A stretch of 51,765 nt of DNA from Chloroflexota bacterium (GTDB lineage: Bacteria > Chloroflexota > Dehalococcoidia > SM23-28-2 > JACOUE01): NCBI GenBank assembly GCA_016178045.1, contig JACOUE010000065.1, forward strand, positions 1 to 51,765, in the 5' to 3' direction. The position numbers and the translations under genes are program-made. This document shows positions 1 to 51,765 of the stretch, piece by piece; positions within the stretch are counted from its first letter, which is position 1; each line of letters begins with the position of its first letter. The notes under the pieces are model-generated. The model saw only the letters and a list, made by a program, of their open reading frames with translations. It did no database searches and was not told the DNA's origin.

Positions 1-2
1 AC

Positions 3-728
3 ACCGGCGACCCCGACTCCCAGACCGTCACCGTCCACAACGTTGCCCCCACGGTCACTGCCGGCCTCAATCAGAACCTGACCTATGTCCTCGGCGGCAC
101 AACGGTCTCGCTCTCGCCGGTGGGCACTTTCACTGACCCGGCTGGTTCCTACGACTCGTACACCGCCAGCATCGACTGGGGCGACCTGGCCGCCGCCGCC
201 GTCTGCCCGCCGAACTCGACGAGCTGCGCTCTCACCCCACCCCCTGACGTTGGCAGCGTCTCCGCGTCACATACGTACGCGTCGCCCGGCTCCTACAGCG
301 TCACCCTCGACATTTGTGACGAAGACGGCGGCTGCGACGACCCATCTCTGACGGTGAAGATCACCTACGACTACGCCGGCTTTTTCCCGCCGCTGTTGAG
401 CCCGCCGGGCGTCAACCTGGGCAAGGCCGGCAAGACCTACCCCATCAAGTGGCAGCTAAGCGACGCTAATGATCTCTACGTCAGCGCCCTGAGCGCTGTG
501 TCCTACGTCGGCTACAAGCAGGTCTCCTGCCTGGACTACGCCTTCGCCGAGGCGAGCGCCGTCGACCCGGCGCTAACCAGTGGTACTTCCGGCCTTCGCT
601 ACGACAGCACGGCCAACCAGTACATCTACACCTGGCAGACGGCCAAGAGCATGGCGGGCAAGTGCTATGTCTTCGTCCTGAAGCTGAACGACGGGACGAC
701 CTACTTGGCCAGCTTCTCCTTCTGGTAG
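3..728 (+). CDS. PKD/PxKF-domain surface protein, 3' part only
   Basis: The frame is open from the window edge, so the N-terminus is missing. The visible part holds one PKD-like beta-sandwich domain: a TFTDPAGSYDSYTASIDWGD stretch, then HTYASPGSYSVTLDICDEDGG, the usual pattern of PKD repeats in extracellular proteins. After it comes a C-terminal module with the signature AGKTYPIKWQL, close to the PxKF module (usually PVKF) found at the end of secreted bacterial proteins. Two cysteine pairs in the last 100 residues may form disulfides. The role is probably adhesion or cell-surface scaffolding; no catalytic domain is visible. It converges on the next gene with a 10-bp gap. Confidence 0.8.
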   Translation, partial: TGDPDSQTVTVHNVAPTVTAGLNQNLTYVLGGTTVSLSPVGTFTDPAGSYDSYTASIDWGDLAAAAVCPPNSTSCALTPPPDVGSVSASHTYASPGSYSVTLDICDEDGGCDDPSLTVKITYDYAGFFPPLLSPPGVNLGKAGKTYPIKWQLSDANDLYVSALSAVSYVGYKQVSCLDYAFAEASAVDPALTSGTSGLRYDSTANQYIYTWQTAKSMAGKCYVFVLKLNDGTTYLASFSFW

Positions 729-738
729 ACCGAAGGTC

Positions 739-1482
739 TCAGCGGCCGATCGCCAGCCGGTCGATGAGCCAGCGGGGGAGGCCCGCCTCCTCCATCAGCC
801 TCTGCGTCGCCGCGATGTCGTACTCGACGCGATGGAGGGTGATCATCGCGGCCTCGCCGTCGTAAACGGCGTAGGAGGCGCGAGGGTCGCCGTCGCGGGG
901 CTGGCCCACGCCGCCGGGGTTCACCACCAGCCGCCGCTCGGCGGGAAGTTCGAAGGACCTCCCGTCCTCCAGGTAGTACATCTCGCAGCCGTTGGGGAAC
1001 TCCTGCCCCTCCACCACCAGCATCGGCACGTGCGTGTGCCCGACCAGGCCGAAGGGCGACTTCTGCCGCTCCAGGTGGGCGGCCGCGGCCTCGTAGGAGT
1101 AGAGGTACTCCCACACCGGCGAGCGCAAAGTGCCGTGGACCATCGTGAACGTGTCGTCCTCGATCACCTCGGGCAGCGACTCGACGCGGGCGCGCTCGTC
1201 CGGCCCCAACTGGCGAGCGGTCCACTCGGCGGCGGTGGCAGCGTCGGGGTTGAAGTCGTCGGTGCTGATCTTGCCCACGGCGGCGAAGTCGTGGTTGCCG
1301 CCTACCGCCCTCGCCCCAACGTCCGCCAGGCGGGCCAGGACCTGGCGCGGCTGGGGGCCGTAGCCCACGATGTCGCCCAGGCACCACACCCCGTCCAGCG
1401 CCCCGGCCTCACCGGCGTGGCGGAGCACCGCCTCCAGGGCGGCGAGGTTCGAGTGGACGTCGGATACAATCGTGATGCGCAT
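739..1482 (-). CDS. Metallophosphoesterase (YfcE/MJ0936-like)
   Basis: A 247-residue protein of the calcineurin-like phosphoesterase superfamily (Metallophos_2 type). All metal-binding motifs are present: DVHSN (D8, H10), GDIVGYG (D37), GNHD (N63, H64), a central HGT and GHTH. The late motif NPGGVGQPRDGDPRASYAV is typical of this subfamily, which hydrolyses phosphodiesters or phosphomonoesters with two metal ions. The natural substrate cannot be read from the sequence. It is transcribed divergently from thiL across a 65-bp gap. Confidence 0.9.
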   Translation of the reverse strand: MRITIVSDVHSNLAALEAVLRHAGEAGALDGVWCLGDIVGYGPQPRQVLARLADVGARAVGGNHDFAAVGKISTDDFNPDAATAAEWTARQLGPDERARVESLPEVIEDDTFTMVHGTLRSPVWEYLYSYEAAAAHLERQKSPFGLVGHTHVPMLVVEGQEFPNGCEMYYLEDGRSFELPAERRLVVNPGGVGQPRDGDPRASYAVYDGEAAMITLHRVEYDIAATQRLMEEAGLPRWLIDRLAIGR

Positions 1483-1530
1483 ATCGTCCTGCTATCATCG
1501 CCCGTCGGGGCCATCGCGGCAACCGCCCTG

Positions 1531-1539
1531 TGCGATAAT
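1531..1539 (+). promoter_or_regulatory. Extended -10 promoter of the thiL operon
   Basis: TGCGATAAT (TG-n-GATAAT) ends 8 nt before the thiL ATG. Transcription would start at or within about 2 nt of the start codon, giving a leaderless mRNA. A second extended -10, TGCTATCAT, lies upstream at 1490-1498 on the same strand. No convincing -35 is visible. Confidence 0.5.
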
Positions 1540-1547
1540 CGAAGCCG

Positions 1548-2377
1548 ATGGACGTCTCCGACCTGGGCGAGTTCGCCCTCATCGAGCGCCTCGCCGCCGC
1601 CGTCAGCCACCCGCCGCCGGAATCACTCCTCGTAGGCATCGGCGACGACGCCGCCGCCTGGCGCACGGGGGAGGGCGTCGTCCTCGCCACCACCGACACG
1701 CTGGTGGAGGGCGTCCACTTCCTGCCGGAGAGCGTGCCTTGGCGGGACCTGGGCTGGAAAGCGCTGGCGGTGAACGTGAGCGACATCGCCGCCATGGGCG
1801 GCGCCCCGCAGTTCGCCCTGGTCACCCTGGCCGTCCCTCCACCGTTCCCCGTCGAGGCCGCCGATGAGCTGTACGCCGGCCTGGACGAGTGCGCCCGCGC
1901 CTACGACCTGACCATCGCCGGCGGGGATGTCGTCCGCAGCGACAAGGCCGCCGTGACCGTTGCTCTCCTGGGTCACGCCGGTTTCGACGAGTACGGAGAG
2001 CCCCTCCTCTTGCGCCGGGACGCCGCTCGACCGGGTGACGCCATCGCCGTGACGGGCAGCAGGACATCGGCCACGTGTGCCGTTTGAGCGGCGTGTCCGC
2101 TACCGTGCAGGCCGGCCGTCTCCCTCTCAGCCGCCCCCTCCGGCAAGCTTTCCCAGAAGAAGCAGTCAGGCTCGCGGCTACCGGCGGCGAGGACTATGAG
2201 CTCCTCTTCGTCGCGCCCGCCGCCGTCCTGCACCAGCTCAGGTCCTATCTCGACGTCTCCCTCACGGTCATCGGGGAGACGGCGGCGGACGGCGAGCACG
2301 GCGTCCACCTGCTGGACGAATCCGGGCAGGAGATCGCCCTGGAGAATGCGGGCTGGGACCACCTCCGCCGGGCATGA
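1548..2377 (+). pseudogene. thiL: Thiamine-monophosphate kinase with internal out-of-frame deletion
   Basis: ThiL phosphorylates thiamine monophosphate to the diphosphate cofactor. The N-terminal half (from 1548) has the family's metal/ATP segments VGIGDDAAAW, TTDTLVEGVHF, NVSDIAAMGG and GGDVV, and runs to the 'GDAIAVTGS' motif near 2055. The C-terminal half resumes in another frame with QDIGHVCRLSGVSATV, RLPLS and TGGEDYELLF. The normal intervening stretch (the GSAAGL motif through the DVSDGL motif, about 65 residues in other ThiL proteins) is absent. The frame change requires a deletion of 1 modulo 3, probably near 196 nt, at about 2056-2064. As written it gives a 179-residue truncated product. 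Loss of the DVSDG metal motif should inactivate it. Either a real lesion or an assembly error. It is first in an operon with tsaE, overlapping by ATGA. Confidence 0.8.
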
Positions 2378-2886
2378 GCCGGCCGCTCACTTTCGCCAGC
2401 CGCAGTCCCGCGGAGACGCGCCGCCTGGGGACCCGCCTGGGACGGCTCCTGAGGCCGGGAGACGTCGTGCTGCTGTCGGGCGAACTGGGGGCGGGCAAGA
2501 CCGTCTTCGTGCAGGGGGTCGCCAGAGGGCTGGGCGTCACGGATGCGGTCACGAGCAAGTCGTTCGTCCTCCTGGGGGAGTACGAGGGCCGCCTGCCTAC
2601 CGGACAGGCAGGCCTGAAGCTGTACCACGCCGACCTGTACCGGCTGGAGACGCCGGAGGAGGCGGAGGAGCTGGCCCTGGACGAGTACTGCGCCGACGGC
2701 GCGCTGGTGGTGGAGTGGCCGGAGCGCGCCCCCGGCGTGTTCCCCCCGGACCGGCTGCTGGTCCGGTTCGAGACCACGGGAGAGCGCACCCGCACACTCA
2801 CCACAGAGGCGAGCGGCGAACGGGCGCGGGAGCTGCTGAAGTTTGGAGAGCACCGCACCCTGAAGGGTGCGGTATACCGCGGTTGA
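2374..2886 (+). CDS. tsaE: tRNA threonylcarbamoyladenosine biosynthesis ATPase TsaE
   Basis: TsaE is the ATPase partner of TsaB and TsaD in making t6A37 of ANN-decoding tRNAs. The P-loop GELGAGKT spans residues 36-43, and HADLYRL (85-91) matches the family's HxDxYR motif. The 170-residue length is normal or slightly long. The start ATG overlaps the thiL stop (ATGA), implying translational coupling. tsaB follows directly, which supports the assignment. Oddly, residues 75-80 (PTGQAG) are encoded by a short palindrome of a repeat family seen elsewhere in the window; most TsaE proteins lack this loop insertion. Confidence 0.93.
   Translation: MSRPLTFASRSPAETRRLGTRLGRLLRPGDVVLLSGELGAGKTVFVQGVARGLGVTDAVTSKSFVLLGEYEGRLPTGQAGLKLYHADLYRLETPEEAEELALDEYCADGALVVEWPERAPGVFPPDRLLVRFETTGERTRTLTTEASGERARELLKFGEHRTLKGAVYRG
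2591..2613. repeat. Palindromic insertion inside tsaE
   Basis: The arms GCCTGCCT and AGGCAGGC (8 bp, perfect) flank a 7-nt centre. The element is translated in frame within TsaE. A perfect 22-bp palindrome with the same arms lies in the intergenic repeat at 26823-26844. Confidence 0.7.
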
Positions 2887-2920
2887 TGCCGCGGCCTTCA
2901 AGCTGCGGTATCTTGGGTCC

Positions 2921-3586
2921 ATGGAGCTGTCAATCGACACCGCCTCCGAGACTGCCTCCCTAGCCCTTTCGCTGGAGGGCCGGGTGGCAGCGCACATCAC
3001 CTGGCGCTGCCGCCGCAACCACACGGCCGAGCTCCTCCCCACCATCGACAGGCTGCTCTCGGAGGCCGGCGCTGCCAAGCGTGACCTGACCGCCGTCTTC
3101 GTCTGTACCGGCCCGGGCACGTACACCGGCCTGCGTGTGGGCGTGAGCACGGCCAAGGGGCTGGCCTACGCCCTGGGGCTGCCCGTGGTCGGAATCGGCC
3201 GGCTGGAGCTGGACGCTTACCCGCACGCCGAAATGGGCGGCGCCATCGTCCCTGTGCATCAGGCGGGACGCGGCGAGCTGGCCTGGGCCGTCTACCGCGC
3301 CGGCCCCTGGCGGGAGGCGGCCGGCCCCCGCCTGACCAAACCCGAGGAGCTGGCCCGCGAGGCGCCGCCTGACACCGTCTTCTGCGGAGAGGTGGACGAG
3401 GCGCTGTCGGCCCTCGTCGCCAAGAGCCGGACGCTGCGCGTCGCCCCCGGCCCGCCGGACGCGGGACGGGCGCCTTCCCTGGCGGTGCTGGGCTACCAGC
3501 GGCTGAAGGACGGCCGGGCGTCGGAGGCGGCCGCCGTGCGGCCCGTCTACCTGCGGCCGCCGGCCATCGGCCCGCAAAGCACCTAG
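2921..3586 (+). CDS. tsaB: tRNA threonylcarbamoyladenosine biosynthesis protein TsaB
   Basis: TsaB is the catalytically inert ASKHA-fold partner that dimerises with TsaD in t6A synthesis. The N-terminus MELSIDTASETASLAL is the family's typical opening, followed by HTAELLPTIDRLL and the GPGTYTGLRVGVSTAKGLA segment. The C-terminus ends in the usual VRPVYLR motif. An in-frame ATG at 2867 would add 18 unrelated residues and overlap tsaE, so 2921 was chosen because it starts exactly at the conserved beta strand. That gives 221 residues. It is in an operon with tsaE upstream and ndk downstream. Confidence 0.93.
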   Translation: MELSIDTASETASLALSLEGRVAAHITWRCRRNHTAELLPTIDRLLSEAGAAKRDLTAVFVCTGPGTYTGLRVGVSTAKGLAYALGLPVVGIGRLELDAYPHAEMGGAIVPVHQAGRGELAWAVYRAGPWREAAGPRLTKPEELAREAPPDTVFCGEVDEALSALVAKSRTLRVAPGPPDAGRAPSLAVLGYQRLKDGRASEAAAVRPVYLRPPAIGPQST

Positions 3587-3602
3587 ACGTAAGCCCACGC
3601 GG

Positions 3603-3611
3603 TGGTAGAAT
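3603..3611 (+). promoter_or_regulatory. Extended -10 promoter before ndk
   Basis: TGGTAGAAT (TG-n-TAGAAT) ends 14 nt before the chosen ndk GTG start, implying a leader of only a few nucleotides. No clear -35. Confidence 0.45.
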
Positions 3612-3625
3612 CTGGGAACCAGCCC

Positions 3626-4036
3626 GTGCACCGTACTCTCGTCATCATCAAGCCCGACGCCATGGAGCGACGCCTCGCCGGCGAGATCATCGCCCGCCTG
3701 GAGCGCCGCGGCCTCGACATTGCGGCCATGCGGCTGCTGCGGCTGGACGAGGCGACGGCGCGGCGCCACTACGCCGAGCACCGGGAGAAGCCCTTCTTCG
3801 ACGAGTTGGTGCGTTTCATCACCTCCGGCCCCATCATCGCCGCCGTCTTCCACGGGCCGAAGGCCGTCGAGGTGGTGCGGGAGACGATGGGCGCTACCGA
3901 TCCCAGGAAGGCGGAGCCCGGCACCATCCGCGCCGACCTCGGCACCGACATCACTCACAACCTCATCCACGGCTCGGACTCGCCGGCCACGGCGGAGCGG
4001 GAGATCGCTCTCTTCTTCCCCGGGGAGAAGCCGTAG
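3626..4036 (+). CDS. ndk: Nucleoside diphosphate kinase
   Basis: Transfers the gamma-phosphate of ATP to NDPs through a phosphohistidine. The start was placed at the GTG giving (M)[21 protein letters not shown], which matches the family N-terminus; the upstream in-frame codons from 3602 overlap the probable promoter. Visible features are the KPD Mg/nucleotide segment, the [18 protein letters not shown] loop and the active-site histidine in NLIHGSDSP. The 136-residue length is normal. The stop codon TAG shares its last base with the GTG of the following epoxide hydrolase. Confidence 0.95.
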
Positions 4037-4917
4037 TGGTCGAGCCCTGGCAGCACAAGTCCGCCGAGGCCAACGGCATCCGAATCCACTACGTGGAGCA
4101 GGGCGAGGGCTTCCCGGTCGTCCTCTGCCACGGCTTCCCCGAGCTGTGGTACTCGTGGCGCCGCCAGATACCGGCGCTCGCCGCCGCCGGCCTCCGCGCC
4201 ATCGCCCCCGACCTCCGCGGCTACGGCGAGAGCGACAAGCCGGACGCCCTCCAGGAGTACGACATCCACCACCTGGTGGGCGACCTGACCGGCCTGCTGG
4301 ACGCGCTGGGGCTGGAGAAAGCGGTCTTCGTGGGGCACGACTGGGGCGCGATCATCGTCTGGATGGTGGCGGCCATGCACCCGGAGCGGGTGGAGCGGGT
4401 GGTGAGCCTGAACGTGGCTCACCGCGGCCGCCCGGGGTTCCCGCGCACCGAAGTCCTGCGCCGCCTCACCGACCAGCGCTTCTCCTACGTCATCTTCTTC
4501 CAGCCGCCGGGCCAGGCGGAGTCCTACTTCAACGCCGACCTCGCGGCCCGCCTGCGGCGGTCGTACCAGACGGTTACCGCTAACCCGGACTTCCTATCGG
4601 AGGAGGAGTTTGCCGTGTTCCTGGAGGCGTTTCGGAAGGGCGGGCTGAGCGGGCCGCTGAACTACTACCGCAACATCGACCGCAACTGGGAGACGACCCA
4701 GCACCTTGCCGACAAGCCCGTGGAGTGCCCCTCGCTGCTGATTATGACCGACAAGGACCCCGTGCTCCGGCCCGAGTTCGCCGAGGGCATGGAGCGCTGG
4801 GTGCCGCACCTGCGCAAGGAGCTGATCCGGGACTGCGGTCACTGGACCCAGCAGGAGAAGCCCGCCGAGGTCAACGCCCTCCTCGTCGACTTCCTTTCGG
4901 ACCTGGCGAAGCGGTAG
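4036..4917 (+). CDS. Alpha/beta hydrolase, epoxide hydrolase-like
   Basis: A 293-residue alpha/beta hydrolase with the features of soluble epoxide hydrolases: oxyanion motif HGFPE, nucleophile elbow GHDWGA with Asp102 as nucleophile, NYYRNIDRNWE in the cap-to-core region, an acidic residue in IMTDKDPVL and the catalytic His269 in DCGHWTQQEKP. An Asp nucleophile fits epoxide hydrolases and haloalkane dehalogenases. The HGFPE and RNxxRNWE segments favour epoxide hydrolase. It would open an epoxide or related substrate to a diol in the cytoplasm. It overlaps the ndk stop by one base and so is probably co-transcribed. The physiological substrate is unknown. Confidence 0.88.
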   Translation: MVEPWQHKSAEANGIRIHYVEQGEGFPVVLCHGFPELWYSWRRQIPALAAAGLRAIAPDLRGYGESDKPDALQEYDIHHLVGDLTGLLDALGLEKAVFVGHDWGAIIVWMVAAMHPERVERVVSLNVAHRGRPGFPRTEVLRRLTDQRFSYVIFFQPPGQAESYFNADLAARLRRSYQTVTANPDFLSEEEFAVFLEAFRKGGLSGPLNYYRNIDRNWETTQHLADKPVECPSLLIMTDKDPVLRPEFAEGMERWVPHLRKELIRDCGHWTQQEKPAEVNALLVDFLSDLAKR

Positions 4918-4927
4918 CGGGCAGCCG

Positions 4928-5422
4928 CTACCAGTGCTCGTGGTGGACGAACTCGTCCAGCGGCAGGCGGGTGATGCCGCGCGACAGCGACTCCGGCGTC
5001 TCCGCGTAGCCGAAGCCGATGACGATTGCCGCGCGGTGCCCCTCGGGCAGGCCCAGTGCCTGGCGGGCGCACTCCTCGTCGTGCATGGCGACGGGGCAGG
5101 AGGTCACACCTTCCCCCCAGGCGGCCAGCATCATGTTCTGCGCCGCCCGGCCGACGTCGAAGGCCTGCCCGGCGCCCGGCACAGTAATGGCCACTATCAG
5201 GGGCGCGGAGGGGATGTGGGCGGCGAACTGGCCGCACTTCGCCAGCTCCTCCTTGCGCTCGCGGTCCTGGAGGACGACGAAGCGGCAGGGCTGGCTGTTC
5301 TTGGAGCTGCCCGCCATGCGGCCGGCCTGGAGGATGCGCCGAACCGTCTCCTGGGAGAGGGGCTTCTGGCTGTAGGCGCGGCTGTCGCGCTTGGTAACGA
5401 TGGTCTTATAGACGTCGGTCAT
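4928..5422 (-). CDS. Nitroreductase family protein
   Basis: A small FMN-dependent nitroreductase-fold protein of 164 residues. It has the typical N-terminal RDSRAYSQKPLSQETVRRIL, SSKNSQPCRFVVL (FMN contacts), FDVGRAAQNMMLAAWGEGVTSCP, and the C-terminal GFGYAE region. The start MTDVYKTIVTKRDSR at 5422 was chosen because longer upstream in-frame sequence is not family-like and lies over the VanZ gene. The substrate is unknown; the family includes reductases for nitroaromatics and quinones. It is the last gene of a minus-strand run rsfS-vanZ-nitroreductase with 1-bp spacing to the VanZ gene. Confidence 0.88.
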   Translation of the reverse strand: MTDVYKTIVTKRDSRAYSQKPLSQETVRRILQAGRMAGSSKNSQPCRFVVLQDRERKEELAKCGQFAAHIPSAPLIVAITVPGAGQAFDVGRAAQNMMLAAWGEGVTSCPVAMHDEECARQALGLPEGHRAAIVIGFGYAETPESLSRGITRLPLDEFVHHEHW

Positions 5423-5423
5423 G

Positions 5424-5918
5424 TCAGGTTCTCCGTTCGAACTGTAGGGCCGCCGAGCCGTGGCCCCGTTGCTGTAGCCAGAGGACAACGATGGAGAGGA
5501 CCGCCAGCAGGGCGCCGAGGGCGTTCCAGCCCACGTCGTCGGGCCAGCCGCCGTGGGCGGGCAGGAACGTCTGGTGGTATTCGTCCAGCGCACCGTTGGC
5601 CGTCGCCAGGAGGAAGGACCCGGGCAACACGCCCGAGCGGAGGCGCAGGTGCGCGCCCTGCCGCAGGGCGAGGGCGAACGCCCAGGCCAGCACCGCGTAA
5701 GCCGCTATGTGGGCGACGAAGCCGGGGATATCGGCCAGGGTGCCGCCCCTGTCCATAGCGCCGGCGCGGATCTGGGCGGGTAGAGAGGTGGCTGTCCAGA
5801 TGGCGGCCATGCAGACGAAGGAAGGGAGCCAGGGGGCGGCGCCGTTAGTGACCCCTGCCCACCGCAGCAGTGCTGGCTCTGCTACTGGATGCGCACCACG
5901 GGGGTGCCGGCGTGCCAA
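5424..5918 (-). CDS. VanZ-like membrane protein
   Basis: A 164-residue protein with about four hydrophobic segments and the VanZ-family motif DEYHQTFLPAHGGWPDDVGWNALGA, equivalent to the usual DExxQxFxxxRxxxxxDxxxNxxGA. VanZ proteins are small integral membrane proteins; the founding member confers low-level teicoplanin resistance, but most members have unknown roles. The ATG at 5918 overlaps the end of rsfS by 37 bp; no better start exists after the rsfS stop, so translational coupling is likely but the start remains uncertain. Confidence 0.8.
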   Translation of the reverse strand: MARRHPRGAHPVAEPALLRWAGVTNGAAPWLPSFVCMAAIWTATSLPAQIRAGAMDRGGTLADIPGFVAHIAAYAVLAWAFALALRQGAHLRLRSGVLPGSFLLATANGALDEYHQTFLPAHGGWPDDVGWNALGALLAVLSIVVLWLQQRGHGSAALQFERRT

Positions 5919-6226
5919 AGCCCCTCCAGGTCGTAGTAGGCCCGCTCCTCAGACCCGAATATATGGACGATGACGTCGCCCAGGTCAAGCAGCACCCAGC
6001 CGGACTCCGGCAACCCCTCTTTGCCCCGCGGGCGCACCTCCTTCTGCCCCAGGTCCTCGTCGATCGACTGGAGGATCGCCTGCATCTGCCGCACCGACTG
6101 TCCGCTGGCGATAACAAAATAATCCGCGAACGAGGCTACGTTGCGGATGTCAAGAAGTACTATGTCTTCGGCCTGCTTGTCCGAAAGCAGATCGACGATC
6201 CGGTGCGCTAGCGCTGCCGCTTCCAG
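5882..6226 (-). CDS. rsfS: Ribosome silencing factor RsfS (Iojap), CTG start
   Basis: RsfS binds ribosomal protein uL14 and blocks subunit joining when nutrients are low. The frame contains DKQAEDIVLLDIRNVASFADYFVI, ASGQSVRQMQAI, WVLLDLGDVIVHIF and YYDLEGLW, the full Iojap domain. The first in-frame ATG (6094) would remove half of the domain. Upstream the frame has no ATG or GTG start, but CTG at 6226 begins L(M)EAAALAHRIVDLLSDK, the expected N-terminus, preceded by GGGGGAGGT as ribosome-binding site with close spacing. That gives 114 residues, normal for the family. It is divergent from mnmA. Confidence 0.85.
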   Translation of the reverse strand: MEAAALAHRIVDLLSDKQAEDIVLLDIRNVASFADYFVIASGQSVRQMQAILQSIDEDLGQKEVRPRGKEGLPESGWVLLDLGDVIVHIFGSEERAYYDLEGLWHAGTPVVRIQ

Positions 6227-6280
6227 GCGACCTCCCCCAACGACCTCAGGCGGGCAGGGCTTCCCGCTGTGTCTCCGCTT

Positions 6281-6308
6281 TTGCGCGCACTTCAGCGAAA
6301 ATTATAAC
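6281..6308 (+). promoter_or_regulatory. Probable sigma-70 promoter of mnmA
   Basis: TTGCGC (6281-6286), a 16-bp spacer and TATAAC (6303-6308). The -10 box abuts the first ATG (6309); transcription starting about 7 nt later would favour ATG 6321 and a nearly leaderless mRNA. Confidence 0.45.
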
Positions 6309-7433
6309 ATGGTGTACGGAATGACTAAGAAGCGGGTCGTGGTCGCCATGTCCGGCGGCGTCGACTCTTCCGTGGCGGCCGCCCTCCTTCAGGACGACGG
6401 CTACGAGGTCATCGGCGTCACCATGCGGCTGTGGTCGCTCGACGACGCGGAGGCGCCGCGCCACCACCGCCGCTGCTGCTCCGTCGAGGACACGGAGGAC
6501 GCCCGCGCCGCCTGCGACGCGCTGGGCGTCCCCCACTACGTCCTCAACTTCGAGCGCGAGTTCGCCGGGGGCGTCGTCGACCGCTTCGTGCAGGAGTACT
6601 CCCTGGGGCGGACGCCGAACCCGTGCCTGGCCTGCAACCAGCACGTCAAGTTCAAGCCGCTCCTCGCCCACGCCCTGGCCCTGGATGCGGACTACCTGGC
6701 GACGGGCCACTACGCCCGCGTGCGGGCCAACGGCCGGGGGTTCGAGCTGTGGAAGGCCGTCGACCCGGCCAAGGACCAGTCGTACGTGCTGTACACCCTG
6801 GGGCAGGCGGAGCTGGCCCGCACGCTGTTCCCAGTCGGCGAGCACAGCAAGGACGAAATCCGCCGCATCGCCCGCGAGTCCGGCTTGCCCAACGCCGGCA
6901 AGCCCGACTCGGCGGACATCTGCTTCATCCCCAGCGGCGACTACCGCCGCTTCGTCCGCGAGCGCCTCTCGCCGGAGCCGGGCGACATCGTGGACGGGGC
7001 GGGGAACCGCCTGGGGCGGCACGCCGGCATCACCGACTACACCGTCGGCCAGCGCCGAGGCGTGCCCGCGCGGGGCGGCAGCGAGCCCCTCTACGTCCTG
7101 CGGCTGGAGGCGGCCACCAACACCGTGGTGGTGGGGCCGGAGGAGGAGTTGCTCGCCGGCGGCCTCATCGCCGAAGACGTCTCCTTCGTCTGCGGCAGCC
7201 CGCCGGAGGGGACGGTAGAGGTGGAGGCGAAGATCCGCTACCGCAGCGAGCCCGCGCCCGCCGTCCTCACCGTGCGCGACGGCCGGGCGGAGGTGCGGTT
7301 CCGCCGGCCCCAGCGGGCCGTCACGCCCGGCCAGGCCGTCGTCTTCTACCGGGGAGAGCGGGTACTGGGCGGCGGCACCATCGTCAAGGCGCTCAGAGGC
7401 TGGAAGCTTCTAACCTGCGGCCATCCCATCTGA
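6309..7433 (+). CDS. mnmA: tRNA-specific 2-thiouridylase MnmA
   Basis: MnmA adenylates and thiolates U34 of tRNA-Lys, -Glu and -Gln. The PP-loop SGGVDSS is at residues 15-21. The catalytic cysteine pair is C106 (NPCLACN) and C205 (SADICFIPSGDY). The H-Y-ARV segment and the C-terminal beta-barrel (TDYTVGQRRG, YVLRLEAATNTVVVG, KIRYRSEPAPAV) are complete. Length is 374 residues from ATG 6309. The second ATG at 6321 (MTKKRVVV) is equally possible and would fit the promoter better. A longer in-frame extension to 6141 overlaps rsfS antisense and is not family-like. Confidence 0.95.
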   Translation: MVYGMTKKRVVVAMSGGVDSSVAAALLQDDGYEVIGVTMRLWSLDDAEAPRHHRRCCSVEDTEDARAACDALGVPHYVLNFEREFAGGVVDRFVQEYSLGRTPNPCLACNQHVKFKPLLAHALALDADYLATGHYARVRANGRGFELWKAVDPAKDQSYVLYTLGQAELARTLFPVGEHSKDEIRRIARESGLPNAGKPDSADICFIPSGDYRRFVRERLSPEPGDIVDGAGNRLGRHAGITDYTVGQRRGVPARGGSEPLYVLRLEAATNTVVVGPEEELLAGGLIAEDVSFVCGSPPEGTVEVEAKIRYRSEPAPAVLTVRDGRAEVRFRRPQRAVTPGQAVVFYRGERVLGGGTIVKALRGWKLLTCGHPI

Positions 7434-7439
7434 TATAAT
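7431..7439 (+). promoter_or_regulatory. Extended -10 promoter overlapping the mnmA stop
   Basis: TGATATAAT: its TGA is the mnmA stop codon and TATAAT (7434-7439) is a perfect -10. It probably drives the two small envelope genes that follow. Confidence 0.5.
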
Positions 7440-7470
7440 TGGCGATACGCGCCCCATTGCTCCCATTCGT

Positions 7471-7480
7471 AAGGAGGTGA
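7471..7480 (+). promoter_or_regulatory. Strong ribosome-binding site that fixes a TTG start
   Basis: AAGGAGGTGA is an almost complete anti-16S match, placed 7 nt before the TTG at 7488. It decides the start of the following gene. Confidence 0.75.
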
Positions 7481-7487
7481 CGGCCCC

Positions 7488-7841
7488 TTGTCAGACATCG
7501 ACACCCTCCAGGACCTCCGCGACGTCACCATCGTCGCCTTCACCATCGCCGGTACTGTCATGTTCCTGCTGAGCATTATCGCCGCCCTCATCGCCATTAC
7601 CGTGCTCCTGTACGCCCGCGCCGCCCTCAGCAACCTGAACAAGACGGTGCGCGGCAACCTCCAGCCAACCCTGGAGGACCTGCGCGAGAGCGTCGAGAAC
7701 ATACGCGGCGCTTCCGCCTTTGTCGCCGAGCACGCCGTCACCCCCGTGATCCGCGTCTACAGCATCTTCGCCGGCCTGCGCCGATTTCTGCGGGTGCTCT
7801 CCGGCGTCATGCGCCGCTTCCGGCGGGCGGAGGGAGGTTAA
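7488..7841 (+). CDS. Small membrane-anchored protein, DUF948-like
   Basis: A 117-residue protein starting at TTG behind a near-perfect ribosome-binding site. A single hydrophobic segment (about residues 15-42, ending IAALIAITVLLYAR) is followed by a polar helical region (LSNLNKTVRGNLQPTLEDLRESVENIRGAS) and a basic C-terminus. This layout resembles the DUF948/YtxG family of envelope-stress-associated proteins. The next gene has a YtxH-like layout, and the two families often co-occur. Function unknown. Confidence 0.7.
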   Translation: MSDIDTLQDLRDVTIVAFTIAGTVMFLLSIIAALIAITVLLYARAALSNLNKTVRGNLQPTLEDLRESVENIRGASAFVAEHAVTPVIRVYSIFAGLRRFLRVLSGVMRRFRRAEGG

Positions 7842-7843
7842 CG

Positions 7844-8155
7844 ATGCGCTTCTTGATCGCCCTCGGCCTCGGCTTCGCCGTTGGTGTGCTGCTCGTACGG
7901 GTGTTCGCCCCCGAGCGGGCCGGTGAGGCGCGACGCCGCCTGGAATCACTCTGGGGCGAGGAAGAGGAAGCCGAAGAGGGCGCAGAAGAGGCGGCGACCC
8001 CGAGAGCCCGCCTGCGCCGGGCCGTCCGCGCCCTGCAGGAGCAGCTGCGCGAGGCGTGGCAGGAGGCGCAGGAGGCCGCCCGCGAGGCCGAAGGGGAGAT
8101 GCTGACCCAGTACGAGGAGTCGCGGCGGCGGGCCCCCGCCCGCAGCCGCCGGTAG
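7844..8155 (+). CDS. Small YtxH-like anchored coiled-coil protein
   Basis: A 103-residue protein with a short N-terminal hydrophobic anchor (MRFLIALGLGFAVGVLLVR), then a strongly charged Glu/Arg/Ala-rich region predicted to form a coiled coil. It is 2 bp downstream of the DUF948-like gene, preceded by GGAGGGAGG, and certainly in the same operon. YtxH-like gas-vesicle or general-stress proteins have this architecture; the match is by layout, not by specific motifs. Confidence 0.6.
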   Translation: MRFLIALGLGFAVGVLLVRVFAPERAGEARRRLESLWGEEEEAEEGAEEAATPRARLRRAVRALQEQLREAWQEAQEAAREAEGEMLTQYEESRRRAPARSRR

Positions 8156-8244
8156 GGCTTGGCGGCCTTCGCCTGCCTTTGGCCACTTGCTGCTCACCGA
8201 AGAGCGGGGAAGGCAGAGCGCGAAGTTTGAAGCTACGCTAAGTC

Positions 8245-8901
8245 CTACCTCTGCACCCTGACGACGAAATTCTCTATCTGGGCCGGTATCTTCTGACTTA
8301 ATTCAGGAACGTCCTTTTCTATGTAAACGTCTATACAAATCCCTCCACCGCATTCGCGAATTCCAATGGCGGTCGTGCCGCCGCCAGTTCTCCTCGTAAT
8401 CTCGTCTAAGATATTTGATAGGACTTCATAAGACGGCGAACTGTAAATGACTTCCGTTGCAACTTCGATTTCGCTTTTCACCCTCTCGAATGTCACGCTG
8501 TTGCTGCTGCCCTTCCTGTTTACTACCGTGATAGCGATGGTGCCTACCGGCAATCCGATCCCAATGGCAGGGCATGCTTGGTCCGCCTTCATTTGGGAAA
8601 ACGGGCATGCCCCTAGAAGTTCTGGCAGCTTAAAGCGCAATGTTCTTCCTTCCGGAGAAGCGACACCATTCAAATAGGCTGTGCTGCTTCCTTGAAAATT
8701 GATGCTGTGATGGGTGAAAGCAACATCGTTATTGTCAGGAGAAAAACCTGAACCACGGATAGTCACCCCCGTTCCGATAGTCCCGGACGACGGCCATATG
8801 CTTTCGATACGAACCGCAGTTGGAGAGGTCGGTTGGCAAGCAAACAAAACAATTCCAATAGCGGCTGAGACAAGCAGTCTGAGTAACACGAAAGGTTTCA
8901 T
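8245..8901 (-). CDS. Putative lipoprotein with IPT/TIG domain
   Basis: Starts at ATG 8901 (MKPFVLLRLLVSAAIGIVLFAC), a lipoprotein signal peptide with lipobox LFAC at about residues 19-22; an alternative ATG at 8925 would add eight residues. The segment VRIESIWPSSGTIGTGVTIRG, with a following SGF, is a classic IPT/TIG (Ig-like, transcription-factor-type) opening. The second half (from VKSEIEVATEVIYSSPS) has no recognised domain. Base composition is clearly lower in GC than its neighbours, suggesting acquisition by transfer. It lies just downstream of tRNA-Ser(GGA) on the same strand, a usual integration spot. Confidence 0.65.
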   Translation of the reverse strand: MKPFVLLRLLVSAAIGIVLFACQPTSPTAVRIESIWPSSGTIGTGVTIRGSGFSPDNNDVAFTHHSINFQGSSTAYLNGVASPEGRTLRFKLPELLGACPFSQMKADQACPAIGIGLPVGTIAITVVNRKGSSNSVTFERVKSEIEVATEVIYSSPSYEVLSNILDEITRRTGGGTTAIGIRECGGGICIDVYIEKDVPELSQKIPAQIENFVVRVQR

Positions 8902-8928
8902 GATGCCTTCGTTAGCATTGTTCATGGC

Positions 8929-9020
8929 TGGCGGAGGGGGTGGGATTCGAACCCACGGTACCCTGGTAGGGGTACACACGCTTTCCAGGCGTGCCCGTTC
9001 AACCGCTCCGGCACCCCTCC
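8929..9020 (-). tRNA. tRNA-Ser (anticodon GGA)
   Basis: On the minus strand the acceptor arms GGAGGGG and CCCCTCC pair, with discriminator G and an encoded CCA (8929-8931). The anticodon stem CACGC/GCGTG encloses CTGGAAA, giving anticodon GGA. A long variable arm and the T-loop TTCGAAT are present, as expected for a class II serine tRNA. Confidence 0.96.
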
Positions 9021-9021
9021 G

Positions 9022-9116
9022 CGGTCTGGAGGTAAGAGATGAGAGGTAGGAGGTAGGACGCCGCCCCCGGCCTCCGTCCTTCCTACGTCCCACTTCCTAC
9101 ATCCTGGTCTTAGTAC
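9022..9116. repeat. Imperfect inverted repeat between the two tRNA-Ser genes
   Basis: The purine-rich left half (GAGGTAGGAGGTAGGACG) faces a pyrimidine-rich right half (CGTCCTTCCTACGTCCCAC), able to form a long imperfect hairpin. It is the same type of GGAGGTAGGA-like repeat as at 9230-9297, and a one-armed copy lies near 23950-23983. Confidence 0.55.
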
Positions 9117-9207
9117 TGGCGGAGGGGGAGGGATTCGAACCCCCGGTGCGCACGAGGCGCACAGCGGTTTTCGAGACCGCCCCGTTCAACCACTCCGGCA
9201 CCCCTCC
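9117..9207 (-). tRNA. tRNA-Ser (anticodon CGA)
   Basis: Acceptor GGAGGGG/CCCCTCC, discriminator G and encoded CCA (9117-9119). Anticodon stem GCGGT/ACCGC with loop CTCGAAA gives CGA. Long variable arm and TTCGAAT T-loop are present. Its acceptor and D-arm are nearly identical to the neighbouring tRNA-Ser(GGA), so the pair looks like a tandem duplication with anticodon divergence. Confidence 0.96.
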
Positions 9208-9229
9208 GCGATGTGCGATCCACAAGTTA

Positions 9230-9297
9230 GGTGTTGGAGGATGGAGGTTGGACTCGCTTCGTCCAGCTTCCAACTTCCAACCTCCTACATCCTCACC
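9230..9297. repeat. Imperfect long hairpin repeat
   Basis: The left arm GTTGGAGGATGGAGGTTGG and right arm CCAACTTCCAACCTCC fold back around an ACTCGCTTCGTCC centre. It is placed directly upstream of tRNA-Ser(CGA). Confidence 0.55.
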
Positions 9298-9367
9298 GCC
9301 GCGCCGGCGCCCCTCCGCAAGCCTAATTCTAACATTCGGCTCGATGGCCTTAACAAACTGACCGCGG

Positions 9368-9658
9368 CTACTCCTTGTCGCCGGGACGGTCGCGGATGAT
9401 CGTCTCCACGCCGCGCATGCGGGCTACCAGGTAGACGTCCTCCTGCTGGAACGCGTCCTGGACCAGCTTGATGGCGAAGGCCCATATCTCGTTGATCTCC
9501 TCGGGGTCGTCCGTGGCCGCGTCGATCCAGAGGTAGGCGTCCTCGTGGTCGGCCCGGGCCGTGTCGAAGTCCAGCTCGAGCGACACGCCGGGGAACTCGC
9601 GCGACACCTCCGCGATGATGGCGCCGGCGACCCGCTCCGTCTCCTGGCGATCGGCCAT
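9368..9658 (-). CDS. Conserved-looking small protein of unknown function
   Basis: A 96-residue acidic protein (ADRQETERVAGAIIAEV..., DEPxEI-like centre, IWAFAIKLVQDAF). No recognised domain, signal peptide or membrane segment. It starts at ATG 9658, two bases after the stop of the DUF72 gene and on the same strand, so the two form an operon. Codon use is like its neighbours. Confidence 0.6.
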   Translation of the reverse strand: MADRQETERVAGAIIAEVSREFPGVSLELDFDTARADHEDAYLWIDAATDDPEEINEIWAFAIKLVQDAFQQEDVYLVARMRGVETIIRDRPGDKE

Positions 9659-9660
9659 GG

Positions 9661-10523
9661 CTACAGCAGCGGGGCTTGCTTCTCGCCGGCATGAGCACGT
9701 GCACCTCGCGGGCGCGCTCGGCCAGCCGCTGCAGCGGGGGCACCCACTCCGCCAGCTCCTCCTCCGAGTACAGGTAGTCGAACCGTTCGGCGGAGGTGAC
9801 GCCCCTCTTCTGCCACATCTCGGAGTTGCGGCCGTGGAAGCGCACGATGCTCAGCGGTGCCGTAGCCTCCGCTACGGGCGGCACGCTGGAGCGGAACCCC
9901 TGCGGCTCGTCCACGCAGACGAAGGGGAGCTCGTTGTCGGCCAGGAACTGGAGGGTGCGCTCGCGGTTGGGCCCCTCGGCGAGCCAGCGGTCGTTCCGGA
10001 ACTCCACGGCGATGGTGTACTGGGGCAGCCGCGACTTCGCCTCCAGGACGCACTCCTTGCTCTCGCGGTTGGGCAGGAACCAGGGCGGGAACTGGAAGAG
10101 GACCGCGCCCAGCTTGCCGGCGCTGTCGAGGGGCAACAGCGCCGAGGCGAAGCGGCGCCACAGCTCGTCGCGCAAGTCCCCGGAGAGGTCGCGGTAATAG
10201 AAGTTGGCCTTTTCGCGGACGGGCGGCGGCAACTCCTCCTGAAGGTCCTTGGGCAAAGAGCGGACGGCCGCTGGATGGTGGGTGAACAGGGCGTACGACT
10301 TTATGTTGAAGACGAACTGCTGGGGCGTGCGCTCCGTCCAGAGGGCGGCGTTGCGCTCGCTGGGCAGGCCGTAGTAGGTGCTGTCCACCTCCACGATAGG
10401 GAACTGCTCGGCGTAGTGGCGGAGGCGGTCCTCGGGCGTCCTGACGTCGCGGGGGTACCAGCCGCTATCGATGAGGGTCTTGTCGGTCCAGGAGCAGGTG
10501 CCGACCAGGATGCGCGCCGCCAT
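9661..10523 (-). pseudogene. DUF72 family protein with deleted C-terminal segment
   Basis: DUF72 (YecE-like) proteins are TIM-barrel proteins of unknown function. From ATG 10523 the sequence has the family features VGTCSWTDKTLIDSGWYP, FPIVEVDSTYYGLPS, VFNIKSYALFTHH, GAVLFQFPPWF, AVEFRN and SIVRFHGRN, and runs to AREVHVLM near 9695. The usual NN.....NA segment that should follow is absent, and the expected terminus (AGEKQAPLL, stop at 9661) is in a different frame. A deletion of 1 modulo 3, roughly 37-46 nt, would explain this. As written the frame reads on into the next gene. It may be a lesion or an assembly error. Confidence 0.75.
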
Positions 10524-10586
10524 CGTCCGTATTATCGCACGGCGCTTTTGTCCGCCACCGCTGCCAGCGGCAGGTGGCGCCACTAT

Positions 10587-10687
10587 GTCATTCTGAGCGA
10601 AGCGAAGAATCTGGGGTGGGGCTCTGGCTGCCCGGCGGCTGGTAGGGTTAGCGTATCAATCTCGGCCCGTGCCGCCCTCGCAATGAC
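10587..10687. repeat. MITE-like repeat, copy 1
   Basis: Begins GTCATTCTGAGCGAAGCGAA and ends CTCGCAATGAC, so the outer GTCATT/AATGAC ends are inverted. It is an imperfect relative of the element at 50258-50434, which also begins GTCATTCTGAG and contains GAAGAATCTGGG. It lies in the 228-bp gap between the DUF72 gene and corA; no gene is seen there. Confidence 0.6.
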
Positions 10688-10751
10688 CAGGCGCGGCGCT
10701 TTTGTCCTAGCCGGGCGGCGGCGCTACAATGCCGACGAAGGAGAGACGGAC

Positions 10752-11735
10752 TTGCTTACCGCCTTCTACCGCTCCGGCGACGGCAGCCTCACCCGCGCCG
10801 ACGACACCGCCTCCCTGCGCGCCGCCCTCGCCGACGAGAAGGGCCTGCTCTGGGCCGACATCCTCGTCACTGACCCCGAGGCGGACGCCGCCGTCCTGCG
10901 CGACCTCTTCCACTTCCACCCCCTGGCCATTGAGGACTGCGTCACACCGCGGATGGAACCGGCGAAGATCGACGACCACGGCGACTACCTCTTCGTCGTC
11001 GTCCAGGCGCTGACGGAGTTCCGCCCGGACGTCGAGATCGAGCCTGTGGAGGCGGACTTCTTCCTGGGCCCCAACTACGTCGTCTCCTGCCACATGCAGC
11101 CGTTGGCCCCCATCGACCATTTCCGCGAGCGCTGTGAGAAGGACGAGTTGATCCTGCGTCACGCGGCGGACTGGCTGCTGCACAGCCTGCTGGACACCCT
11201 CGTCGACGAGTACCTCCCCTTCGTGGATGCCATGGACGAAGGGCTGGACGTTCTGGAGGAGCAGGTGCTCCACCAGCCAGACAGGAGCGTCCTGCAAGGC
11301 ATCCTCCTGTTGAAGCGGAACACCCTCAGGCTGCGGCGCGCCGCCTTGCCCCAGCGGGACATCATGAACAAGCTGTCGCGGGGCGAGTTTCCCCGTCTCA
11401 TCCGGGGGGAAACCGCCATCTACTACCGAGACGTCTACGACCACCTGGTCCGCATCGAGTACCTGGTGGAGGCCCTGCGGGACTTGGCCGACGGCGCCCT
11501 CAATACCTACCTGTCGGCGGTGTCCAACCGGCTGAACGAGGTCATCAGGTGGCTGACGGTGGTGGCCACCCCCCTCCTGGTCATCACCTTTGTGGCCAGC
11601 ATCTACGGCATGAACTTCACCCCCGGCTTCTGGCCTCCCGCGGACGACCGCTGGAGTTTTGGGGCGGTGGTGGGCGCCATGGCCGTGATGGCCGCTGGGC
11701 TCCTGGGCTACTTCCGCTACCGCCGCTGGATCTGA
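10752..11735 (+). CDS. corA: CorA family magnesium/divalent cation transporter
   Basis: CorA forms a homopentameric channel for Mg2+ and related ions. The cytoplasmic funnel domain is at the N-terminus; the long helix region leads to two C-terminal membrane segments, with the selectivity motif GMN in ASIYGMNF at about residue 290 just after TM1, and a basic C-terminal tail YFRYRRW. Length is 327 residues. The TTG at 10752 was chosen because AAGGAGAG precedes it and family homology starts here (MLTAFYRSGDGSL). The frame stays open far upstream through the DUF72 antisense, which is not coding. Confidence 0.93.
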   Translation: MLTAFYRSGDGSLTRADDTASLRAALADEKGLLWADILVTDPEADAAVLRDLFHFHPLAIEDCVTPRMEPAKIDDHGDYLFVVVQALTEFRPDVEIEPVEADFFLGPNYVVSCHMQPLAPIDHFRERCEKDELILRHAADWLLHSLLDTLVDEYLPFVDAMDEGLDVLEEQVLHQPDRSVLQGILLLKRNTLRLRRAALPQRDIMNKLSRGEFPRLIRGETAIYYRDVYDHLVRIEYLVEALRDLADGALNTYLSAVSNRLNEVIRWLTVVATPLLVITFVASIYGMNFTPGFWPPADDRWSFGAVVGAMAVMAAGLLGYFRYRRWI

Positions 11736-11851
11736 GCGATCCCCACCGCATAAGGTGCCAGGAAGACGCCTCGTCGACGCTTTCAGGTTCCTCGCCACCC
11801 TAGCCAATGCTACCCTAGGAGGAGGAATTTTTCGCTGCAGGAGGTAGCGTC

Positions 11852-12406
11852 ATGTCACAGGTGCTCGGCAGGGAGTCGGCAGATACCCGCGCCTGGCAAG
11901 AAAGGGCCGCTCACATCGAAAAGGAGCTGCCGGAAAAGATCCGCCGCCGCGAACGCGTTAGCCGGAACGTCCATGCCCTGCACCGCCAACAGCTCACTTT
12001 CGGCCAGCGGGTGTCAGACAGGCTAGCTGAGACCGCGGGGAGCTGGAGCTTCATCTCTGGGTTCGCTCTTGTCCTCGGCACCTGGATCCTCGTGAACAGC
12101 GTCGCCTTGATCCACCACTGGGACAAGTACCCCTTCATCCTCCTCAACCTGATGCTGTCGATGCTCGCCGCCATCCAGGCCCCCGTCATCATGATGAGCC
12201 AGAACCGTCAGGAGGCCCGCGATCGCCTCCGCGGCGAGCATGACTATGAGGTCAACCTCAAAGCGGAGATGGAAATCCAGCAGCTACATCAGAAGGTGGA
12301 CGAACTGCGCGAGAAGCAGTGGAACGATCTCCTGGCCATCCAGAAGCAACAGATTGATCTCCTGAAGGCCCAACTGGCCCTGCTCCAGGGGCAGAAGGCG
12401 AGTTAA
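11852..12406 (+). CDS. DUF1003 membrane protein
   Basis: A 184-residue protein. After a charged N-terminal region come two membrane segments (SWSFISGFALVLGTWILVNS, and FILLNLMLSMLAAIQAPVIMM), then a conserved polar stretch SQNRQEARDRLRGEHDYEVNLKAE characteristic of DUF1003, and a C-terminal coiled coil. Function is unknown. CAGGAGGT precedes the ATG with good spacing. It follows corA in the same direction; the 116-bp gap holds no gene. Confidence 0.88.
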   Translation: MSQVLGRESADTRAWQERAAHIEKELPEKIRRRERVSRNVHALHRQQLTFGQRVSDRLAETAGSWSFISGFALVLGTWILVNSVALIHHWDKYPFILLNLMLSMLAAIQAPVIMMSQNRQEARDRLRGEHDYEVNLKAEMEIQQLHQKVDELREKQWNDLLAIQKQQIDLLKAQLALLQGQKAS

Positions 12407-12439
12407 GCCGGCTCCTCTCGCGCGCACTGACCGCTATGG

Positions 12440-13606
12440 TCAGACCCCTGTCGATACGCCGATGAGCCGGCCCAGCCCGAAGGTAAGCGCCGCCGCCGCC
12501 GCGCCCAGCGCCAGCTGCCGCAGCCCGCTGGCGAGAGCGCTCCGCCCCGTGAAGAGCGAAAGGGACGCCCCCACGGCGAACAGGGCCACAGCGCTGAGCC
12601 CGCCGCTGGCGATGACGAACGGCGCGCTGGCGCTGGCGCCGAAGAAGTACGGGATGACGGGCACCAGGGCCCCCACCGCGAACGCCAGGAACGACCCTAT
12701 GGATGCCCCCCAGGGCGACCCAAGCGCCGACGGGTCCAGGCCCAGCTCCTCCCGCACCAGCGTCTCCAGCGCCGCCTCTGGGTTCCCCATCAGGCGGGCG
12801 GCGATAGAGCGGGCCTCCTCCTCCGGCATGCCCTTCGCCTGGTAGATGAGGGTCAGCTCCTGCTCTTCCTCTTCCGGCGCGGCCTCCAGCTCGTCCTTCT
12901 CCAGCTGTATCTGGCGCTCGAACAGCTCCCGCTGGGCCCGCATGGAGGAGTACTCGCCGACGGCCATGGAGAACGCCCCCGCGAGCAGGCCGGCGATGCC
13001 GGCCAGCAGGACGACGTTCCCCTCCGCGCGGGCGCCGGCGAACCCCATCACCAGCGACGTGTTCGACACGAGGCCGTCGCTGACGCCGAAGATGCTGGCC
13101 CGCAGCGTTCCGCCGCCGCCCGTGCGGTGCCACGTTTCGCGGGCGGTGATTACAGCGGAAGGCGCCATCTCTCCCCGGCGCAGGCGGTCCAGGGTGCGGC
13201 CGTGCTCCCGCTCGTCCGGGGCGATGGCCCGGGCCGTGTGGTCCTGGGCCATGTAGGCGGCGTAGGCGCCCGCTTCCATCCCCCGCACGATGGATAGTAC
13301 GGAAGACACGCCGAATCGCCTGGCCAGGAACCCAACCACGCGTACGCGGAGGCTGGGGCCGTGCTCCCTGGGCTCGACGCCGGCGTCACGGAGCTTCTGG
13401 CGCCAGATGCCGGCGTGCCGCGCCTCTACGGAGGCCAGCCGCTCGAAGATGGCACGCCGCTCTGCGTCGGGCTCCGCCTCCGCCAGCATCCGGTAGATCG
13501 CGATGCCGTCGATCTCGTCGTCAAGGTTCGCCTGGTAGCGTCGTATCTTCTCGGTACCGGCGGCCCGCTTCTCCTCTCGCTCCGTCACCATGCGGTTCCC
13601 GCTCAC
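12440..13606 (-). CDS. Ferritin-like domain fused to VIT1/CCC1 iron-manganese transporter
   Basis: A 388-residue fusion. Residues about 15-135 are a ferritin-like four-helix domain with iron-ligand type motifs (LDDEIDGIAIYRMLAEAE, ASVEARHAGIW, DEREHGRTL). Residues about 165-388 are a VIT1/CCC1 domain with five membrane segments, including ASIFGVSDGLVSNTSLVMG, AGAFSMAVGEYSSM and the long polar cytoplasmic loop with E-rich metal-binding helices. The family moves Fe2+ or Mn2+ out of the cytosol. The GTG start overlaps the stop of the upstream PEP-swivel gene (GTGA), so the two are translationally coupled. Confidence 0.9.
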   Translation of the reverse strand: MSGNRMVTEREEKRAAGTEKIRRYQANLDDEIDGIAIYRMLAEAEPDAERRAIFERLASVEARHAGIWRQKLRDAGVEPREHGPSLRVRVVGFLARRFGVSSVLSIVRGMEAGAYAAYMAQDHTARAIAPDEREHGRTLDRLRRGEMAPSAVITARETWHRTGGGGTLRASIFGVSDGLVSNTSLVMGFAGARAEGNVVLLAGIAGLLAGAFSMAVGEYSSMRAQRELFERQIQLEKDELEAAPEEEEQELTLIYQAKGMPEEEARSIAARLMGNPEAALETLVREELGLDPSALGSPWGASIGSFLAFAVGALVPVIPYFFGASASAPFVIASGGLSAVALFAVGASLSLFTGRSALASGLRQLALGAAAAALTFGLGRLIGVSTGV

Positions 13607-15273
13607 CCTTCGATGCGCACGATCCCCTTGCCGCCGTCCACGGTCAGGCGCTGGCCGTCCCTGATGCGCTGAGTGCCGATGCGCGTCCCGACCACGCAGG
13701 GGATGCGGTACTCGCGGGCGACGATAGCGCAGTGGGAGAGGACGCCGCCCGAATCGGCGACGACGGCGCTGACGATCGAGAAGAGGGGCGTCCAGGCGGG
13801 CATGGTCATGTCGCAGACCAGAACGTCGCCCGGCTCCAGCTTGTCGCTCTCGTTCAGGGTGCGGACGACCTTGGCGGGGGCCGTCACGACTCCCCGGGAG
13901 GCGCCGTAACCCGATATGACTTTGGGGTCGCGGGAGGGCTCCAGCCCCAGGCCGAAGAACCGTTCCAGCATCTCCCCTCGGGGAATCTCCATAGGCGGCG
14001 CCATGCCCAGGAAGATGGGGGGGACCACGCCTCGCCAGCGCTCCCGCTCCGCCCGCCGCCGGGCGACGGTGTCACGCCAGCGACCGTCGGCCCTGACCGT
14101 GGCGTCCTGGATCTCCCGGGCGGTGAGGAAGAATACGTCATCCACATTCTGGATAGCTCCGGATTGAGCCAGACGGCGGCCCAGCTCAAGCAGGGGCAGC
14201 CGCATGAGGACGGTGTTCATCTGATCGATGTAGAAGTTGTGGTTCTCCTGGATGGGCAGGTACTGCTGGGCGATTGAGACGAGCATCTGGAGCTGGTTGT
14301 GCTGGGCCTGGTCGCCGGCTACGCTCTCCAGCATCACCTTCACCAGGATTTCCCGCTCCGCCGCCGCCCTCGCCTGCTCCTCACGGGGGTCGAGGGCCTC
14401 CTCTACGAGGTAGCCCTTCAGGTTGTGCAGGACCGGAGTGGGGTCCTCCCGCCAGCTGGGGTCCATGAACTCGAAGGCGTCGCTCCGCCAGCCGTACTCG
14501 TCCAGGTAGGCGTCCAGCTTCCTGCGGAACTCCTTCCCAGCGGCCGTACGCGCGAGCTCCGCCAGGAGCTTCTCCGCCGGCGTCTCGCGAATCACCTGCC
14601 CCACGGCGGGGACGGCCTTCGCCTCCTGGGCCAGGTCGTAGAGGGCCTGGCCAGCCTCGACGCTCTTGTTGGGGAAGCCCTGGAGCATGCGGTAGTGCTC
14701 GTTGTTCTCGGGCTGATTGAAGGCCTGTTCGTACAACTGCAGGAACTGCATCGCCGCCCCCATGACTGGGAAGACGGCGAGGAAGTGCAGCTCCCACTGT
14801 CGCTCCCGGATCGCCTTCGCCTCGTCCAGGAAGGCGGCCAGCTCCCGGAGGCTCGCGTCCCGGTAGGGGAACTCCCGCAGCCGCTGGTTGTGGCGCTGCA
14901 CCTCCGGCAGGTAGACCTCCTCCCACACCTTCAGGACCCCCGGCGCCCGCTGCATCATCTCCGCCTCCAGGCGCGCGTCCCGCTCCGCCGCCTCCTCCGG
15001 CGTGGCGGTCGCGGGGACGGAGCCGAAGTACCAGTAGTAGTTGAAGGAGCGGACCTTCATGGTCTGGATGGGCATGTACATCGTCTCGCAGGCCCTACCG
15101 AAGCCGGCCGGGAACGCGATCCCGTCGACGGAGACCGTCGCCGGGGTGACCGGGTGGGGGTGGTGCATCTGGTCCCAGAACCAGAGCAGCTGCTGCTCCT
15201 CAGGCCCGTCCCAGGACACCGGGAAGTCGTCCGGCACGGGGATGGGGCCGCTGCCGGGCGCAGGCATCACCAT
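13603..15273 (-). CDS. PEP-utilizing (phosphohistidine swivel) domain protein without ATP-grasp
   Basis: A 556-residue protein. The C-terminal 90 residues are a PEP-utilizing enzyme mobile domain with the swivelling histidine in DSGGVLSHCAIVAREYRIPCV, followed by VVGT and the DGQRLTVDGGKG turn. The first 450 residues, mostly helical, resemble the middle part of PEP synthase-like or phenylphosphate-synthase-like proteins. No ATP-grasp nucleotide domain is present, nor a PEP-binding barrel. It must therefore work with a separate kinase domain or have another role. ATG at 15273 precedes the coupled ferritin-VIT1 gene. Confidence 0.8.
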   Translation of the reverse strand: MVMPAPGSGPIPVPDDFPVSWDGPEEQQLLWFWDQMHHPHPVTPATVSVDGIAFPAGFGRACETMYMPIQTMKVRSFNYYWYFGSVPATATPEEAAERDARLEAEMMQRAPGVLKVWEEVYLPEVQRHNQRLREFPYRDASLRELAAFLDEAKAIRERQWELHFLAVFPVMGAAMQFLQLYEQAFNQPENNEHYRMLQGFPNKSVEAGQALYDLAQEAKAVPAVGQVIRETPAEKLLAELARTAAGKEFRRKLDAYLDEYGWRSDAFEFMDPSWREDPTPVLHNLKGYLVEEALDPREEQARAAAEREILVKVMLESVAGDQAQHNQLQMLVSIAQQYLPIQENHNFYIDQMNTVLMRLPLLELGRRLAQSGAIQNVDDVFFLTAREIQDATVRADGRWRDTVARRRAERERWRGVVPPIFLGMAPPMEIPRGEMLERFFGLGLEPSRDPKVISGYGASRGVVTAPAKVVRTLNESDKLEPGDVLVCDMTMPAWTPLFSIVSAVVADSGGVLSHCAIVAREYRIPCVVGTRIGTQRIRDGQRLTVDGGKGIVRIEG

Positions 15274-15384
15274 GGCAACCTCCTCCAGGGGCTTGCCCCC
15301 ATTTTATCCACGATCCGCTTCCGTCTCAACGCCTCTACTGGAAGGGGCGCACCTGCCGTGGCATAATCCCTTGCGGACTCAGCC

Positions 15385-16044
15385 ATGCGAAGGAGCCTCG
15401 ATCTACCGGACGCCCTCCGCCTGCTGGTCGGTGGGCCGGTGGCCCTGGTCACCACCCGCTGGCGCGATCAGACCAACGTCATGCCCGCCATCTGGGTGGC
15501 GCCCCTTTCGCGGACGCCGCCGCTGCTGGGCGTGGCCGTCAATCCTTCCCGCCACACCCACGACATGATCCGCTTCTCGGAGGAGTTCGCCCTCAACATC
15601 CCGGGGGCCGAGCTCATCAACCACACCCAGTACTTCGGCGTGGTCTCCGGCCGCGACGTCAGCAAGCTGGACCTCTCGAAGCTGCCCACGTTCAAGGCGA
15701 CGAAGGTGCAGGCGCCCCTCATCGAGGGCTGTCTCGCATACATCGAGTGCGGGCTGGAGGACGCCCTGCGCGTCGGCGACCACACTCTGTTCGTCGGCCG
15801 CGTCGTCGCCGTGCAGGCGGAGCGGGAGGCGTTCGAGGAGACGTGGCTGCTGGCCGACGAAGACCTGAAGCCGCTGCACTACCTGGGGATCGACCGCTAC
15901 GCCGTGCTGGGGACCGCGATGCAGGCGGAGCTGCGCACCACGGAAGAGGGCGCCGTGGAGCTGGGGGAGACGGCGGAGAAGCGGGAGCAGCGGGAGGAGG
16001 AGGAAGGGCGCCGCCGCGAGGAGGAGGAGCGGGAGGGAGGGTAG
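15385..16044 (+). CDS. Flavin reductase-like FMN-binding protein
   Basis: A 219-residue protein of the flavin reductase-like family (split-barrel FMN binding). PVALVTTRWRDQTNVMPAIWVAPLS, PPLLGVAVNPSRHTHDMI, EFALNIPGAELIN and DHTLFVGRVVAV match the domain order. Members use NAD(P)H to reduce free flavin for a partner monooxygenase, or bind FMN tightly; the partner is not visible here. The last 40 residues are an extremely charged Glu/Arg tail (REEEEGRRREEEE), outside the domain and possibly disordered. Confidence 0.85.
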   Translation: MRRSLDLPDALRLLVGGPVALVTTRWRDQTNVMPAIWVAPLSRTPPLLGVAVNPSRHTHDMIRFSEEFALNIPGAELINHTQYFGVVSGRDVSKLDLSKLPTFKATKVQAPLIEGCLAYIECGLEDALRVGDHTLFVGRVVAVQAEREAFEETWLLADEDLKPLHYLGIDRYAVLGTAMQAELRTTEEGAVELGETAEKREQREEEEGRRREEEEREGG

Positions 16045-16093
16045 CGCCGCGGCGGGAAGCGATGCGGAACCTTACAGAAATTTGTAAGCGAAA

Positions 16094-16122
16094 TTGACTT
16101 TTACGTTAAAGGTTACTATCAT
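16094..16122 (+). promoter_or_regulatory. Sigma-70 promoter with internal palindrome before an ACAD gene
   Basis: TTGACT (16094-16099), a 17-bp spacer and TATCAT (16117-16122) form a good promoter. Between them lies CTTTTACGTTAAAG (16098-16111), which is palindromic in 6 of 7 pairs. An operator between -35 and -10 is a typical site for a repressor. Its core resembles ACGT-centred operators known for MerR-type regulators of branched-chain acyl-CoA catabolism (LiuR), but that link is only suggestive. Confidence 0.55.
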
Positions 16123-16180
16123 GCCCTTGGCTGGCGGGCAGGCATCCTGACCGCCAGACCGGCACCGAAAGGAGACGGCG

Positions 16181-17380
16181 ATGGACTTTCGTTTCACGCC
16201 TGAGGAAGAGGCGTTCCGGAAAGAAGTCCGCGATTTCATCGAGAGCGAGTGCCCGTCGGATCTGCGCGGCGGCGACGTCAACTTCTTCCAGCAGATCGGC
16301 CCCCTGGTCCAGTGGCGGAGCAAGCTGGCCCAGAAGAACTGGGTGGCGCCCGCCTGGCCCAAGGAGTACGGCGGCGCCGGAATGACCATCATGGAGCAGT
16401 TCATCTACAACCTGGAGACGGCGCGGTCCCGCGCCCCCGCCCCCATCTACCTCGGCGGGCTGGGCGTGGCCGTCGTCGGCCCCACCCTCATCATCTACGG
16501 CAGCGAGGAGCAGAAGAAGAAGCACATCCCCGGCATCCTCTCCGGCCAGCACATCTGGTGCCAGGGCTTCTCCGAGCCCGGCTCCGGCTCCGACCTCGCC
16601 TCCCTCCAGACCCGCGCCGTCCGTGACGGCGACGACTACGTCATCAACGGCCAGAAGATCTGGACCACCCTGGCCCACCTCTCCCAGTACATGCTCCTCC
16701 TCTGCCGCACCGACCCCGACGCCCCCAAGCACAAGGGCATAAGCTACCTCATCGTGCCGATGCGGGACGAGAGCGGCCAGCCCACGCCCGGCGTCAGCGT
16801 CCGCCCCCTCTACAACATGGCGGGCACGCACGAGTTCAACGAGGTGTTCTTCGACAACGTGCGGGTGCCGGCCAAGAACCTGGTGGGCGAGGAGCACCGC
16901 GGCTGGTACATGGCCGTCACCACCCTGGACATCGAGCGGTCCAACATCGGGTCGGCGGTGGGGCAGCAGCAGACGGTGGAGGACCTGACGCGCTTCGCCA
17001 GCGCGAATAAGGGGAACGGCGTCGTCCGGGACCTGTCGAGCGTGCGCTACGAGCTGGCGGAGCGGTTCATCGAGACCGAGGCGGCGCTCATGCTTTCGAA
17101 CCGCGTCGTCACGATGCAGGCCAAGGGGATGATCCCCAACTACGAGGCGTCAGCGGTGAAGCTGTACTCGATGGAGCTGAACCAGCGCATCGCCAACACG
17201 GGCATGGGGATGATGGGCCTCTACGGGCAGCTCAGCCGCAGCTCCAAGTGGTCGCAGCTGCGGGGCCGGGTCGAGTTCATGTACCTGCGCTCGGTGGCGA
17301 ACACCATCGAGGGCGGCACCTCGGAAATACAGCGGAATATAGTCGCGCAACGCGGATTGGGGCTGCCCAGGAACGACTAG
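16181..17380 (+). CDS. Acyl-CoA dehydrogenase 1 (FadE26-like)
   Basis: A 399-residue ACAD, a FAD enzyme that introduces the alpha-beta double bond in acyl-CoA thioesters. It has the N-terminal helical domain (FTPEEEAFRKEVRDF), the beta domain with WCQGFSEPGSGSDLA and DDYVINGQKIWTT, and the C-terminal helical domain ending GGTSEIQRNIVAQRGLGLP. The residue aligned with the MCAD base (normally E in EGT) is Gly. A Glu is present in TLDIERSNIG, near position 247, where mycobacterial FadE26 (ChsE4) carries its base, so it is probably active. The substrate is unknown. Driven by the promoter at 16094-16122. Confidence 0.93.
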   Translation: MDFRFTPEEEAFRKEVRDFIESECPSDLRGGDVNFFQQIGPLVQWRSKLAQKNWVAPAWPKEYGGAGMTIMEQFIYNLETARSRAPAPIYLGGLGVAVVGPTLIIYGSEEQKKKHIPGILSGQHIWCQGFSEPGSGSDLASLQTRAVRDGDDYVINGQKIWTTLAHLSQYMLLLCRTDPDAPKHKGISYLIVPMRDESGQPTPGVSVRPLYNMAGTHEFNEVFFDNVRVPAKNLVGEEHRGWYMAVTTLDIERSNIGSAVGQQQTVEDLTRFASANKGNGVVRDLSSVRYELAERFIETEAALMLSNRVVTMQAKGMIPNYEASAVKLYSMELNQRIANTGMGMMGLYGQLSRSSKWSQLRGRVEFMYLRSVANTIEGGTSEIQRNIVAQRGLGLPRND

Positions 17381-17779
17381 CCCCCGAATCCGGCCTCCTT
17401 CGCATTCAGTGCTCCCACGTGAGTGCATTGCTTCGAGCGCAAGGCACGTTCGCAGCCCTTCCTTAGCGTGAGCCACCCCCGTAACCTTGAAGCGATTCCG
17501 CCGCTTCAGGGTGCGCAAAACGCTTCTCCGAGCATTTCTCGCATTTTGACTCGCGCCATTCATGCTGCGCTAGCGCTCACGTCTCATGTCATTCGCTCGT
17601 TATTCATTTATCCACCGGCGTGCATTTCATTTTGCTAGTCTCCCTCCCCCCGCCGGTCTCTCCCCCAGTGCGGGGGCCGGGGGTAGCCAAACGCCCCGCT
17701 GTCGCTTAGAATGAACCCCGCGAAAAAGCGGCGCGGCTGAGGCGGCGCCTGCGTCCCTCGACCCGATAGGAGCATCGCC
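17381..17779. other. Intergenic region of about 400 bp without a gene
   Basis: No convincing frame on either strand. It has lower GC than its flanks, a small hairpin GAAGCG-N7-CGCTTC near 17490, and a C-rich/G-rich fold-back near 17648-17690 (CCCCCGCC against GGGGGCCGGGGG). It may hold the terminator of ACAD 1 and the leader of the next gene. Confidence 0.5.
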
Positions 17780-18855
17780 ATGGACTTTCGCTTTGCGCCT
17801 GAGGAGGAGGCCTTCCGCCGGGAGGTGCAGTCCTTCCTGGGCGAGAACCTGCCGCCGGACTGGGACCACGACCCCTTCGAGATCCGCGAAGACCACTGGG
17901 GCTTCGCCCGCGACTTCACCAGGAAGCTGGCCGCCCGGCGGTGGATCGCGCCGGCCTGGCCCCAGGAATACGGCGGCCTGGGCCTGGACTTCATGCGCCA
18001 GGTCATCCTCTCCGAGGAGATGGCCTACCGCCGCGCCCCCAACACCAGCCAGATCGGCATCGTCTACGCCGGACCCACCATCATTGTCTACGGAAACGAG
18101 GAGCAGAAGCGGCAGTTCCTGCCCGGCATCACCTCCGGCGAGATCGTCTGGTGCCAGGGCTACTCGGAGCCCAACGCCGGGTCGGACCTGGCTTCCCTTC
18201 AGGCGACCGCCGTGAGGGACGGCGACGACTACGTCTCAGCTACTTCGTCGCGCCCATGGACACGCCGGGCATCAGCGTGATGCCGCTGGTAAACATGGCG
18301 GACATGCGCGGCTTCAACCAGATCTTCTTCGACAACGTGCGCGTCCCCGCCCGCTACCGCATCGGCGAGGAGAACCGCGGCTGGTACGTGGCGATGACGA
18401 CGCTGGACTTCGAGCGATCGAACATCTCGTCGGCGGCGGCGGCGCGGCGGACGTTCGAGGAGCTGGTGCGCTTCAGCCGCGACGCCGGCAACGGCGGCCG
18501 GCTCATCGACACGCCGGGGGTGCGCTACCGGCTCGCCGAGATGGCGATCGAGATCGAGACGGGGCGCTTCCTCTCGTACCGGGTGGCGTCCATCCAGGCG
18601 CGGGGGGAGATCCCCAACTACGAGTCGTCGGCGGCGAAGCTGTACCACTCGGAGCTGAACCAGCGGCTGGCCCAGAGCGGGGTCGAGATCATGGGGCTGT
18701 ACGGCCAAGTGCGGGAGAAGTCGAAGCACGCCCGGTTGCGCGGCCGCTTCGCCCGGACGTACCTGACCAGCATCGGCTCGACGGTAGCGGCCGGGACGAG
18801 CGAGGTGCAGCGGAACATCATCGCCCAGCGGGGGCTGGGCCTGCCGCGGGCGTAG
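17780..18855 (+). pseudogene. Acyl-CoA dehydrogenase 2 with 97-nt deletion
   Basis: An ACAD of the same subfamily as its neighbours. The first part (MDFRFAPEEEAFRREVQSF ... WCQGYSEPNAGSDLA ... RDGDDYV) ends at about 18235; the sequence resumes in another frame with SYFVAPMDTPGISVMPLVNM and runs to GTSEVQRNIIAQRGLGLPRA. Compared with the ACAD at 22775, the 33 residues from INGQKIW to KHKGI are missing, except for 2 nt. A 97-nt deletion would restore 390 codons, exactly the length of two paralogues in this window. The break follows an 18-nt string shared by the paralogues. The lost segment includes part of the FAD/acyl pocket. Real lesion or assembly collapse. Confidence 0.88.
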
Positions 18856-18867
18856 GAGGAGGCAGCG

Positions 18868-19470
18868 ATGGGCGACGGCAAAGTCCCTGAGGCGTGGCTG
18901 CAACTACCGAGCGAAGAGCGCGTGCGTGCATACATGGGCTCCGGCCACCCTTACGACTTCGGATTCATACCGGCGATGGCGCGGCTGGCCTCGGCGCACC
19001 AGAGGATCGCGCCGTATTTCGGCACGCTGTTCGCCCAGATCATGTTCGCGCCGGGGGCGCTGACCCGCCGCGAGCGGGAGATGGTGGCGGCGGTAGCGTC
19101 GGCGGCGCAGGACTGCCACTACTGAACGCAGTCCCACGCAGAGTTTCTGCGTGTCGAGGGCGGGGAGCCGGAGCTGGTGGCAGCGATCAAGGAGGGCCGC
19201 TGGCGGGAGCTCGACCGGTCGCCGCGCGACCGCGCCCTGTGCGCCGTCGCCGAGAAGCTGAGCGCCCAGCCCACGCGCATGACCGAGGACGACTGGCAGC
19301 CGCTGCGCGGCCTCGGCTTCGACGACGAGGCGTGCCTGGAGGTGGCGCACATCGTGGGCATCTTCAACTACCTGACCCGCCTGGCCGACGGCTTCGGCCT
19401 CCAGCTGGACGCGGGCACGGTGAAGGCGGCGGAGACAGGGCAGGCGCTGAAGCGGCCAGCCAAGACGTAG
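18868..19470 (+). CDS. AhpD-like peroxidase-related protein, probable selenoprotein (CHY-U)
   Basis: A 200-codon gene reading through TGA at 19123-19125 (codon 86). Upstream: EREMVAAVASAAQDCHY; downstream: TQSHAEFLRVEGGEPELVAAI. The family motif is CxxC followed by H (carboxymuconolactone decarboxylase/AhpD fold, peroxidase-related group), so TGA sits exactly at the second redox cysteine and the downstream half stays in the same frame with full homology. A perfect 8-bp hairpin with a GTT loop begins 10 nt after the TGA, as expected for a bacterial SECIS. TAG ends the gene. GGAGGAGG precedes the ATG. It probably reduces peroxides or shuttles thiol electrons. It lies 12 bp after the damaged ACAD 2. 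The alternative, a nonsense mutation, is less likely given the hairpin and the second case at 40100. Confidence 0.82.
19123..19153 (+). promoter_or_regulatory. Candidate bacterial SECIS element of the AhpD-like gene
   Basis: TGA at 19123-19125, then the stem CACGCAGA (19135-19142), loop GTT and TCTGCGTG (19146-19153): 8 perfect pairs. The apical G-U lies 21-22 nt from the T of TGA, within the window required for SelB binding. Confidence 0.72.
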
Positions 19471-19480
19471 TTTCGCCAAC

Positions 19481-19600
19481 GTAGGCCGGGCCTTTAGCCC
19501 GGCCGAGCGCCAGCGCCCAACGTCAGGCCAGGCTCAAGGCGTGGCCTACAAACGGACTCCGGGTGCAGGTGTAGGCCGGGCCTTCCGCCCTGCCCTGAAC
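19481..19600. repeat. REP-like hairpins upstream of the RAYT gene
   Basis: Contains GGCCGGGC-CTTTA-GCCCGGCC (19484-19504, perfect 8-bp stem), an imperfect AGGCCA...TGGCCT fold (19525-19547) and a third partial copy beginning GTAGGCCGGGC at 19571. Units share the spacer AGCGCCAGCGCCCAACGTCA with the downstream array. Confidence 0.75.
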
Positions 19601-19606
19601 GAGCGG

Positions 19607-20083
19607 ATGACCAAACTGCGCAGGTTTCACGAAGAAAACTATCCGTACTTCATCACGACCTCGACGGCAGGTCGAGAGCGTGTTTTCCAAGACCGAGCGA
19701 AGGCTGAGCTGCTTAAGGAAGTGCTCTACCAAACGCGAGTCCGATACGGTTTCCTCCTCCTGGGCTTCGCTATAATGCCGGACCATCTGCACGCCGTCAT
19801 CGTACCCCGCCTCGGCGATACGATTTCCCAAGTCATGCGCTTTGTCAAGGGCACCTATGCTCGCGCTCACAACGTGCTCTACGACAGCTCCGGGCCCTTT
19901 TGGCAGCCTCGATTCTACGACCGAGCAGTCAGGGACGAAGAGGCGCTTCGCGCCACCATAACCTATGTGGAGCAGAATCCCGTTAAAGCGAAGCTGGCGG
20001 GAACCCCACAAGATTACCCGTTCTCATCGGCACACCCGAAATGTCCGACGGACCTTGAGGCGTTCCTGAATGGCCAGGCTTAG
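19607..20083 (+). CDS. REP-associated tyrosine transposase (RAYT, Y1 family)
   Basis: A 158-residue single-domain HUH nuclease. The HUH pair is in IMPDHLHAVI (H60, H62) and the catalytic tyrosine is probably Y120 in TYVEQNPVKAKLA. The N-terminal RFHEENYPYFITTST and the SSGPFWQPRFYDRAV segment are classic for TnpA-REP proteins, which cut and move flanking REP hairpins. ATG 19607 (MTKLRRFHEENYPYF) was chosen because the longer in-frame start at 19541 translates a REP repeat. Composition is lower in GC than its neighbours. REP-like hairpins flank both sides, and a solitary perfect one lies at 40695. Confidence 0.93.
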   Translation: MTKLRRFHEENYPYFITTSTAGRERVFQDRAKAELLKEVLYQTRVRYGFLLLGFAIMPDHLHAVIVPRLGDTISQVMRFVKGTYARAHNVLYDSSGPFWQPRFYDRAVRDEEALRATITYVEQNPVKAKLAGTPQDYPFSSAHPKCPTDLEAFLNGQA

Positions 20084-20275
20084 GGCCTGGCCTGCAAACG
20101 GACGAGCCATTCCCACCAAGCGTGGGCCGGGCCTAGCCCGGCCCAGCGCCAGCGCCCAACGTCAGGCCTGGCCTACAAAGGACGGGCCATTCCCAGCAAG
20201 CGTAGGCTGGGCCTTCAGCCCGGCCCAGCGCCAGCGCCCAACGTCAGGCCAGGCTTAAGGCCTGGCCTACGAAGG
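20079..20275. repeat. REP-like hairpin array downstream of the RAYT gene
   Basis: Two units repeat with a period of about 80-82 bp (GACGAGCCATTCCCACCAAG at 20101 against GACGGGCCATTCCCAGCAAG at 20181), each containing a GGGCCGGGCCTAGCCCGGCC-type or AGGCCAGGCTTAAGGCCTGG-type hairpin and the spacer AGCGCCAGCGCCCAACGTCA. Confidence 0.78.
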
Positions 20276-20290
20276 GACCGAAGCGGCCCT

Positions 20291-21496
20291 CTACGGTATA
20301 ACCCCCCGCTCCTTCAGCGCCACGATCTGTTCCCATTCGTAGCCCAGCTCCAGCAGGACCTCCTCCGTGTGCTGGCCCAGCTCCGGCACCGGCCCCCGCG
20401 CCTGCCAGGGCGTGCCGTAGAAGTCGGCGGGGGTGGCCACCATCCGCACCGGCTGCTCGTCGGGGCCGGGGACGTCCACGAAGACGCCGGCCTGCTCCGC
20501 CAGGGGGTCGGCGGTCACGTCGTTCACCGTGTTGACGGGGGCCCACCAGACGTCCTCGCGGTCGAACACCTCGCCCCACTCGTCCAGGGACTTCTCGGCG
20601 AACGCCTTGTCGAGCTCCCCCACCAGGGCGGGGGCGTTGAGGCGGCGATTCATGATGTTGGCGAAGCGCTCGTCCTCCTGGAGGTCCGGCCGGCCGACGG
20701 CGCGGCAGAGGTCGGGCCAGTGGCGGTCGGCCTGGAGGAGAAGGAGCCAGAACCAGCGCCCGTCCCCGGCCTGGAAGCAGTTGATGATGGGGTTGACGGC
20801 GTGCTCGCGGTCGTAGGGGACGACGTCCGTGTTGAGGCGGGAGGCGAGCATGATGTCCCAGCCCATCATATAAGCGCCGACGCGCAGGAGCGAGACCGCC
20901 AGCCGCTGGCCGCGACCCGTCCGCTGGCGGGCGAGGAGAGCGGCGCAGATGGCGCCGGCGGCGTTGGACCCGGCCATGTGGTCGCCCATGCCGCCGCGCT
21001 GGTGGGGGAGGGGCGCGCCCCTGGGGACCAGCATCGCCGCCACGCCGGCCCGCGACCAGAAGGCGCCGATGTCGTAGGCGGGGCGGTTGCGGTCGTCGGT
21101 GTCGGGGCCGTAGCCGGTGATCTGGCAGTAGACCAGGCCCGGGTTGCCGGCGCTGAGGGCCTCGTAGGAGAAGCCGAACTCGTCCAGCACCCGCGGCCGC
21201 ACGTTGGAGACGAAGACGTCGGCCTTATCGATGAGAGCGCGGGCGATGTCGCGCGCCTCCTCCAGCTCCAGGTTCAGGGCGATGCTGCGCTTGCCCCGGT
21301 TGTCCAGCTCGAAGGGCGGGTTGATGGAGATGGGGACGCCCATGGCGGAGGCGAACAGCCCCCGGAACGGGTCGCCGCTTGGCGGCTCGATCTTGATGAC
21401 GTCGGCACCCCAGTCGCAGAGGATGGCGGCCGCGGACGGTCCGGCCACCCAGAACCCCATCTCAACGACGCGGACTCCCTCCAGAGGTCCAGCCAT
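20291..21496 (-). CDS. Class III CoA-transferase (CaiB/BaiF family)
   Basis: A 401-residue formyl-CoA transferase-type enzyme that moves CoA between carboxylic acids. Starts at ATG 21496 (MAGPLEGVRVVEMGFWVAGP). Visible features: DWGADVIKIEPPSGDPFRG, NRGKRSIALNL, the catalytic aspartate D172 in GGMGDHMAGSNAAGAI, and AHRTGRGQRL-type helix. Members activate substrates such as carnitine, oxalate, benzylsuccinate or bile acids; here it probably supplies acyl-CoA to the neighbouring ACADs. AAAGGAG precedes the start. A longer in-frame extension to 21685 is not family-like. A possible minus-strand promoter is TTGTCA (21555-21560), 17 bp, TACCTT (21532-21537). Confidence 0.92.
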   Translation of the reverse strand: MAGPLEGVRVVEMGFWVAGPSAAAILCDWGADVIKIEPPSGDPFRGLFASAMGVPISINPPFELDNRGKRSIALNLELEEARDIARALIDKADVFVSNVRPRVLDEFGFSYEALSAGNPGLVYCQITGYGPDTDDRNRPAYDIGAFWSRAGVAAMLVPRGAPLPHQRGGMGDHMAGSNAAGAICAALLARQRTGRGQRLAVSLLRVGAYMMGWDIMLASRLNTDVVPYDREHAVNPIINCFQAGDGRWFWLLLLQADRHWPDLCRAVGRPDLQEDERFANIMNRRLNAPALVGELDKAFAEKSLDEWGEVFDREDVWWAPVNTVNDVTADPLAEQAGVFVDVPGPDEQPVRMVATPADFYGTPWQARGPVPELGQHTEEVLLELGYEWEQIVALKERGVIP

Positions 21497-21605
21497 GCTC
21501 CCGGCTCCTTTCGCGCTTATCGGTGTGTATGAAGGTAATGCAGCGGCGGGCCGTTGACAATACGCGAGCCTTGCCAGCGTGGGCGCGCTATCGGATGATG
21601 GCGGC

Positions 21606-22730
21606 GTGCCCCGACTGAGCGCGGCTTGGCTCGTCCCGCTGCTGTTCATCCTCGCTGCCTGCGGCGATGGCGGCAGCGTCCTCACGCCGGCTACGTCGCC
21701 GACCCTGTCGCCGGCGGGGACGCCGACGGCATCGCCTCAGCCGACGGCAACAGAACCGCCGGAGGAATCCGTCGAGGTGACGCTGCACGCCGTCGGGGAC
21801 GTCATGCTCGGCCGCACCCTCGGCGACGGAATCCGCCGGTCCGGGCCGCTGTACCCCTTCGAGCCCGTGCTCGACCTCCTGCGCGACGCCGATATCACGT
21901 TCGCCAACCTGGAGTCGCCCCTGAGCGAGCGGGGCGAGCCGGCGCCCAAGGACTTCGTGTTCCGCGGCCCGACCGAGGGGGCCGAGGGGCTGGCGCAGGC
22001 GGGCATCGACATCGTCTCGCTGGCTAACAACCACGCCCTGGACTACGGCCTGACCGCCCTGGCCGACACCCGCGCGGCCCTGGCGGCGGCGGGCGTCCTC
22101 TACGCCGGCGCCGGGGGCAACGAGGCGGGGGCGCGGGCACCCGTCATCGTCGGGCGCAAAGGGCTGCGGCTGGCCTTCCTGGCCTACGTCAACACGCCGA
22201 GCGACAGCGGCAGCGGCTTCGACGTCTCCGGCACGGCGGCCACCGCCGGCCGGGCTGGGGTGGCCTGGGCCACGGCGGAGGCGGTGGCCGCGGACGTGGC
22301 GGCGGCCAGAGGCCAGGCGGATATCGTCATCGTCTCACTGCACACGGGCCCGGAGTACCAGGAGCCGCCGAGCCCACTTCAGGTGGAGGTAGCCCGCGCC
22401 GCCATCGACGCCGGGGCGGCGCTGGTGCTGGGCCACCACCCCCACGTCCTCCAGGGGATCGAGCGGTACAAGCGCGGCCTCATCATCTACAGCCTGGGGA
22501 ACTTCGTGTTCGACTTCGACAGCGTCGACTACGCCCACCCCGGGCTGCCGTCGGCGCTCTCGGCCGTGCTGCGGGTGAGGCTGAGCGAGGAGGGCGTGCT
22601 GGGCTGCCGCGTCCTTCCCGTCGTCATCGCGGAGGGGGACGGGCGGCCGCGGCCGGCCGCGGGGGCGGGGGCGCAGGCGGTGCTGGACCGCCTGGCGCGC
22701 CTCTCGGACGGGTGCTGCGGCCTGGGCTGA
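21606..22730 (+). CDS. CapA/PgsA-type metallophosphatase-fold lipoprotein
   Basis: GTG 21606 gives MPRLSAAWLVPLLFILAAC, a lipoprotein signal with lipobox LAAC; GTG 21579 would add nine residues. A Thr/Pro-rich linker (about residues 25-55) leads to the PGA_cap domain: VTLHAVGDVMLGR, NLESPLSERG, SLANNHALDYG, VSLHTGPEYQEPP, GHHPHVLQGIERYKRGLIIYSLGNFVFD. These are the metal-binding motifs of CapA. The family takes part in poly-gamma-glutamate synthesis, but many members are just surface phosphatase-like proteins; no capBC genes are nearby, so capsule synthesis is not implied. Confidence 0.9.
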   Translation: MPRLSAAWLVPLLFILAACGDGGSVLTPATSPTLSPAGTPTASPQPTATEPPEESVEVTLHAVGDVMLGRTLGDGIRRSGPLYPFEPVLDLLRDADITFANLESPLSERGEPAPKDFVFRGPTEGAEGLAQAGIDIVSLANNHALDYGLTALADTRAALAAAGVLYAGAGGNEAGARAPVIVGRKGLRLAFLAYVNTPSDSGSGFDVSGTAATAGRAGVAWATAEAVAADVAAARGQADIVIVSLHTGPEYQEPPSPLQVEVARAAIDAGAALVLGHHPHVLQGIERYKRGLIIYSLGNFVFDFDSVDYAHPGLPSALSAVLRVRLSEEGVLGCRVLPVVIAEGDGRPRPAAGAGAQAVLDRLARLSDGCCGLG

Positions 22731-22753
22731 GGTTGCAGTTAACGTACAGGTTA

Positions 22754-22762
22754 TGGTATCTT
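22754..22762 (+). promoter_or_regulatory. Extended -10 promoter of ACAD 3
   Basis: TGGTATCTT ends 12 nt before the ATG. TTGCAG at 22733-22738 may be a -35 (18-bp spacer). The spacer GTTAACGTACAGGTTA shares ACGT and AGGTTA with the ACAD 1 promoter at 16094, hinting at a common regulator. Confidence 0.45.
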
Positions 22763-22774
22763 TGCCCTCGCTCA

Positions 22775-23947
22775 ATGGATTTCCGCTTCGCGCCTGAGGA
22801 CGAAGCCTTCCGCCGGGAGGTGCGCGCCTGGCTGAAGAAGAACCTCCCTTCCGACTGGGAGGGCCACCTCCGTGACGAGTCCGGCTGGGGGTTCGCCCGC
22901 GGCTTCGCCAGGAAGCTCTCCGAGAGGCGGTGGGTCGCGCCGCAGTGGCCGGTGGAGTACGGCGGCCTCGGCCTCTCCCACTGGCAGCAGCTCATCTACA
23001 ACGAGGAGATGTCCTACCACCGCGCCCCCCTGGGCTACATCGCCATCGGCGTGGGCTGGACGGGGCCCACCATCATCATCTACGGCACGGAGGAGCAGAA
23101 GCGGCAGCACCTCGCCGGCATAACCGCGGGCGAGACGATGTGGTGCCAGGGGTTCTCTGAGCCGAACGCAGGCTCCGACCTCGCCTCCCTCCAGACGCGG
23201 GCCGTCCGCGACGGCGACGACTACGTCATCAACGGCCAGAAGATATGGACCTCCGGCGCCCACCACGCCGACTGGATGATCCTCCTCGCCCGTACGGACG
23301 CGGAAGCGCCCAAGCACAAGGGCATCTCCTACTTCCTCCTCGACATGAAGTCGCCGGGGATCACCGTCCAGCCGCTGATCGACGTGATGGACAACCACAG
23401 CTTCAACCAGGTCTTCTTCGAGAACGTGCGCGTCCCCAAGAGCTCGCTGCTGGGCGAGGAGAACCGCGGCTGGTACATGGCGACGACGACCCTCGACTTC
23501 GAGCGGTCGTCCATCGGCGGGGCGGCGGGAGCGCTGCGGCTGCTGGAGGACCTTGCCGCCTACGTGAACGAGACGCCCCGCAACGGCGGCACGCTCGTCG
23601 GCGACCAGCGCGTGCGCTGGCGCCTGGCCGACGCCGCCCTCGAGGTGGAGCTGGGACGGATGCTGTCGTACCGGGTGGTGTCGCTCCAGGCGCGGGGGGT
23701 CGTCCCCAACTACGAGTCGTCCACGGCCAAGCTGTACAATACGGAGATGCAGCTGCGGCTGGCCCACGCTGGCCTCGAGGTGCTGGGCCTGTACGGGCAG
23801 CTGAAGCCCAAGTCCAGGCGGGCCCAGCTGCGCGGCCGCCTCGAGCGCCAGTACCTGTGGCAGACGGCGATGGTGGTCGGCGGCGGCACCAGCGAGATCC
23901 AGCGCAACATCATCGCCATGCGGGGTCTGGGCCTGCCCAGGGGGTAG
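22775..23947 (+). CDS. Acyl-CoA dehydrogenase 3 (FadE26-like)
   Basis: A 390-residue ACAD starting MDFRFAPEDEAFRREVRAW. Beta-domain motifs are WCQGFSEPNAGSDLA and DDYVINGQKIWTSGAHHADW. The helical C-terminal domain ends GGTSEIQRNIIAMRGLGLPRG. The MCAD catalytic position is Gly, but Glu243 in TTLDFERSSIG aligns with the FadE26/ChsE4 base. A 94-nt block (23171-23264) is identical to ACAD 6 except for one base. Together with ACAD 4 (24140) it could form an alpha2-beta2 heteromer like FadE26-FadE27; this is inference from pairing and residues. Confidence 0.93.
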   Translation: MDFRFAPEDEAFRREVRAWLKKNLPSDWEGHLRDESGWGFARGFARKLSERRWVAPQWPVEYGGLGLSHWQQLIYNEEMSYHRAPLGYIAIGVGWTGPTIIIYGTEEQKRQHLAGITAGETMWCQGFSEPNAGSDLASLQTRAVRDGDDYVINGQKIWTSGAHHADWMILLARTDAEAPKHKGISYFLLDMKSPGITVQPLIDVMDNHSFNQVFFENVRVPKSSLLGEENRGWYMATTTLDFERSSIGGAAGALRLLEDLAAYVNETPRNGGTLVGDQRVRWRLADAALEVELGRMLSYRVVSLQARGVVPNYESSTAKLYNTEMQLRLAHAGLEVLGLYGQLKPKSRRAQLRGRLERQYLWQTAMVVGGGTSEIQRNIIAMRGLGLPRG

Positions 23948-23999
23948 AGCTGGAAGCAGGAAGTTGGAGATTAGAGGTTGGAATATATTACCGGGGAGT

Positions 24000-24046
24000 C
24001 CAGAGGGGCAGCGCCCCTCTGGCGGGGGTCTGGGGGTGTCCCCCAG
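24000..24046. terminator. Two strong hairpins downstream of ACAD 3
   Basis: CCAGAGGGGC-AGC-GCCCCTCTGG would pair 10 bp (24000-24022), and CTGGGGG-TGT-CCCCCAG 7 bp (24030-24046). The A-rich TCAAATAAA follows, but there is no U-tract, so this is either an unusual terminator or a dispersed hairpin repeat. The rest of the 192-bp gap holds a purine-rich repeat arm (23950-23983). Confidence 0.55.
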
Positions 24047-24139
24047 TCATTCAAATAAACACCTCTCGGGGCGGGCCCGGGTGGGTCGAAAAACGATAGA
24101 ACAATCCCTCCAGACGGAGGGCAAGGGAGGTAGCCCCAG

Positions 24140-25276
24140 ATGGACCTAGGCCTTGACGAACAGCAGGAGATGCTCAAGAACTTCGCGCACGACTTCCTGG
24201 AGAAGGAGTGCCCGGAGGAGCTGGTGCGCAAGATGGAGGAGGACGACAAGGGCTACGAGCCCGACCTGTGGCAGAAGATGGCCGCTCAGGGCTGGATGGG
24301 CCTCATCATCCCGGAGGAGTACGGCGGCACCGGCATGCGCATAACGGACCTGGCCGTGCTGCTCGAGGAGTTCGGCCGCTTCCTGGTGCCCGGGCCGTTC
24401 ATCCCCACCGTCGTCCTCGGCGGCTACCCGATAATGCTGGCCGGCAGCGAGGAGCAGAAGAAGCAGTTCCTCCCCAAGATCGCCTCCGGCGAGCTGATCA
24501 TGACGATGGCCCTGACCGAGCCTTCCGCCAAGTGGGACGCCGACGGCGTCCAGCTGGAGGCTAAGGCGGAAGGCGACGGCTTCGTCCTCAACGGCACCAA
24601 GCTTTTCGTGCAGGACGCCCATGTCACAGACTACATGGTGGTGGCCGCCCGCACCGCCAAGGGCAAGACGCCGGAGGAAGGGATCACCCTCCTCCTGGTC
24701 GACTCCAAGTCGCCGGGGGTCAAGTTCGAGCCGCTGCGCACCATCGCCGCCGACAAGCAGTGCGAGGTCACGTTCGAGAACGTGAAGGTGCCCAAGGCCA
24801 ACGTGCTGGGTGAGGCCGGCAAGGGCTGGCCTATCGTCGAGAAGACGAAGCTGCTGGCTACGGTGGCGGCCTGCGCCTACCTGGTGGGGCTCTCGCAGCA
24901 GGACTTCGACATTACCCTGAACTACGCCAAGGAGCGCGTGCAGTTCGGACGGCCCATCGGCTCCTTCCAGGCGATCCAGCACAAGCTGGCCGACGTCGTC
25001 ATCGACGTCGACGGCTCGCGGTTCATCACCTACAAGGCGGCCTGGTCCCTCCAGGAGGGGGAGCCGGACGCCGAGCTGATGGCGTCCATGGCCAAGGCCT
25101 GGTGCTCGGACGCCTCGCGGCGGGTGGTGGCCCACGGCCAGCAGATCCACGGCGGCATCGGCTTCACCAAGGAGTACAAGATCCAGCTGTACTTCCGGCG
25201 CCAGAAGTGGATGGAGCTCATGTGGGGCGACGCCGACTACCACCGCGAGCTGGTGGCGCAGAAGCTAGAGGTTTAG
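24140..25276 (+). CDS. Acyl-CoA dehydrogenase 4 (partner-type, FadE27-like)
   Basis: A 378-residue ACAD of a different branch from ACADs 1-3: MDLGLDEQQEMLKNFAHDFL, MGLIIPEEYGGTGM, MTMALTEPSAKWD, FVLNGTKLFVQDAHVTDY, FENVKVPKANVLGEAGKGW, ERVQFGRPIGSFQAIQHKLAD, HGGIGFTKEYKIQLYFRR. The C-terminal catalytic Glu of MCAD is not present (the sequence has QLYFRRQKWMELMWG). This pattern fits the non-catalytic or FAD-site-completing partner subunit of heteromeric ACADs. GGAGGTAGCC precedes the start. Physical pairing with ACAD 3 is inferred, not shown. Confidence 0.9.
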   Translation: MDLGLDEQQEMLKNFAHDFLEKECPEELVRKMEEDDKGYEPDLWQKMAAQGWMGLIIPEEYGGTGMRITDLAVLLEEFGRFLVPGPFIPTVVLGGYPIMLAGSEEQKKQFLPKIASGELIMTMALTEPSAKWDADGVQLEAKAEGDGFVLNGTKLFVQDAHVTDYMVVAARTAKGKTPEEGITLLLVDSKSPGVKFEPLRTIAADKQCEVTFENVKVPKANVLGEAGKGWPIVEKTKLLATVAACAYLVGLSQQDFDITLNYAKERVQFGRPIGSFQAIQHKLADVVIDVDGSRFITYKAAWSLQEGEPDAELMASMAKAWCSDASRRVVAHGQQIHGGIGFTKEYKIQLYFRRQKWMELMWGDADYHRELVAQKLEV

Positions 25277-25322
25277 GCGGCAGACCTGCCGCTTGACACT
25301 GCCCCGGCAAACGAATAACGTT

Positions 25323-25347
25323 AGGCCGCCCTGAAGAAGGGCGGCCT
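25323..25347 (+). terminator. GC-rich hairpin after ACAD 4
   Basis: AGGCCGCCCT (25323-25332), loop GAAGA, AGGGCGGCCT (25338-25347): 10 perfect pairs, no U-tract. Just upstream, TTGACA at 25293-25298 could be a -35 whose product would run through the hairpin, so attenuation is an alternative. Confidence 0.55.
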
Positions 25348-25412
25348 GATCGCCTTAACGGCCAGCCAGCATTATTCGGGCGGCACCGCCAGCCGAGGGG
25401 GAGACGTAGAGC

Positions 25413-26423
25413 ATGTCGCTGTTCGCCGGCCGGCGTCAGTTCACGGAGGACGACCTCCGACGCTGGGCCAAGCAGGGGCTGATCACGGACGCCCAGGTGG
25501 AGGCCATCCTCAAGGCGGAAGCACCGGCGGCTGCGGCGCGCGAGGGCGAGACCCGCGAGGGCCTGAACGCCCCGACCATCCTCTACTACATGGGCACCTC
25601 CATGGCGCTGGTGGCGCTGGGGGTGTTCGCCGGGATCAACTGGCAGGACGCCGCCAAGGGGCTGCGGCTCGTCCTCATGCTGGGCTCGATGGCGCTGCTG
25701 GCGGCGGCCGGCTACCTGGTGCGCCGCTACACGCCCTACCAGCGGGGCGGTGGGGCCCTGTTCACGATGGCCGTGGGCACGATCCCGTTCCTCTTCTTTA
25801 CCCTCGGCGACTTCGTGGCCGGGCCGGAGCGGGACGCCATCTTCAACGAGGAGATGCTGGGGCAGGCGACCCTCATCCAGAGCATCTCCCTGGCCTGCAT
25901 GCTGGCGATCCTGCTCGCTAGCGGCATCGGGATGGTCTCCCTGGCCGTGACCGGCCAGGCCGTCGCCCTCACGGCGACGGCGTCCATCTGGTGGCTGGGC
26001 ACCGACGAGGGCGTGGGTGTGCTCTCGATACTGGTCGCTCTGGGCGCTGTCCTCATCGCCGTCGGGCTGGCGACGCGGGCGGTGAGCCTGAGCGAGCACG
26101 CCCTGTGGTTCGGCCTGTCCGGCCTGGTGGTGTTCTTCTATAGCTACACCGCGGTGACGATGATGGAGTGGAACGGCTTCCTCGCCGTAGTGTACCTGCT
26201 GACCTTCGCCGGGATGGCCCTCCTCAGCACTGTCCTGCGCTACCTGCCCTTCCTGGTGGCGGGTGTGCTCGGAGTGTACATCTTCATCTTCCGCCTGATC
26301 TTCGACACCTTCGAGGGGAGCCCCTTCCTGCCCCTGGCAAGCGCCGTGGTGGGGATCAGCATGATCGCCCTCGCCATCGGCTACCAGCGCTACCGGGGCC
26401 GGCTGCCGCTGCGGCCGGCCTAG
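25413..26423 (+). CDS. DUF2157-like multi-pass membrane protein
   Basis: A 336-residue protein. The N-terminal soluble segment (FTEDDLRRWAKQGLITDAQVEAIL) resembles the short helical domain at the start of DUF2157 proteins, followed by about ten hydrophobic segments. No transport or catalytic motif is visible. Stand-alone gene, no obvious partner; function unknown. Confidence 0.75.
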   Translation: MSLFAGRRQFTEDDLRRWAKQGLITDAQVEAILKAEAPAAAAREGETREGLNAPTILYYMGTSMALVALGVFAGINWQDAAKGLRLVLMLGSMALLAAAGYLVRRYTPYQRGGGALFTMAVGTIPFLFFTLGDFVAGPERDAIFNEEMLGQATLIQSISLACMLAILLASGIGMVSLAVTGQAVALTATASIWWLGTDEGVGVLSILVALGAVLIAVGLATRAVSLSEHALWFGLSGLVVFFYSYTAVTMMEWNGFLAVVYLLTFAGMALLSTVLRYLPFLVAGVLGVYIFIFRLIFDTFEGSPFLPLASAVVGISMIALAIGYQRYRGRLPLRPA

Positions 26424-26438
26424 GGCCGCGACAACGGC

Positions 26439-26447
26439 TGCTATAAT
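26439..26447 (+). promoter_or_regulatory. Extended -10 promoter of the HIT gene
   Basis: TGCTATAAT, a consensus extended -10, ends 18 nt before the GTG start. Confidence 0.55.
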
Positions 26448-26465
26448 AGGCGACCGGAGGACGCC

Positions 26466-26807
26466 GTGGCCGACTGCCTCTTCTGCAACATGGCCTCCGG
26501 CCAGATGAAGGTCGACAAGCTCTACGAGGACGACCTCGTCTTCTCCATCCGCGACATCCACCCCCGGGCGCCGGTTCACTTCATGGTAATCCCCAGGGAC
26601 CACATCCCCACCGCTATCGACATCACCGGCGAGCACGGCCCCCTGCTGGCCCGTATCTTCGCCGTCGCCAACAGGGTGGCGAAGGAGGAGGGCATCGACG
26701 AGCGGGGCTACCGGCTGGCCTTCAACGTGGGCGAGCACGGGGGCCAGACGATATACCACCTCCACCTCCACGTCCTCGGCGGCCGCCCTCTGGGGCCCGA
26801 AGGGTAA
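26466..26807 (+). CDS. HIT family nucleotide hydrolase (HinT-like)
   Basis: A 113-residue histidine-triad protein. The N-terminus DCLFCNMASGQMKVDKLYEDD is typical of HinT. The triad is H98-L-H100-L-H102 in IYHLHLHVLGGRPLG, with the preceding NVGEHGGQTIYHL. Members hydrolyse AMP-lysine and other nucleoside phosphoramidates. CCGGAGG precedes the GTG start. Length is normal. Confidence 0.95.
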   Translation: MADCLFCNMASGQMKVDKLYEDDLVFSIRDIHPRAPVHFMVIPRDHIPTAIDITGEHGPLLARIFAVANRVAKEEGIDERGYRLAFNVGEHGGQTIYHLHLHVLGGRPLGPEG

Positions 26808-26809
26808 CC

Positions 26810-26862
26810 CCGCTCGTCCTGAGCCTGCCTGCCGGCAGGCAGGCCTGTCGAAGGATGAGCGG
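26810..26862. repeat. Palindromic repeat with 22-bp perfect core
   Basis: The outer arms CCGCTCGTCCT and AGGATGAGCGG pair with one mismatch. The centre (26823-26844) is a perfect 22-bp palindrome of GCCTGCCTGCC and its complement. The same arms occur in frame inside tsaE. No gene in 26808-26952. Confidence 0.75.
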
Positions 26863-26952
26863 CGCGTGTCCGGTGCCATCCCACTATTGGTCATGGTCGG
26901 GGCTTGGCCTACGCTCTAATCACCTTGGACGCAGTGCTAACCGGAGGCGTTT

Positions 26953-27252
26953 GTGTCGCTCTGGCCCGCGCTGGGGCCGGCCCTCGACCTGGCCACGGCC
27001 CTGTGCGCCGCTTTCAACTCGGCCTACTTCCTCCACCTGCTGGCCTCGCGGCGGGAGGAGCCGGCCCGCCGAGTGGCCGCGGCCGCCCTCGCCCTCGTCT
27101 CCCTGGGGGCGATGGTGGAGAGCGCGTTCTTCCTCCTCGCAGGGCCGCCCGCCGGCTCCCCCGCCTGGCCCCTGGTCCGCGCTCTGCCCTTCGCGGGCAC
27201 GGCCGCTGTCTCCCTGCTGATCATGCGCAGGGTCATCACCCTCGACTCGTAA
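26953..27252 (+). CDS. Small membrane protein, unknown
   Basis: A 99-residue protein with three hydrophobic segments (LDLATALCAAFNSAYFLHLL; AAAALALVSLGAMVESAFFLL; LPFAGTAAVSLLIM). GGAGG lies 5 nt before the GTG start. First of four short genes with tight spacing or overlap (26953-27984). No family recognised. Confidence 0.6.
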   Translation: MSLWPALGPALDLATALCAAFNSAYFLHLLASRREEPARRVAAAALALVSLGAMVESAFFLLAGPPAGSPAWPLVRALPFAGTAAVSLLIMRRVITLDS

Positions 27253-27268
27253 ACCCGGAGGAGCAACC

Positions 27269-27451
27269 ATGACCTCCACCCTTGCCCTCGCCATCGAACG
27301 GAAGCAGTGGGAGGCAGCCGCCCTCTGCCTGGCCCTCGGCGTCACGCGGGCGGCCTCCCGCCTGCCGCCGGAAGCCATCGACAGCCTCCTGGAGCTGCTG
27401 GAGCGGCCTCCGCGACCGGCCCGTCGCAAGGGCAACGGTGGCCGCCGTTAA
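27269..27451 (+). CDS. Small protein, unknown (60 residues)
   Basis: Starts with ATG after GGAGGAGCAACC. An amphipathic helical N-terminal part (LALAIERKQWEAAALCLALG) leads to PPEAIDSLLELLERPPRP and a basic tail RRKGNGGRR. No recognised domain. It overlaps the next gene by 14 bp. Confidence 0.55.
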   Translation: MTSTLALAIERKQWEAAALCLALGVTRAASRLPPEAIDSLLELLERPPRPARRKGNGGRR

Positions 27452-27770
27452 GCCGCGGCGGTCGAAGCCCTCCCTCCAAAACTTCTACCAGGGGGCCCTG
27501 AGCGAAGCGGAGCAGCTGGAACTGGCGCAGGCCCAGCACGTGGAGGGGCTGGACGAAGAGATAGCGGTGCTCAGGGTGCGCTTGAAGGCGGCCCTGCGAC
27601 AGCGGCCCGAAGACCTGGCCCTGATCGCGAAGGGGCTGGACATGCTGGTAAAGGCCGTCGCCGCCCGTTACCGCCTTTCGCCCAAGGCCCGCCGCGACCT
27701 GGCCGACAACATCGGCGCTGTCATCGACAACCTCAGCGTGCTCCTCCACCCGGGGGACGGGGGTGGCTAG
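27438..27770 (+). CDS. Unknown protein, possibly phage-type small subunit
   Basis: GTG 27438 was chosen because it gives a 110-residue protein overlapping the previous gene by 14 bp; longer in-frame starts lie deep in that gene. Sequence: basic N-terminus KPRRSKPSLQNFYQGAL, then charged helices (GLDEEIAVLRVRLKAALRQRPEDLALI, VKAVAARYRLSPKARRDLADNI). The style recalls small phage or integrative-element proteins, but no family is certain. Confidence 0.55.
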   Translation: MAAVKPRRSKPSLQNFYQGALSEAEQLELAQAQHVEGLDEEIAVLRVRLKAALRQRPEDLALIAKGLDMLVKAVAARYRLSPKARRDLADNIGAVIDNLSVLLHPGDGGG

Positions 27771-27984
27771 CAGGCTGGAGCAGGCCGTCACCCGCTTCCG
27801 CCGCCGGGCGGAAGCGGAGGAGGAGGCGCTGCCGCAGAGGGCGGCCGCCTTCCGCGCCGCCGTCCAAGAGCGGCTGCGGGGCCTCGAACGAGAGGTGGCC
27901 GACCTCAAGGGGCGAATCAACGGCCTCCTCTTCCTGGCGGCGGGCGCGGTGCTCGCCCAGGTGGTATTGAAGCTGCTGGAGTAG
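27763..27984 (+). CDS. Small coiled-coil protein with C-terminal membrane segment (XhlA-like layout)
   Basis: A 73-residue protein from GTG 27763, overlapping the previous gene by 8 bp. Residues 1-50 form a coiled coil (RLRGLEREVADLKGRIN); residues 53-72 are hydrophobic (LLFLAAGAVLAQVVLKLL). Phage hemolysin/holin-associated XhlA proteins have this layout, but similarity is by architecture only. Confidence 0.6.
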   Translation: MASRLEQAVTRFRRRAEAEEEALPQRAAAFRAAVQERLRGLEREVADLKGRINGLLFLAAGAVLAQVVLKLLE

Positions 27985-27995
27985 CCTTCACCTCG

Positions 27996-28004
27996 TGCTA
28001 TCAT
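27996..28004 (+). promoter_or_regulatory. Extended -10 promoter of glycerate kinase
   Basis: TGCTATCAT ends 9 nt before the GTG start codon, implying a leaderless or near-leaderless transcript. Confidence 0.5.
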
Positions 28005-28013
28005 AGCCCCGCC

Positions 28014-29153
28014 GTGCGCATCGTCGTCGCCCCGCAGGAGTTCAAGGGCACCCTCTCCGCTTCTCAGGCCGCCGAAGCGATAGGCGAAGGGGCGCGTCGC
28101 GCCGTCCCCCAGGCGCAGGTCGAGCTCGTGCCAATGGCTGACGGCGGCCCCGGCACCGTCGGCGCGGTCCTCTCGACGATAGGCGGCCGCCTGATGCGCA
28201 CGCCCGGCGCCGACCCCCTGGGCCGCCGCGTCGAGGCCGAGTGGGCCCTGGTAGGCGAGAATACTGCCGTCATCGAGATGGCGGCGGCGGCCGGGCTCTG
28301 GCGCCTGCCGCCGGAAGAGCGAGACCCCCAGCGCACCACCACCTACGGCGTCGCCGAGCTCATCCGCGCCGCCCTGGACGCCGGCTGCCGGCGGCTAGTG
28401 GTGGCCCTGGGGGGTAGCGCCACCAACGACGGCGGCGCCGGCATGGCCCAGGCCCTGGGCGTGCGCCTGCTGGACGGCGAAGGGCGCGACCTGCCGCCCG
28501 GAGGGGCGGCGCTCGCCCGCCTCGAACGCATCGACGTGTCGGGGCGGGACAGGCGGCTGGCCGAGTGCGAGACCGTCGCCGCCGCCGACGTCACCAACCC
28601 GCTGTGCGGCCCCGAGGGCGCCTCCCTGGTCTACGGCCCGCAGAAGGGGGCGTCGCCGGAAGCGGCAGCGGAGCTGGACGCCGCCCTGCGCCGGTACGCC
28701 GACGTCATCCAGCGCGACCTGGGCGTGGACGTGGCGAACATCGCGGGCGCCGGATCAGCCGGCGGGCTCGGCGCTGGGCTCGCGGCGTTCCTGCGCGCCC
28801 GCATCGAGCCCGGCGTGGACGTCGTCGCCGAGGTGGTCGGCCTGCGGCGGCGCCTGGCCGGCGCCGACCTCATCGTCACCGGCGAAGGCCGCCTGGACGC
28901 CCAGACGGCCTTCGGCAAGACGGTGGCCGGGGTGGCCCGCCTGGCCCAGGAGGCGGGAGTGCCGGTCATCGTGCTGGCCGGCGTCCTCGGCCAGGGCTGG
29001 GAGAGCGTCCTCTCGCTCGGCGTGGCAGGGGTGGAGCCGGTGGTGCGAGGTGGCGTCAGCGCCGAAGAGGCGATGGCCCGACCGGCCGAACTGCTGGCAG
29101 AGACGGCGGAGCGGGCGGTACGGGGCTGGCTCCGCGTCAGGCAGACGGCATGA
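28014..29153 (+). CDS. Glycerate kinase (GlxK/GarK family)
   Basis: A 379-residue glycerate kinase of type 1, which phosphorylates D-glycerate to a phosphoglycerate. The start (V)RIVVAPQEFKGTLSASQAAEAI is the classic N-terminus. PMADGGPGTVGAVL, AAAAGLWRLPPEERDPQRTTTYGVAELI, VALGGSATNDGGAGMAQALG, ADVTNPLCGPEGASLVYGPQKGA, GAGSAGGLGAGL and VTGEGRLDAQTAFGKTVAGVA are all family blocks. GTG start at 28014. The class II aldolase gene starts inside its stop codon (ATGA), linking the two in aldehyde or C3-acid metabolism. Confidence 0.94.
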   Translation: MRIVVAPQEFKGTLSASQAAEAIGEGARRAVPQAQVELVPMADGGPGTVGAVLSTIGGRLMRTPGADPLGRRVEAEWALVGENTAVIEMAAAAGLWRLPPEERDPQRTTTYGVAELIRAALDAGCRRLVVALGGSATNDGGAGMAQALGVRLLDGEGRDLPPGGAALARLERIDVSGRDRRLAECETVAAADVTNPLCGPEGASLVYGPQKGASPEAAAELDAALRRYADVIQRDLGVDVANIAGAGSAGGLGAGLAAFLRARIEPGVDVVAEVVGLRRRLAGADLIVTGEGRLDAQTAFGKTVAGVARLAQEAGVPVIVLAGVLGQGWESVLSLGVAGVEPVVRGGVSAEEAMARPAELLAETAERAVRGWLRVRQTA

Positions 29154-29686
29154 GCGAGGTCAGCGACTGGCTGGGGCAGTTCCAGCGGGTGGGCCGCGAC
29201 CTGCTGGAGATGGGGCTGGTGTCGTCGCACGGAGGCAACCTCAGCGTCCGCCTGCAAGAAGAGACGGTCCTCATCACCCGACACGGCTGCCCCCTGGGGC
29301 ACATCGCTGCCGACGACCTGGTGCTGCTGGGACCGGAAGGCGCGGCGGAGAAGGAGCCTTCCCTGGATGCCCCCGTCCACCTCGCCGTGTACGAGGCGAC
29401 GGACGCCCGCGCCGTCGTCCACGCTCACCCGCGGCACGCCATCGCCCTCTCGCTCACAGTGCCTGCGATCGAGCCGGAGGACCTCGAGGGCAAGCACTAC
29501 CTGGTGACGGTGCCGGTGGTGACAGCGGAAGAGGTGGGCCGGGCGCTGCGCGAGCATCTGATCGTGATGACGCCGGGGCACGGCAGCTACGCCCGGGGCG
29601 AGAGCCTGGAGCAGGCGCTCCGGTGGACCAGCGTGCTGGAGGAGAGCGCCCAGGTGTTGTGGCTACTCCGGGGCCTGGGGCGCTGA
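29150..29686 (+). CDS. Class II aldolase/adducin family protein
   Basis: A 178-residue, short member of the class II aldolase family (L-fuculose-phosphate aldolase type), Zn2+-dependent. N-terminal SSHGGNLSVRL matches the (S)xxxGNxS phosphate-binding motif; zinc ligands are in HAHPRHA and the later TPGHGSYARG. The acidic catalytic residue (E near DLEGKHYLV) is plausible but not certain. It overlaps the glycerate kinase stop by ATGA, so the two are coupled; with the kinase it may process a hydroxyacid or sugar-phosphate fragment. Its 3' end overlaps a convergent gene by 24 bp. Confidence 0.87.
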   Translation: MSEVSDWLGQFQRVGRDLLEMGLVSSHGGNLSVRLQEETVLITRHGCPLGHIAADDLVLLGPEGAAEKEPSLDAPVHLAVYEATDARAVVHAHPRHAIALSLTVPAIEPEDLEGKHYLVTVPVVTAEEVGRALREHLIVMTPGHGSYARGESLEQALRWTSVLEESAQVLWLLRGLGR

Positions 29687-30136
29687 GGGCTCCTGCGCCA
29701 CGGCCCGCTCCTTCGGCCCGAACAGGTGCAGGAAGACGAGCACCAGCAGGCCCGCGGCGACGATGATCGGGATGATAATGCTCTCGATGCTGAAGTCGCC
29801 AGCGCCCCAGTGGTAGATGTTAGCAGCGATAGCCGCCGCCTGCTCGATGAGGGCGATCCAGAAGACGAAAGGAAACCGCGCGGGATCGCGGGCGGCGTAG
29901 ATGTAGAGCGCGGCCAGCGGGATCGCTTCCCAGGAGAGGGCGCGGCCGCCCAGGGCGCCGTTGATCTCCTCTCCGTGGAGGTCGGCGAAAATGCCGCTGG
30001 AGGAGAAGAACTCCGCCAGGGCGCCGATGATGTCCCAGGCGGCCAGCAGTATCAGCATGACCCGCGGCCGCTGGAGGGCCTTCAGGAGGGCATTGGTGTC
30101 GACGCTGACCGGTCGCGCTTCGCCACCTTCAGTCAT
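29663..30136 (-). CDS. Small multi-pass membrane protein, unknown
   Basis: A 157-residue protein with about four hydrophobic segments (VMLILLAAWDIIGALAEF, SWEAIPLAALYIYA, FPFVFWIALIEQAAAIAANIY, ESIIIPIIVAAGLLVLVFLHLF). AAGGAGGT precedes the ATG, and a TATAAC -10 lies at 30167-30172 on the minus strand. No family recognised. The C-terminal 24 bp overlap the convergent aldolase gene. Confidence 0.65.
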   Translation of the reverse strand: MTEGGEARPVSVDTNALLKALQRPRVMLILLAAWDIIGALAEFFSSSGIFADLHGEEINGALGGRALSWEAIPLAALYIYAARDPARFPFVFWIALIEQAAAIAANIYHWGAGDFSIESIIIPIIVAAGLLVLVFLHLFGPKERAVAQEPSAPQAPE

Positions 30137-30227
30137 GAGAACCTCCTTGCATCGGCGGGCTCAAAAGTTATAACGAAATTTTTTCGCCTGGGGGTAGCCT
30201 CCAGCATCGGTCTTCTTACTCACGGCC

Positions 30228-30596
30228 TCAGCCGAGCCCCAGCTCCCGGAGCCGGCGCTCCTCGATCCCCAGGTAGTGGCCGATCTCGTGGAGGAGGGTC
30301 TTCCGCGCCTGCTCGATCATCTGTTCCTCCGTGGCACAGAAGCGTTCGTGGGGCTCCTGATAGATGATGATCTTGTCCGGCAGGGTCATAGTGTAGTCGT
30401 GGGTGCGTTTGGGCAGGGGGACGCCCAGGTACACGCCGAAAAGGGTGCTGCCGTGGCGGACCCGCGCCCGCCGCAGCTCGGCGACGGTGGGGCGCCAGCG
30501 CACCTCGATGTCCAAGTTGTCGATGGCGTCGCGGAACTGAGCGGGGAGCTGCTCCAGGGCCCGGAGGATGATCCGCTCGAAGTCGTGCCGGCGCAT
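30228..30596 (-). CDS. Zincin-like metallopeptidase domain protein
   Basis: A 122-residue member of the minimal zincin family (PF06262-like). The zinc motif HExxH is in TLLHEIGHYLGIEERRLRELG near the C-terminus, with the preceding IIIYQEPHERFCATEEQMI segment typical of the family. No signal peptide, so cytoplasmic. It is 4 bp downstream of the gene ending at 30601 and likely co-transcribed with it. Substrate unknown. Confidence 0.88.
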   Translation of the reverse strand: MRRHDFERIILRALEQLPAQFRDAIDNLDIEVRWRPTVAELRRARVRHGSTLFGVYLGVPLPKRTHDYTMTLPDKIIIYQEPHERFCATEEQMIEQARKTLLHEIGHYLGIEERRLRELGLG

Positions 30597-30600
30597 CGAG

Positions 30601-31038
30601 TCAGGGAGCGCGCTCCCACAGGGGGTGGTAGCCCTTGCCGGTGATGGCGTTGAGGACCTCCACCCGCTCCCGTTGCTTCAGTTCCTCGAGCACCGGTCCC
30701 GCGCCCTCGGCGACGGCGGGAAAGCCGGCGGCGGATATGCGCCGCAGCACCCTGTCCCACACGCCCAGCGTCACCAGGCTGTCGACGTACTTGGGCCACC
30801 AGATGGCGGTGATCTTCTCGGGCAGGCGGAAGCGGGGCCGCAGCTGCTTGATCGCCTTGAACCGCTCCTCCAGGGAGGTGGCGCGGGGGACGAGCTTCAG
30901 GAGCGGGCCGTCGTTCTCGTTGTGGCGGGCGTCGAAGAGGAGGCGGTGGTGGAGGGTCACGAAGCGGAAGGTGATCACCTCGGCGGTGTCGATGACCTCG
31001 AAGACCGCGTCCAGGTCGATGCCGTAGTCGGTGTCCAT
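30601..31038 (-). CDS. Conserved-type protein of unknown function
   Basis: A 145-residue protein starting MDTDYGIDLDAVFEVIDTAEVITFRF, with FDARHNENDGPLLKLVPRATSLEERFKAIKQLRPRF-type central region and a helical C-terminus. No membrane segment or signal. The organisation (a short acidic N-terminus, an RPRFRLPEKI motif) is not one I can assign. Operon with the zincin gene. Confidence 0.6.
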   Translation of the reverse strand: MDTDYGIDLDAVFEVIDTAEVITFRFVTLHHRLLFDARHNENDGPLLKLVPRATSLEERFKAIKQLRPRFRLPEKITAIWWPKYVDSLVTLGVWDRVLRRISAAGFPAVAEGAGPVLEELKQRERVEVLNAITGKGYHPLWERAP

Positions 31039-31128
31039 GGCATCTCGGAGCGCATTTCTCAGTGTCCCGCCAGGGAGGCCGCGTCTTGCGCGCCCCCATT
31101 CTAACAGGTGCCGCGGCCGGGGGTCACC

Positions 31129-33282
31129 TTAGGGCGCGGCGCTGGCCGCCGAGCCCGACGAAAGGTACGCCTCAAGGATGCGCCGGGCGATGGGCGCCGC
31201 CTCCGAGGACCAGACGTGCTCGACGTGCACCAGCGTCAGCACGGAGGGGCTGGAGCTGGGGGCGTAGCCAACGAAGAACGCCTGCTGGGAGCCGAAAGCG
31301 AGGTCCTCCGCCGTGCCCGACTTCCCGGAGGCGTCGATGGTGGAGCCGGCGAAGGCGCCGTAGCCGGTGCCGCCGGGGCTCTGGGTGACCAGCCGCAGGC
31401 CCTCGCGGATGGCGGCAAGGGTCGACTCGGAGACCGGGAGGGGACGGATCGTCTTGGTCTCGAATTTGCGTGAGACGGCGCCGTCGGGGGAGGCGATCTT
31501 GCGGATGAGGAGGGGTTCGCGGAGAACGCCGCCGCCGGCGATAGCGGAGTAGGCGTTGGCGATCTGGAGGGGCGTGGCCAGCAGGAACCCCTGGCCGATC
31601 CCCAGGTTCACGGCGTCGCCGCTGTACCACGGTTCGCCCAGCGTCTTCTCCTTCCACTCGGGGCCGGGGGCAACCCCCTCCGCCTCCTCCAGACCGATGC
31701 CCGTGACCGCACCGAAGCCGAAGGCCCGCGCGAACCGAGGCAGGATCTCCGGGTCCTTCAGGTCGAGGGTCAGGGCCATCTCGTAGAAGACGGAGTTGCA
31801 GGAGGCCATCAGGCCCTCCGCCGGCGTGAGGGACCCCCTGTCGTAAGTCTGCCAGTTCTTCCTGACGAAGTTCTCGCCCGGGCCCACCCATACAGGGGGA
31901 CAGGGGAGGGTGGAATAGGGGGAGAAGCCGCCTTGCTCCAGGCCCGCCGCCATCGTCACCACCTTGAAGGTGGAGCCGGTGGGGTACATGCCCAGCAGCG
32001 GCCGGTGCAGCAGGGGCTGGCGCGGGTCGTTGAAGAGGGCGTTCGCTTCCTCCTGAGAGAGGCCCTCGATAAAGTCATCGGGGTTGAAGCGCGGGTAGGA
32101 GGCCAGGGCCAAGACGGAGTTATCCCGCGGGTCAAGGACTACCACCGACCCTTCGCGCTGGCCCAGGGACTCCTCCACCGACTTCTGCACGGTGACGTCG
32201 ATGGTGATGAAGATGTCCAGGCCCTGCTTCTCCGGCTTCTCGATTATCCTGCGGGCAACCGTGCCCTCGGGCGTGATGGTGGCGAGGATGCCGCCCCTCT
32301 CGCCGGCGAGCTCCTTCTCGTACTTGGCCTCCAGCCCTAAAGCGCCGACTCTGTCGCCGGGACGGTACCCCTTGGGCGCCAGCTCCCGCAGCTCCTCGGC
32401 CGTTACCTCCCTCATGTACCCCAGGACGTGGGCGGCGGCGTCCCCGTACGGGTAGACGCGACGGACCACCTTGTCCACCACTACGCCCAGGTCACGCAAG
32501 GCGAAGAAGGGCTGGAGCTGCTGCTGGGTGGTCCCGTAGTCCAGCACCTTCACCGGCACGAAGTAGTACGACGGCACCTGCGCCTCGACCTCGGCCCGCA
32601 CGTCGTAGCTGGGCACGCCGAGGGCGGCGGACAGAGCGGCGATGGTGGCCTCCTTGTCGATGATCAGCTCGGGCACTATGCCCACCACGGGCAGCTCGGC
32701 GTCCACGGCCAAGGGCTTACCCTTGCCGTCGTAGATGGCCCCGCGGCGGGGAACCCGGGTGAAGAAGTGGACCAGGGTGCGGTCGTCCAGCTCCTTGAAG
32801 ATGAGCGACGGGCGCCAGCGGACCCGCCATTCCTCCCGCACCTCCGGCTCGCCGTCCGAGCCGGGCGACGGCTGTACCTTCACCCGGTCCCGGACGAGGG
32901 GGATGGTGTTGGACTGGACGACATCGCCGAAGAAGGAGGTACTTATGGTGACCTTCACCGGGACGCGGGTCGTGTCCCCCGACACGTCGCGGGAGACGCG
33001 GTAGTTGATGCCGGTGATGGTGGCCTCCTCGGCGATGGCTTCGTAGCGGCCGACGAACTTGTTGCGGCTGATGTCCTTCTGCGACTTCGTCGATATGAGG
33101 TTGTACATCTGGCCGTACTTCCTGTCCTTCCAGAGGGCGAGGAAGCGCTCGGCGACGGCGCGGGGCGTGGTGGGACGCTCTTGTGACTGCTCACCGCCCT
33201 GGCAGGCCGCGGCGACCAGGGCGAGCAGCAGCAGGAGGAGGAGCGGAATCGATCGCATGGCGAGCCCGAATGTCGCTCGCAT
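31129..33282 (-). CDS. Penicillin-binding transpeptidase with MecA-type NTF2 domain, lipoprotein-like
   Basis: A 717-residue class B penicillin-binding protein for cross-linking peptidoglycan. ATG 33282 (MRATFGLAMRSIPLLLLLLL) was chosen because AGGGGAAG precedes it. The N-terminal hydrophobic signal ends LALVAAACQGG, a lipobox-like cysteine rather than a normal PBP anchor. Residues about 45-170 are a MecA-like NTF2 domain (ERFLALWKDRKYGQMYNL, RVSRDVSGDTTRVPVKV); next a dimerisation domain (VPRRGAIYDGKGKPLAV), then the transpeptidase with S437-T-F-K, S494-C-N and K654-S-G-T. All catalytic motifs are intact. Domain order is as in MecA/PBP2a-like proteins. Confidence 0.93.
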   Translation of the reverse strand: MRATFGLAMRSIPLLLLLLLALVAAACQGGEQSQERPTTPRAVAERFLALWKDRKYGQMYNLISTKSQKDISRNKFVGRYEAIAEEATITGINYRVSRDVSGDTTRVPVKVTISTSFFGDVVQSNTIPLVRDRVKVQPSPGSDGEPEVREEWRVRWRPSLIFKELDDRTLVHFFTRVPRRGAIYDGKGKPLAVDAELPVVGIVPELIIDKEATIAALSAALGVPSYDVRAEVEAQVPSYYFVPVKVLDYGTTQQQLQPFFALRDLGVVVDKVVRRVYPYGDAAAHVLGYMREVTAEELRELAPKGYRPGDRVGALGLEAKYEKELAGERGGILATITPEGTVARRIIEKPEKQGLDIFITIDVTVQKSVEESLGQREGSVVVLDPRDNSVLALASYPRFNPDDFIEGLSQEEANALFNDPRQPLLHRPLLGMYPTGSTFKVVTMAAGLEQGGFSPYSTLPCPPVWVGPGENFVRKNWQTYDRGSLTPAEGLMASCNSVFYEMALTLDLKDPEILPRFARAFGFGAVTGIGLEEAEGVAPGPEWKEKTLGEPWYSGDAVNLGIGQGFLLATPLQIANAYSAIAGGGVLREPLLIRKIASPDGAVSRKFETKTIRPLPVSESTLAAIREGLRLVTQSPGGTGYGAFAGSTIDASGKSGTAEDLAFGSQQAFFVGYAPSSSPSVLTLVHVEHVWSSEAAPIARRILEAYLSSGSAASAAP

Positions 33283-33299
33283 CAATAGACTTCCCCTAA

Positions 33300-33308
33300 A
33301 TTCTATCA
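33300..33308 (-). promoter_or_regulatory. Extended -10 promoter of the PBP gene
   Basis: On the minus strand TGATAGAAT lies 17 nt before the ATG at 33282. Confidence 0.45.
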
Positions 33309-33371
33309 GGATAACGCCCCCCCTGGCCAAGCCGGTGCGCGACAGTTACGTCCGGCCCGGCGTTGGATGCA

Positions 33372-33380
33372 TGCTATAAT
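33372..33380 (+). promoter_or_regulatory. Extended -10 promoter of the CBS-protein gene
   Basis: TGCTATAAT, consensus extended -10, 38 nt before the TTG start. The leader is longer here, with room for AAGGAGGG. Confidence 0.55.
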
Positions 33381-33418
33381 TCGGCGGCGGAACCGGGCGC
33401 ACGTCGCAAGGAGGGTCT

Positions 33419-33931
33419 TTGAGCCGAGGACAGGAGCTTCCACCCCTACCCTTCAAGCAGATACCTGTCCGCGATGCCCTGGAACGGGCCGGCTCGGTGC
33501 CCTGCGTGGTCAGGACCGGCGATACCCTGGAAGCGACCGTCGAGCGCCTCAGCGATACGCCGGGCATCCGCACCGTGGCCGTCGTCGACGATGAATACCG
33601 GCTCGTAGGCGTCATCCCCATCCGCACGATGCTCGACGAGCTGTACCTGGCGGTGGCGCCCGAGGAGTTCCTGGCCGAGATCGGCGAAGAGGAAAAGCTG
33701 GAGGAGTTCGGCCGCATCAGCCGCGCCCGCACTGCCGGCGAGCTGATGCTGTCGCCGGTCCACGTCACCATGGACGACACGGTGCGGGACGCCTTCGCCA
33801 AGATGCACGAGCACGACCTCGGCGGCCTGCCCATCGTGGACGAGGAGGGGAAAGTGGCGGGGTACCTGGACCGCCTGAACTTGATCCGCCTCTGGCTGCG
33901 ACGACGCCGGGGCGAGAGCACAGGCTTGTGA
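33419..33931 (+). CDS. CBS-domain pair protein
   Basis: A 170-residue protein made of two CBS motifs: residues about 30-80 (TLEATVERLSDTPGIRTVAVVDDEYRLVGVIPIRTML) and about 110-165 (ELMLSPVHVTMDDTVRDAF...GGLPIVDEEGKVAGYLDRL). Such pairs bind adenine nucleotides and regulate partners. TTG start after AAGGAGGG. It lies 40 bp upstream of the ion transporter, suggesting it gates or regulates that transporter; this is inference from position. Confidence 0.88.
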   Translation: MSRGQELPPLPFKQIPVRDALERAGSVPCVVRTGDTLEATVERLSDTPGIRTVAVVDDEYRLVGVIPIRTMLDELYLAVAPEEFLAEIGEEEKLEEFGRISRARTAGELMLSPVHVTMDDTVRDAFAKMHEHDLGGLPIVDEEGKVAGYLDRLNLIRLWLRRRRGESTGL

Positions 33932-33971
33932 AGGGGGCGAGAGCGGTAGAGGCGCATTAGGGAGGCAGCCT

Positions 33972-35255
33972 TTGGACGAACTGGCCCTGGCCAGCACCAT
34001 CTTCGCCATCACCTATTTGGCCATCGTCACCGAGAGGGTGCACAAGACGGCCGCCGCCCTAGTGGGCGGCGTCGCCATGATTCTGTTCCGCGTTGTTGAT
34101 CAGGAGGAAGCGTTCGAGGCGATCGACTTCAACGTGATCTTCCTGCTGGTGGGGATGATGGTGATCGCCAACATCACCGGCCGGACGGGCGCTTTCCAGT
34201 GGCTGGCCATCCGCTCGGCCAAGGCGGCGCGGGGGAACGCGGTCACGATCCTGCTAGCCCTCTGCGCCATCACGGCGGTGAGCTCGGCGTTCCTGGACAA
34301 CGTTACGACGGTGGTGCTGATAGCGCCCCTAACCCTCTTCGTGGCGAACACCCTTGAGCTCAACCCGGTGCCCTTCCTGATCTCGGAGATCATTGCGTCC
34401 AACATCGGGGGCACGGCCACCCTCATCGGCGATCCGCCCAATATCCTCATCGGCAGCGCCGCCGACCTCAACTTCATCGATTTCCTGGTCCACACCGCGC
34501 CGGTCATCGTGCTGATCCTGGTCCTCTTTCTCCTCGCCGTCTACCTGTTCTTTCGCAACGACCTGCGGACGGGGGAGGAAGTCCGCCAGCGGGTGATGGA
34601 GCTGGACGAGCGGGAGGTCCTGACCGACCTGCCCCTGCTGCGGGTCTCGATGGCCGTGCTGGCCGGCACCATCATCGGCTTTGTGGTGGCCTCGGCTGCG
34701 GACTACGAGCCGGCGACGGTGGCTCTGCTGGGTGCGACCGTGCTGATCATCGCCGGCCGCCAGCATCCCCACGAGGCGTTGCGCAACGTGGAGTGGCCGA
34801 CGATCTTCTTTTTCGTAGGGCTGTTCATGGTGGTGGGCGGCGTGGAGGACGCGGGGCTCCTGGAACGCATCGGCGAAAGGGTGGCGGACGCCAGCAGCGG
34901 CCACCTCAGCGCGGCGAGCATGCTCGTCCTGTGGCCGGGCGCCCTGTTCTCCGGCATCGTCGACAACATACCGTACACGGCGGCCACCATACCGGTCGTC
35001 AATGAGGTCAGCCGGCAAATAGACGCGCCCCAGGGCTCGGACAACCCTCTGTGGTGGGCCCTGGCGCTGGCCGCGGGCCTGGGGGGCAACCTCACCGTCG
35101 TGGCCGCCTCGGCCAACGTCTTCGTTGTGAATATCGCGGAGCGGGCGGGCTACAAGATCAGCTTCTTCTCCTTCATGAAGTACGGGGTGGTCATGGTGTT
35201 CCTCACCGTGCTCATCAGCTCGGGCTATATCTGGCTGCGCTACCTGGCTTTCTAG
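33972..35255 (+). CDS. ArsB/NhaD-type ion transporter (IT superfamily)
   Basis: A 427-residue membrane protein with 10-12 hydrophobic segments. The repeat signature SSAFLDNVTTVVLIAPLTL and SNIGGTATLIGDPPNI in the first half, and SGIVDNIPYTAATIPV plus GGNLTVVAASANVF in the second half, are the re-entrant loops of the ion transporter (arsenite/Na+/H+/dicarboxylate) superfamily. The exact ion is unknown; ArsB- and NhaD-like proteins are the closest guesses. TTG start after GGGAGGCAGCC. It follows the CBS protein. Confidence 0.9.
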   Translation: MDELALASTIFAITYLAIVTERVHKTAAALVGGVAMILFRVVDQEEAFEAIDFNVIFLLVGMMVIANITGRTGAFQWLAIRSAKAARGNAVTILLALCAITAVSSAFLDNVTTVVLIAPLTLFVANTLELNPVPFLISEIIASNIGGTATLIGDPPNILIGSAADLNFIDFLVHTAPVIVLILVLFLLAVYLFFRNDLRTGEEVRQRVMELDEREVLTDLPLLRVSMAVLAGTIIGFVVASAADYEPATVALLGATVLIIAGRQHPHEALRNVEWPTIFFFVGLFMVVGGVEDAGLLERIGERVADASSGHLSAASMLVLWPGALFSGIVDNIPYTAATIPVVNEVSRQIDAPQGSDNPLWWALALAAGLGGNLTVVAASANVFVVNIAERAGYKISFFSFMKYGVVMVFLTVLISSGYIWLRYLAF

Positions 35256-35340
35256 CGATCCTCCCATTAGCCCGCGTTAGCCGAGCATAAGTTAGAATTG
35301 TTCTCAGGCCCCCGGCAGAGCAGACCGGGGGGAGGAGTTC

Positions 35341-36657
35341 TTGGCCGTCGAAGCACGGGACGTCACCCTTCTCGGCAACCAGCGGTTCCGCCGGTTGCTG
35401 GGAGGGCGCGTGCTCACGCAGACGGCGCACAACGCCCTCCTCTACGCCCTCCTCATCCTGGTAGTCGAGAAGACCGGCTCCAGCATTTACAGCACCCTCC
35501 TGATCGTGGCCCTCACCCTTCCCTCCCTGCTGCTGGCCGTACCGGCCGGCATCAGCGCCGACCTGCTCCCGCGAAGGGCGGTCATGGTGGTGAGCAACCT
35601 CCTCCGCGCCGCCGTCGTGGGCGCCCTCATCATCTACCGGGCCGACATCTGGTGGGTATACATGCTGGCGGTGGGCTTCGCCGGTGCCGGCCAGTTCTTC
35701 GCACCGGCGGAGTCGGGGGTGGTGCCGTCGCTGGTCCGCCGCGAGCAGCTCACCGGGGCGAACTCCCTGATGAACTTTACGCTGCTGCTGGGGCAGGTGG
35801 CGGGGATCATGGTGCTGGCGCCGTTCCTCCTGAAGACGCTGGGGGAGGGCGCGGTCTTCGTGCTGTGCCTGGTGCTGTTCGTGGTGGGGTCGTACGCCAT
35901 ATTTCGGGTGGGACCGCTGACGGTCCCCCACGACGACGAGCCGGAGGTGGGGTTCATGGAGGCCGCGGGTAAGGGGTGGCAGCTGGTGAGAACCAACCGG
36001 AAGGTGTTCGTGGCCATCCTCTACCTCACCGCGGCGACGATGCTGGGCAAGCTCGTGGTGGTCATGGCGCCGGAGTACACCAAGGAGGTACTTCGTATCG
36101 CGCCGGAGAACATGGTGTACGTGGCCGCCCCCGCGGCCATCGGCATCGTCAGCGGGCTGCTGCTGGCGCCGCCCCTGGCCAGGCTGATCGGCAGCCACCG
36201 GCTGGTGGTCGTCGGCTTCCTGCTGTTCCTGGCCAGCCTGATCGCCCTGGGGCTGATCGTCTACATCCGCGACGCCTTGGAGACGCACCTGCACCTGGGC
36301 CTTTCGTACGTGGAGGAGCGGGTGGGAGTCTCGTCGGTCATCAGCATGGCGATGATCCTGGCGATCCCGACGGGCCTCGCCTTCTCCATGCTGAGCGTGG
36401 GCGCCCGGGCGGCGCTGAACGAGGAAGCGCCGGCAGGCATGCAGGGGCGCGTCTTCGCCACCCAGATGGCCCTGGGCGACGCCGCCTCGCTGGTGCCGCT
36501 GCTGGCAGCGGGGGCAATCGCCGAGCTGGTGGGGGTGCGGGCCGTGCTGCTGGCGGCCGCAGCGGCGACGCTGCTCCTGGCGGAATACGTTCGCCTCTCG
36601 CGCCGGTTTGGGCCTCCGGTGACGCCGGCGGTGGAGCCGGCGGCGGGGGCACGCTAG
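35341..36657 (+). CDS. MFS transporter (EntS-like group)
   Basis: A 438-residue major facilitator protein with about 12 hydrophobic segments. FRRLLGGRVLTQTAHNALLYALLI at the N-terminus, PAGISADLLPRRAVMVVSNLLRA (motif A-like loop between TM2 and TM3) and FFAPAESGVVPSLVRREQLTGANSLM match the MFS_3 (enterobactin exporter-like) branch. The substrate cannot be read. GGGGAGGAG precedes the TTG start. The long cytoplasmic loop includes ALNEEAPAGMQGRVFATQMAL, also family-typical. Confidence 0.9.
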   Translation: MAVEARDVTLLGNQRFRRLLGGRVLTQTAHNALLYALLILVVEKTGSSIYSTLLIVALTLPSLLLAVPAGISADLLPRRAVMVVSNLLRAAVVGALIIYRADIWWVYMLAVGFAGAGQFFAPAESGVVPSLVRREQLTGANSLMNFTLLLGQVAGIMVLAPFLLKTLGEGAVFVLCLVLFVVGSYAIFRVGPLTVPHDDEPEVGFMEAAGKGWQLVRTNRKVFVAILYLTAATMLGKLVVVMAPEYTKEVLRIAPENMVYVAAPAAIGIVSGLLLAPPLARLIGSHRLVVVGFLLFLASLIALGLIVYIRDALETHLHLGLSYVEERVGVSSVISMAMILAIPTGLAFSMLSVGARAALNEEAPAGMQGRVFATQMALGDAASLVPLLAAGAIAELVGVRAVLLAAAAATLLLAEYVRLSRRFGPPVTPAVEPAAGAR

Positions 36658-36743
36658 CCTTGCCCCGGACAAAGCGAACAATGTCTTCAGAGCGAGAGGA
36701 AGCCCTATCGAGGCTGGCAGAGGGGCGGCTTGAGCTGCTGGCC

Positions 36744-37544
36744 TCAATCCTTTATCACGGCGGCGAAGACCCGGCGCCGGTAGAACTGGCGCTGCAATGT
36801 GAGCGACACCTCGGTCAGCAGGGCCGCGGCGGCGACCGCGCCCATCTCTGCCGTCAGCACCTCCCGCGCCGCCAGGACGGCCTCGTACGTGGCCGTCATA
36901 CGCTCCCGCCAACCGGGCGTCTCCTCGTAGGCGGCAACGGCAAAGCCCACCGATTCCAGCAGCGGCCGGTAATCATCCAGCGGGGCCGCACCGACGACCG
37001 GCAGGCCGGCGGCCCGCTCACGGTCGAACTCGAAGACGGTGAAGGCGAGGCGGCCGCCCGGCCGGAGGACGCGGGCGGCCTCGGTCAGGGCGGCCCGCTT
37101 GTCCGGGGCGTGCTGCAAGGAGTCCACGCTCATGGCAGCGTCCAGGGAAGTGCTCTCCAGTCCCGTAGCCGCGAACGTACCCAGCGCGAACCGGGTGGAC
37201 TCCGACAGGCCCAGGCCGGCGGCCCGGGCGGTGGCATGGCCGATAGCCACAGGCGAAACATCAATGCCGATGAGCCACGCCCCCGTCTCGCGCGCGACCC
37301 ATAAGCCGGGACCGCCCGTTCCGCACGCCAGGTCCACGAAGGTCGTATGCCTGGTCAGGCGAAGCGCCGCGGCCAGGCGGCGCATTTCTATGGTGGTCAG
37401 AAAGCTGATGTGCGCGAAAGCCTCCGGATATTCGGCGTCGACGGCGTCCTCCCGCCAGATGCGACGCAGCGTCGCGCTATGCGGCCAGGCGCTATACACG
37501 GCGTCATAGCCCGCGACCACGACGTCCGGCCCGGTGTCGCTCAC
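36744..37544 (-). CDS. SAM-dependent class I methyltransferase
   Basis: A 266-residue methyltransferase. SAM-binding motif I is VDLACGTGGPGLWVA, with the acidic end of beta 2 in IGIDVSPVAIGHA, then MSVDSLQHAPDKRAALTEAARVLRPGGRLAFT, as in ubiquinone/menaquinone-type methyltransferases. The last 70 residues (ATYEAVLAAREVLTAEMG) are helical and specific. GTG start 6 bp after the stop of the upstream ACAD, so it is co-transcribed with it. The methyl acceptor is unknown. Confidence 0.88.
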   Translation of the reverse strand: MSDTGPDVVVAGYDAVYSAWPHSATLRRIWREDAVDAEYPEAFAHISFLTTIEMRRLAAALRLTRHTTFVDLACGTGGPGLWVARETGAWLIGIDVSPVAIGHATARAAGLGLSESTRFALGTFAATGLESTSLDAAMSVDSLQHAPDKRAALTEAARVLRPGGRLAFTVFEFDRERAAGLPVVGAAPLDDYRPLLESVGFAVAAYEETPGWRERMTATYEAVLAAREVLTAEMGAVAAAALLTEVSLTLQRQFYRRRVFAAVIKD

Positions 37545-37549
37545 CGGCC

Positions 37550-38743
37550 CTACCAGTACACGATGTCACGCTCGATCATCGCCCGGGCGATGACCAGCCG
37601 CTGGATCTGGGACGTCCCCTCGACGATGGTGAGCTGGCGGGCGTCGCGGTAGTGGCGCTCCAGGGGGTGGTCCTTCATGTATCCCTGCGCCCCCAGCACC
37701 TGGATGGCATCCGACGACACCTTGATCGCCAGCTCCGTGGCGAACGTCTTGGCTATCGATAGGTAGGCGGCGTGCTGGCGGTCGTACTGGCCCTGGTCCA
37801 CCATCCAGGCGCCCTCGTAGACCAGGTGGCGGGCCGCCTCGATGCCGATGGCGGCGTCGGCGAGCAGGAACTGGATCGCCTGGTGCTCCACCAGCGCCTT
37901 CCCGAACGCTTTCCGCTCCCGCGCGTAGTCCAGGGCGTAAGCGATGGCGCCCTCGGCCAGGCCCAGGCCGCGCGCGCCGACGACGGGCCGGCAGGTGTTG
38001 AGGGTTAGCATCGCCGTGCGGAAGCCGCGGCCCTCCTCCCCCAACCGGTTGGCCGCCGAGACGCGGCAGCCCTGGAGGACGATATTCGCCGTGGGCACGC
38101 CGATGACGCCCATCTTGCGGTCGGTGCGGGCGACGCTGAAGCCGGGCGAGTCGGTGGGCACGATGAAGCCGGAGATGACCCGCGGGCCTCCGCCAGAGGC
38201 GGACCCGCCTTTGGCGGGGCCGTTCGCGGCCGTCTTCGCGAAGAAGGCGATGAAGTCGGCGACGGAGCCGCCGGAAATGAACACCTTCTCGCCGTCGATG
38301 ACGTAGTCGTCGCCGTCGCGGACGGCGCGCGACTCGATAGCGGCGGCGTCGGAGCCGGCGTTGGGCTCGGTGAGGCAGAAAGCGCCTTTGACCTCGCCGG
38401 AAGCGGAGCGGGGTAGCCAGCGGCCCTTCTGCTCGTCGTTGCCGCCCAGCACGATGGGCTGCGTCGACAGGGCGGAGAGCAGGAGGATGAGGGCCGAGGA
38501 GTTGCAGTGCTTGGCCACCTCCTCTACGGCCAGGGCGAGGGCGAGGAAGCCGGCGCCGCTCCCCCCGTACTCCTGGGGGACGGTCAGCCCCAAAAGGCCG
38601 ACGTCCTTAAAGGCGACGAAGACGTCGTGGGGGTACTCGCCGGTCTCGTCCATCTCGGCGGCGCGTGGGGCCACCTTCTCGCGGGCGACGCGACGGGCGG
38701 TGTCGCGGATAAGCTTATGGGCATCGGTGAGGGTGTAGGTCAT
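37550..38743 (-). CDS. Acyl-CoA dehydrogenase 5 (short-chain/MCAD-like, catalytic Glu present)
   Basis: A 397-residue ACAD of the classical type. AFCLTEPNAGSDAAAI, DDYVIDGEKVFISGGSVADF, RKMGVIGVPTANIVLQGCRV, ERKAFGKALVEHQAIQFLLAD, GAQGYMKDHPLERHYRDARQL and TIVEGTSQIQRLVIARAM match butyryl/medium-chain ACADs. The catalytic glutamate is in VEGTSQIQ. Unlike relatives, residues about 175-190 (NGPAKGGSASGGGPRV) contain a Gly/Ser/Lys insertion encoded by two tandem GC-rich hairpins, a repeat that has been translated in frame. The loop lies on the surface and may be tolerated. Confidence 0.93.
   Translation of the reverse strand: MTYTLTDAHKLIRDTARRVAREKVAPRAAEMDETGEYPHDVFVAFKDVGLLGLTVPQEYGGSGAGFLALALAVEEVAKHCNSSALILLLSALSTQPIVLGGNDEQKGRWLPRSASGEVKGAFCLTEPNAGSDAAAIESRAVRDGDDYVIDGEKVFISGGSVADFIAFFAKTAANGPAKGGSASGGGPRVISGFIVPTDSPGFSVARTDRKMGVIGVPTANIVLQGCRVSAANRLGEEGRGFRTAMLTLNTCRPVVGARGLGLAEGAIAYALDYARERKAFGKALVEHQAIQFLLADAAIGIEAARHLVYEGAWMVDQGQYDRQHAAYLSIAKTFATELAIKVSSDAIQVLGAQGYMKDHPLERHYRDARQLTIVEGTSQIQRLVIARAMIERDIVYW
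38187..38221. repeat. Tandem palindromes inserted within ACAD 5
   Basis: CCGCC-AGA-GGCGG (38190-38202) and CCCGCC-TTT-GGCGGG (38204-38218), enclosed by GGGCCT / GGGCC. The insertion is in frame, adding about a dozen residues absent from ordinary ACADs. Confidence 0.7.
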
Positions 38744-38752
38744 GTCGGGCCT

Positions 38753-38758
38753 ATTCTA
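38753..38758 (-). promoter_or_regulatory. -10 box of ACAD 5
   Basis: On the minus strand TAGAAT lies 9 nt before the ATG, again implying a leaderless transcript. Confidence 0.4.
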
Positions 38759-38808
38759 CGTCTCGAATGAAGCGGCCGCACCCCTACTGGCGCGGCGGGC
38801 CTAACCCC

Positions 38809-39087
38809 CTATGGCGCTCGGTCGCAGGGCACCCCGTGGGCCCGAAGGCGTTGCAGCCACACGCCGGCGGGGTCCCCGGCGAAGAGGCCCTCGAGCAGGC
38901 GGCCCAGCCGTCCCCGCGGCGCCGAGGCCTTCGCCGCCTCCCACGAGCCGGGGTAGGACAGCTCAGGCCGTCCCAGGCACTTGGCCAGCGCCTTCCAGTG
39001 CGACTCGTCCTCGCAGGCGATGGCAATGTAGCCGCCGGCGCAGCGGTAGCGCCGGCGGGCGGGGGAAGCGGAAGGGCCGGGTGACAC
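38809..39087 (-). pseudogene. CaiB/BaiF CoA-transferase remnant
   Basis: The 92 codons from GTG 39087 contain YRCAGGYIAIACEDESHWKALAKC, LGRPELSYP and LRAHGVPCDRAP, the middle-to-late segment of a class III CoA-transferase where HGVP precedes the C-terminal domain. The N-terminal 250 residues with the catalytic Asp and the C-terminus are missing, so it is a two-sided fragment. Close to the SDR stop (39093) on the same strand. Confidence 0.7.
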
Positions 39088-39092
39088 CCCCC

Positions 39093-39902
39093 TCACCACA
39101 TCACCCGACCGCCGTCCACGTTTACCGTCTGGCCGGTGACGTAGCTGGCGTCCGGCCCGCACAGGAAGACCACGGCCTCCGCGATGTCCTCCGGCTGCGC
39201 CTCGCGGCCCAGGGGGATGCTCCGCACCACCGTCTCGCGTATCGGGCCGCGGGTGATGTCCTCCATGCGGTAGGTGTCGACCAAGCCGGGGCAGACGCAG
39301 TTGACGTTGACCTCGTGGGGCGCCAGCTCGGCGGCCAGGACGCGGGTGAACTGGATCAGGCCCGCCTTGCTGGTACCGTAGGCGGCGAAGGTGGCCACCG
39401 GCATCTTGCCGGCGATCGACGACACGTTGACGATGCGGCCGCCCTGCCCCTGGGCGATGAGGGCCTTGGCGACGGCCCTGGTCACCAGGAACGTCCCCGT
39501 CAGGTTCACCTCGATGACCCGCCGCCATTCCCCCTCCTCCAGGTCCACCACCGGGACGCGGTCGCGGCCGCGGGCGGCGGCGGCGTTGTTGACCAGGATG
39601 TCGATGCGCCCCATCTCCGCGAGCGTGGCGTCGACCAACGCCTGCACCCGGTCGGCGTCGCAGATGTCGACCGCCAGGGGGAGGGCGCGGCGGCCCAGCG
39701 CCCGCACCTCCTCCGCCACCGAGTCGACGTCGCGCCAGCCCATCTCCCGCTCGCCGGCGGGGAAGGTGTCGGGGGAGCGGCCCGAGCCGGTGACGACGAC
39801 GTCGGCACCCTCGCGGGCCAGGGCCAAGGCGACGTAGCGGCCGATGCCGCGGTAGCGCCCGGCCCCCGTGACGATGGCGACCTTCCCTTCGAGCGGAGGC
39901 AT
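39093..39902 (-). CDS. Short-chain dehydrogenase/reductase
   Basis: A 269-residue classical SDR. Cofactor motif TGAGRYRGIGR is close to TGxxxGxG; NNAA, NVSS (Ser region) and the catalytic Y175-GTS-K179 are present, ending VTGQTVNVDGGRVMW. The cofactor preference is not clear: a VVTGSGRSPDTF stretch after beta 2 has basic residues that would suit NADP(H). The family oxidises or reduces hydroxyacyl-CoA or alcohol groups; the context (CoA-transferase remnant, ACADs) fits a 3-hydroxyacyl step but is not proof. Confidence 0.92.
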   Translation of the reverse strand: MPPLEGKVAIVTGAGRYRGIGRYVALALAREGADVVVTGSGRSPDTFPAGEREMGWRDVDSVAEEVRALGRRALPLAVDICDADRVQALVDATLAEMGRIDILVNNAAAARGRDRVPVVDLEEGEWRRVIEVNLTGTFLVTRAVAKALIAQGQGGRIVNVSSIAGKMPVATFAAYGTSKAGLIQFTRVLAAELAPHEVNVNCVCPGLVDTYRMEDITRGPIRETVVRSIPLGREAQPEDIAEAVVFLCGPDASYVTGQTVNVDGGRVMW

Positions 39903-39912
39903 AGCGCCCCGT

Positions 39913-39918
39913 AGTATA
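39913..39918 (-). promoter_or_regulatory. -10 box of the SDR gene
   Basis: On the minus strand TATACT lies 10 nt before the ATG at 39902, another near-leaderless arrangement. Confidence 0.4.
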
Positions 39919-39953
39919 CCGCCCGCCCATGGTGTCGGCCAGCGGCGAGCCGA

Positions 39954-39962
39954 TGCTATAAT
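39954..39962 (+). promoter_or_regulatory. Extended -10 promoter of the DsbA-like gene
   Basis: TGCTATAAT, consensus extended -10, ends 11 nt before ATG 39974. It supports a gene start upstream of the TGA at 40100, and so supports readthrough. Confidence 0.55.
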
Positions 39963-39973
39963 GCCTCGTAGCT

Positions 39974-40681
39974 ATGGAATCGTGGGTGCTGGGCCAGGAC
40001 GAAGGCGAAGTCGAGCGCCACGCGGGTGTCGAGCCCGAAGAGCCAGCCGGCCAGCCGCCACAGCAGACACTCCGCCTGCGGCTGGTCTCCGACTACATCT
40101 GACCGTGGTGCTACATCGGCCTGGTCCGGGCCGAGCAGCTTGCGCGGGAGTTTCCCGTGGAGATCGAGGCCTGGGCGTTCGACCTGCGGCCGGGCATCCC
40201 ACCCGAGGGCCTGCCCCGCGATTCCGTCTACAAGGGGGGACGCTACACGCCGCAGTACTTCGAGTACCTGCGGGACATGGCGGCGGAGGCCGGCATCACG
40301 ATGACGGCGCCCTCGGTGGTGGCGAGCACGAGCAAGGCCCACGAGGCGACGGAGTTCGCCAAGCGGGCCGGCAAGGGGCTCGAGTTCAACCACGCCGTCT
40401 TCCAGGCCTACTGGGAGCGCGGTGAGAACATCGGCCGGGTGGAGGTGCTGGCGGAGGCGGCGGCCGGCTGCGGCCTCGACGCCGGGGCCCTGCGCCAGGC
40501 CCTGGAGGCCGGCACCTACGCCCACGATGTAGAGGAGCAGATGCGCTGGTCGCGGATGGCCGGCGTGGGCGGCATACCCACGTTCATCTTCAACGAGAAG
40601 TTCGCCCTGGTGGGCGCCCAGACGTACGACGTGTTCCAGAACGTCGCTCAGCGCCTGCTCTCGGGGGAGCTGAAAGCGTAG
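39974..40681 (+). CDS. DsbA/FrnE-like oxidoreductase, probable selenoprotein (U-PWC)
   Basis: A 235-codon gene that reads through TGA at 40100-40102 (codon 43). Around it: LRLRLVSDYI-U-PWCYIGLVRAEQLAREFPVEIEAWAF. FrnE/DsbA-like proteins carry DxxCPWCYIG here, so TGA replaces the first active-site cysteine; the second (C46) is kept. The rest is complete: FDLRPGIPPEGLP, ATEFAKRAGKGLEFNHAVFQAYW, GVGGIPTFIFNEKFALVGAQ, with the cis-Pro in GIPTF. The 42 codons upstream of TGA have no stop and start right after a consensus promoter. A hairpin with loop TGGTCCG starts about 18 nt after the TGA. The N-terminal 30 residues are unlike the family, so the exact start is uncertain. TAG ends the gene. Confidence 0.82.
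40100..40139 (+). promoter_or_regulatory. Candidate bacterial SECIS element of the DsbA-like gene
   Basis: TGA at 40100-40102. Upper stem CGGCC (40117-40121) and GGCCG (40129-40133) around loop TGGTCCG, with a lower GCT/AGC pairing at 40110-40112 and 40137-40139. The GGTC in the loop is 24-27 nt from the T of TGA, much like the GGTC of the E. coli fdhF SECIS loop. Confidence 0.7.
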
Positions 40682-40694
40682 CGTCACTTCTACC

Positions 40695-40720
40695 GTAGGC
40701 CAGGCTTAAGCCTGGCCTAC
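40695..40720. repeat. Solitary 26-bp perfect palindrome of the REP type
   Basis: GTAGGCCAGGCTT and its exact complement, with no spacer. The same sequence type is in the RAYT-associated arrays at 19.5-20.3 kb. Placed 14 bp after the DsbA-like stop, it may also act as a terminator. Confidence 0.85.
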
Positions 40721-40759
40721 AAGGGGCGCTGACAGCTACGAAGATAGAGGGGGAGCGTC

Positions 40760-41932
40760 ATGGAGTTTCGCTTCAGCGAAGAGGAAGAGTCGTTCCGGCG
40801 GGAGGTCCGCGCCTTCCTGGACGCCGAGCTGCGCCCCGGCTGGAACGAGGGGTTCGACACGGAGTCGGAGCTGGGGGCGGACCAGGCGACCGAGTTCGGC
40901 CGGCAGTTCAACCGTAAGCTGGCCGAGCGGCGCTGGCTCGCCCTGCCCTGGCCGCTGGAGTACGGCGGCGCGGGCGCCGGCGTGATGCAGCAGGTCATCT
41001 ACAACGAAGAGATGGCCTACCGCGGCGCCCCCACGGGGCTGAACATGGGCGTGGCCTGGGTGGGCCCGGCCCTCATGATCTACGGCACTGACGACCAGAA
41101 GCAGCGCTTCCTCCCGCCCATTGCCGGGGCGAAGGAGATATGGTGCACGCTGTACAGTGAGCCCGGCGCCGGCTCCGACCTCGCCTCCCTCCAGACGCGG
41201 GCCGTCCGCGACGGCGACGACTACGTCATCAACGGCCAGAAGATCTGGACCTCCGGCGCCCACCGCTCCGACTGGGGCTGGCTGGCCGCCCGCACGGACC
41301 CCGAAGCCCCCAAGCACAAGGGGATCAGCATGTTCCTGGTGCCGATGAAGTCGCCGGGGATCACGATCCGGCCCCTGGTGAACATGGCGGGCCAGCACGG
41401 CTTCAACGAGGTGTTCTTCCAGGACGTGCGCATCCCGGCGACGTACTTGGTGGGGCAGGAGAATAACGGCTGGTACCAGCTGGCTGTCTCGCTGGACTTC
41501 GAGCGGTCGTCCATCGCCGGGGTGGCGCGGGCGAAGCGCTGGTGGGAGGACCTGGTCGCGTATGCCGGCGACAACGGCGGGCGGGTGCAGCCGGCGGTGC
41601 GCAACCGGCTGGGGGAGATCGGCATCGAGATCGAGGTGGGGCAGTACCTGTCGTACCGGGTGGCTTCGATGCAGCAGTCGGGGAAGATACCGAACTACGA
41701 GGCGTCCATCGCCAAGCTGTACTCGTCGGAGCTGGGGCAGCGGCTGGCGCGGACGGGGATGGACTTGCTGGGGCTGTACGGGCAGCTGCACCCGAGGAGC
41801 AAGCACGTGCGGCTGCGCGGGCGCATCGAGCGGTACTACCAGGTGAGCGTGGCGGAGACCGTGGGCGGGGGCACCAGCGAGGTGATGCGGAACATCATCG
41901 CCATGCGGGGCCTGGGCCTGCCGCGGGGGTAG
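40760..41932 (+). CDS. Acyl-CoA dehydrogenase 6 (FadE26-like)
   Basis: A 390-residue ACAD of the same subfamily as ACADs 1-3: MEFRFSEEEESFRREVRAFL, YSEPGAGSDLA, DDYVINGQKIWTSGAHRSDW, FEDVRIP-type strand (FFQDVRIPATYLVG), SLDFERSSIAG and GGTSEVMRNIIAMRGLGLPRG. As in ACAD 3, the MCAD base position is Gly and a Glu is found in LDFERS. A 94-nt block is shared with ACAD 3 with one mismatch, which is unusual for otherwise divergent paralogues. Its substrate is unknown. GGGGGAG precedes the ATG. Confidence 0.93.
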   Translation: MEFRFSEEEESFRREVRAFLDAELRPGWNEGFDTESELGADQATEFGRQFNRKLAERRWLALPWPLEYGGAGAGVMQQVIYNEEMAYRGAPTGLNMGVAWVGPALMIYGTDDQKQRFLPPIAGAKEIWCTLYSEPGAGSDLASLQTRAVRDGDDYVINGQKIWTSGAHRSDWGWLAARTDPEAPKHKGISMFLVPMKSPGITIRPLVNMAGQHGFNEVFFQDVRIPATYLVGQENNGWYQLAVSLDFERSSIAGVARAKRWWEDLVAYAGDNGGRVQPAVRNRLGEIGIEIEVGQYLSYRVASMQQSGKIPNYEASIAKLYSSELGQRLARTGMDLLGLYGQLHPRSKHVRLRGRIERYYQVSVAETVGGGTSEVMRNIIAMRGLGLPRG

Positions 41933-41945
41933 ACCTACCCCATGG

Positions 41946-41963
41946 GACAAGCTTCAGCCTGTC
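41946..41963. repeat. Single hairpin of the second REP family
   Basis: GACAAGCT-TC-AGCCTGTC, one mismatch from the GACAGGCT...AGCCTGTC hairpins at 44.3-44.4 kb. Confidence 0.6.
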
Positions 41964-42034
41964 GAGAGGAGGCGGCGACCCCTGGGTGGGCAGAAACCCG
42001 TCGCCGGCTCCTAGCGGCCCGTAGGCGCCACCGC

Positions 42035-42040
42035 TATAAT
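42035..42040 (+). promoter_or_regulatory. -10 box of the DUF3303-like gene
   Basis: TATAAT preceded by CGC (not an extended box), 26 nt before ATG 42067. AAAGGAGG lies between them, so this gene has a normal short leader. Confidence 0.5.
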
Positions 42041-42066
42041 GGTCGCCAGTTCGAAAGGAGGGCCCG

Positions 42067-42381
42067 ATGCAGTACGTCATCGTTGCCGAGCACCCGCCGC
42101 AGCTCTGCCCCAGCGGCAACGCGCAAATCCGCGACATCATGAAGCGGGGAGCCCAGCAGATCCCCGGGCTGGCTCAAAGGCTGGGCGTGAACATCATCAC
42201 CATGAACGTCTACGGCCCCGAACACGTCGTCATCGCGGTAGTGGAGGCCGGCGACATCGAGACCGTCCGGGACTTCGCCATGCAGAGCGGGCTGGCCCAG
42301 TGGAACACAGTGAAGGTCAACGCCACCTGGTCGCTGGAGGAAGCCCTGGCGAAGATCGATAACATACCCACCATCTTCTAG
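42067..42381 (+). CDS. DUF3303-like small protein
   Basis: A 104-residue soluble protein: MQYVIVAEHPPQLCPSGNA, LAQRLGVNIITMNVYGPEHVVIAVVEA, VRDFAMQSGLAQWNTVKVNATWSLEEAL. A ferredoxin-like alpha-beta sandwich of the DUF3303/DUF4242 type is likely. AAAGGAGGGCCCG precedes the ATG. Function unknown. Confidence 0.72.
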   Translation: MQYVIVAEHPPQLCPSGNAQIRDIMKRGAQQIPGLAQRLGVNIITMNVYGPEHVVIAVVEAGDIETVRDFAMQSGLAQWNTVKVNATWSLEEALAKIDNIPTIF

Positions 42382-42390
42382 CGGCGGGCC

Positions 42391-42669
42391 TCAGCAGTCC
42401 TCGTACGAATCCACGAAGAAAGCCACGTCCCAATCGTGGGCGTCAAGAAATTCTATGAGCCGTTGGGCATGTCTGGCAGGCACCCGCTCCCTAAGAGCTT
42501 GACGGATTTCACCCCGGGCAGGCTCAGGAGGCGACCTAACTTGGAACGTATACGAGTACCCGTCGTCCTCCATAAGGTCGCATTGATGAAACACCTCCGC
42601 CGCCTCTACCGGAAATGTCATTCTCTTCGCGTACCGCAAGGAGCCGATAGGCACCATGGCCCGCGCCAC
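42391..42669 (-). CDS. Small protein of unknown function
   Basis: A 92-residue protein, GTG start after GGAGGTGA with 5-nt spacing. Content: RYAKRMTFPVEAAEVFHQCD, SPPEPARGEIRQALRERVPARHAQRLIEFLDAHDWDVAFFVDSYEDC. No family recognised. It is co-directional with the gene at 42701-43030. GC is lower than in the flanking core. Confidence 0.5.
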   Translation of the reverse strand: MARAMVPIGSLRYAKRMTFPVEAAEVFHQCDLMEDDGYSYTFQVRSPPEPARGEIRQALRERVPARHAQRLIEFLDAHDWDVAFFVDSYEDC

Positions 42670-42700
42670 TTACTTCACCTCCTATTGTCGGGATACTGAC

Positions 42701-43030
42701 TCAGGCACCACTCAGGTCTGGGTCTTCTATGGCCTCATGCAAGCGCTCGTAGAACTTCACCGCCATGGCCTTGAACTGCTCCGGATGCACTACCGACAGT
42801 GGCTCGAGAGTTAGGACGGCCATCCAGCCATTTCCACAGTCCCAGCCCACCACAGCCACATCCTCGCCAACTACCCGCCAGGCCCGTTCGCCGTATTCCT
42901 CAGCCCTTGTAAACCATGGCGTCGGCTCGGACTCCACGTCTATGCCGGCCTCCCAAGCAATCGCCTCCTCGTAGACCATGCCTGGCCCGCCCATGAACAT
43001 GAGTTCAAGTAGCGCGTCTTGATCGGCCAA
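42701..43030 (-). CDS. Small acidic protein of unknown function
   Basis: A 109-residue protein, TTG start. Strongly acidic, with GERAWRVVGEDVAVVGWDCGNGWMAVLTLEPLS and KAMAVKFYERLHEAIEDPDL. No recognised domain. It is 32 bp upstream of the previous gene on the minus strand, and the two may form an operon. GC is low compared with the chromosome around it. Confidence 0.5.
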   Translation of the reverse strand: MADQDALLELMFMGGPGMVYEEAIAWEAGIDVESEPTPWFTRAEEYGERAWRVVGEDVAVVGWDCGNGWMAVLTLEPLSVVHPEQFKAMAVKFYERLHEAIEDPDLSGA

Positions 43031-43115
43031 TTGCCCGTCCTCAGTGCCGGGTCGATCGGATCATAGCGGTTACCGACCGGTTGTCAAGAGGCGCGATGGG
43101 GCTTCCTTGTAGTGG

Positions 43116-43964
43116 TCACAGCTTTCGCCAACGTCCTACGCCCAAGTGCTCTACGAATCCCATATCACGAAGAATCTGGAGTTGCTGCCGAACTTTGGCC
43201 CGGACGTTCAGGTTCTCGGGGTAGTGCCGGCGGAATTCCGACTCGTATTCATACGCCTGAGTATTGATGAACTCGCCATCTGGCAGAGCGTCGTAGACCA
43301 GTCCAAGCCATCCCACCAGGTCTCGCCTCGTGGCGGTCGGACGGCCCAAGGACTTGGCTTTTTCGTTGAAGGTTTCTGCCAGTTTGCGTGAACCCTTGTC
43401 GCGCAGGGACCTCCGCTCCCGCTCCTTCTCGTGTTCAGACAATTCCGCATACAGGGCAACAAACTCATCATCGGGCACTACTCGGTCCGGAAGGAATTTC
43501 AGGCGGTTGTAGACACTGTAGAGGTCCGAGACAATCTCATCTCGTACGTCGGCCTCGATGAGGACGTTGACCTCAACGTTCTTCCTGAGTCCTCCCTCCG
43601 TCAGGTTGGAAGAACCAACGATAGACGTAACTTCGTCGCCCAACCTCGACAGGTAGACCTTGGGATGATATATACCCGCCGGTTTCAGAGAAGCATAGCA
43701 ATAAAGCGCCACATTATCCCTCTTGCGAGATAGGTCGAGAAGACTTTTCAAGGCCTCAGGTTCGGTGGAGCGCATGTCGAGGCCGACAAGAAACTCCACA
43801 GGGGCTCCCGCCTGGACGGCAATCCCGAGGGACCCCTCTAGCATCGCCAGCCCTCGGCCAGACAGAAACGCAACCGCGATCCTCAAATCCATCGATTGTT
43901 CAATCACGGCAGATAGTACAGAGGCCATGTCCCTAGACACGTTGTCAACGATTTCAATCCGCAT
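43116..43964 (-). CDS. Phospholipase D-type nuclease with C-terminal winged helix
   Basis: A 282-residue protein, ATG 43964. The PLD-like domain has a single HxK motif in IYHPKVYLSRLGDEVTSIVGSSNLTEGGL; NVEVNVLIE and the N-terminal AVAFLSGRGLAMLEGSL are also typical. The C-terminal 60 residues (EFRRHYPENLNVRAKVRQQLQILRDMGFVEHLGVGRWRKL) resemble the winged helix that ends several type II restriction endonucleases (Dam-replacing-type). The combination recalls BfiI-like PLD-fold restriction enzymes. No methylase is visible in the window. An in-frame extension to 44315 is not coding-like. Possible defence or mobile-element nuclease; exact role unknown. Confidence 0.8.
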   Translation of the reverse strand: MRIEIVDNVSRDMASVLSAVIEQSMDLRIAVAFLSGRGLAMLEGSLGIAVQAGAPVEFLVGLDMRSTEPEALKSLLDLSRKRDNVALYCYASLKPAGIYHPKVYLSRLGDEVTSIVGSSNLTEGGLRKNVEVNVLIEADVRDEIVSDLYSVYNRLKFLPDRVVPDDEFVALYAELSEHEKERERRSLRDKGSRKLAETFNEKAKSLGRPTATRRDLVGWLGLVYDALPDGEFINTQAYEYESEFRRHYPENLNVRAKVRQQLQILRDMGFVEHLGVGRWRKL

Positions 43965-44604
43965 TTTTGACCCCCTTCTCATAGGAACACGCCATCCACA
44001 CCCGCCAGCCATTAGGCTGCGAATCTCGCCAAGCGTTACCAGTATACTTAGAAACGGTCGGCCCCTTGCCACGTCCCCCTCCCACCTGTCGCCGGTTCCT
44101 CCTACAGTGAGCATGCCAAACATCTGCGTTGGGGCGCGGCGCGCTCGGATCCTGAGGCAATCCCTTAGGCCTGCCCGCCTCTGGCGGGGGCGGGTGGGTG
44201 GGACCCCCAGGGTACGGCCGCAAGACCGCGCAACCGGCCCGCAAACAATCAAACAGAAGCGGCGGCGCCTGACCGGTGCCCCACCGACAGGCTGAAGGCT
44301 GACCCACCGTTTCATGAAGGTCAGGCTTTAGCCTGACCAGCCGTCACCCCACAGCGGCCGCAAGCCGGCTGCCGACAGGCTGAAGCCTGTCCCACCAGGC
44401 GGGAGGTCAGGCTTCAGCCTGACCGGGGCTCCGGCAGCCGTCTAACTTCCTACAATCGGTGACGTTTTGCCCTGCCTGCCGGAGCGCCGGGGTCTGAAGA
44501 CCCCAACCTACATTCGCTCGTTCCGCCGTGACCTCTGTAACTTCCCATAATGTGTAGCGTTACCTATAGTAGGTAGAGGGGAAGGAGCCAGGGCCGGGGC
44601 GGGT
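43965..44604. repeat. 640-bp gene-free region with REP-like hairpins (second family)
   Basis: Three perfect hairpins: GGTCAGGCT-TT-AGCCTGACC (44319-44338), GACAGGCT-GA-AGCCTGTC (44374-44391), GGTCAGGCT-TC-AGCCTGACC (44405-44424), plus an imperfect copy from 44286. A GGGGTCTGAAGACCCC fold (near 44488) and a GCCCGCC/GGCGGG-type fold (near 44167) are also present. Just before the next gene there is CATAAT/TATAGT-like sequence at 44545-44572, a possible promoter. No protein-coding frame is convincing. Confidence 0.75.
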
Positions 44605-46437
44605 ATGACCTACAAACCCATCAGCGACTACGGCGTTATCGGCGACATGCACTCGGCGGCGCTCGTCGCCAGCGACGGCGCCATCGACTGGCTCTGCTTC
44701 CCCCGCTTCGATTCGCCCAGCGTCTTCGCCGCCATCCTGGACGACAAGAAGGGCGGCCGCTTCCGCATCGGCGCCGCCGGCGACCACCGCCGCGAGCAGA
44801 GCTACCTCCCGGACAGCAACGTCCTCGTCACCACCTTCCAGGCCGGCTCCGGAACGGCCACCCTCACCGACTTCATGCCCGTCGAAGAGGACGTGACGCG
44901 CTGCCACCACGAGCTCGCCCGCATCGTCCGCTGCGACAGCGGTCGCGTGGAGCTCGAGCTGGAGTTCGTCCCCCGCCTCGACTACGCCCAGGGACGGACC
45001 GCGGTCAGCGCCAAGGGCGAACGGGTAGCCGTTGCCCGCCAGGGGGAGGACTGCCTGTCGCTCTCCTCGGCCGTACCGCTGACGGTGAACAAGGAGGGGG
45101 CGACGGCCCGCTTCGCCCTCGGCGAAGGCGAGAGCGCCGCCTTCCTCCTGCGCTGGCAGGACGACTCGCCCCCCGGGGTGGTGTCCGAAGCGGAGATCTC
45201 GGACCTGTTCGAGAAGCTGGGGAAGACGCAGGCGTTCTGGCGCTTCATCTCCCGCGACTGGCGCTACCAGGGCCGGTGGGAGGGGGTGGTCCGGCGGTCG
45301 CTGCTGGCGCTTCACCTGCTGCTCTACGTCCCCACGGGCGCCGTCTGCGCCGCGGTCACCACGTCGCTGCCGGAGTACGTCGGCGGGCAGAGGAACTGGG
45401 ACTACCGCTTCTGCTGGCTGCGCGACGCCGCCTTCACGATGGACATCTTCAACCGCATCGGCCACACCACCTACACCAAGCCGTTCATCCAGTGGCTGGC
45501 CAACTTCCACCTCACCTCCGAAGACGACCCGCACGCCCTCTACGGCATCGCGCGGGAGGCGGACCCCCACATCATAAGCGAGCGGACCCTCGAGCACCTC
45601 GAGGGGTACCGGGGATCCAGGCCGGTGCGCGCCGGCAACGACGCGGTCCACCAGTTCCAGCTGGACGTGTTCGGAGAAGTGCTCCTCTCCTTGGACTCCT
45701 ACCAGCGGGCGGGCGGCATCATCGACGACAAGCTCTGGGGACTGGCGCAAACGCTGGTTGAGGCGGCCATCCGCAACTGGCAGAAGCCGGACAACGGCAT
45801 CTGGGAGGTGCGGGCGGACCCCAAGCACTTCGTCTACTCCAAGCTGATGGCCTGGGTAGCCGTCGACCGCGGCCTGCGGATGGCGCGGGCGCTGAAGCGG
45901 CCGGTCGACTTCAGCGGCTGGCGGAAGGCGCGGGCGGCGATACGGCGCGACATCCTGTCCCGCGGCTGGAGCGACAAGCGGGAGGCTTTCGTCCAGCACT
46001 ACGGGGCGAACAACCTGGACGCCTCGGTCCTCTTCGTACCGATGGTGGGCTTCCTCCCGGCCGATGAGCCGCGGATGGCCTCCACGATGGCGAAGGTGCG
46101 GCAGGAGCTACAGATGGACGGCCTGCTCCGGCGCTACATCCCGGCGGAGACGGAGGACGGCCTCGACGGCGAGGAGGGCGCCTTCACCATGTGCAGCCTC
46201 TGGCTGGCCGGCGTGCTCACCGTGGGCGGCCAGATCGAGGAGGCGAAGGGCATCTTCGAACGGGTGATCAGCCTGGGCAACCACGTGGGCCTGTACTCAG
46301 AGATGATCGACCCGCGCAACGGCGAGTTCCTGGGCAACTACCCGCAGGCGTTCACGCACATCGCCCTGATCCACACGGCGCGGAACCTGGACCGGGCGCT
46401 GAACCGGGTGGAGCTGGGGAAGGTCGTCGCGGCCTAG
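44605..46437 (+). CDS. GH15 family glycoside hydrolase (glucoamylase/trehalase type)
   Basis: A 610-residue member of glycoside hydrolase family 15. The N-terminal part (residues 1-210, ISDYGVIGDMHSAALVASDGAIDWLCFPRFDSPSVFAAIL) is the beta-sandwich domain typical of bacterial and mycobacterial trehalase-like enzymes. The (alpha/alpha)6 barrel follows: GGQRNWDYRFCWLRDAAFTM, the general acid E401 in NGIWEVR, and the general base E566 in GLYSEMIDP. It hydrolyses alpha-glucosidic bonds of glucans or trehalose, probably in the cytoplasm (no signal peptide). The substrate is not decidable. ATG at 44605. Confidence 0.93.
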   Translation: MTYKPISDYGVIGDMHSAALVASDGAIDWLCFPRFDSPSVFAAILDDKKGGRFRIGAAGDHRREQSYLPDSNVLVTTFQAGSGTATLTDFMPVEEDVTRCHHELARIVRCDSGRVELELEFVPRLDYAQGRTAVSAKGERVAVARQGEDCLSLSSAVPLTVNKEGATARFALGEGESAAFLLRWQDDSPPGVVSEAEISDLFEKLGKTQAFWRFISRDWRYQGRWEGVVRRSLLALHLLLYVPTGAVCAAVTTSLPEYVGGQRNWDYRFCWLRDAAFTMDIFNRIGHTTYTKPFIQWLANFHLTSEDDPHALYGIAREADPHIISERTLEHLEGYRGSRPVRAGNDAVHQFQLDVFGEVLLSLDSYQRAGGIIDDKLWGLAQTLVEAAIRNWQKPDNGIWEVRADPKHFVYSKLMAWVAVDRGLRMARALKRPVDFSGWRKARAAIRRDILSRGWSDKREAFVQHYGANNLDASVLFVPMVGFLPADEPRMASTMAKVRQELQMDGLLRRYIPAETEDGLDGEEGAFTMCSLWLAGVLTVGGQIEEAKGIFERVISLGNHVGLYSEMIDPRNGEFLGNYPQAFTHIALIHTARNLDRALNRVELGKVVAA

Positions 46438-46452
46438 CGCGAGACGGAACGC

Positions 46453-46707
46453 GTGAATAGGAACACCATGAACCAGCGCCCTGATCCCCAATTTCGCCGC
46501 ACGTTGATGTTGTATGTGGGTGCTCTCTGTTTGGGAGGGATGGCAGCAGCCATAGTCCTTTACGTTCTGCTCCCTATCGAGGCGGTCTTCGCTATAGCTG
46601 CGCTAGTCACTGTTGTCTGCTCCGTCGTGGCGTTCCGCACTCTGCGCCGACTCCGGGAGATCGCCGGGGAAGCGGAAGGCGAACGAAGAAAGGGGCGACA
46701 AGTCTAG
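46453..46707 (+). CDS. Small membrane protein, unknown
   Basis: An 84-residue protein with two hydrophobic segments (MLYVGALCLGGMAAAIVLYVLL; VFAIAALVTVVCSVVAF) and a basic C-terminus. GTG 46453 or ATG 46468 could be the start; neither has a strong ribosome-binding site. It begins 15 bp after the GH15 stop and is probably co-transcribed. No family recognised. Confidence 0.55.
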   Translation: MNRNTMNQRPDPQFRRTLMLYVGALCLGGMAAAIVLYVLLPIEAVFAIAALVTVVCSVVAFRTLRRLREIAGEAEGERRKGRQV

Positions 46708-46714
46708 GCGACCC

Positions 46715-46758
46715 AAAAAGGAAGCCCTGGCTGGGTTTCCGGCCCGGCGGCTCTTTTT
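46715..46758 (+). terminator. Likely bidirectional terminator after the GH15 operon
   Basis: An AAAAAGGAAGCC left arm and a GGCGGCTCTTTTT right arm pair imperfectly, with a T-run at the right end and an A-run at the left end. It separates the GH15 operon from the heat-shock cluster. Confidence 0.5.
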
Positions 46759-46863
46759 CGGGAGCGCACCCCGACCCGCACGGCGCGGTCGTTAGCGGTC
46801 GGCCTCGATGGTCTCCTTGGCCCGGACCTTGATGGTCTTGGACGAGCCACCTGTCAAGCTTCA

Positions 46864-46880
46864 TGATAAAGCTATTATCA
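46864..46880. promoter_or_regulatory. Inverted repeat upstream of dnaJ
   Basis: TGATAA-AGCTA-TTATCA is a perfect 6-5-6 repeat about 20-35 bp upstream of the -35 region, possibly a regulator binding site. It does not match CIRCE, and I see no clear HAIR motif (CTTGAGT-N7-ACTCAAG). Confidence 0.4.
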
Positions 46881-46890
46881 GGATTGCTCT

Positions 46891-46927
46891 GCCGACCGTT
46901 GACAGTCGGCGAGCTTAGTATTAGACT
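46891..46927 (+). promoter_or_regulatory. Sigma-70 promoter of the dnaJ-htrA-hspR cluster
   Basis: TTGACA (46899-46904), 17 bp, TAGACT (46922-46927), then GTGAGGAG and ATG 46944. The -35 lies inside GCCGAC-N8-GTCGGC (46891-46910), an inverted repeat that could be an operator. Confidence 0.6.
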
Positions 46928-46943
46928 CGAAGCGTGAGGAGCC

Positions 46944-48014
46944 ATGCCCCCTAAGAACTATTATGACATCCTCGGCGTCCCCCGGAACGCCTCGCAGAAG
47001 GAGATCCGGCAGGCTTTCCGGAAGCTCGCCCGCAAGCTGCACCCCGATGTGAACCCGGCCGACAAGAACGCTGAGGCCCGGTTCAAGGAAGTGAACCGTG
47101 CCTACGAGGTCCTGTCCGACCCGGAGAAGCGCCGCAAGTACGATACGTACGGCGAGCAGTGGGAGCAGGCGGAGGCGTTCGAGCGGGCGCGCCAACAGAC
47201 CGGTCCCGGCGGCTCGCGCACCTTCACCTTCGACCTGGGTGAGGCGTTCGAGCGCCAGGGCGGCAGCTCCTTCGACAGCATCCTCGACTCGTTCTTCGGG
47301 CGGGGCCGGCGGCGGGCCGGGCCCACTCGCGGCCAGAACCTGGAGCACCCCGTCGAAGTGACCCTGGAGGAGGCGTACCACGGGACCACCCGCGTCCTCC
47401 AGGCCCAGAGCGAGTCCCCCTGCCCGACCTGCGGCGGCTCCGGCCGCATCGCCAGCGCCGTCTGCCACGTCTGCCAGGGGCAGGGCGTCACCGTCCGGCC
47501 CAAGCGGCTTGAGGTGCGCATCCCCGCCGGGGTGCGCGACGGCTCCCGCGTGCGCATCGCCGGCGAGGGCCGGCCGGGGTCCGGCGGCGCCCGGACGGGC
47601 GGCCGCGTGGCCGGCCCCCGCGGCGACCTCTACCTGGTGGTATCCGTCCGCCCGCACGAGCGGTTCGAGCGCAAGGGGGACGACCTCCACACGGAGGCGC
47701 CGGTGTCGCTGGAGGACGCGGTCCTGGGCGGCGAAACGCAGGTCGCGACCGTGGAGGGCAAGCGGATCGCCCTCACCGTCCCGCCCCTGACCCAGAACGG
47801 CCGCGTCTTCCGCCTAACGGGACTGGGCATGCCCCACCTGGAGGGCGCCCAGACGCAGACGCGCGCGGCGGGCGGCCGTCCGGCCGGCGGCAAGGGCGAC
47901 CTCTACGTGAAGGTCCGCGTCGTCCTGCCGGAGAAGCTGAGCGAGCGCGAGCGGCAGCTGTTCGAGCAATTGCGGGCGGAGCGGCGGAAGCAGAAGGCAG
48001 GAGCGAAGGCATGA
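46944..48014 (+). CDS. dnaJ: DnaJ-family co-chaperone with a half zinc finger
   Basis: A 356-residue J-domain protein. J domain at 1-70 with H33-P-D; a G/F-poor linker; then a zinc region with only two of the usual four CxxCxGxG repeats (C160-PT-C163-GGSG and C174-HV-C177-QGQG), so it holds one zinc site instead of two. C-terminal substrate-binding domains follow (ERKGDDLHTEAPVSLEDAVLGGETQVATVEG). DnaJ stimulates Hsp70 ATPase. No dnaK or grpE is nearby. ATG precedes the HtrA gene's start, which overlaps by ATGA. It is intermediate between classical DnaJ and CbpA. Confidence 0.92.
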   Translation: MPPKNYYDILGVPRNASQKEIRQAFRKLARKLHPDVNPADKNAEARFKEVNRAYEVLSDPEKRRKYDTYGEQWEQAEAFERARQQTGPGGSRTFTFDLGEAFERQGGSSFDSILDSFFGRGRRRAGPTRGQNLEHPVEVTLEEAYHGTTRVLQAQSESPCPTCGGSGRIASAVCHVCQGQGVTVRPKRLEVRIPAGVRDGSRVRIAGEGRPGSGGARTGGRVAGPRGDLYLVVSVRPHERFERKGDDLHTEAPVSLEDAVLGGETQVATVEGKRIALTVPPLTQNGRVFRLTGLGMPHLEGAQTQTRAAGGRPAGGKGDLYVKVRVVLPEKLSERERQLFEQLRAERRKQKAGAKA

Positions 48015-48940
48015 CGGAAGTCGAGCGCGAGGCCCTCGACGCTTACTCCCAGGCGGTGGCCAACGCCGCCGAGCGGGTCGGGCCCGCCGTGGTCAAGATC
48101 GAAGCGGCGGGAGGCCGCAGCCGCGGCCGGGCGGGCGGCCAGGGCTCCGGCGTCATCTTCGACTCGTCCGGGCGCGTCCTCACCAACGAGCACGTGGTGC
48201 GGGGCGCCCGCTCCCTGACGGTGAGCCTGGCGGACGGCCGGCACTTTCCGGCCGCCGTGGAAGGCGCCGACCCGGCGGTGGACCTGGCGGTGCTCCGCCT
48301 GCCCGCCGCCGGACACAGCCTGCCGGTGGCGGAGCTATCGCGCAGGGGGCTGCGGGTGGGGCAGCTGGTGGTCGCCATCGGCAACCCGTACGGGCTGAAC
48401 TGGACCGTGACGGCGGGCGTGGTAAGCGCCCTGGGCCGGAGGCTGCCCGTCGCCCCGGGGCTGGAGCTGACGAACCTGATCCAGACCGACGTCTCCATCA
48501 ACCCAGGCAACTCCGGCGGGCCGCTGGTGGACGGCCAGGGCCGGGTGGTGGGCATCACGACCGCCATCATGCCCTACGCCCGCGGCGTGGGCTTCGCCGT
48601 GCCCGTGAGCACGGCGCTGGGCGCCCTCGCCCGCTTCCAGGAGAGGCGCTCGCACGACGGCTTTCGCCTGGGGATCACGGGTATGGCCTACCCGCTGGAC
48701 CGGGGGGTCGCCCGCCAGCACCGCCTGTCGCAGGAGAGCGGCGTGCTGGTGCTGGAGGTGGCGAACGACTCGCCGGCGGCGCGGGCGAGCCTGCGGCCGC
48801 AGGACATCATCGTGGCTTTGGCGGGGCGGGCGGTCGGCAGCGTCGACGAAGTGCGGTCCGCGCTGGAGCGGGCGGCCGAGGGGCTCGAGGTGCTGTTCCT
48901 GCGGGGCACCCGCCTGGGCAAGACGAAGGTAGTGCTATGA
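48011..48940 (+). CDS. HtrA/DegP-like S1C protease without a signal peptide
   Basis: A 309-residue trypsin-like serine protease with one PDZ domain. Triad: H61 (LTNEHVV), D91 (VDLAVLRLP) and S168 (NPGNSGGPLVDG). The PDZ domain (about residues 225-305) contains ITGMAYPLDRGV, VANDSPAARASLRPQDIIVALAGRAV. There is no signal peptide or membrane anchor: residues 1-30 are charged (TEVEREALDAYSQAVANAAERVG), so it should be cytoplasmic, unlike typical HtrA. The start overlaps the dnaJ stop (ATGA), so the two are co-translated. A cytoplasmic quality-control protease working with the J-protein is a reasonable inference. Confidence 0.92.
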   Translation: MTEVEREALDAYSQAVANAAERVGPAVVKIEAAGGRSRGRAGGQGSGVIFDSSGRVLTNEHVVRGARSLTVSLADGRHFPAAVEGADPAVDLAVLRLPAAGHSLPVAELSRRGLRVGQLVVAIGNPYGLNWTVTAGVVSALGRRLPVAPGLELTNLIQTDVSINPGNSGGPLVDGQGRVVGITTAIMPYARGVGFAVPVSTALGALARFQERRSHDGFRLGITGMAYPLDRGVARQHRLSQESGVLVLEVANDSPAARASLRPQDIIVALAGRAVGSVDEVRSALERAAEGLEVLFLRGTRLGKTKVVL

Positions 48941-48955
48941 GCGAGGTGAGAACGG

Positions 48956-49297
48956 TTGCCTGATCGGCAGTTCGACGACGAGCCCTGCTACGTCATCAGC
49001 GTGGCGGCGCGGATGCTCGGAATGCACGCCCAGACCCTCCGCTACTACGAGCGCATGGGCATCATCCGGCCGTCGCGCTCGCAGGGGCGGATCCGGCTTT
49101 ACTCGCAGTCGGACATCGCCCGGTTGCGGCACGTCCAGCGGCTGATCGCCGAGCTGGGGGTGAACCTGGCGGGGGCGGAGGCGATCCTGCGCCTGAACGA
49201 GCGCATCCGCGAGATGGAGGGCGAGATGGAGTCGCTGCGCCGCGAATTGCAGGCCTACCGCGACCGCATGCTGCCGGCGGTGCCGCCGGGGGATTGA
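48956..49297 (+). CDS. hspR: HspR-type MerR family heat-shock repressor
   Basis: A 113-residue MerR-family protein. The winged helix-turn-helix is YVISVAARMLGMHAQTLRYYERMGIIRPSRSQGRIRLYSQSDI, as in HspR of Streptomyces and Mycobacterium, followed by the C-terminal coiled coil EMEGEMESLRRELQAYRDRM. HspR represses dnaK and clpB operons with DnaK as co-repressor. TTG start, GAGGTGAG 6-7 nt upstream. Position after dnaJ-htrA and before clpB fits the role. Confidence 0.93.
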   Translation: MPDRQFDDEPCYVISVAARMLGMHAQTLRYYERMGIIRPSRSQGRIRLYSQSDIARLRHVQRLIAELGVNLAGAEAILRLNERIREMEGEMESLRRELQAYRDRMLPAVPPGD

Positions 49298-49318
49298 TAG
49301 CCTTGTGGCACCGCTCGA

Positions 49319-49759
49319 ATGAGGGTCAAGATGGTTAGCGAACGCGATGTAGGACGAATCATAGAAGCAAGGTTGCAGAAGGCAAGAAGATTCAGGGACA
49401 CTGCTCGAGCCATGCGCCGAGAGAAGGACTATGACAGCGCCCTATCACGATGCCACTATTCGGCCTTTCACGCGATGAAAGCGGCGCTCTTGCGCTTTGG
49501 CGCAAGGGCGGGACGCGAACAAGTGACCCACGCGACGCTTGTTGATCAGTTTGTGAGACTGGCCGAACGATTATCCTGGATACAATCTATCACCGTGCCT
49601 TCCAAGCACCGTCACTTGAGGCGTATCTTGAAATGGCTTGGGGATCGTAGAGAAGATGCCGATTACGAGCCTGGAGCGCCAATATCGCAACATGACGCCT
49701 CGGAGGCCATTACATTTGTTGCGACTTTGGTCGAGGTTGTAGAGAGGAGGACTCGATGA
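49319..49759 (+). CDS. HEPN-domain protein (UPF0332-like)
   Basis: A 146-residue helical protein: AMRREKDYDSALSRCHYSAFHAMKAALLRFG matches the HEPN/UPF0332 pattern (SRxxYYAxFHAxKALL), followed by THATLVDQFVRLA and RREDADYEPGAPISQHDASEA, the second HEPN block. HEPN proteins often pair with MNT nucleotidyltransferases in toxin-antitoxin or defence roles, or act as RNases with RxxxxH. Base composition is clearly lower in GC than hspR and clpB, so it looks acquired. The next gene overlaps by ATGA, and no MNT is seen. Confidence 0.78.
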   Translation: MRVKMVSERDVGRIIEARLQKARRFRDTARAMRREKDYDSALSRCHYSAFHAMKAALLRFGARAGREQVTHATLVDQFVRLAERLSWIQSITVPSKHRHLRRILKWLGDRREDADYEPGAPISQHDASEAITFVATLVEVVERRTR

Positions 49760-50178
49760 GTGCCAAGGTCAGCCAAGATTCCATTAAGGAGAGAGTGAGC
49801 GAGCTGTCAAGGGAACTTAAGAAGCAGTTTCCACAGGTCGCCATACAGCCCGCTTATGAAAGCCTTAGTCCGGGCGTAAGTGCCGTGCTGCGCATACTGG
49901 GAAAGCCCGACGTCACGGGTAAGGTCGCTAACGTCGCCTCTGGCCTTACATCTGAAATTTGGGAAGAAGCCGGCATTTACGTTCAAGTACGGACGTCGCA
50001 GGAGATCTGGTGCCTGAAGTCAGGCGACATCGTTGCAGACATGGGTCCCTTAGCTCCAGGACAGGAGCCGCCACGAATGGTCGTGGTCGACTATGACAAG
50101 CGGGGCATATTGTTCGTCTGCTACCCGGCTGACGGTCACACCGACCATGACTTTGGAGGAATAGACCCGAAACATTGA
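49756..50178 (+). CDS. Unknown partner of the HEPN protein
   Basis: A 140-residue protein translationally coupled to the HEPN gene (ATGA). Basic/helical start (VSQDSIKERVSELSRELKKQFPQVAIQPAYE), then a beta-rich part (GIYVQVRTSQEIWCLKSGDIVADMG, PPRMVVVDYDKRGILFVCYPADG) and a histidine-rich end DGHTDHDFGGIDPKH. I do not recognise a family. The low GC, like the HEPN gene, and the two-gene arrangement suggest a mobile cassette, possibly a toxin-antitoxin pair; function is undetermined. Confidence 0.65.
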   Translation: MSAKVSQDSIKERVSELSRELKKQFPQVAIQPAYESLSPGVSAVLRILGKPDVTGKVANVASGLTSEIWEEAGIYVQVRTSQEIWCLKSGDIVADMGPLAPGQEPPRMVVVDYDKRGILFVCYPADGHTDHDFGGIDPKH

Positions 50179-50197
50179 TCTGGCGAGGCGACTGATC

Positions 50198-50248
50198 ATG
50201 ATGCGACAGGACAGGTTCACGGAGCAGGCGCAGGAGGTGCTGGCCGCC
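50198..50248 (+). pseudogene. Duplicated clpB 5' end (51 bp)
   Basis: Matches 50459-50509 at 50 of 51 positions, including the start ATGATGCGACA and the codons for [17 protein letters not shown]. After it, sequence diverges into the MITE-like element. The leader GGCGAGGCGAC also resembles GGTGAGGTGAC before the intact clpB. Confidence 0.85.
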
Positions 50249-50257
50249 CTCTCCCAC

Positions 50258-50434
50258 GTCATTCTGAGGAGCGGAGTCGGCCGCCAGGACGACCCATTCG
50301 GCTTCGCTCAGGGCAGGCTGCGCGGCGAAGAATCTGGGCGGGGGCAATCACGCACGGACCCCGCACCCCGCCCCAGATTCCTTCGCGAAGATGCCTGGGT
50401 TCGCGCTACCGGCGTGGTCGGCGCTCAGAATGAC
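50258..50434. repeat. MITE-like element, copy 2
   Basis: 177 bp, with perfect 11-bp terminal inverted repeats GTCATTCTGAG/CTCAGAATGAC. The interior folds back on itself (GAAGAATCTGGGCGGGG facing CCCCGCCCCAGATTCCTTCG). It lies exactly between the clpB fragment and intact clpB. No transposase inside. Confidence 0.8.
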
Positions 50435-50458
50435 AAGTCCCGGTGAGGTGACGCAACG

Positions 50459-51765
50459 ATGATGCGACAAGACAGGTTCACGGAGCAGGCGCAGGAGGTG
50501 CTGGCCGCCAGCCAGGAGCTCGTGCGCAAGGAGCGCCACTCCCAGTGGGACGTGGAGCACGTCCTCATGGCCATGCTCCAGCACCCCGAGGGCGTCGCCC
50601 GGAAAGTGCTCGAGAGCCTCGGCGCCGACGCCGACAAGCTGCGCGACCGGGTGGCCAGGGCGCTGGCCCGCGCCCCCAAGCTCGCCTACGACGTCGTCCA
50701 GATATACACCACGCCCCGCATCGTGAAGATGCTGGAGGCGGCCAACGCCGAGGCGGAGCGCCTCCAGGACGAGTACGTGGGCGTGGAGCACATGCTCATC
50801 GCCATGGCCGACGAGAGGGATGGCGAATCGGCCCGCATCCTGCGCGAGTTCGGCATCGACAAGGAGAAGGTGTACAAGGCGCTGGCCGAGGTGCGCGGCG
50901 GCGCTCGCGTCGACTCGCCCAGCGCCGAGAGCCGCTACCGCGCCCTCGACCGCTACAGCGTGGACCTGACGGAGGCGGCGCGCCAGGGCAAGCTCGACCC
51001 CGTCATCGGCCGCGAGGCAGAGGTGAAGCGGGTGATGCAGATCCTCAACCGCCGCACCAAGAATAACCCGGTGATCATCGGCGAGGCCGGCGTGGGCAAG
51101 ACGGCCATCGCCGAGGGGCTGGCCCAGAAGATCGTGGCCGGGGACGTGCCGGAGAACCTGAAGGACAAGCGCGTCCTGGCCCTGGACATGGGCGCCATGG
51201 TGGCCGGCTCCAAGTTCCGCGGCGAGTTCGAGGAGCGCCTCAAGGCGGTGCTGGACGAGATCAAGCGGGCCGCCGGCGAGGTCATCGTCTTCATCGACGA
51301 GATCCACCAGGTGGTGGGCGCCGGCGGCGCCGAGGGCGCCATCGACGCCTCCACCATGATGAAGCCTATGCTGGCCCGGGGCGAGCTTCAGGCGATAGGC
51401 GCCACTACGCTGGACGACTACCGCCAGCACATCGAGAAGGACACGGCGCTGGAGCGTCGTTTCGCCCCCGTGTACATAGACGAGCCCAGCGTCGAGGATA
51501 CGGTCGAGATGCTGAAGGGGCTGCGGCCCCGCTACGAGGCCCACCACAAGGTCAAGATCACGGACGAGGCCCTGGAGGCGGCCGCCCAATTCTCCGAGCG
51601 CTATATCACCGACCGCTTCCTGCCGGACAAGGCGATCGACCTGATAGACGAGGCGGTCTCCAAGCACGTCATCGACGCCCAGTCCATGCCGCCGGAGCTG
51701 CGCTCGCAGAAGGAGCGGATCGATAAGCTACAGCTGGAGGAGGAGGCGGCAAGCAGCGAGCAGGA
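50459..51765 (+). CDS. clpB: ClpB disaggregase, 5' part
   Basis: The gene runs off the window end; 435 codons are visible. Start ATG 50459 after GAGGTGA. It contains the Clp N-terminal repeats ([50 protein letters not shown]), Walker A GEAGVGKT at about residues 208-215, Walker [17 protein letters not shown], the sensor-1 region [24 protein letters not shown], and the start of the middle domain ([16 protein letters not shown]). ClpB threads aggregated proteins with DnaK. It is the last member of the heat-shock cluster and probably HspR-controlled; the 51-bp duplication and MITE lie just upstream. Confidence 0.96.

What the first reader, a model, noticed from the sequence alone, without database searches (positions are those of the whole stretch)
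39974..40681. DsbA/FrnE-like selenoprotein with U-PWC in place of C-PWC
A second TGA (40100) replaces the first active-site cysteine of DxxCPWCYIG, the nucleophilic one, with the resolving Cys kept. The frame is open for 42 codons upstream and starts 11 nt after a consensus extended -10. A hairpin with a TGGTCCG loop has GGTC at 24-27 nt after the T of TGA, very similar to the fdhF SECIS loop. Two independent thiol-redox genes with TGA at catalytic Cys in one 52-kb window make chance nonsense mutations very unlikely.
Basis: partly seen in the sequence, partly recalled or inferred. Interest (0 to 1): 0.9.

Follow-up and report, generated by a model that had tools for sequence, protein, structure and literature searches.

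The report
Selenocysteine version of a FrnE-type redox enzyme
This bacterial gene uses a stop-like codon to put selenocysteine in the active site of a disulfide-handling enzyme; the reading is sound, and this kind of selenoprotein has been known since 2005, though it seems to be common in this phylum.

Summary
TGA 40100 lies in frame in a PF01323 gene (39974-40681) at the first active-site Cys of CPWC. It is no sequencing error: of 61 TGA-flagged homologous rows read, own copy included, 60 have TGA at exactly this codon. The genome has tRNA-Sec, SelA, SelB and SelD. 37 of 37 relatives with the TGA form have tRNA-Sec or SelB. A hairpin that fits the published bacterial SECIS model follows the TGA; such hairpins are stronger in 39 TGA rows than in 35 Cys rows. 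The predicted fold matches D. radiodurans FrnE best. DsbA-like UxxC selenoproteins (COG2761/pfam01323) have been in print since 2005: a new member of a known kind. Modest additions: in a 400-genome phylum sample 66 of 102 matched genomes have a TGA in the match; Sec and Cys swapped repeatedly; and in the window's order the gene looks leaderless, mostly carries an N-terminal extension and usually precedes an acyl-CoA dehydrogenase gene.

The parts
39957..39962 (+). -10 hexamer TATAAT, extended by TG at 39954-39955; 11 nt before the ATG, so the mRNA is probably leaderless
   Evidence: Sequence. A -10-like hexamer lies close before the start in 15 of 16 order loci printed, own included, L065 being the exception. 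The sigma-70 scan finds no -35/-10 pair. Leaderless is inference.
39974..40681 (+). frnE-like CDS, 235 aa with Sec43; DsbA-family thiol-disulfide oxidoreductase, probably cytoplasmic
   Evidence: PF01323 E 2.2e-30; D. radiodurans FrnE E 5e-26; AlphaFold2 mean pLDDT 87.4; best Foldseek hit 5co3 FrnE E 4.9e-15
39974..40072 (+). N-terminal extension of about 33 aa (MESWVLGQDEGEVERHAG...), residues 2-26 predicted with low confidence
   Evidence: An (M/V)(E/D)SW start in 13 of 16 order loci printed, own included; not in L060, L062 and diverged in L067; pLDDT under 50 for residues 2-26
40100..40102 (+). TGA read as selenocysteine, in the place of the nucleophilic first Cys of CPWC
   Evidence: TGA at this codon in 60 of 61 TGA-flagged rows read; Cys in the 34 other distinct rows kept
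40109..40111 (+). Codon for the second (resolving) Cys46 of U-P-W-C
40116..40134 (+). bSECIS-type hairpin: 8-bp stem UCGGCCUG/CGGGCCGA, apical loop GUC, 21 nt between UGA and loop
   Evidence: fits the model quoted in PMC13188914; covariation; not significant by itself
40695..40720 (+). Perfect 26-nt palindrome between this gene and the acyl-CoA dehydrogenase gene; role unknown
   Evidence: no second such element in the window, one imperfect relative in the genome
40760..41932 (+). Acyl-CoA dehydrogenase gene, downstream neighbour
   Evidence: Pfam; orthologue downstream on the same strand in 12 of 15 order relatives, directly adjacent in 11 and about 1.2 kb away in L063/L026

Best explanation
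The gene encodes a Sec-containing FrnE-type, DsbA-fold thiol-disulfide oxidoreductase, probably cytoplasmic. Ribosomes reach UGA 43; SelB carrying Sec-tRNA-Sec binds the hairpin 13 nt past the UGA and selenocysteine is inserted instead of termination. Sec43 sits at the N-terminus of the first thioredoxin-fold helix, attacks substrate disulfides (or, when oxidised, donates the bond) and forms a selenenylsulfide with Cys46. Shown by computation: reading frame, family, fold, position of the TGA, Sec machinery, comparative hairpin signal. Inferred: that Sec is inserted, that the protein works as a reductase/isomerase like D. radiodurans FrnE, that selenium speeds it up, and its electron donor. It lacks the C-terminal CXXXXC that is proposed to recharge D. 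radiodurans FrnE, so something else must do so.
For: PF01323 across the TGA. tRNA-Sec(tca) 79 bits, SelB, SelD with one TGA within its match (place not checked), SelA 473 bits. TGA at this codon in 39 of 40 class-level TGA-flagged rows read, own copy included, and in 21 of 21 further phylum ones. tRNA-Sec or SelB in 37 of 37 TGA relatives against 48 of the other 82 (Fisher 1.9e-7, not corrected for kinship); of ten genomes with verified Cys form four lack both. Hairpin energy median -8.8 in 39 TGA rows against -1.6 in 35 Cys rows. Covariation 0.296 against 0.128 in shuffles. TGA ends 7 of 12 other window frames checked. Fold: Sec43 just before helix 44-59; best match FrnE.
Against: No protein or read data. 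The window's own hairpin is not significant alone (z -1.03; p 0.16). Only 11 of 39 TGA rows pass p<0.05 individually (0 of 35 Cys rows); L104 and L098 are weak and L091 fits another register, while some Cys rows score well (L043 -12.8; L045, L067, L071 about -7.7). The scorer is a simple one of mine; 7 Cys rows without any hairpin got a placeholder of +9, and the Cys rows include distant, less GC-rich taxa. The Cys control also shows some excess pairing in this register (0.256 against 0.200), so part of the covariation may come from the protein. Rfam gives no hit here. Six order genomes have the Cys form although they keep tRNA-Sec and SelB, so Sec is not indispensable.
Confidence: 0.95

Rival explanations
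1. The TGA is a sequencing or assembly error, or a nonsense mutation in a dying gene.
For: The window lies in a fragmented genome of 85 contigs, 89.8% complete; one base change would give a Cys codon.
Against: The same codon is TGA in 59 other loci read, and the frame is otherwise intact, with PF01323 at 2.2e-30.
Confidence: 0.01
2. The organism reads TGA as a sense codon throughout (a changed genetic code).
For: An in-frame TGA occurs in at least two window genes and within the SelD match.
Against: TGA is the stop codon of 7 of 12 other window frames checked, 3 of the 6 that have Pfam support; tRNA-Sec, SelA, SelB and SelD are present; the TGA falls at a catalytic Cys.
Confidence: 0.01
3. UGA is read as Cys or by general readthrough in some share of translation, giving a Cys enzyme or a mixed product.
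For: Cys fills this site in 34 of 94 distinct rows, so a Cys product would probably work.
Against: All 37 TGA relatives have tRNA-Sec or SelB, and a SECIS-type hairpin goes with the TGA.
Confidence: 0.03
4. It is a selenoprotein, but its job is not general disulfide exchange: it serves acyl-CoA metabolism, for example as a glutathione- or CoA-linked isomerase or a redox guard of the neighbouring acyl-CoA dehydrogenase.
For: An acyl-CoA dehydrogenase orthologue lies downstream in 12 of 15 order loci. 2-hydroxychromene-2-carboxylate isomerase and kappa GST share the fold at lower score. The 2026 review lists a DsbA-like form 2 named with the crotonase family.
Against: The closest solved proteins are disulfide oxidoreductases of the FrnE/DsbA kind; L060 and L062 have another acyl-CoA dehydrogenase gene upstream on the opposite strand instead, and L069 shows none in its flanks.
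Confidence: 0.15

Closest known systems
DsbA-like selenoprotein family (pfam01323/COG2761, motif UxxC): Sargasso Sea 2005 (PMC1088965), GOS 'DsbA 1' 2008 (PMC2398784), 'DsbA-like protein form 1' in the 2026 review (PMC13188914)
   Same: Pfam family, UxxC with Sec at the first position, bacterial SECIS-type hairpin (passages); that COG2761 is the FrnE COG is recalled
   Different: Order-specific N-terminal extension and apparent leaderless start. Sequences of the published members were not compared directly. 'Chloroflex' occurs 0 times in PMC13188914, PMC2398784 and PMC9312934
Deinococcus radiodurans FrnE (DR_0659; PDB 5cnw, 5co3, 5cp1, 5coh, 5xwh)
   Same: DsbA fold with CPWC at the same place, 30% identity over 218 alignment columns
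   Different: Sec instead of Cys22; no C-terminal CXXXXC (residues 239-244 in DrFrnE); extra N-terminal extension
Streptomyces coelicolor SCO1869 (PDB 3gl5), putative DsbA oxidoreductase
   Same: Fold and family
   Different: More distant (E 2e-14 by sequence); not examined further
NCBIfam NF041057, Rcas_1661 family thioredoxin-like (seleno)lipoprotein (listed as DsbG-like in PMC13188914)
   Same: Weak similarity over residues 122-226
   Different: 32 bits against a cut-off of 190: not a member

Membership tests
DsbA-like UxxC selenoprotein (pfam01323/COG2761) | PF01323 domain above the curated cut-off | tested here: met
   106.3 bits against 25.6
DsbA-like UxxC selenoprotein (pfam01323/COG2761) | In-frame TGA aligned with the first Cys of CXXC | tested here: met
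DsbA-like UxxC selenoprotein (pfam01323/COG2761) | bSECIS model: 4-16 bp stem, loop 3-9 nt, G in the first two loop positions, spacing 16-37 nt (as quoted in PMC13188914) | tested here: met
   8-bp stem, loop GUC, spacing 21; the paper's free-energy limit was cut off in the passage and not applied
DsbA-like UxxC selenoprotein (pfam01323/COG2761) | Sec machinery in the genome (tRNA-Sec, SelA, SelB, SelD) | tested here: met
DsbA-like UxxC selenoprotein (pfam01323/COG2761) | Sec found in the purified protein | not testable with these tools
   Needs mass spectrometry or 75Se
FrnE subfamily of DsbA | Sequence and fold closest to FrnE, CP(W/F)C-type motif | tested here: met
   (Sec replaces the first Cys)
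FrnE subfamily of DsbA | C-terminal CXXXXC (in many but not all members; absent from D. maricopensis and S. roseofulvus FrnE according to PMC8945050, passages) | tested here: not met
   No such motif in P0001; by that paper not a feature of every FrnE
FrnE subfamily of DsbA | Disulfide reductase/isomerase activity | not testable with these tools
   Bench assay
Periplasmic DsbA | Signal peptide and export | tested here: inconclusive
   The N-terminus MESWVLGQDEGEVERHAG... has no hydrophobic stretch on inspection; no predictor was run

The most novel reading that the evidence does not exclude
In this phylum Sec is the prevailing form of FrnE, repeatedly swapped with Cys even where the Sec machinery is kept, and in the window's order it belongs to a leaderless, extension-bearing frnE/acyl-CoA dehydrogenase pair in which the selenoenzyme guards or services acyl-CoA oxidation.
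Probability: 0.25. Interest if true: 0.45.

Novelty: new member of a known kind. Interest (0 to 1): 0.3.

Why it matters
An ordinary gene finder would see a 42-codon fragment and, for instance, the 174-aa ORF that begins at GTG 40157, and so lose the active site. The same could happen in dozens of genomes of the phylum: 66 of the 102 genomes with a match in a 400-genome sample have a TGA within the match (67 rows; the place of the TGA was read for 25 of those 67 rows). The frequent Sec/Cys exchange at one active site, with Sec machinery present on both sides in the window's order, would be a natural test bed for what selenium buys a disulfide reductase.

Tried and rejected
Sequencing error, dying gene and a changed code were considered and rejected (see rivals). 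Rfam has no hit at the hairpin up to E 1. NF041057 was rejected, being far under its cut-off. The N-terminal extension was searched as a possible shared tag in 31 genomes: all ten matches better than E 0.03 are this same gene; the best other ones are E 0.038 in G011 and E 0.27 in the own genome. A scan of viral contigs found no relative, with patterns of which one contains Cys and so favours Cys forms; 732 plasmid records hold relatives, all under 60% identity, and the five listed were not examined for TGA. A first regular-expression check of the AhpD relatives failed and was replaced by an HMMER-based one. Literature: selenoprotein + FrnE (9 papers, none about a bacterial FrnE by its title), selenoprotein + DsbA + Chloroflexi (2 papers), selenocysteine + Chloroflexota (6 papers) and selenoprotein + SAR202 (0 papers) gave no listing whose title or abstract start describes this family in Chloroflexota; of the papers I read passages of PMC1794560 only. 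That is not proof of absence from print.

Full report
Observation. The window is contig C22 of a genome of 2.03 Mb in 85 contigs, 89.8% complete. The closest named relatives are Chloroflexi/Chloroflexota records, four of the named loci being identical to same-order genomes over the 75 nt from the active-site codon; that the phylum is Chloroflexota is inferred from this. The frame 39974-40681 runs from ATG to TAG with one TGA at 40100. With that TGA read as a residue the product is 235 aa with motif SDYI-U-PWC-YIG; Pfam DSBA covers residues 36-223 at E 2.2e-30.

Not an error. A search of 120 genomes (own one included) found 66 with a match. I read the loci given by that search (L055-L084) and 20 further TGA-flagged stretches. 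That makes 40 TGA-flagged rows; in 39 the TGA stands for the first Cys of the motif (L094 and L100 missed the script's automatic motif but show TGA at the same place in its printout, and adds them). The 40th (G076, L097) has Cys in the motif. Three further TGA-flagged weak matches (two in G052, one at G092:C5) were not fetched. In a phylum sample of 400 genomes 102 had a match at E 1e-20, in 105 rows; by my count 67 rows, in 66 genomes, have a TGA within the match. Of the 22 new loci given there 21 are TGA-flagged and have TGA at the motif; L126 has Cys. Altogether 60 of 61 TGA-flagged rows read, own copy included, have TGA at this codon. For 42 of the 67 TGA rows only the presence of a TGA within the match is known, not its place. 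The query is itself a Sec form, so the sample may lean towards its nearer kin.

Machinery. Own genome: tRNA-Sec with anticodon TCA, SelB with its winged-helix domains, SelA, SelD with one TGA within its match, place not checked. In the same 120 genomes, own included, tRNA-Sec was found in 81 and SelB in 72 at the limits set. Of the 37 relatives with the verified TGA form 34 have tRNA-Sec, 32 SelB and 37 at least one; of the other 82 relatives 48 have at least one (Fisher p 1.9e-7, kinship ignored). Ten genomes with verified Cys form and no verified TGA form: six order members keep both parts, four (G055, G083, G106, G076) have neither.

Hairpin. Constraints as in the published bacterial model (3-9 nt loop, a G in its first two positions, stem of 4 bp or more, spacing 16-37 nt; quoted in PMC13188914, passages seen; the paper's free-energy limit was not applied). 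By a simple stacking score of my own the best-hairpin energy has a median of -8.8 kcal/mol in 39 TGA rows and -1.6 in 35 distinct Cys rows (Mann-Whitney 6.5e-11, kinship ignored; 7 Cys rows with no hairpin at all got +9). Exceptions on both sides: TGA rows L104 (-2.0) and L098 (-4.2) are weak and L091 is in another register; Cys rows L043 (-12.8), L045, L067 and L071 (about -7.7) score well. Against synonymous-codon shuffles the median p is 0.08 for TGA rows (11 of 39 under 0.05) and 0.61 for Cys rows (0 of 35). Some divergent members use another register: L093 and L095 have an 8-bp stem with a GUC loop at spacing 25, L096 a GGUC loop at spacing 32. Pair counts on 37 distinct TGA rows: 81.1% paired, covariation 0.296 against 0.128 in shuffles and at most 0.171 when slid. 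Cys rows: 60.4%, 0.256 against 0.200. The window's own hairpin taken alone is not significant, and Rfam has no hit.

Code. TGA ends 7 of 12 other window frames checked; of the 6 among them with Pfam support, 3 end in TGA. So it is an ordinary stop here as well.

Fold and family. The AlphaFold2 model (19 sequences in the alignment, mean pLDDT 87.4, pTM 0.83) shows Sec43 between strand 33-39 and helix 44-59; residues 2-26 are not confidently placed. The best five Foldseek matches are D. radiodurans FrnE structures, followed by SCO1869; YjbH, HCCA isomerase, kappa GST and DsbM come later. Sequence search agrees. [quoted passage not shown] The window protein has no such motif, so its recharging partner is unknown. 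That selenium speeds the reaction is inference.

Evolution. On a quick tree of 94 rows (trait column masked) Sec/Cys needs at least 16 changes, 7 of them forced by starred branches, against 27.8 in shuffles. 39 of 91 inner branches are open, and the named Cys set was picked with patterns of which one contains Cys, so the direction of change is not settled. In the branch that holds the window's order, a four-row Cys clade (L067-L070) and two more Cys rows (L063, L066) lie beside ten Sec rows.

Gene layout. A TATAAT-like hexamer lies close before the start in 15 of 16 order loci printed, own included (not L065); by eye the gap to the start codon is 6-14 nt. In L060 and L062, which lack the N-terminal extension, the hexamer sits correspondingly closer to the domain. 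This suggests a leaderless mRNA; the scan found no -35/-10 pair. An (M/V)(E/D)SW start is seen in 13 of the 16, and a search with the extension found nothing convincing on other genes. An acyl-CoA dehydrogenase orthologue lies downstream on the same strand in 12 of 15 order relatives (L056-L059, L061, L064-L068, L070 adjacent; L063, seen through L026, with about 1.2 kb between; not L060, L062, L069).

Known or new. DsbA-like protein, COG2761, UXXC, nine sequences: Sargasso Sea 2005 (PMC1088965, passages). DsbA 1, pfam01323, UxxC, 63 sequences: GOS 2008 (PMC2398784, passages). DsbA-like form 1, PF01323, UxxC: 2026 review (PMC13188914, passages). DsbA-like selenoproteins in Anaeromyxobacter, Desulfovibrio and Desulfotomaculum, and three selenoproteins of three families in the Chloroflexi then sequenced: 2006 (PMC1794560, passages). 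So the kind is known, and this is a well-supported new member. The high share of Sec forms in this phylum and the layout in this order were not met in the passages I saw, but my literature search was small.

Noticed in passing
In the 30 loci read, own included and some overlapping or repeating one gene, TGA is at this same site in 25; 4 have Cys and L147 has its TGA elsewhere. AhpD-like CxxU is also a known selenoprotein kind.
   Followed up: partly
L020 (G000:C16:13088-14023) and L152 (G000:C26:41255-41725): SelD of this genome has a TGA within its match, and a second AhpD-like frame with SCEYU (and a TAA flagged within the match) lies on C26, the contig that also carries selA.
   Followed up: partly
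window 40695-40720: A perfect 26-nt palindrome between this gene and the acyl-CoA dehydrogenase gene; no other copy in the window and one imperfect relative in the genome.
   Followed up: partly
L031, L032, L033, L034, L053: Cys forms in named Anaerolineales/Leptolinea records group with Sec forms of the phylum sample (L106-L109, L111, L114 and others), so the Sec/Cys exchange is not limited to the window's order.
   Followed up: partly
L071 (G055:C195:10357-10983): A homologue whose match is flagged with a TAA while its active-site codon is Cys; not examined further.
   Followed up: no
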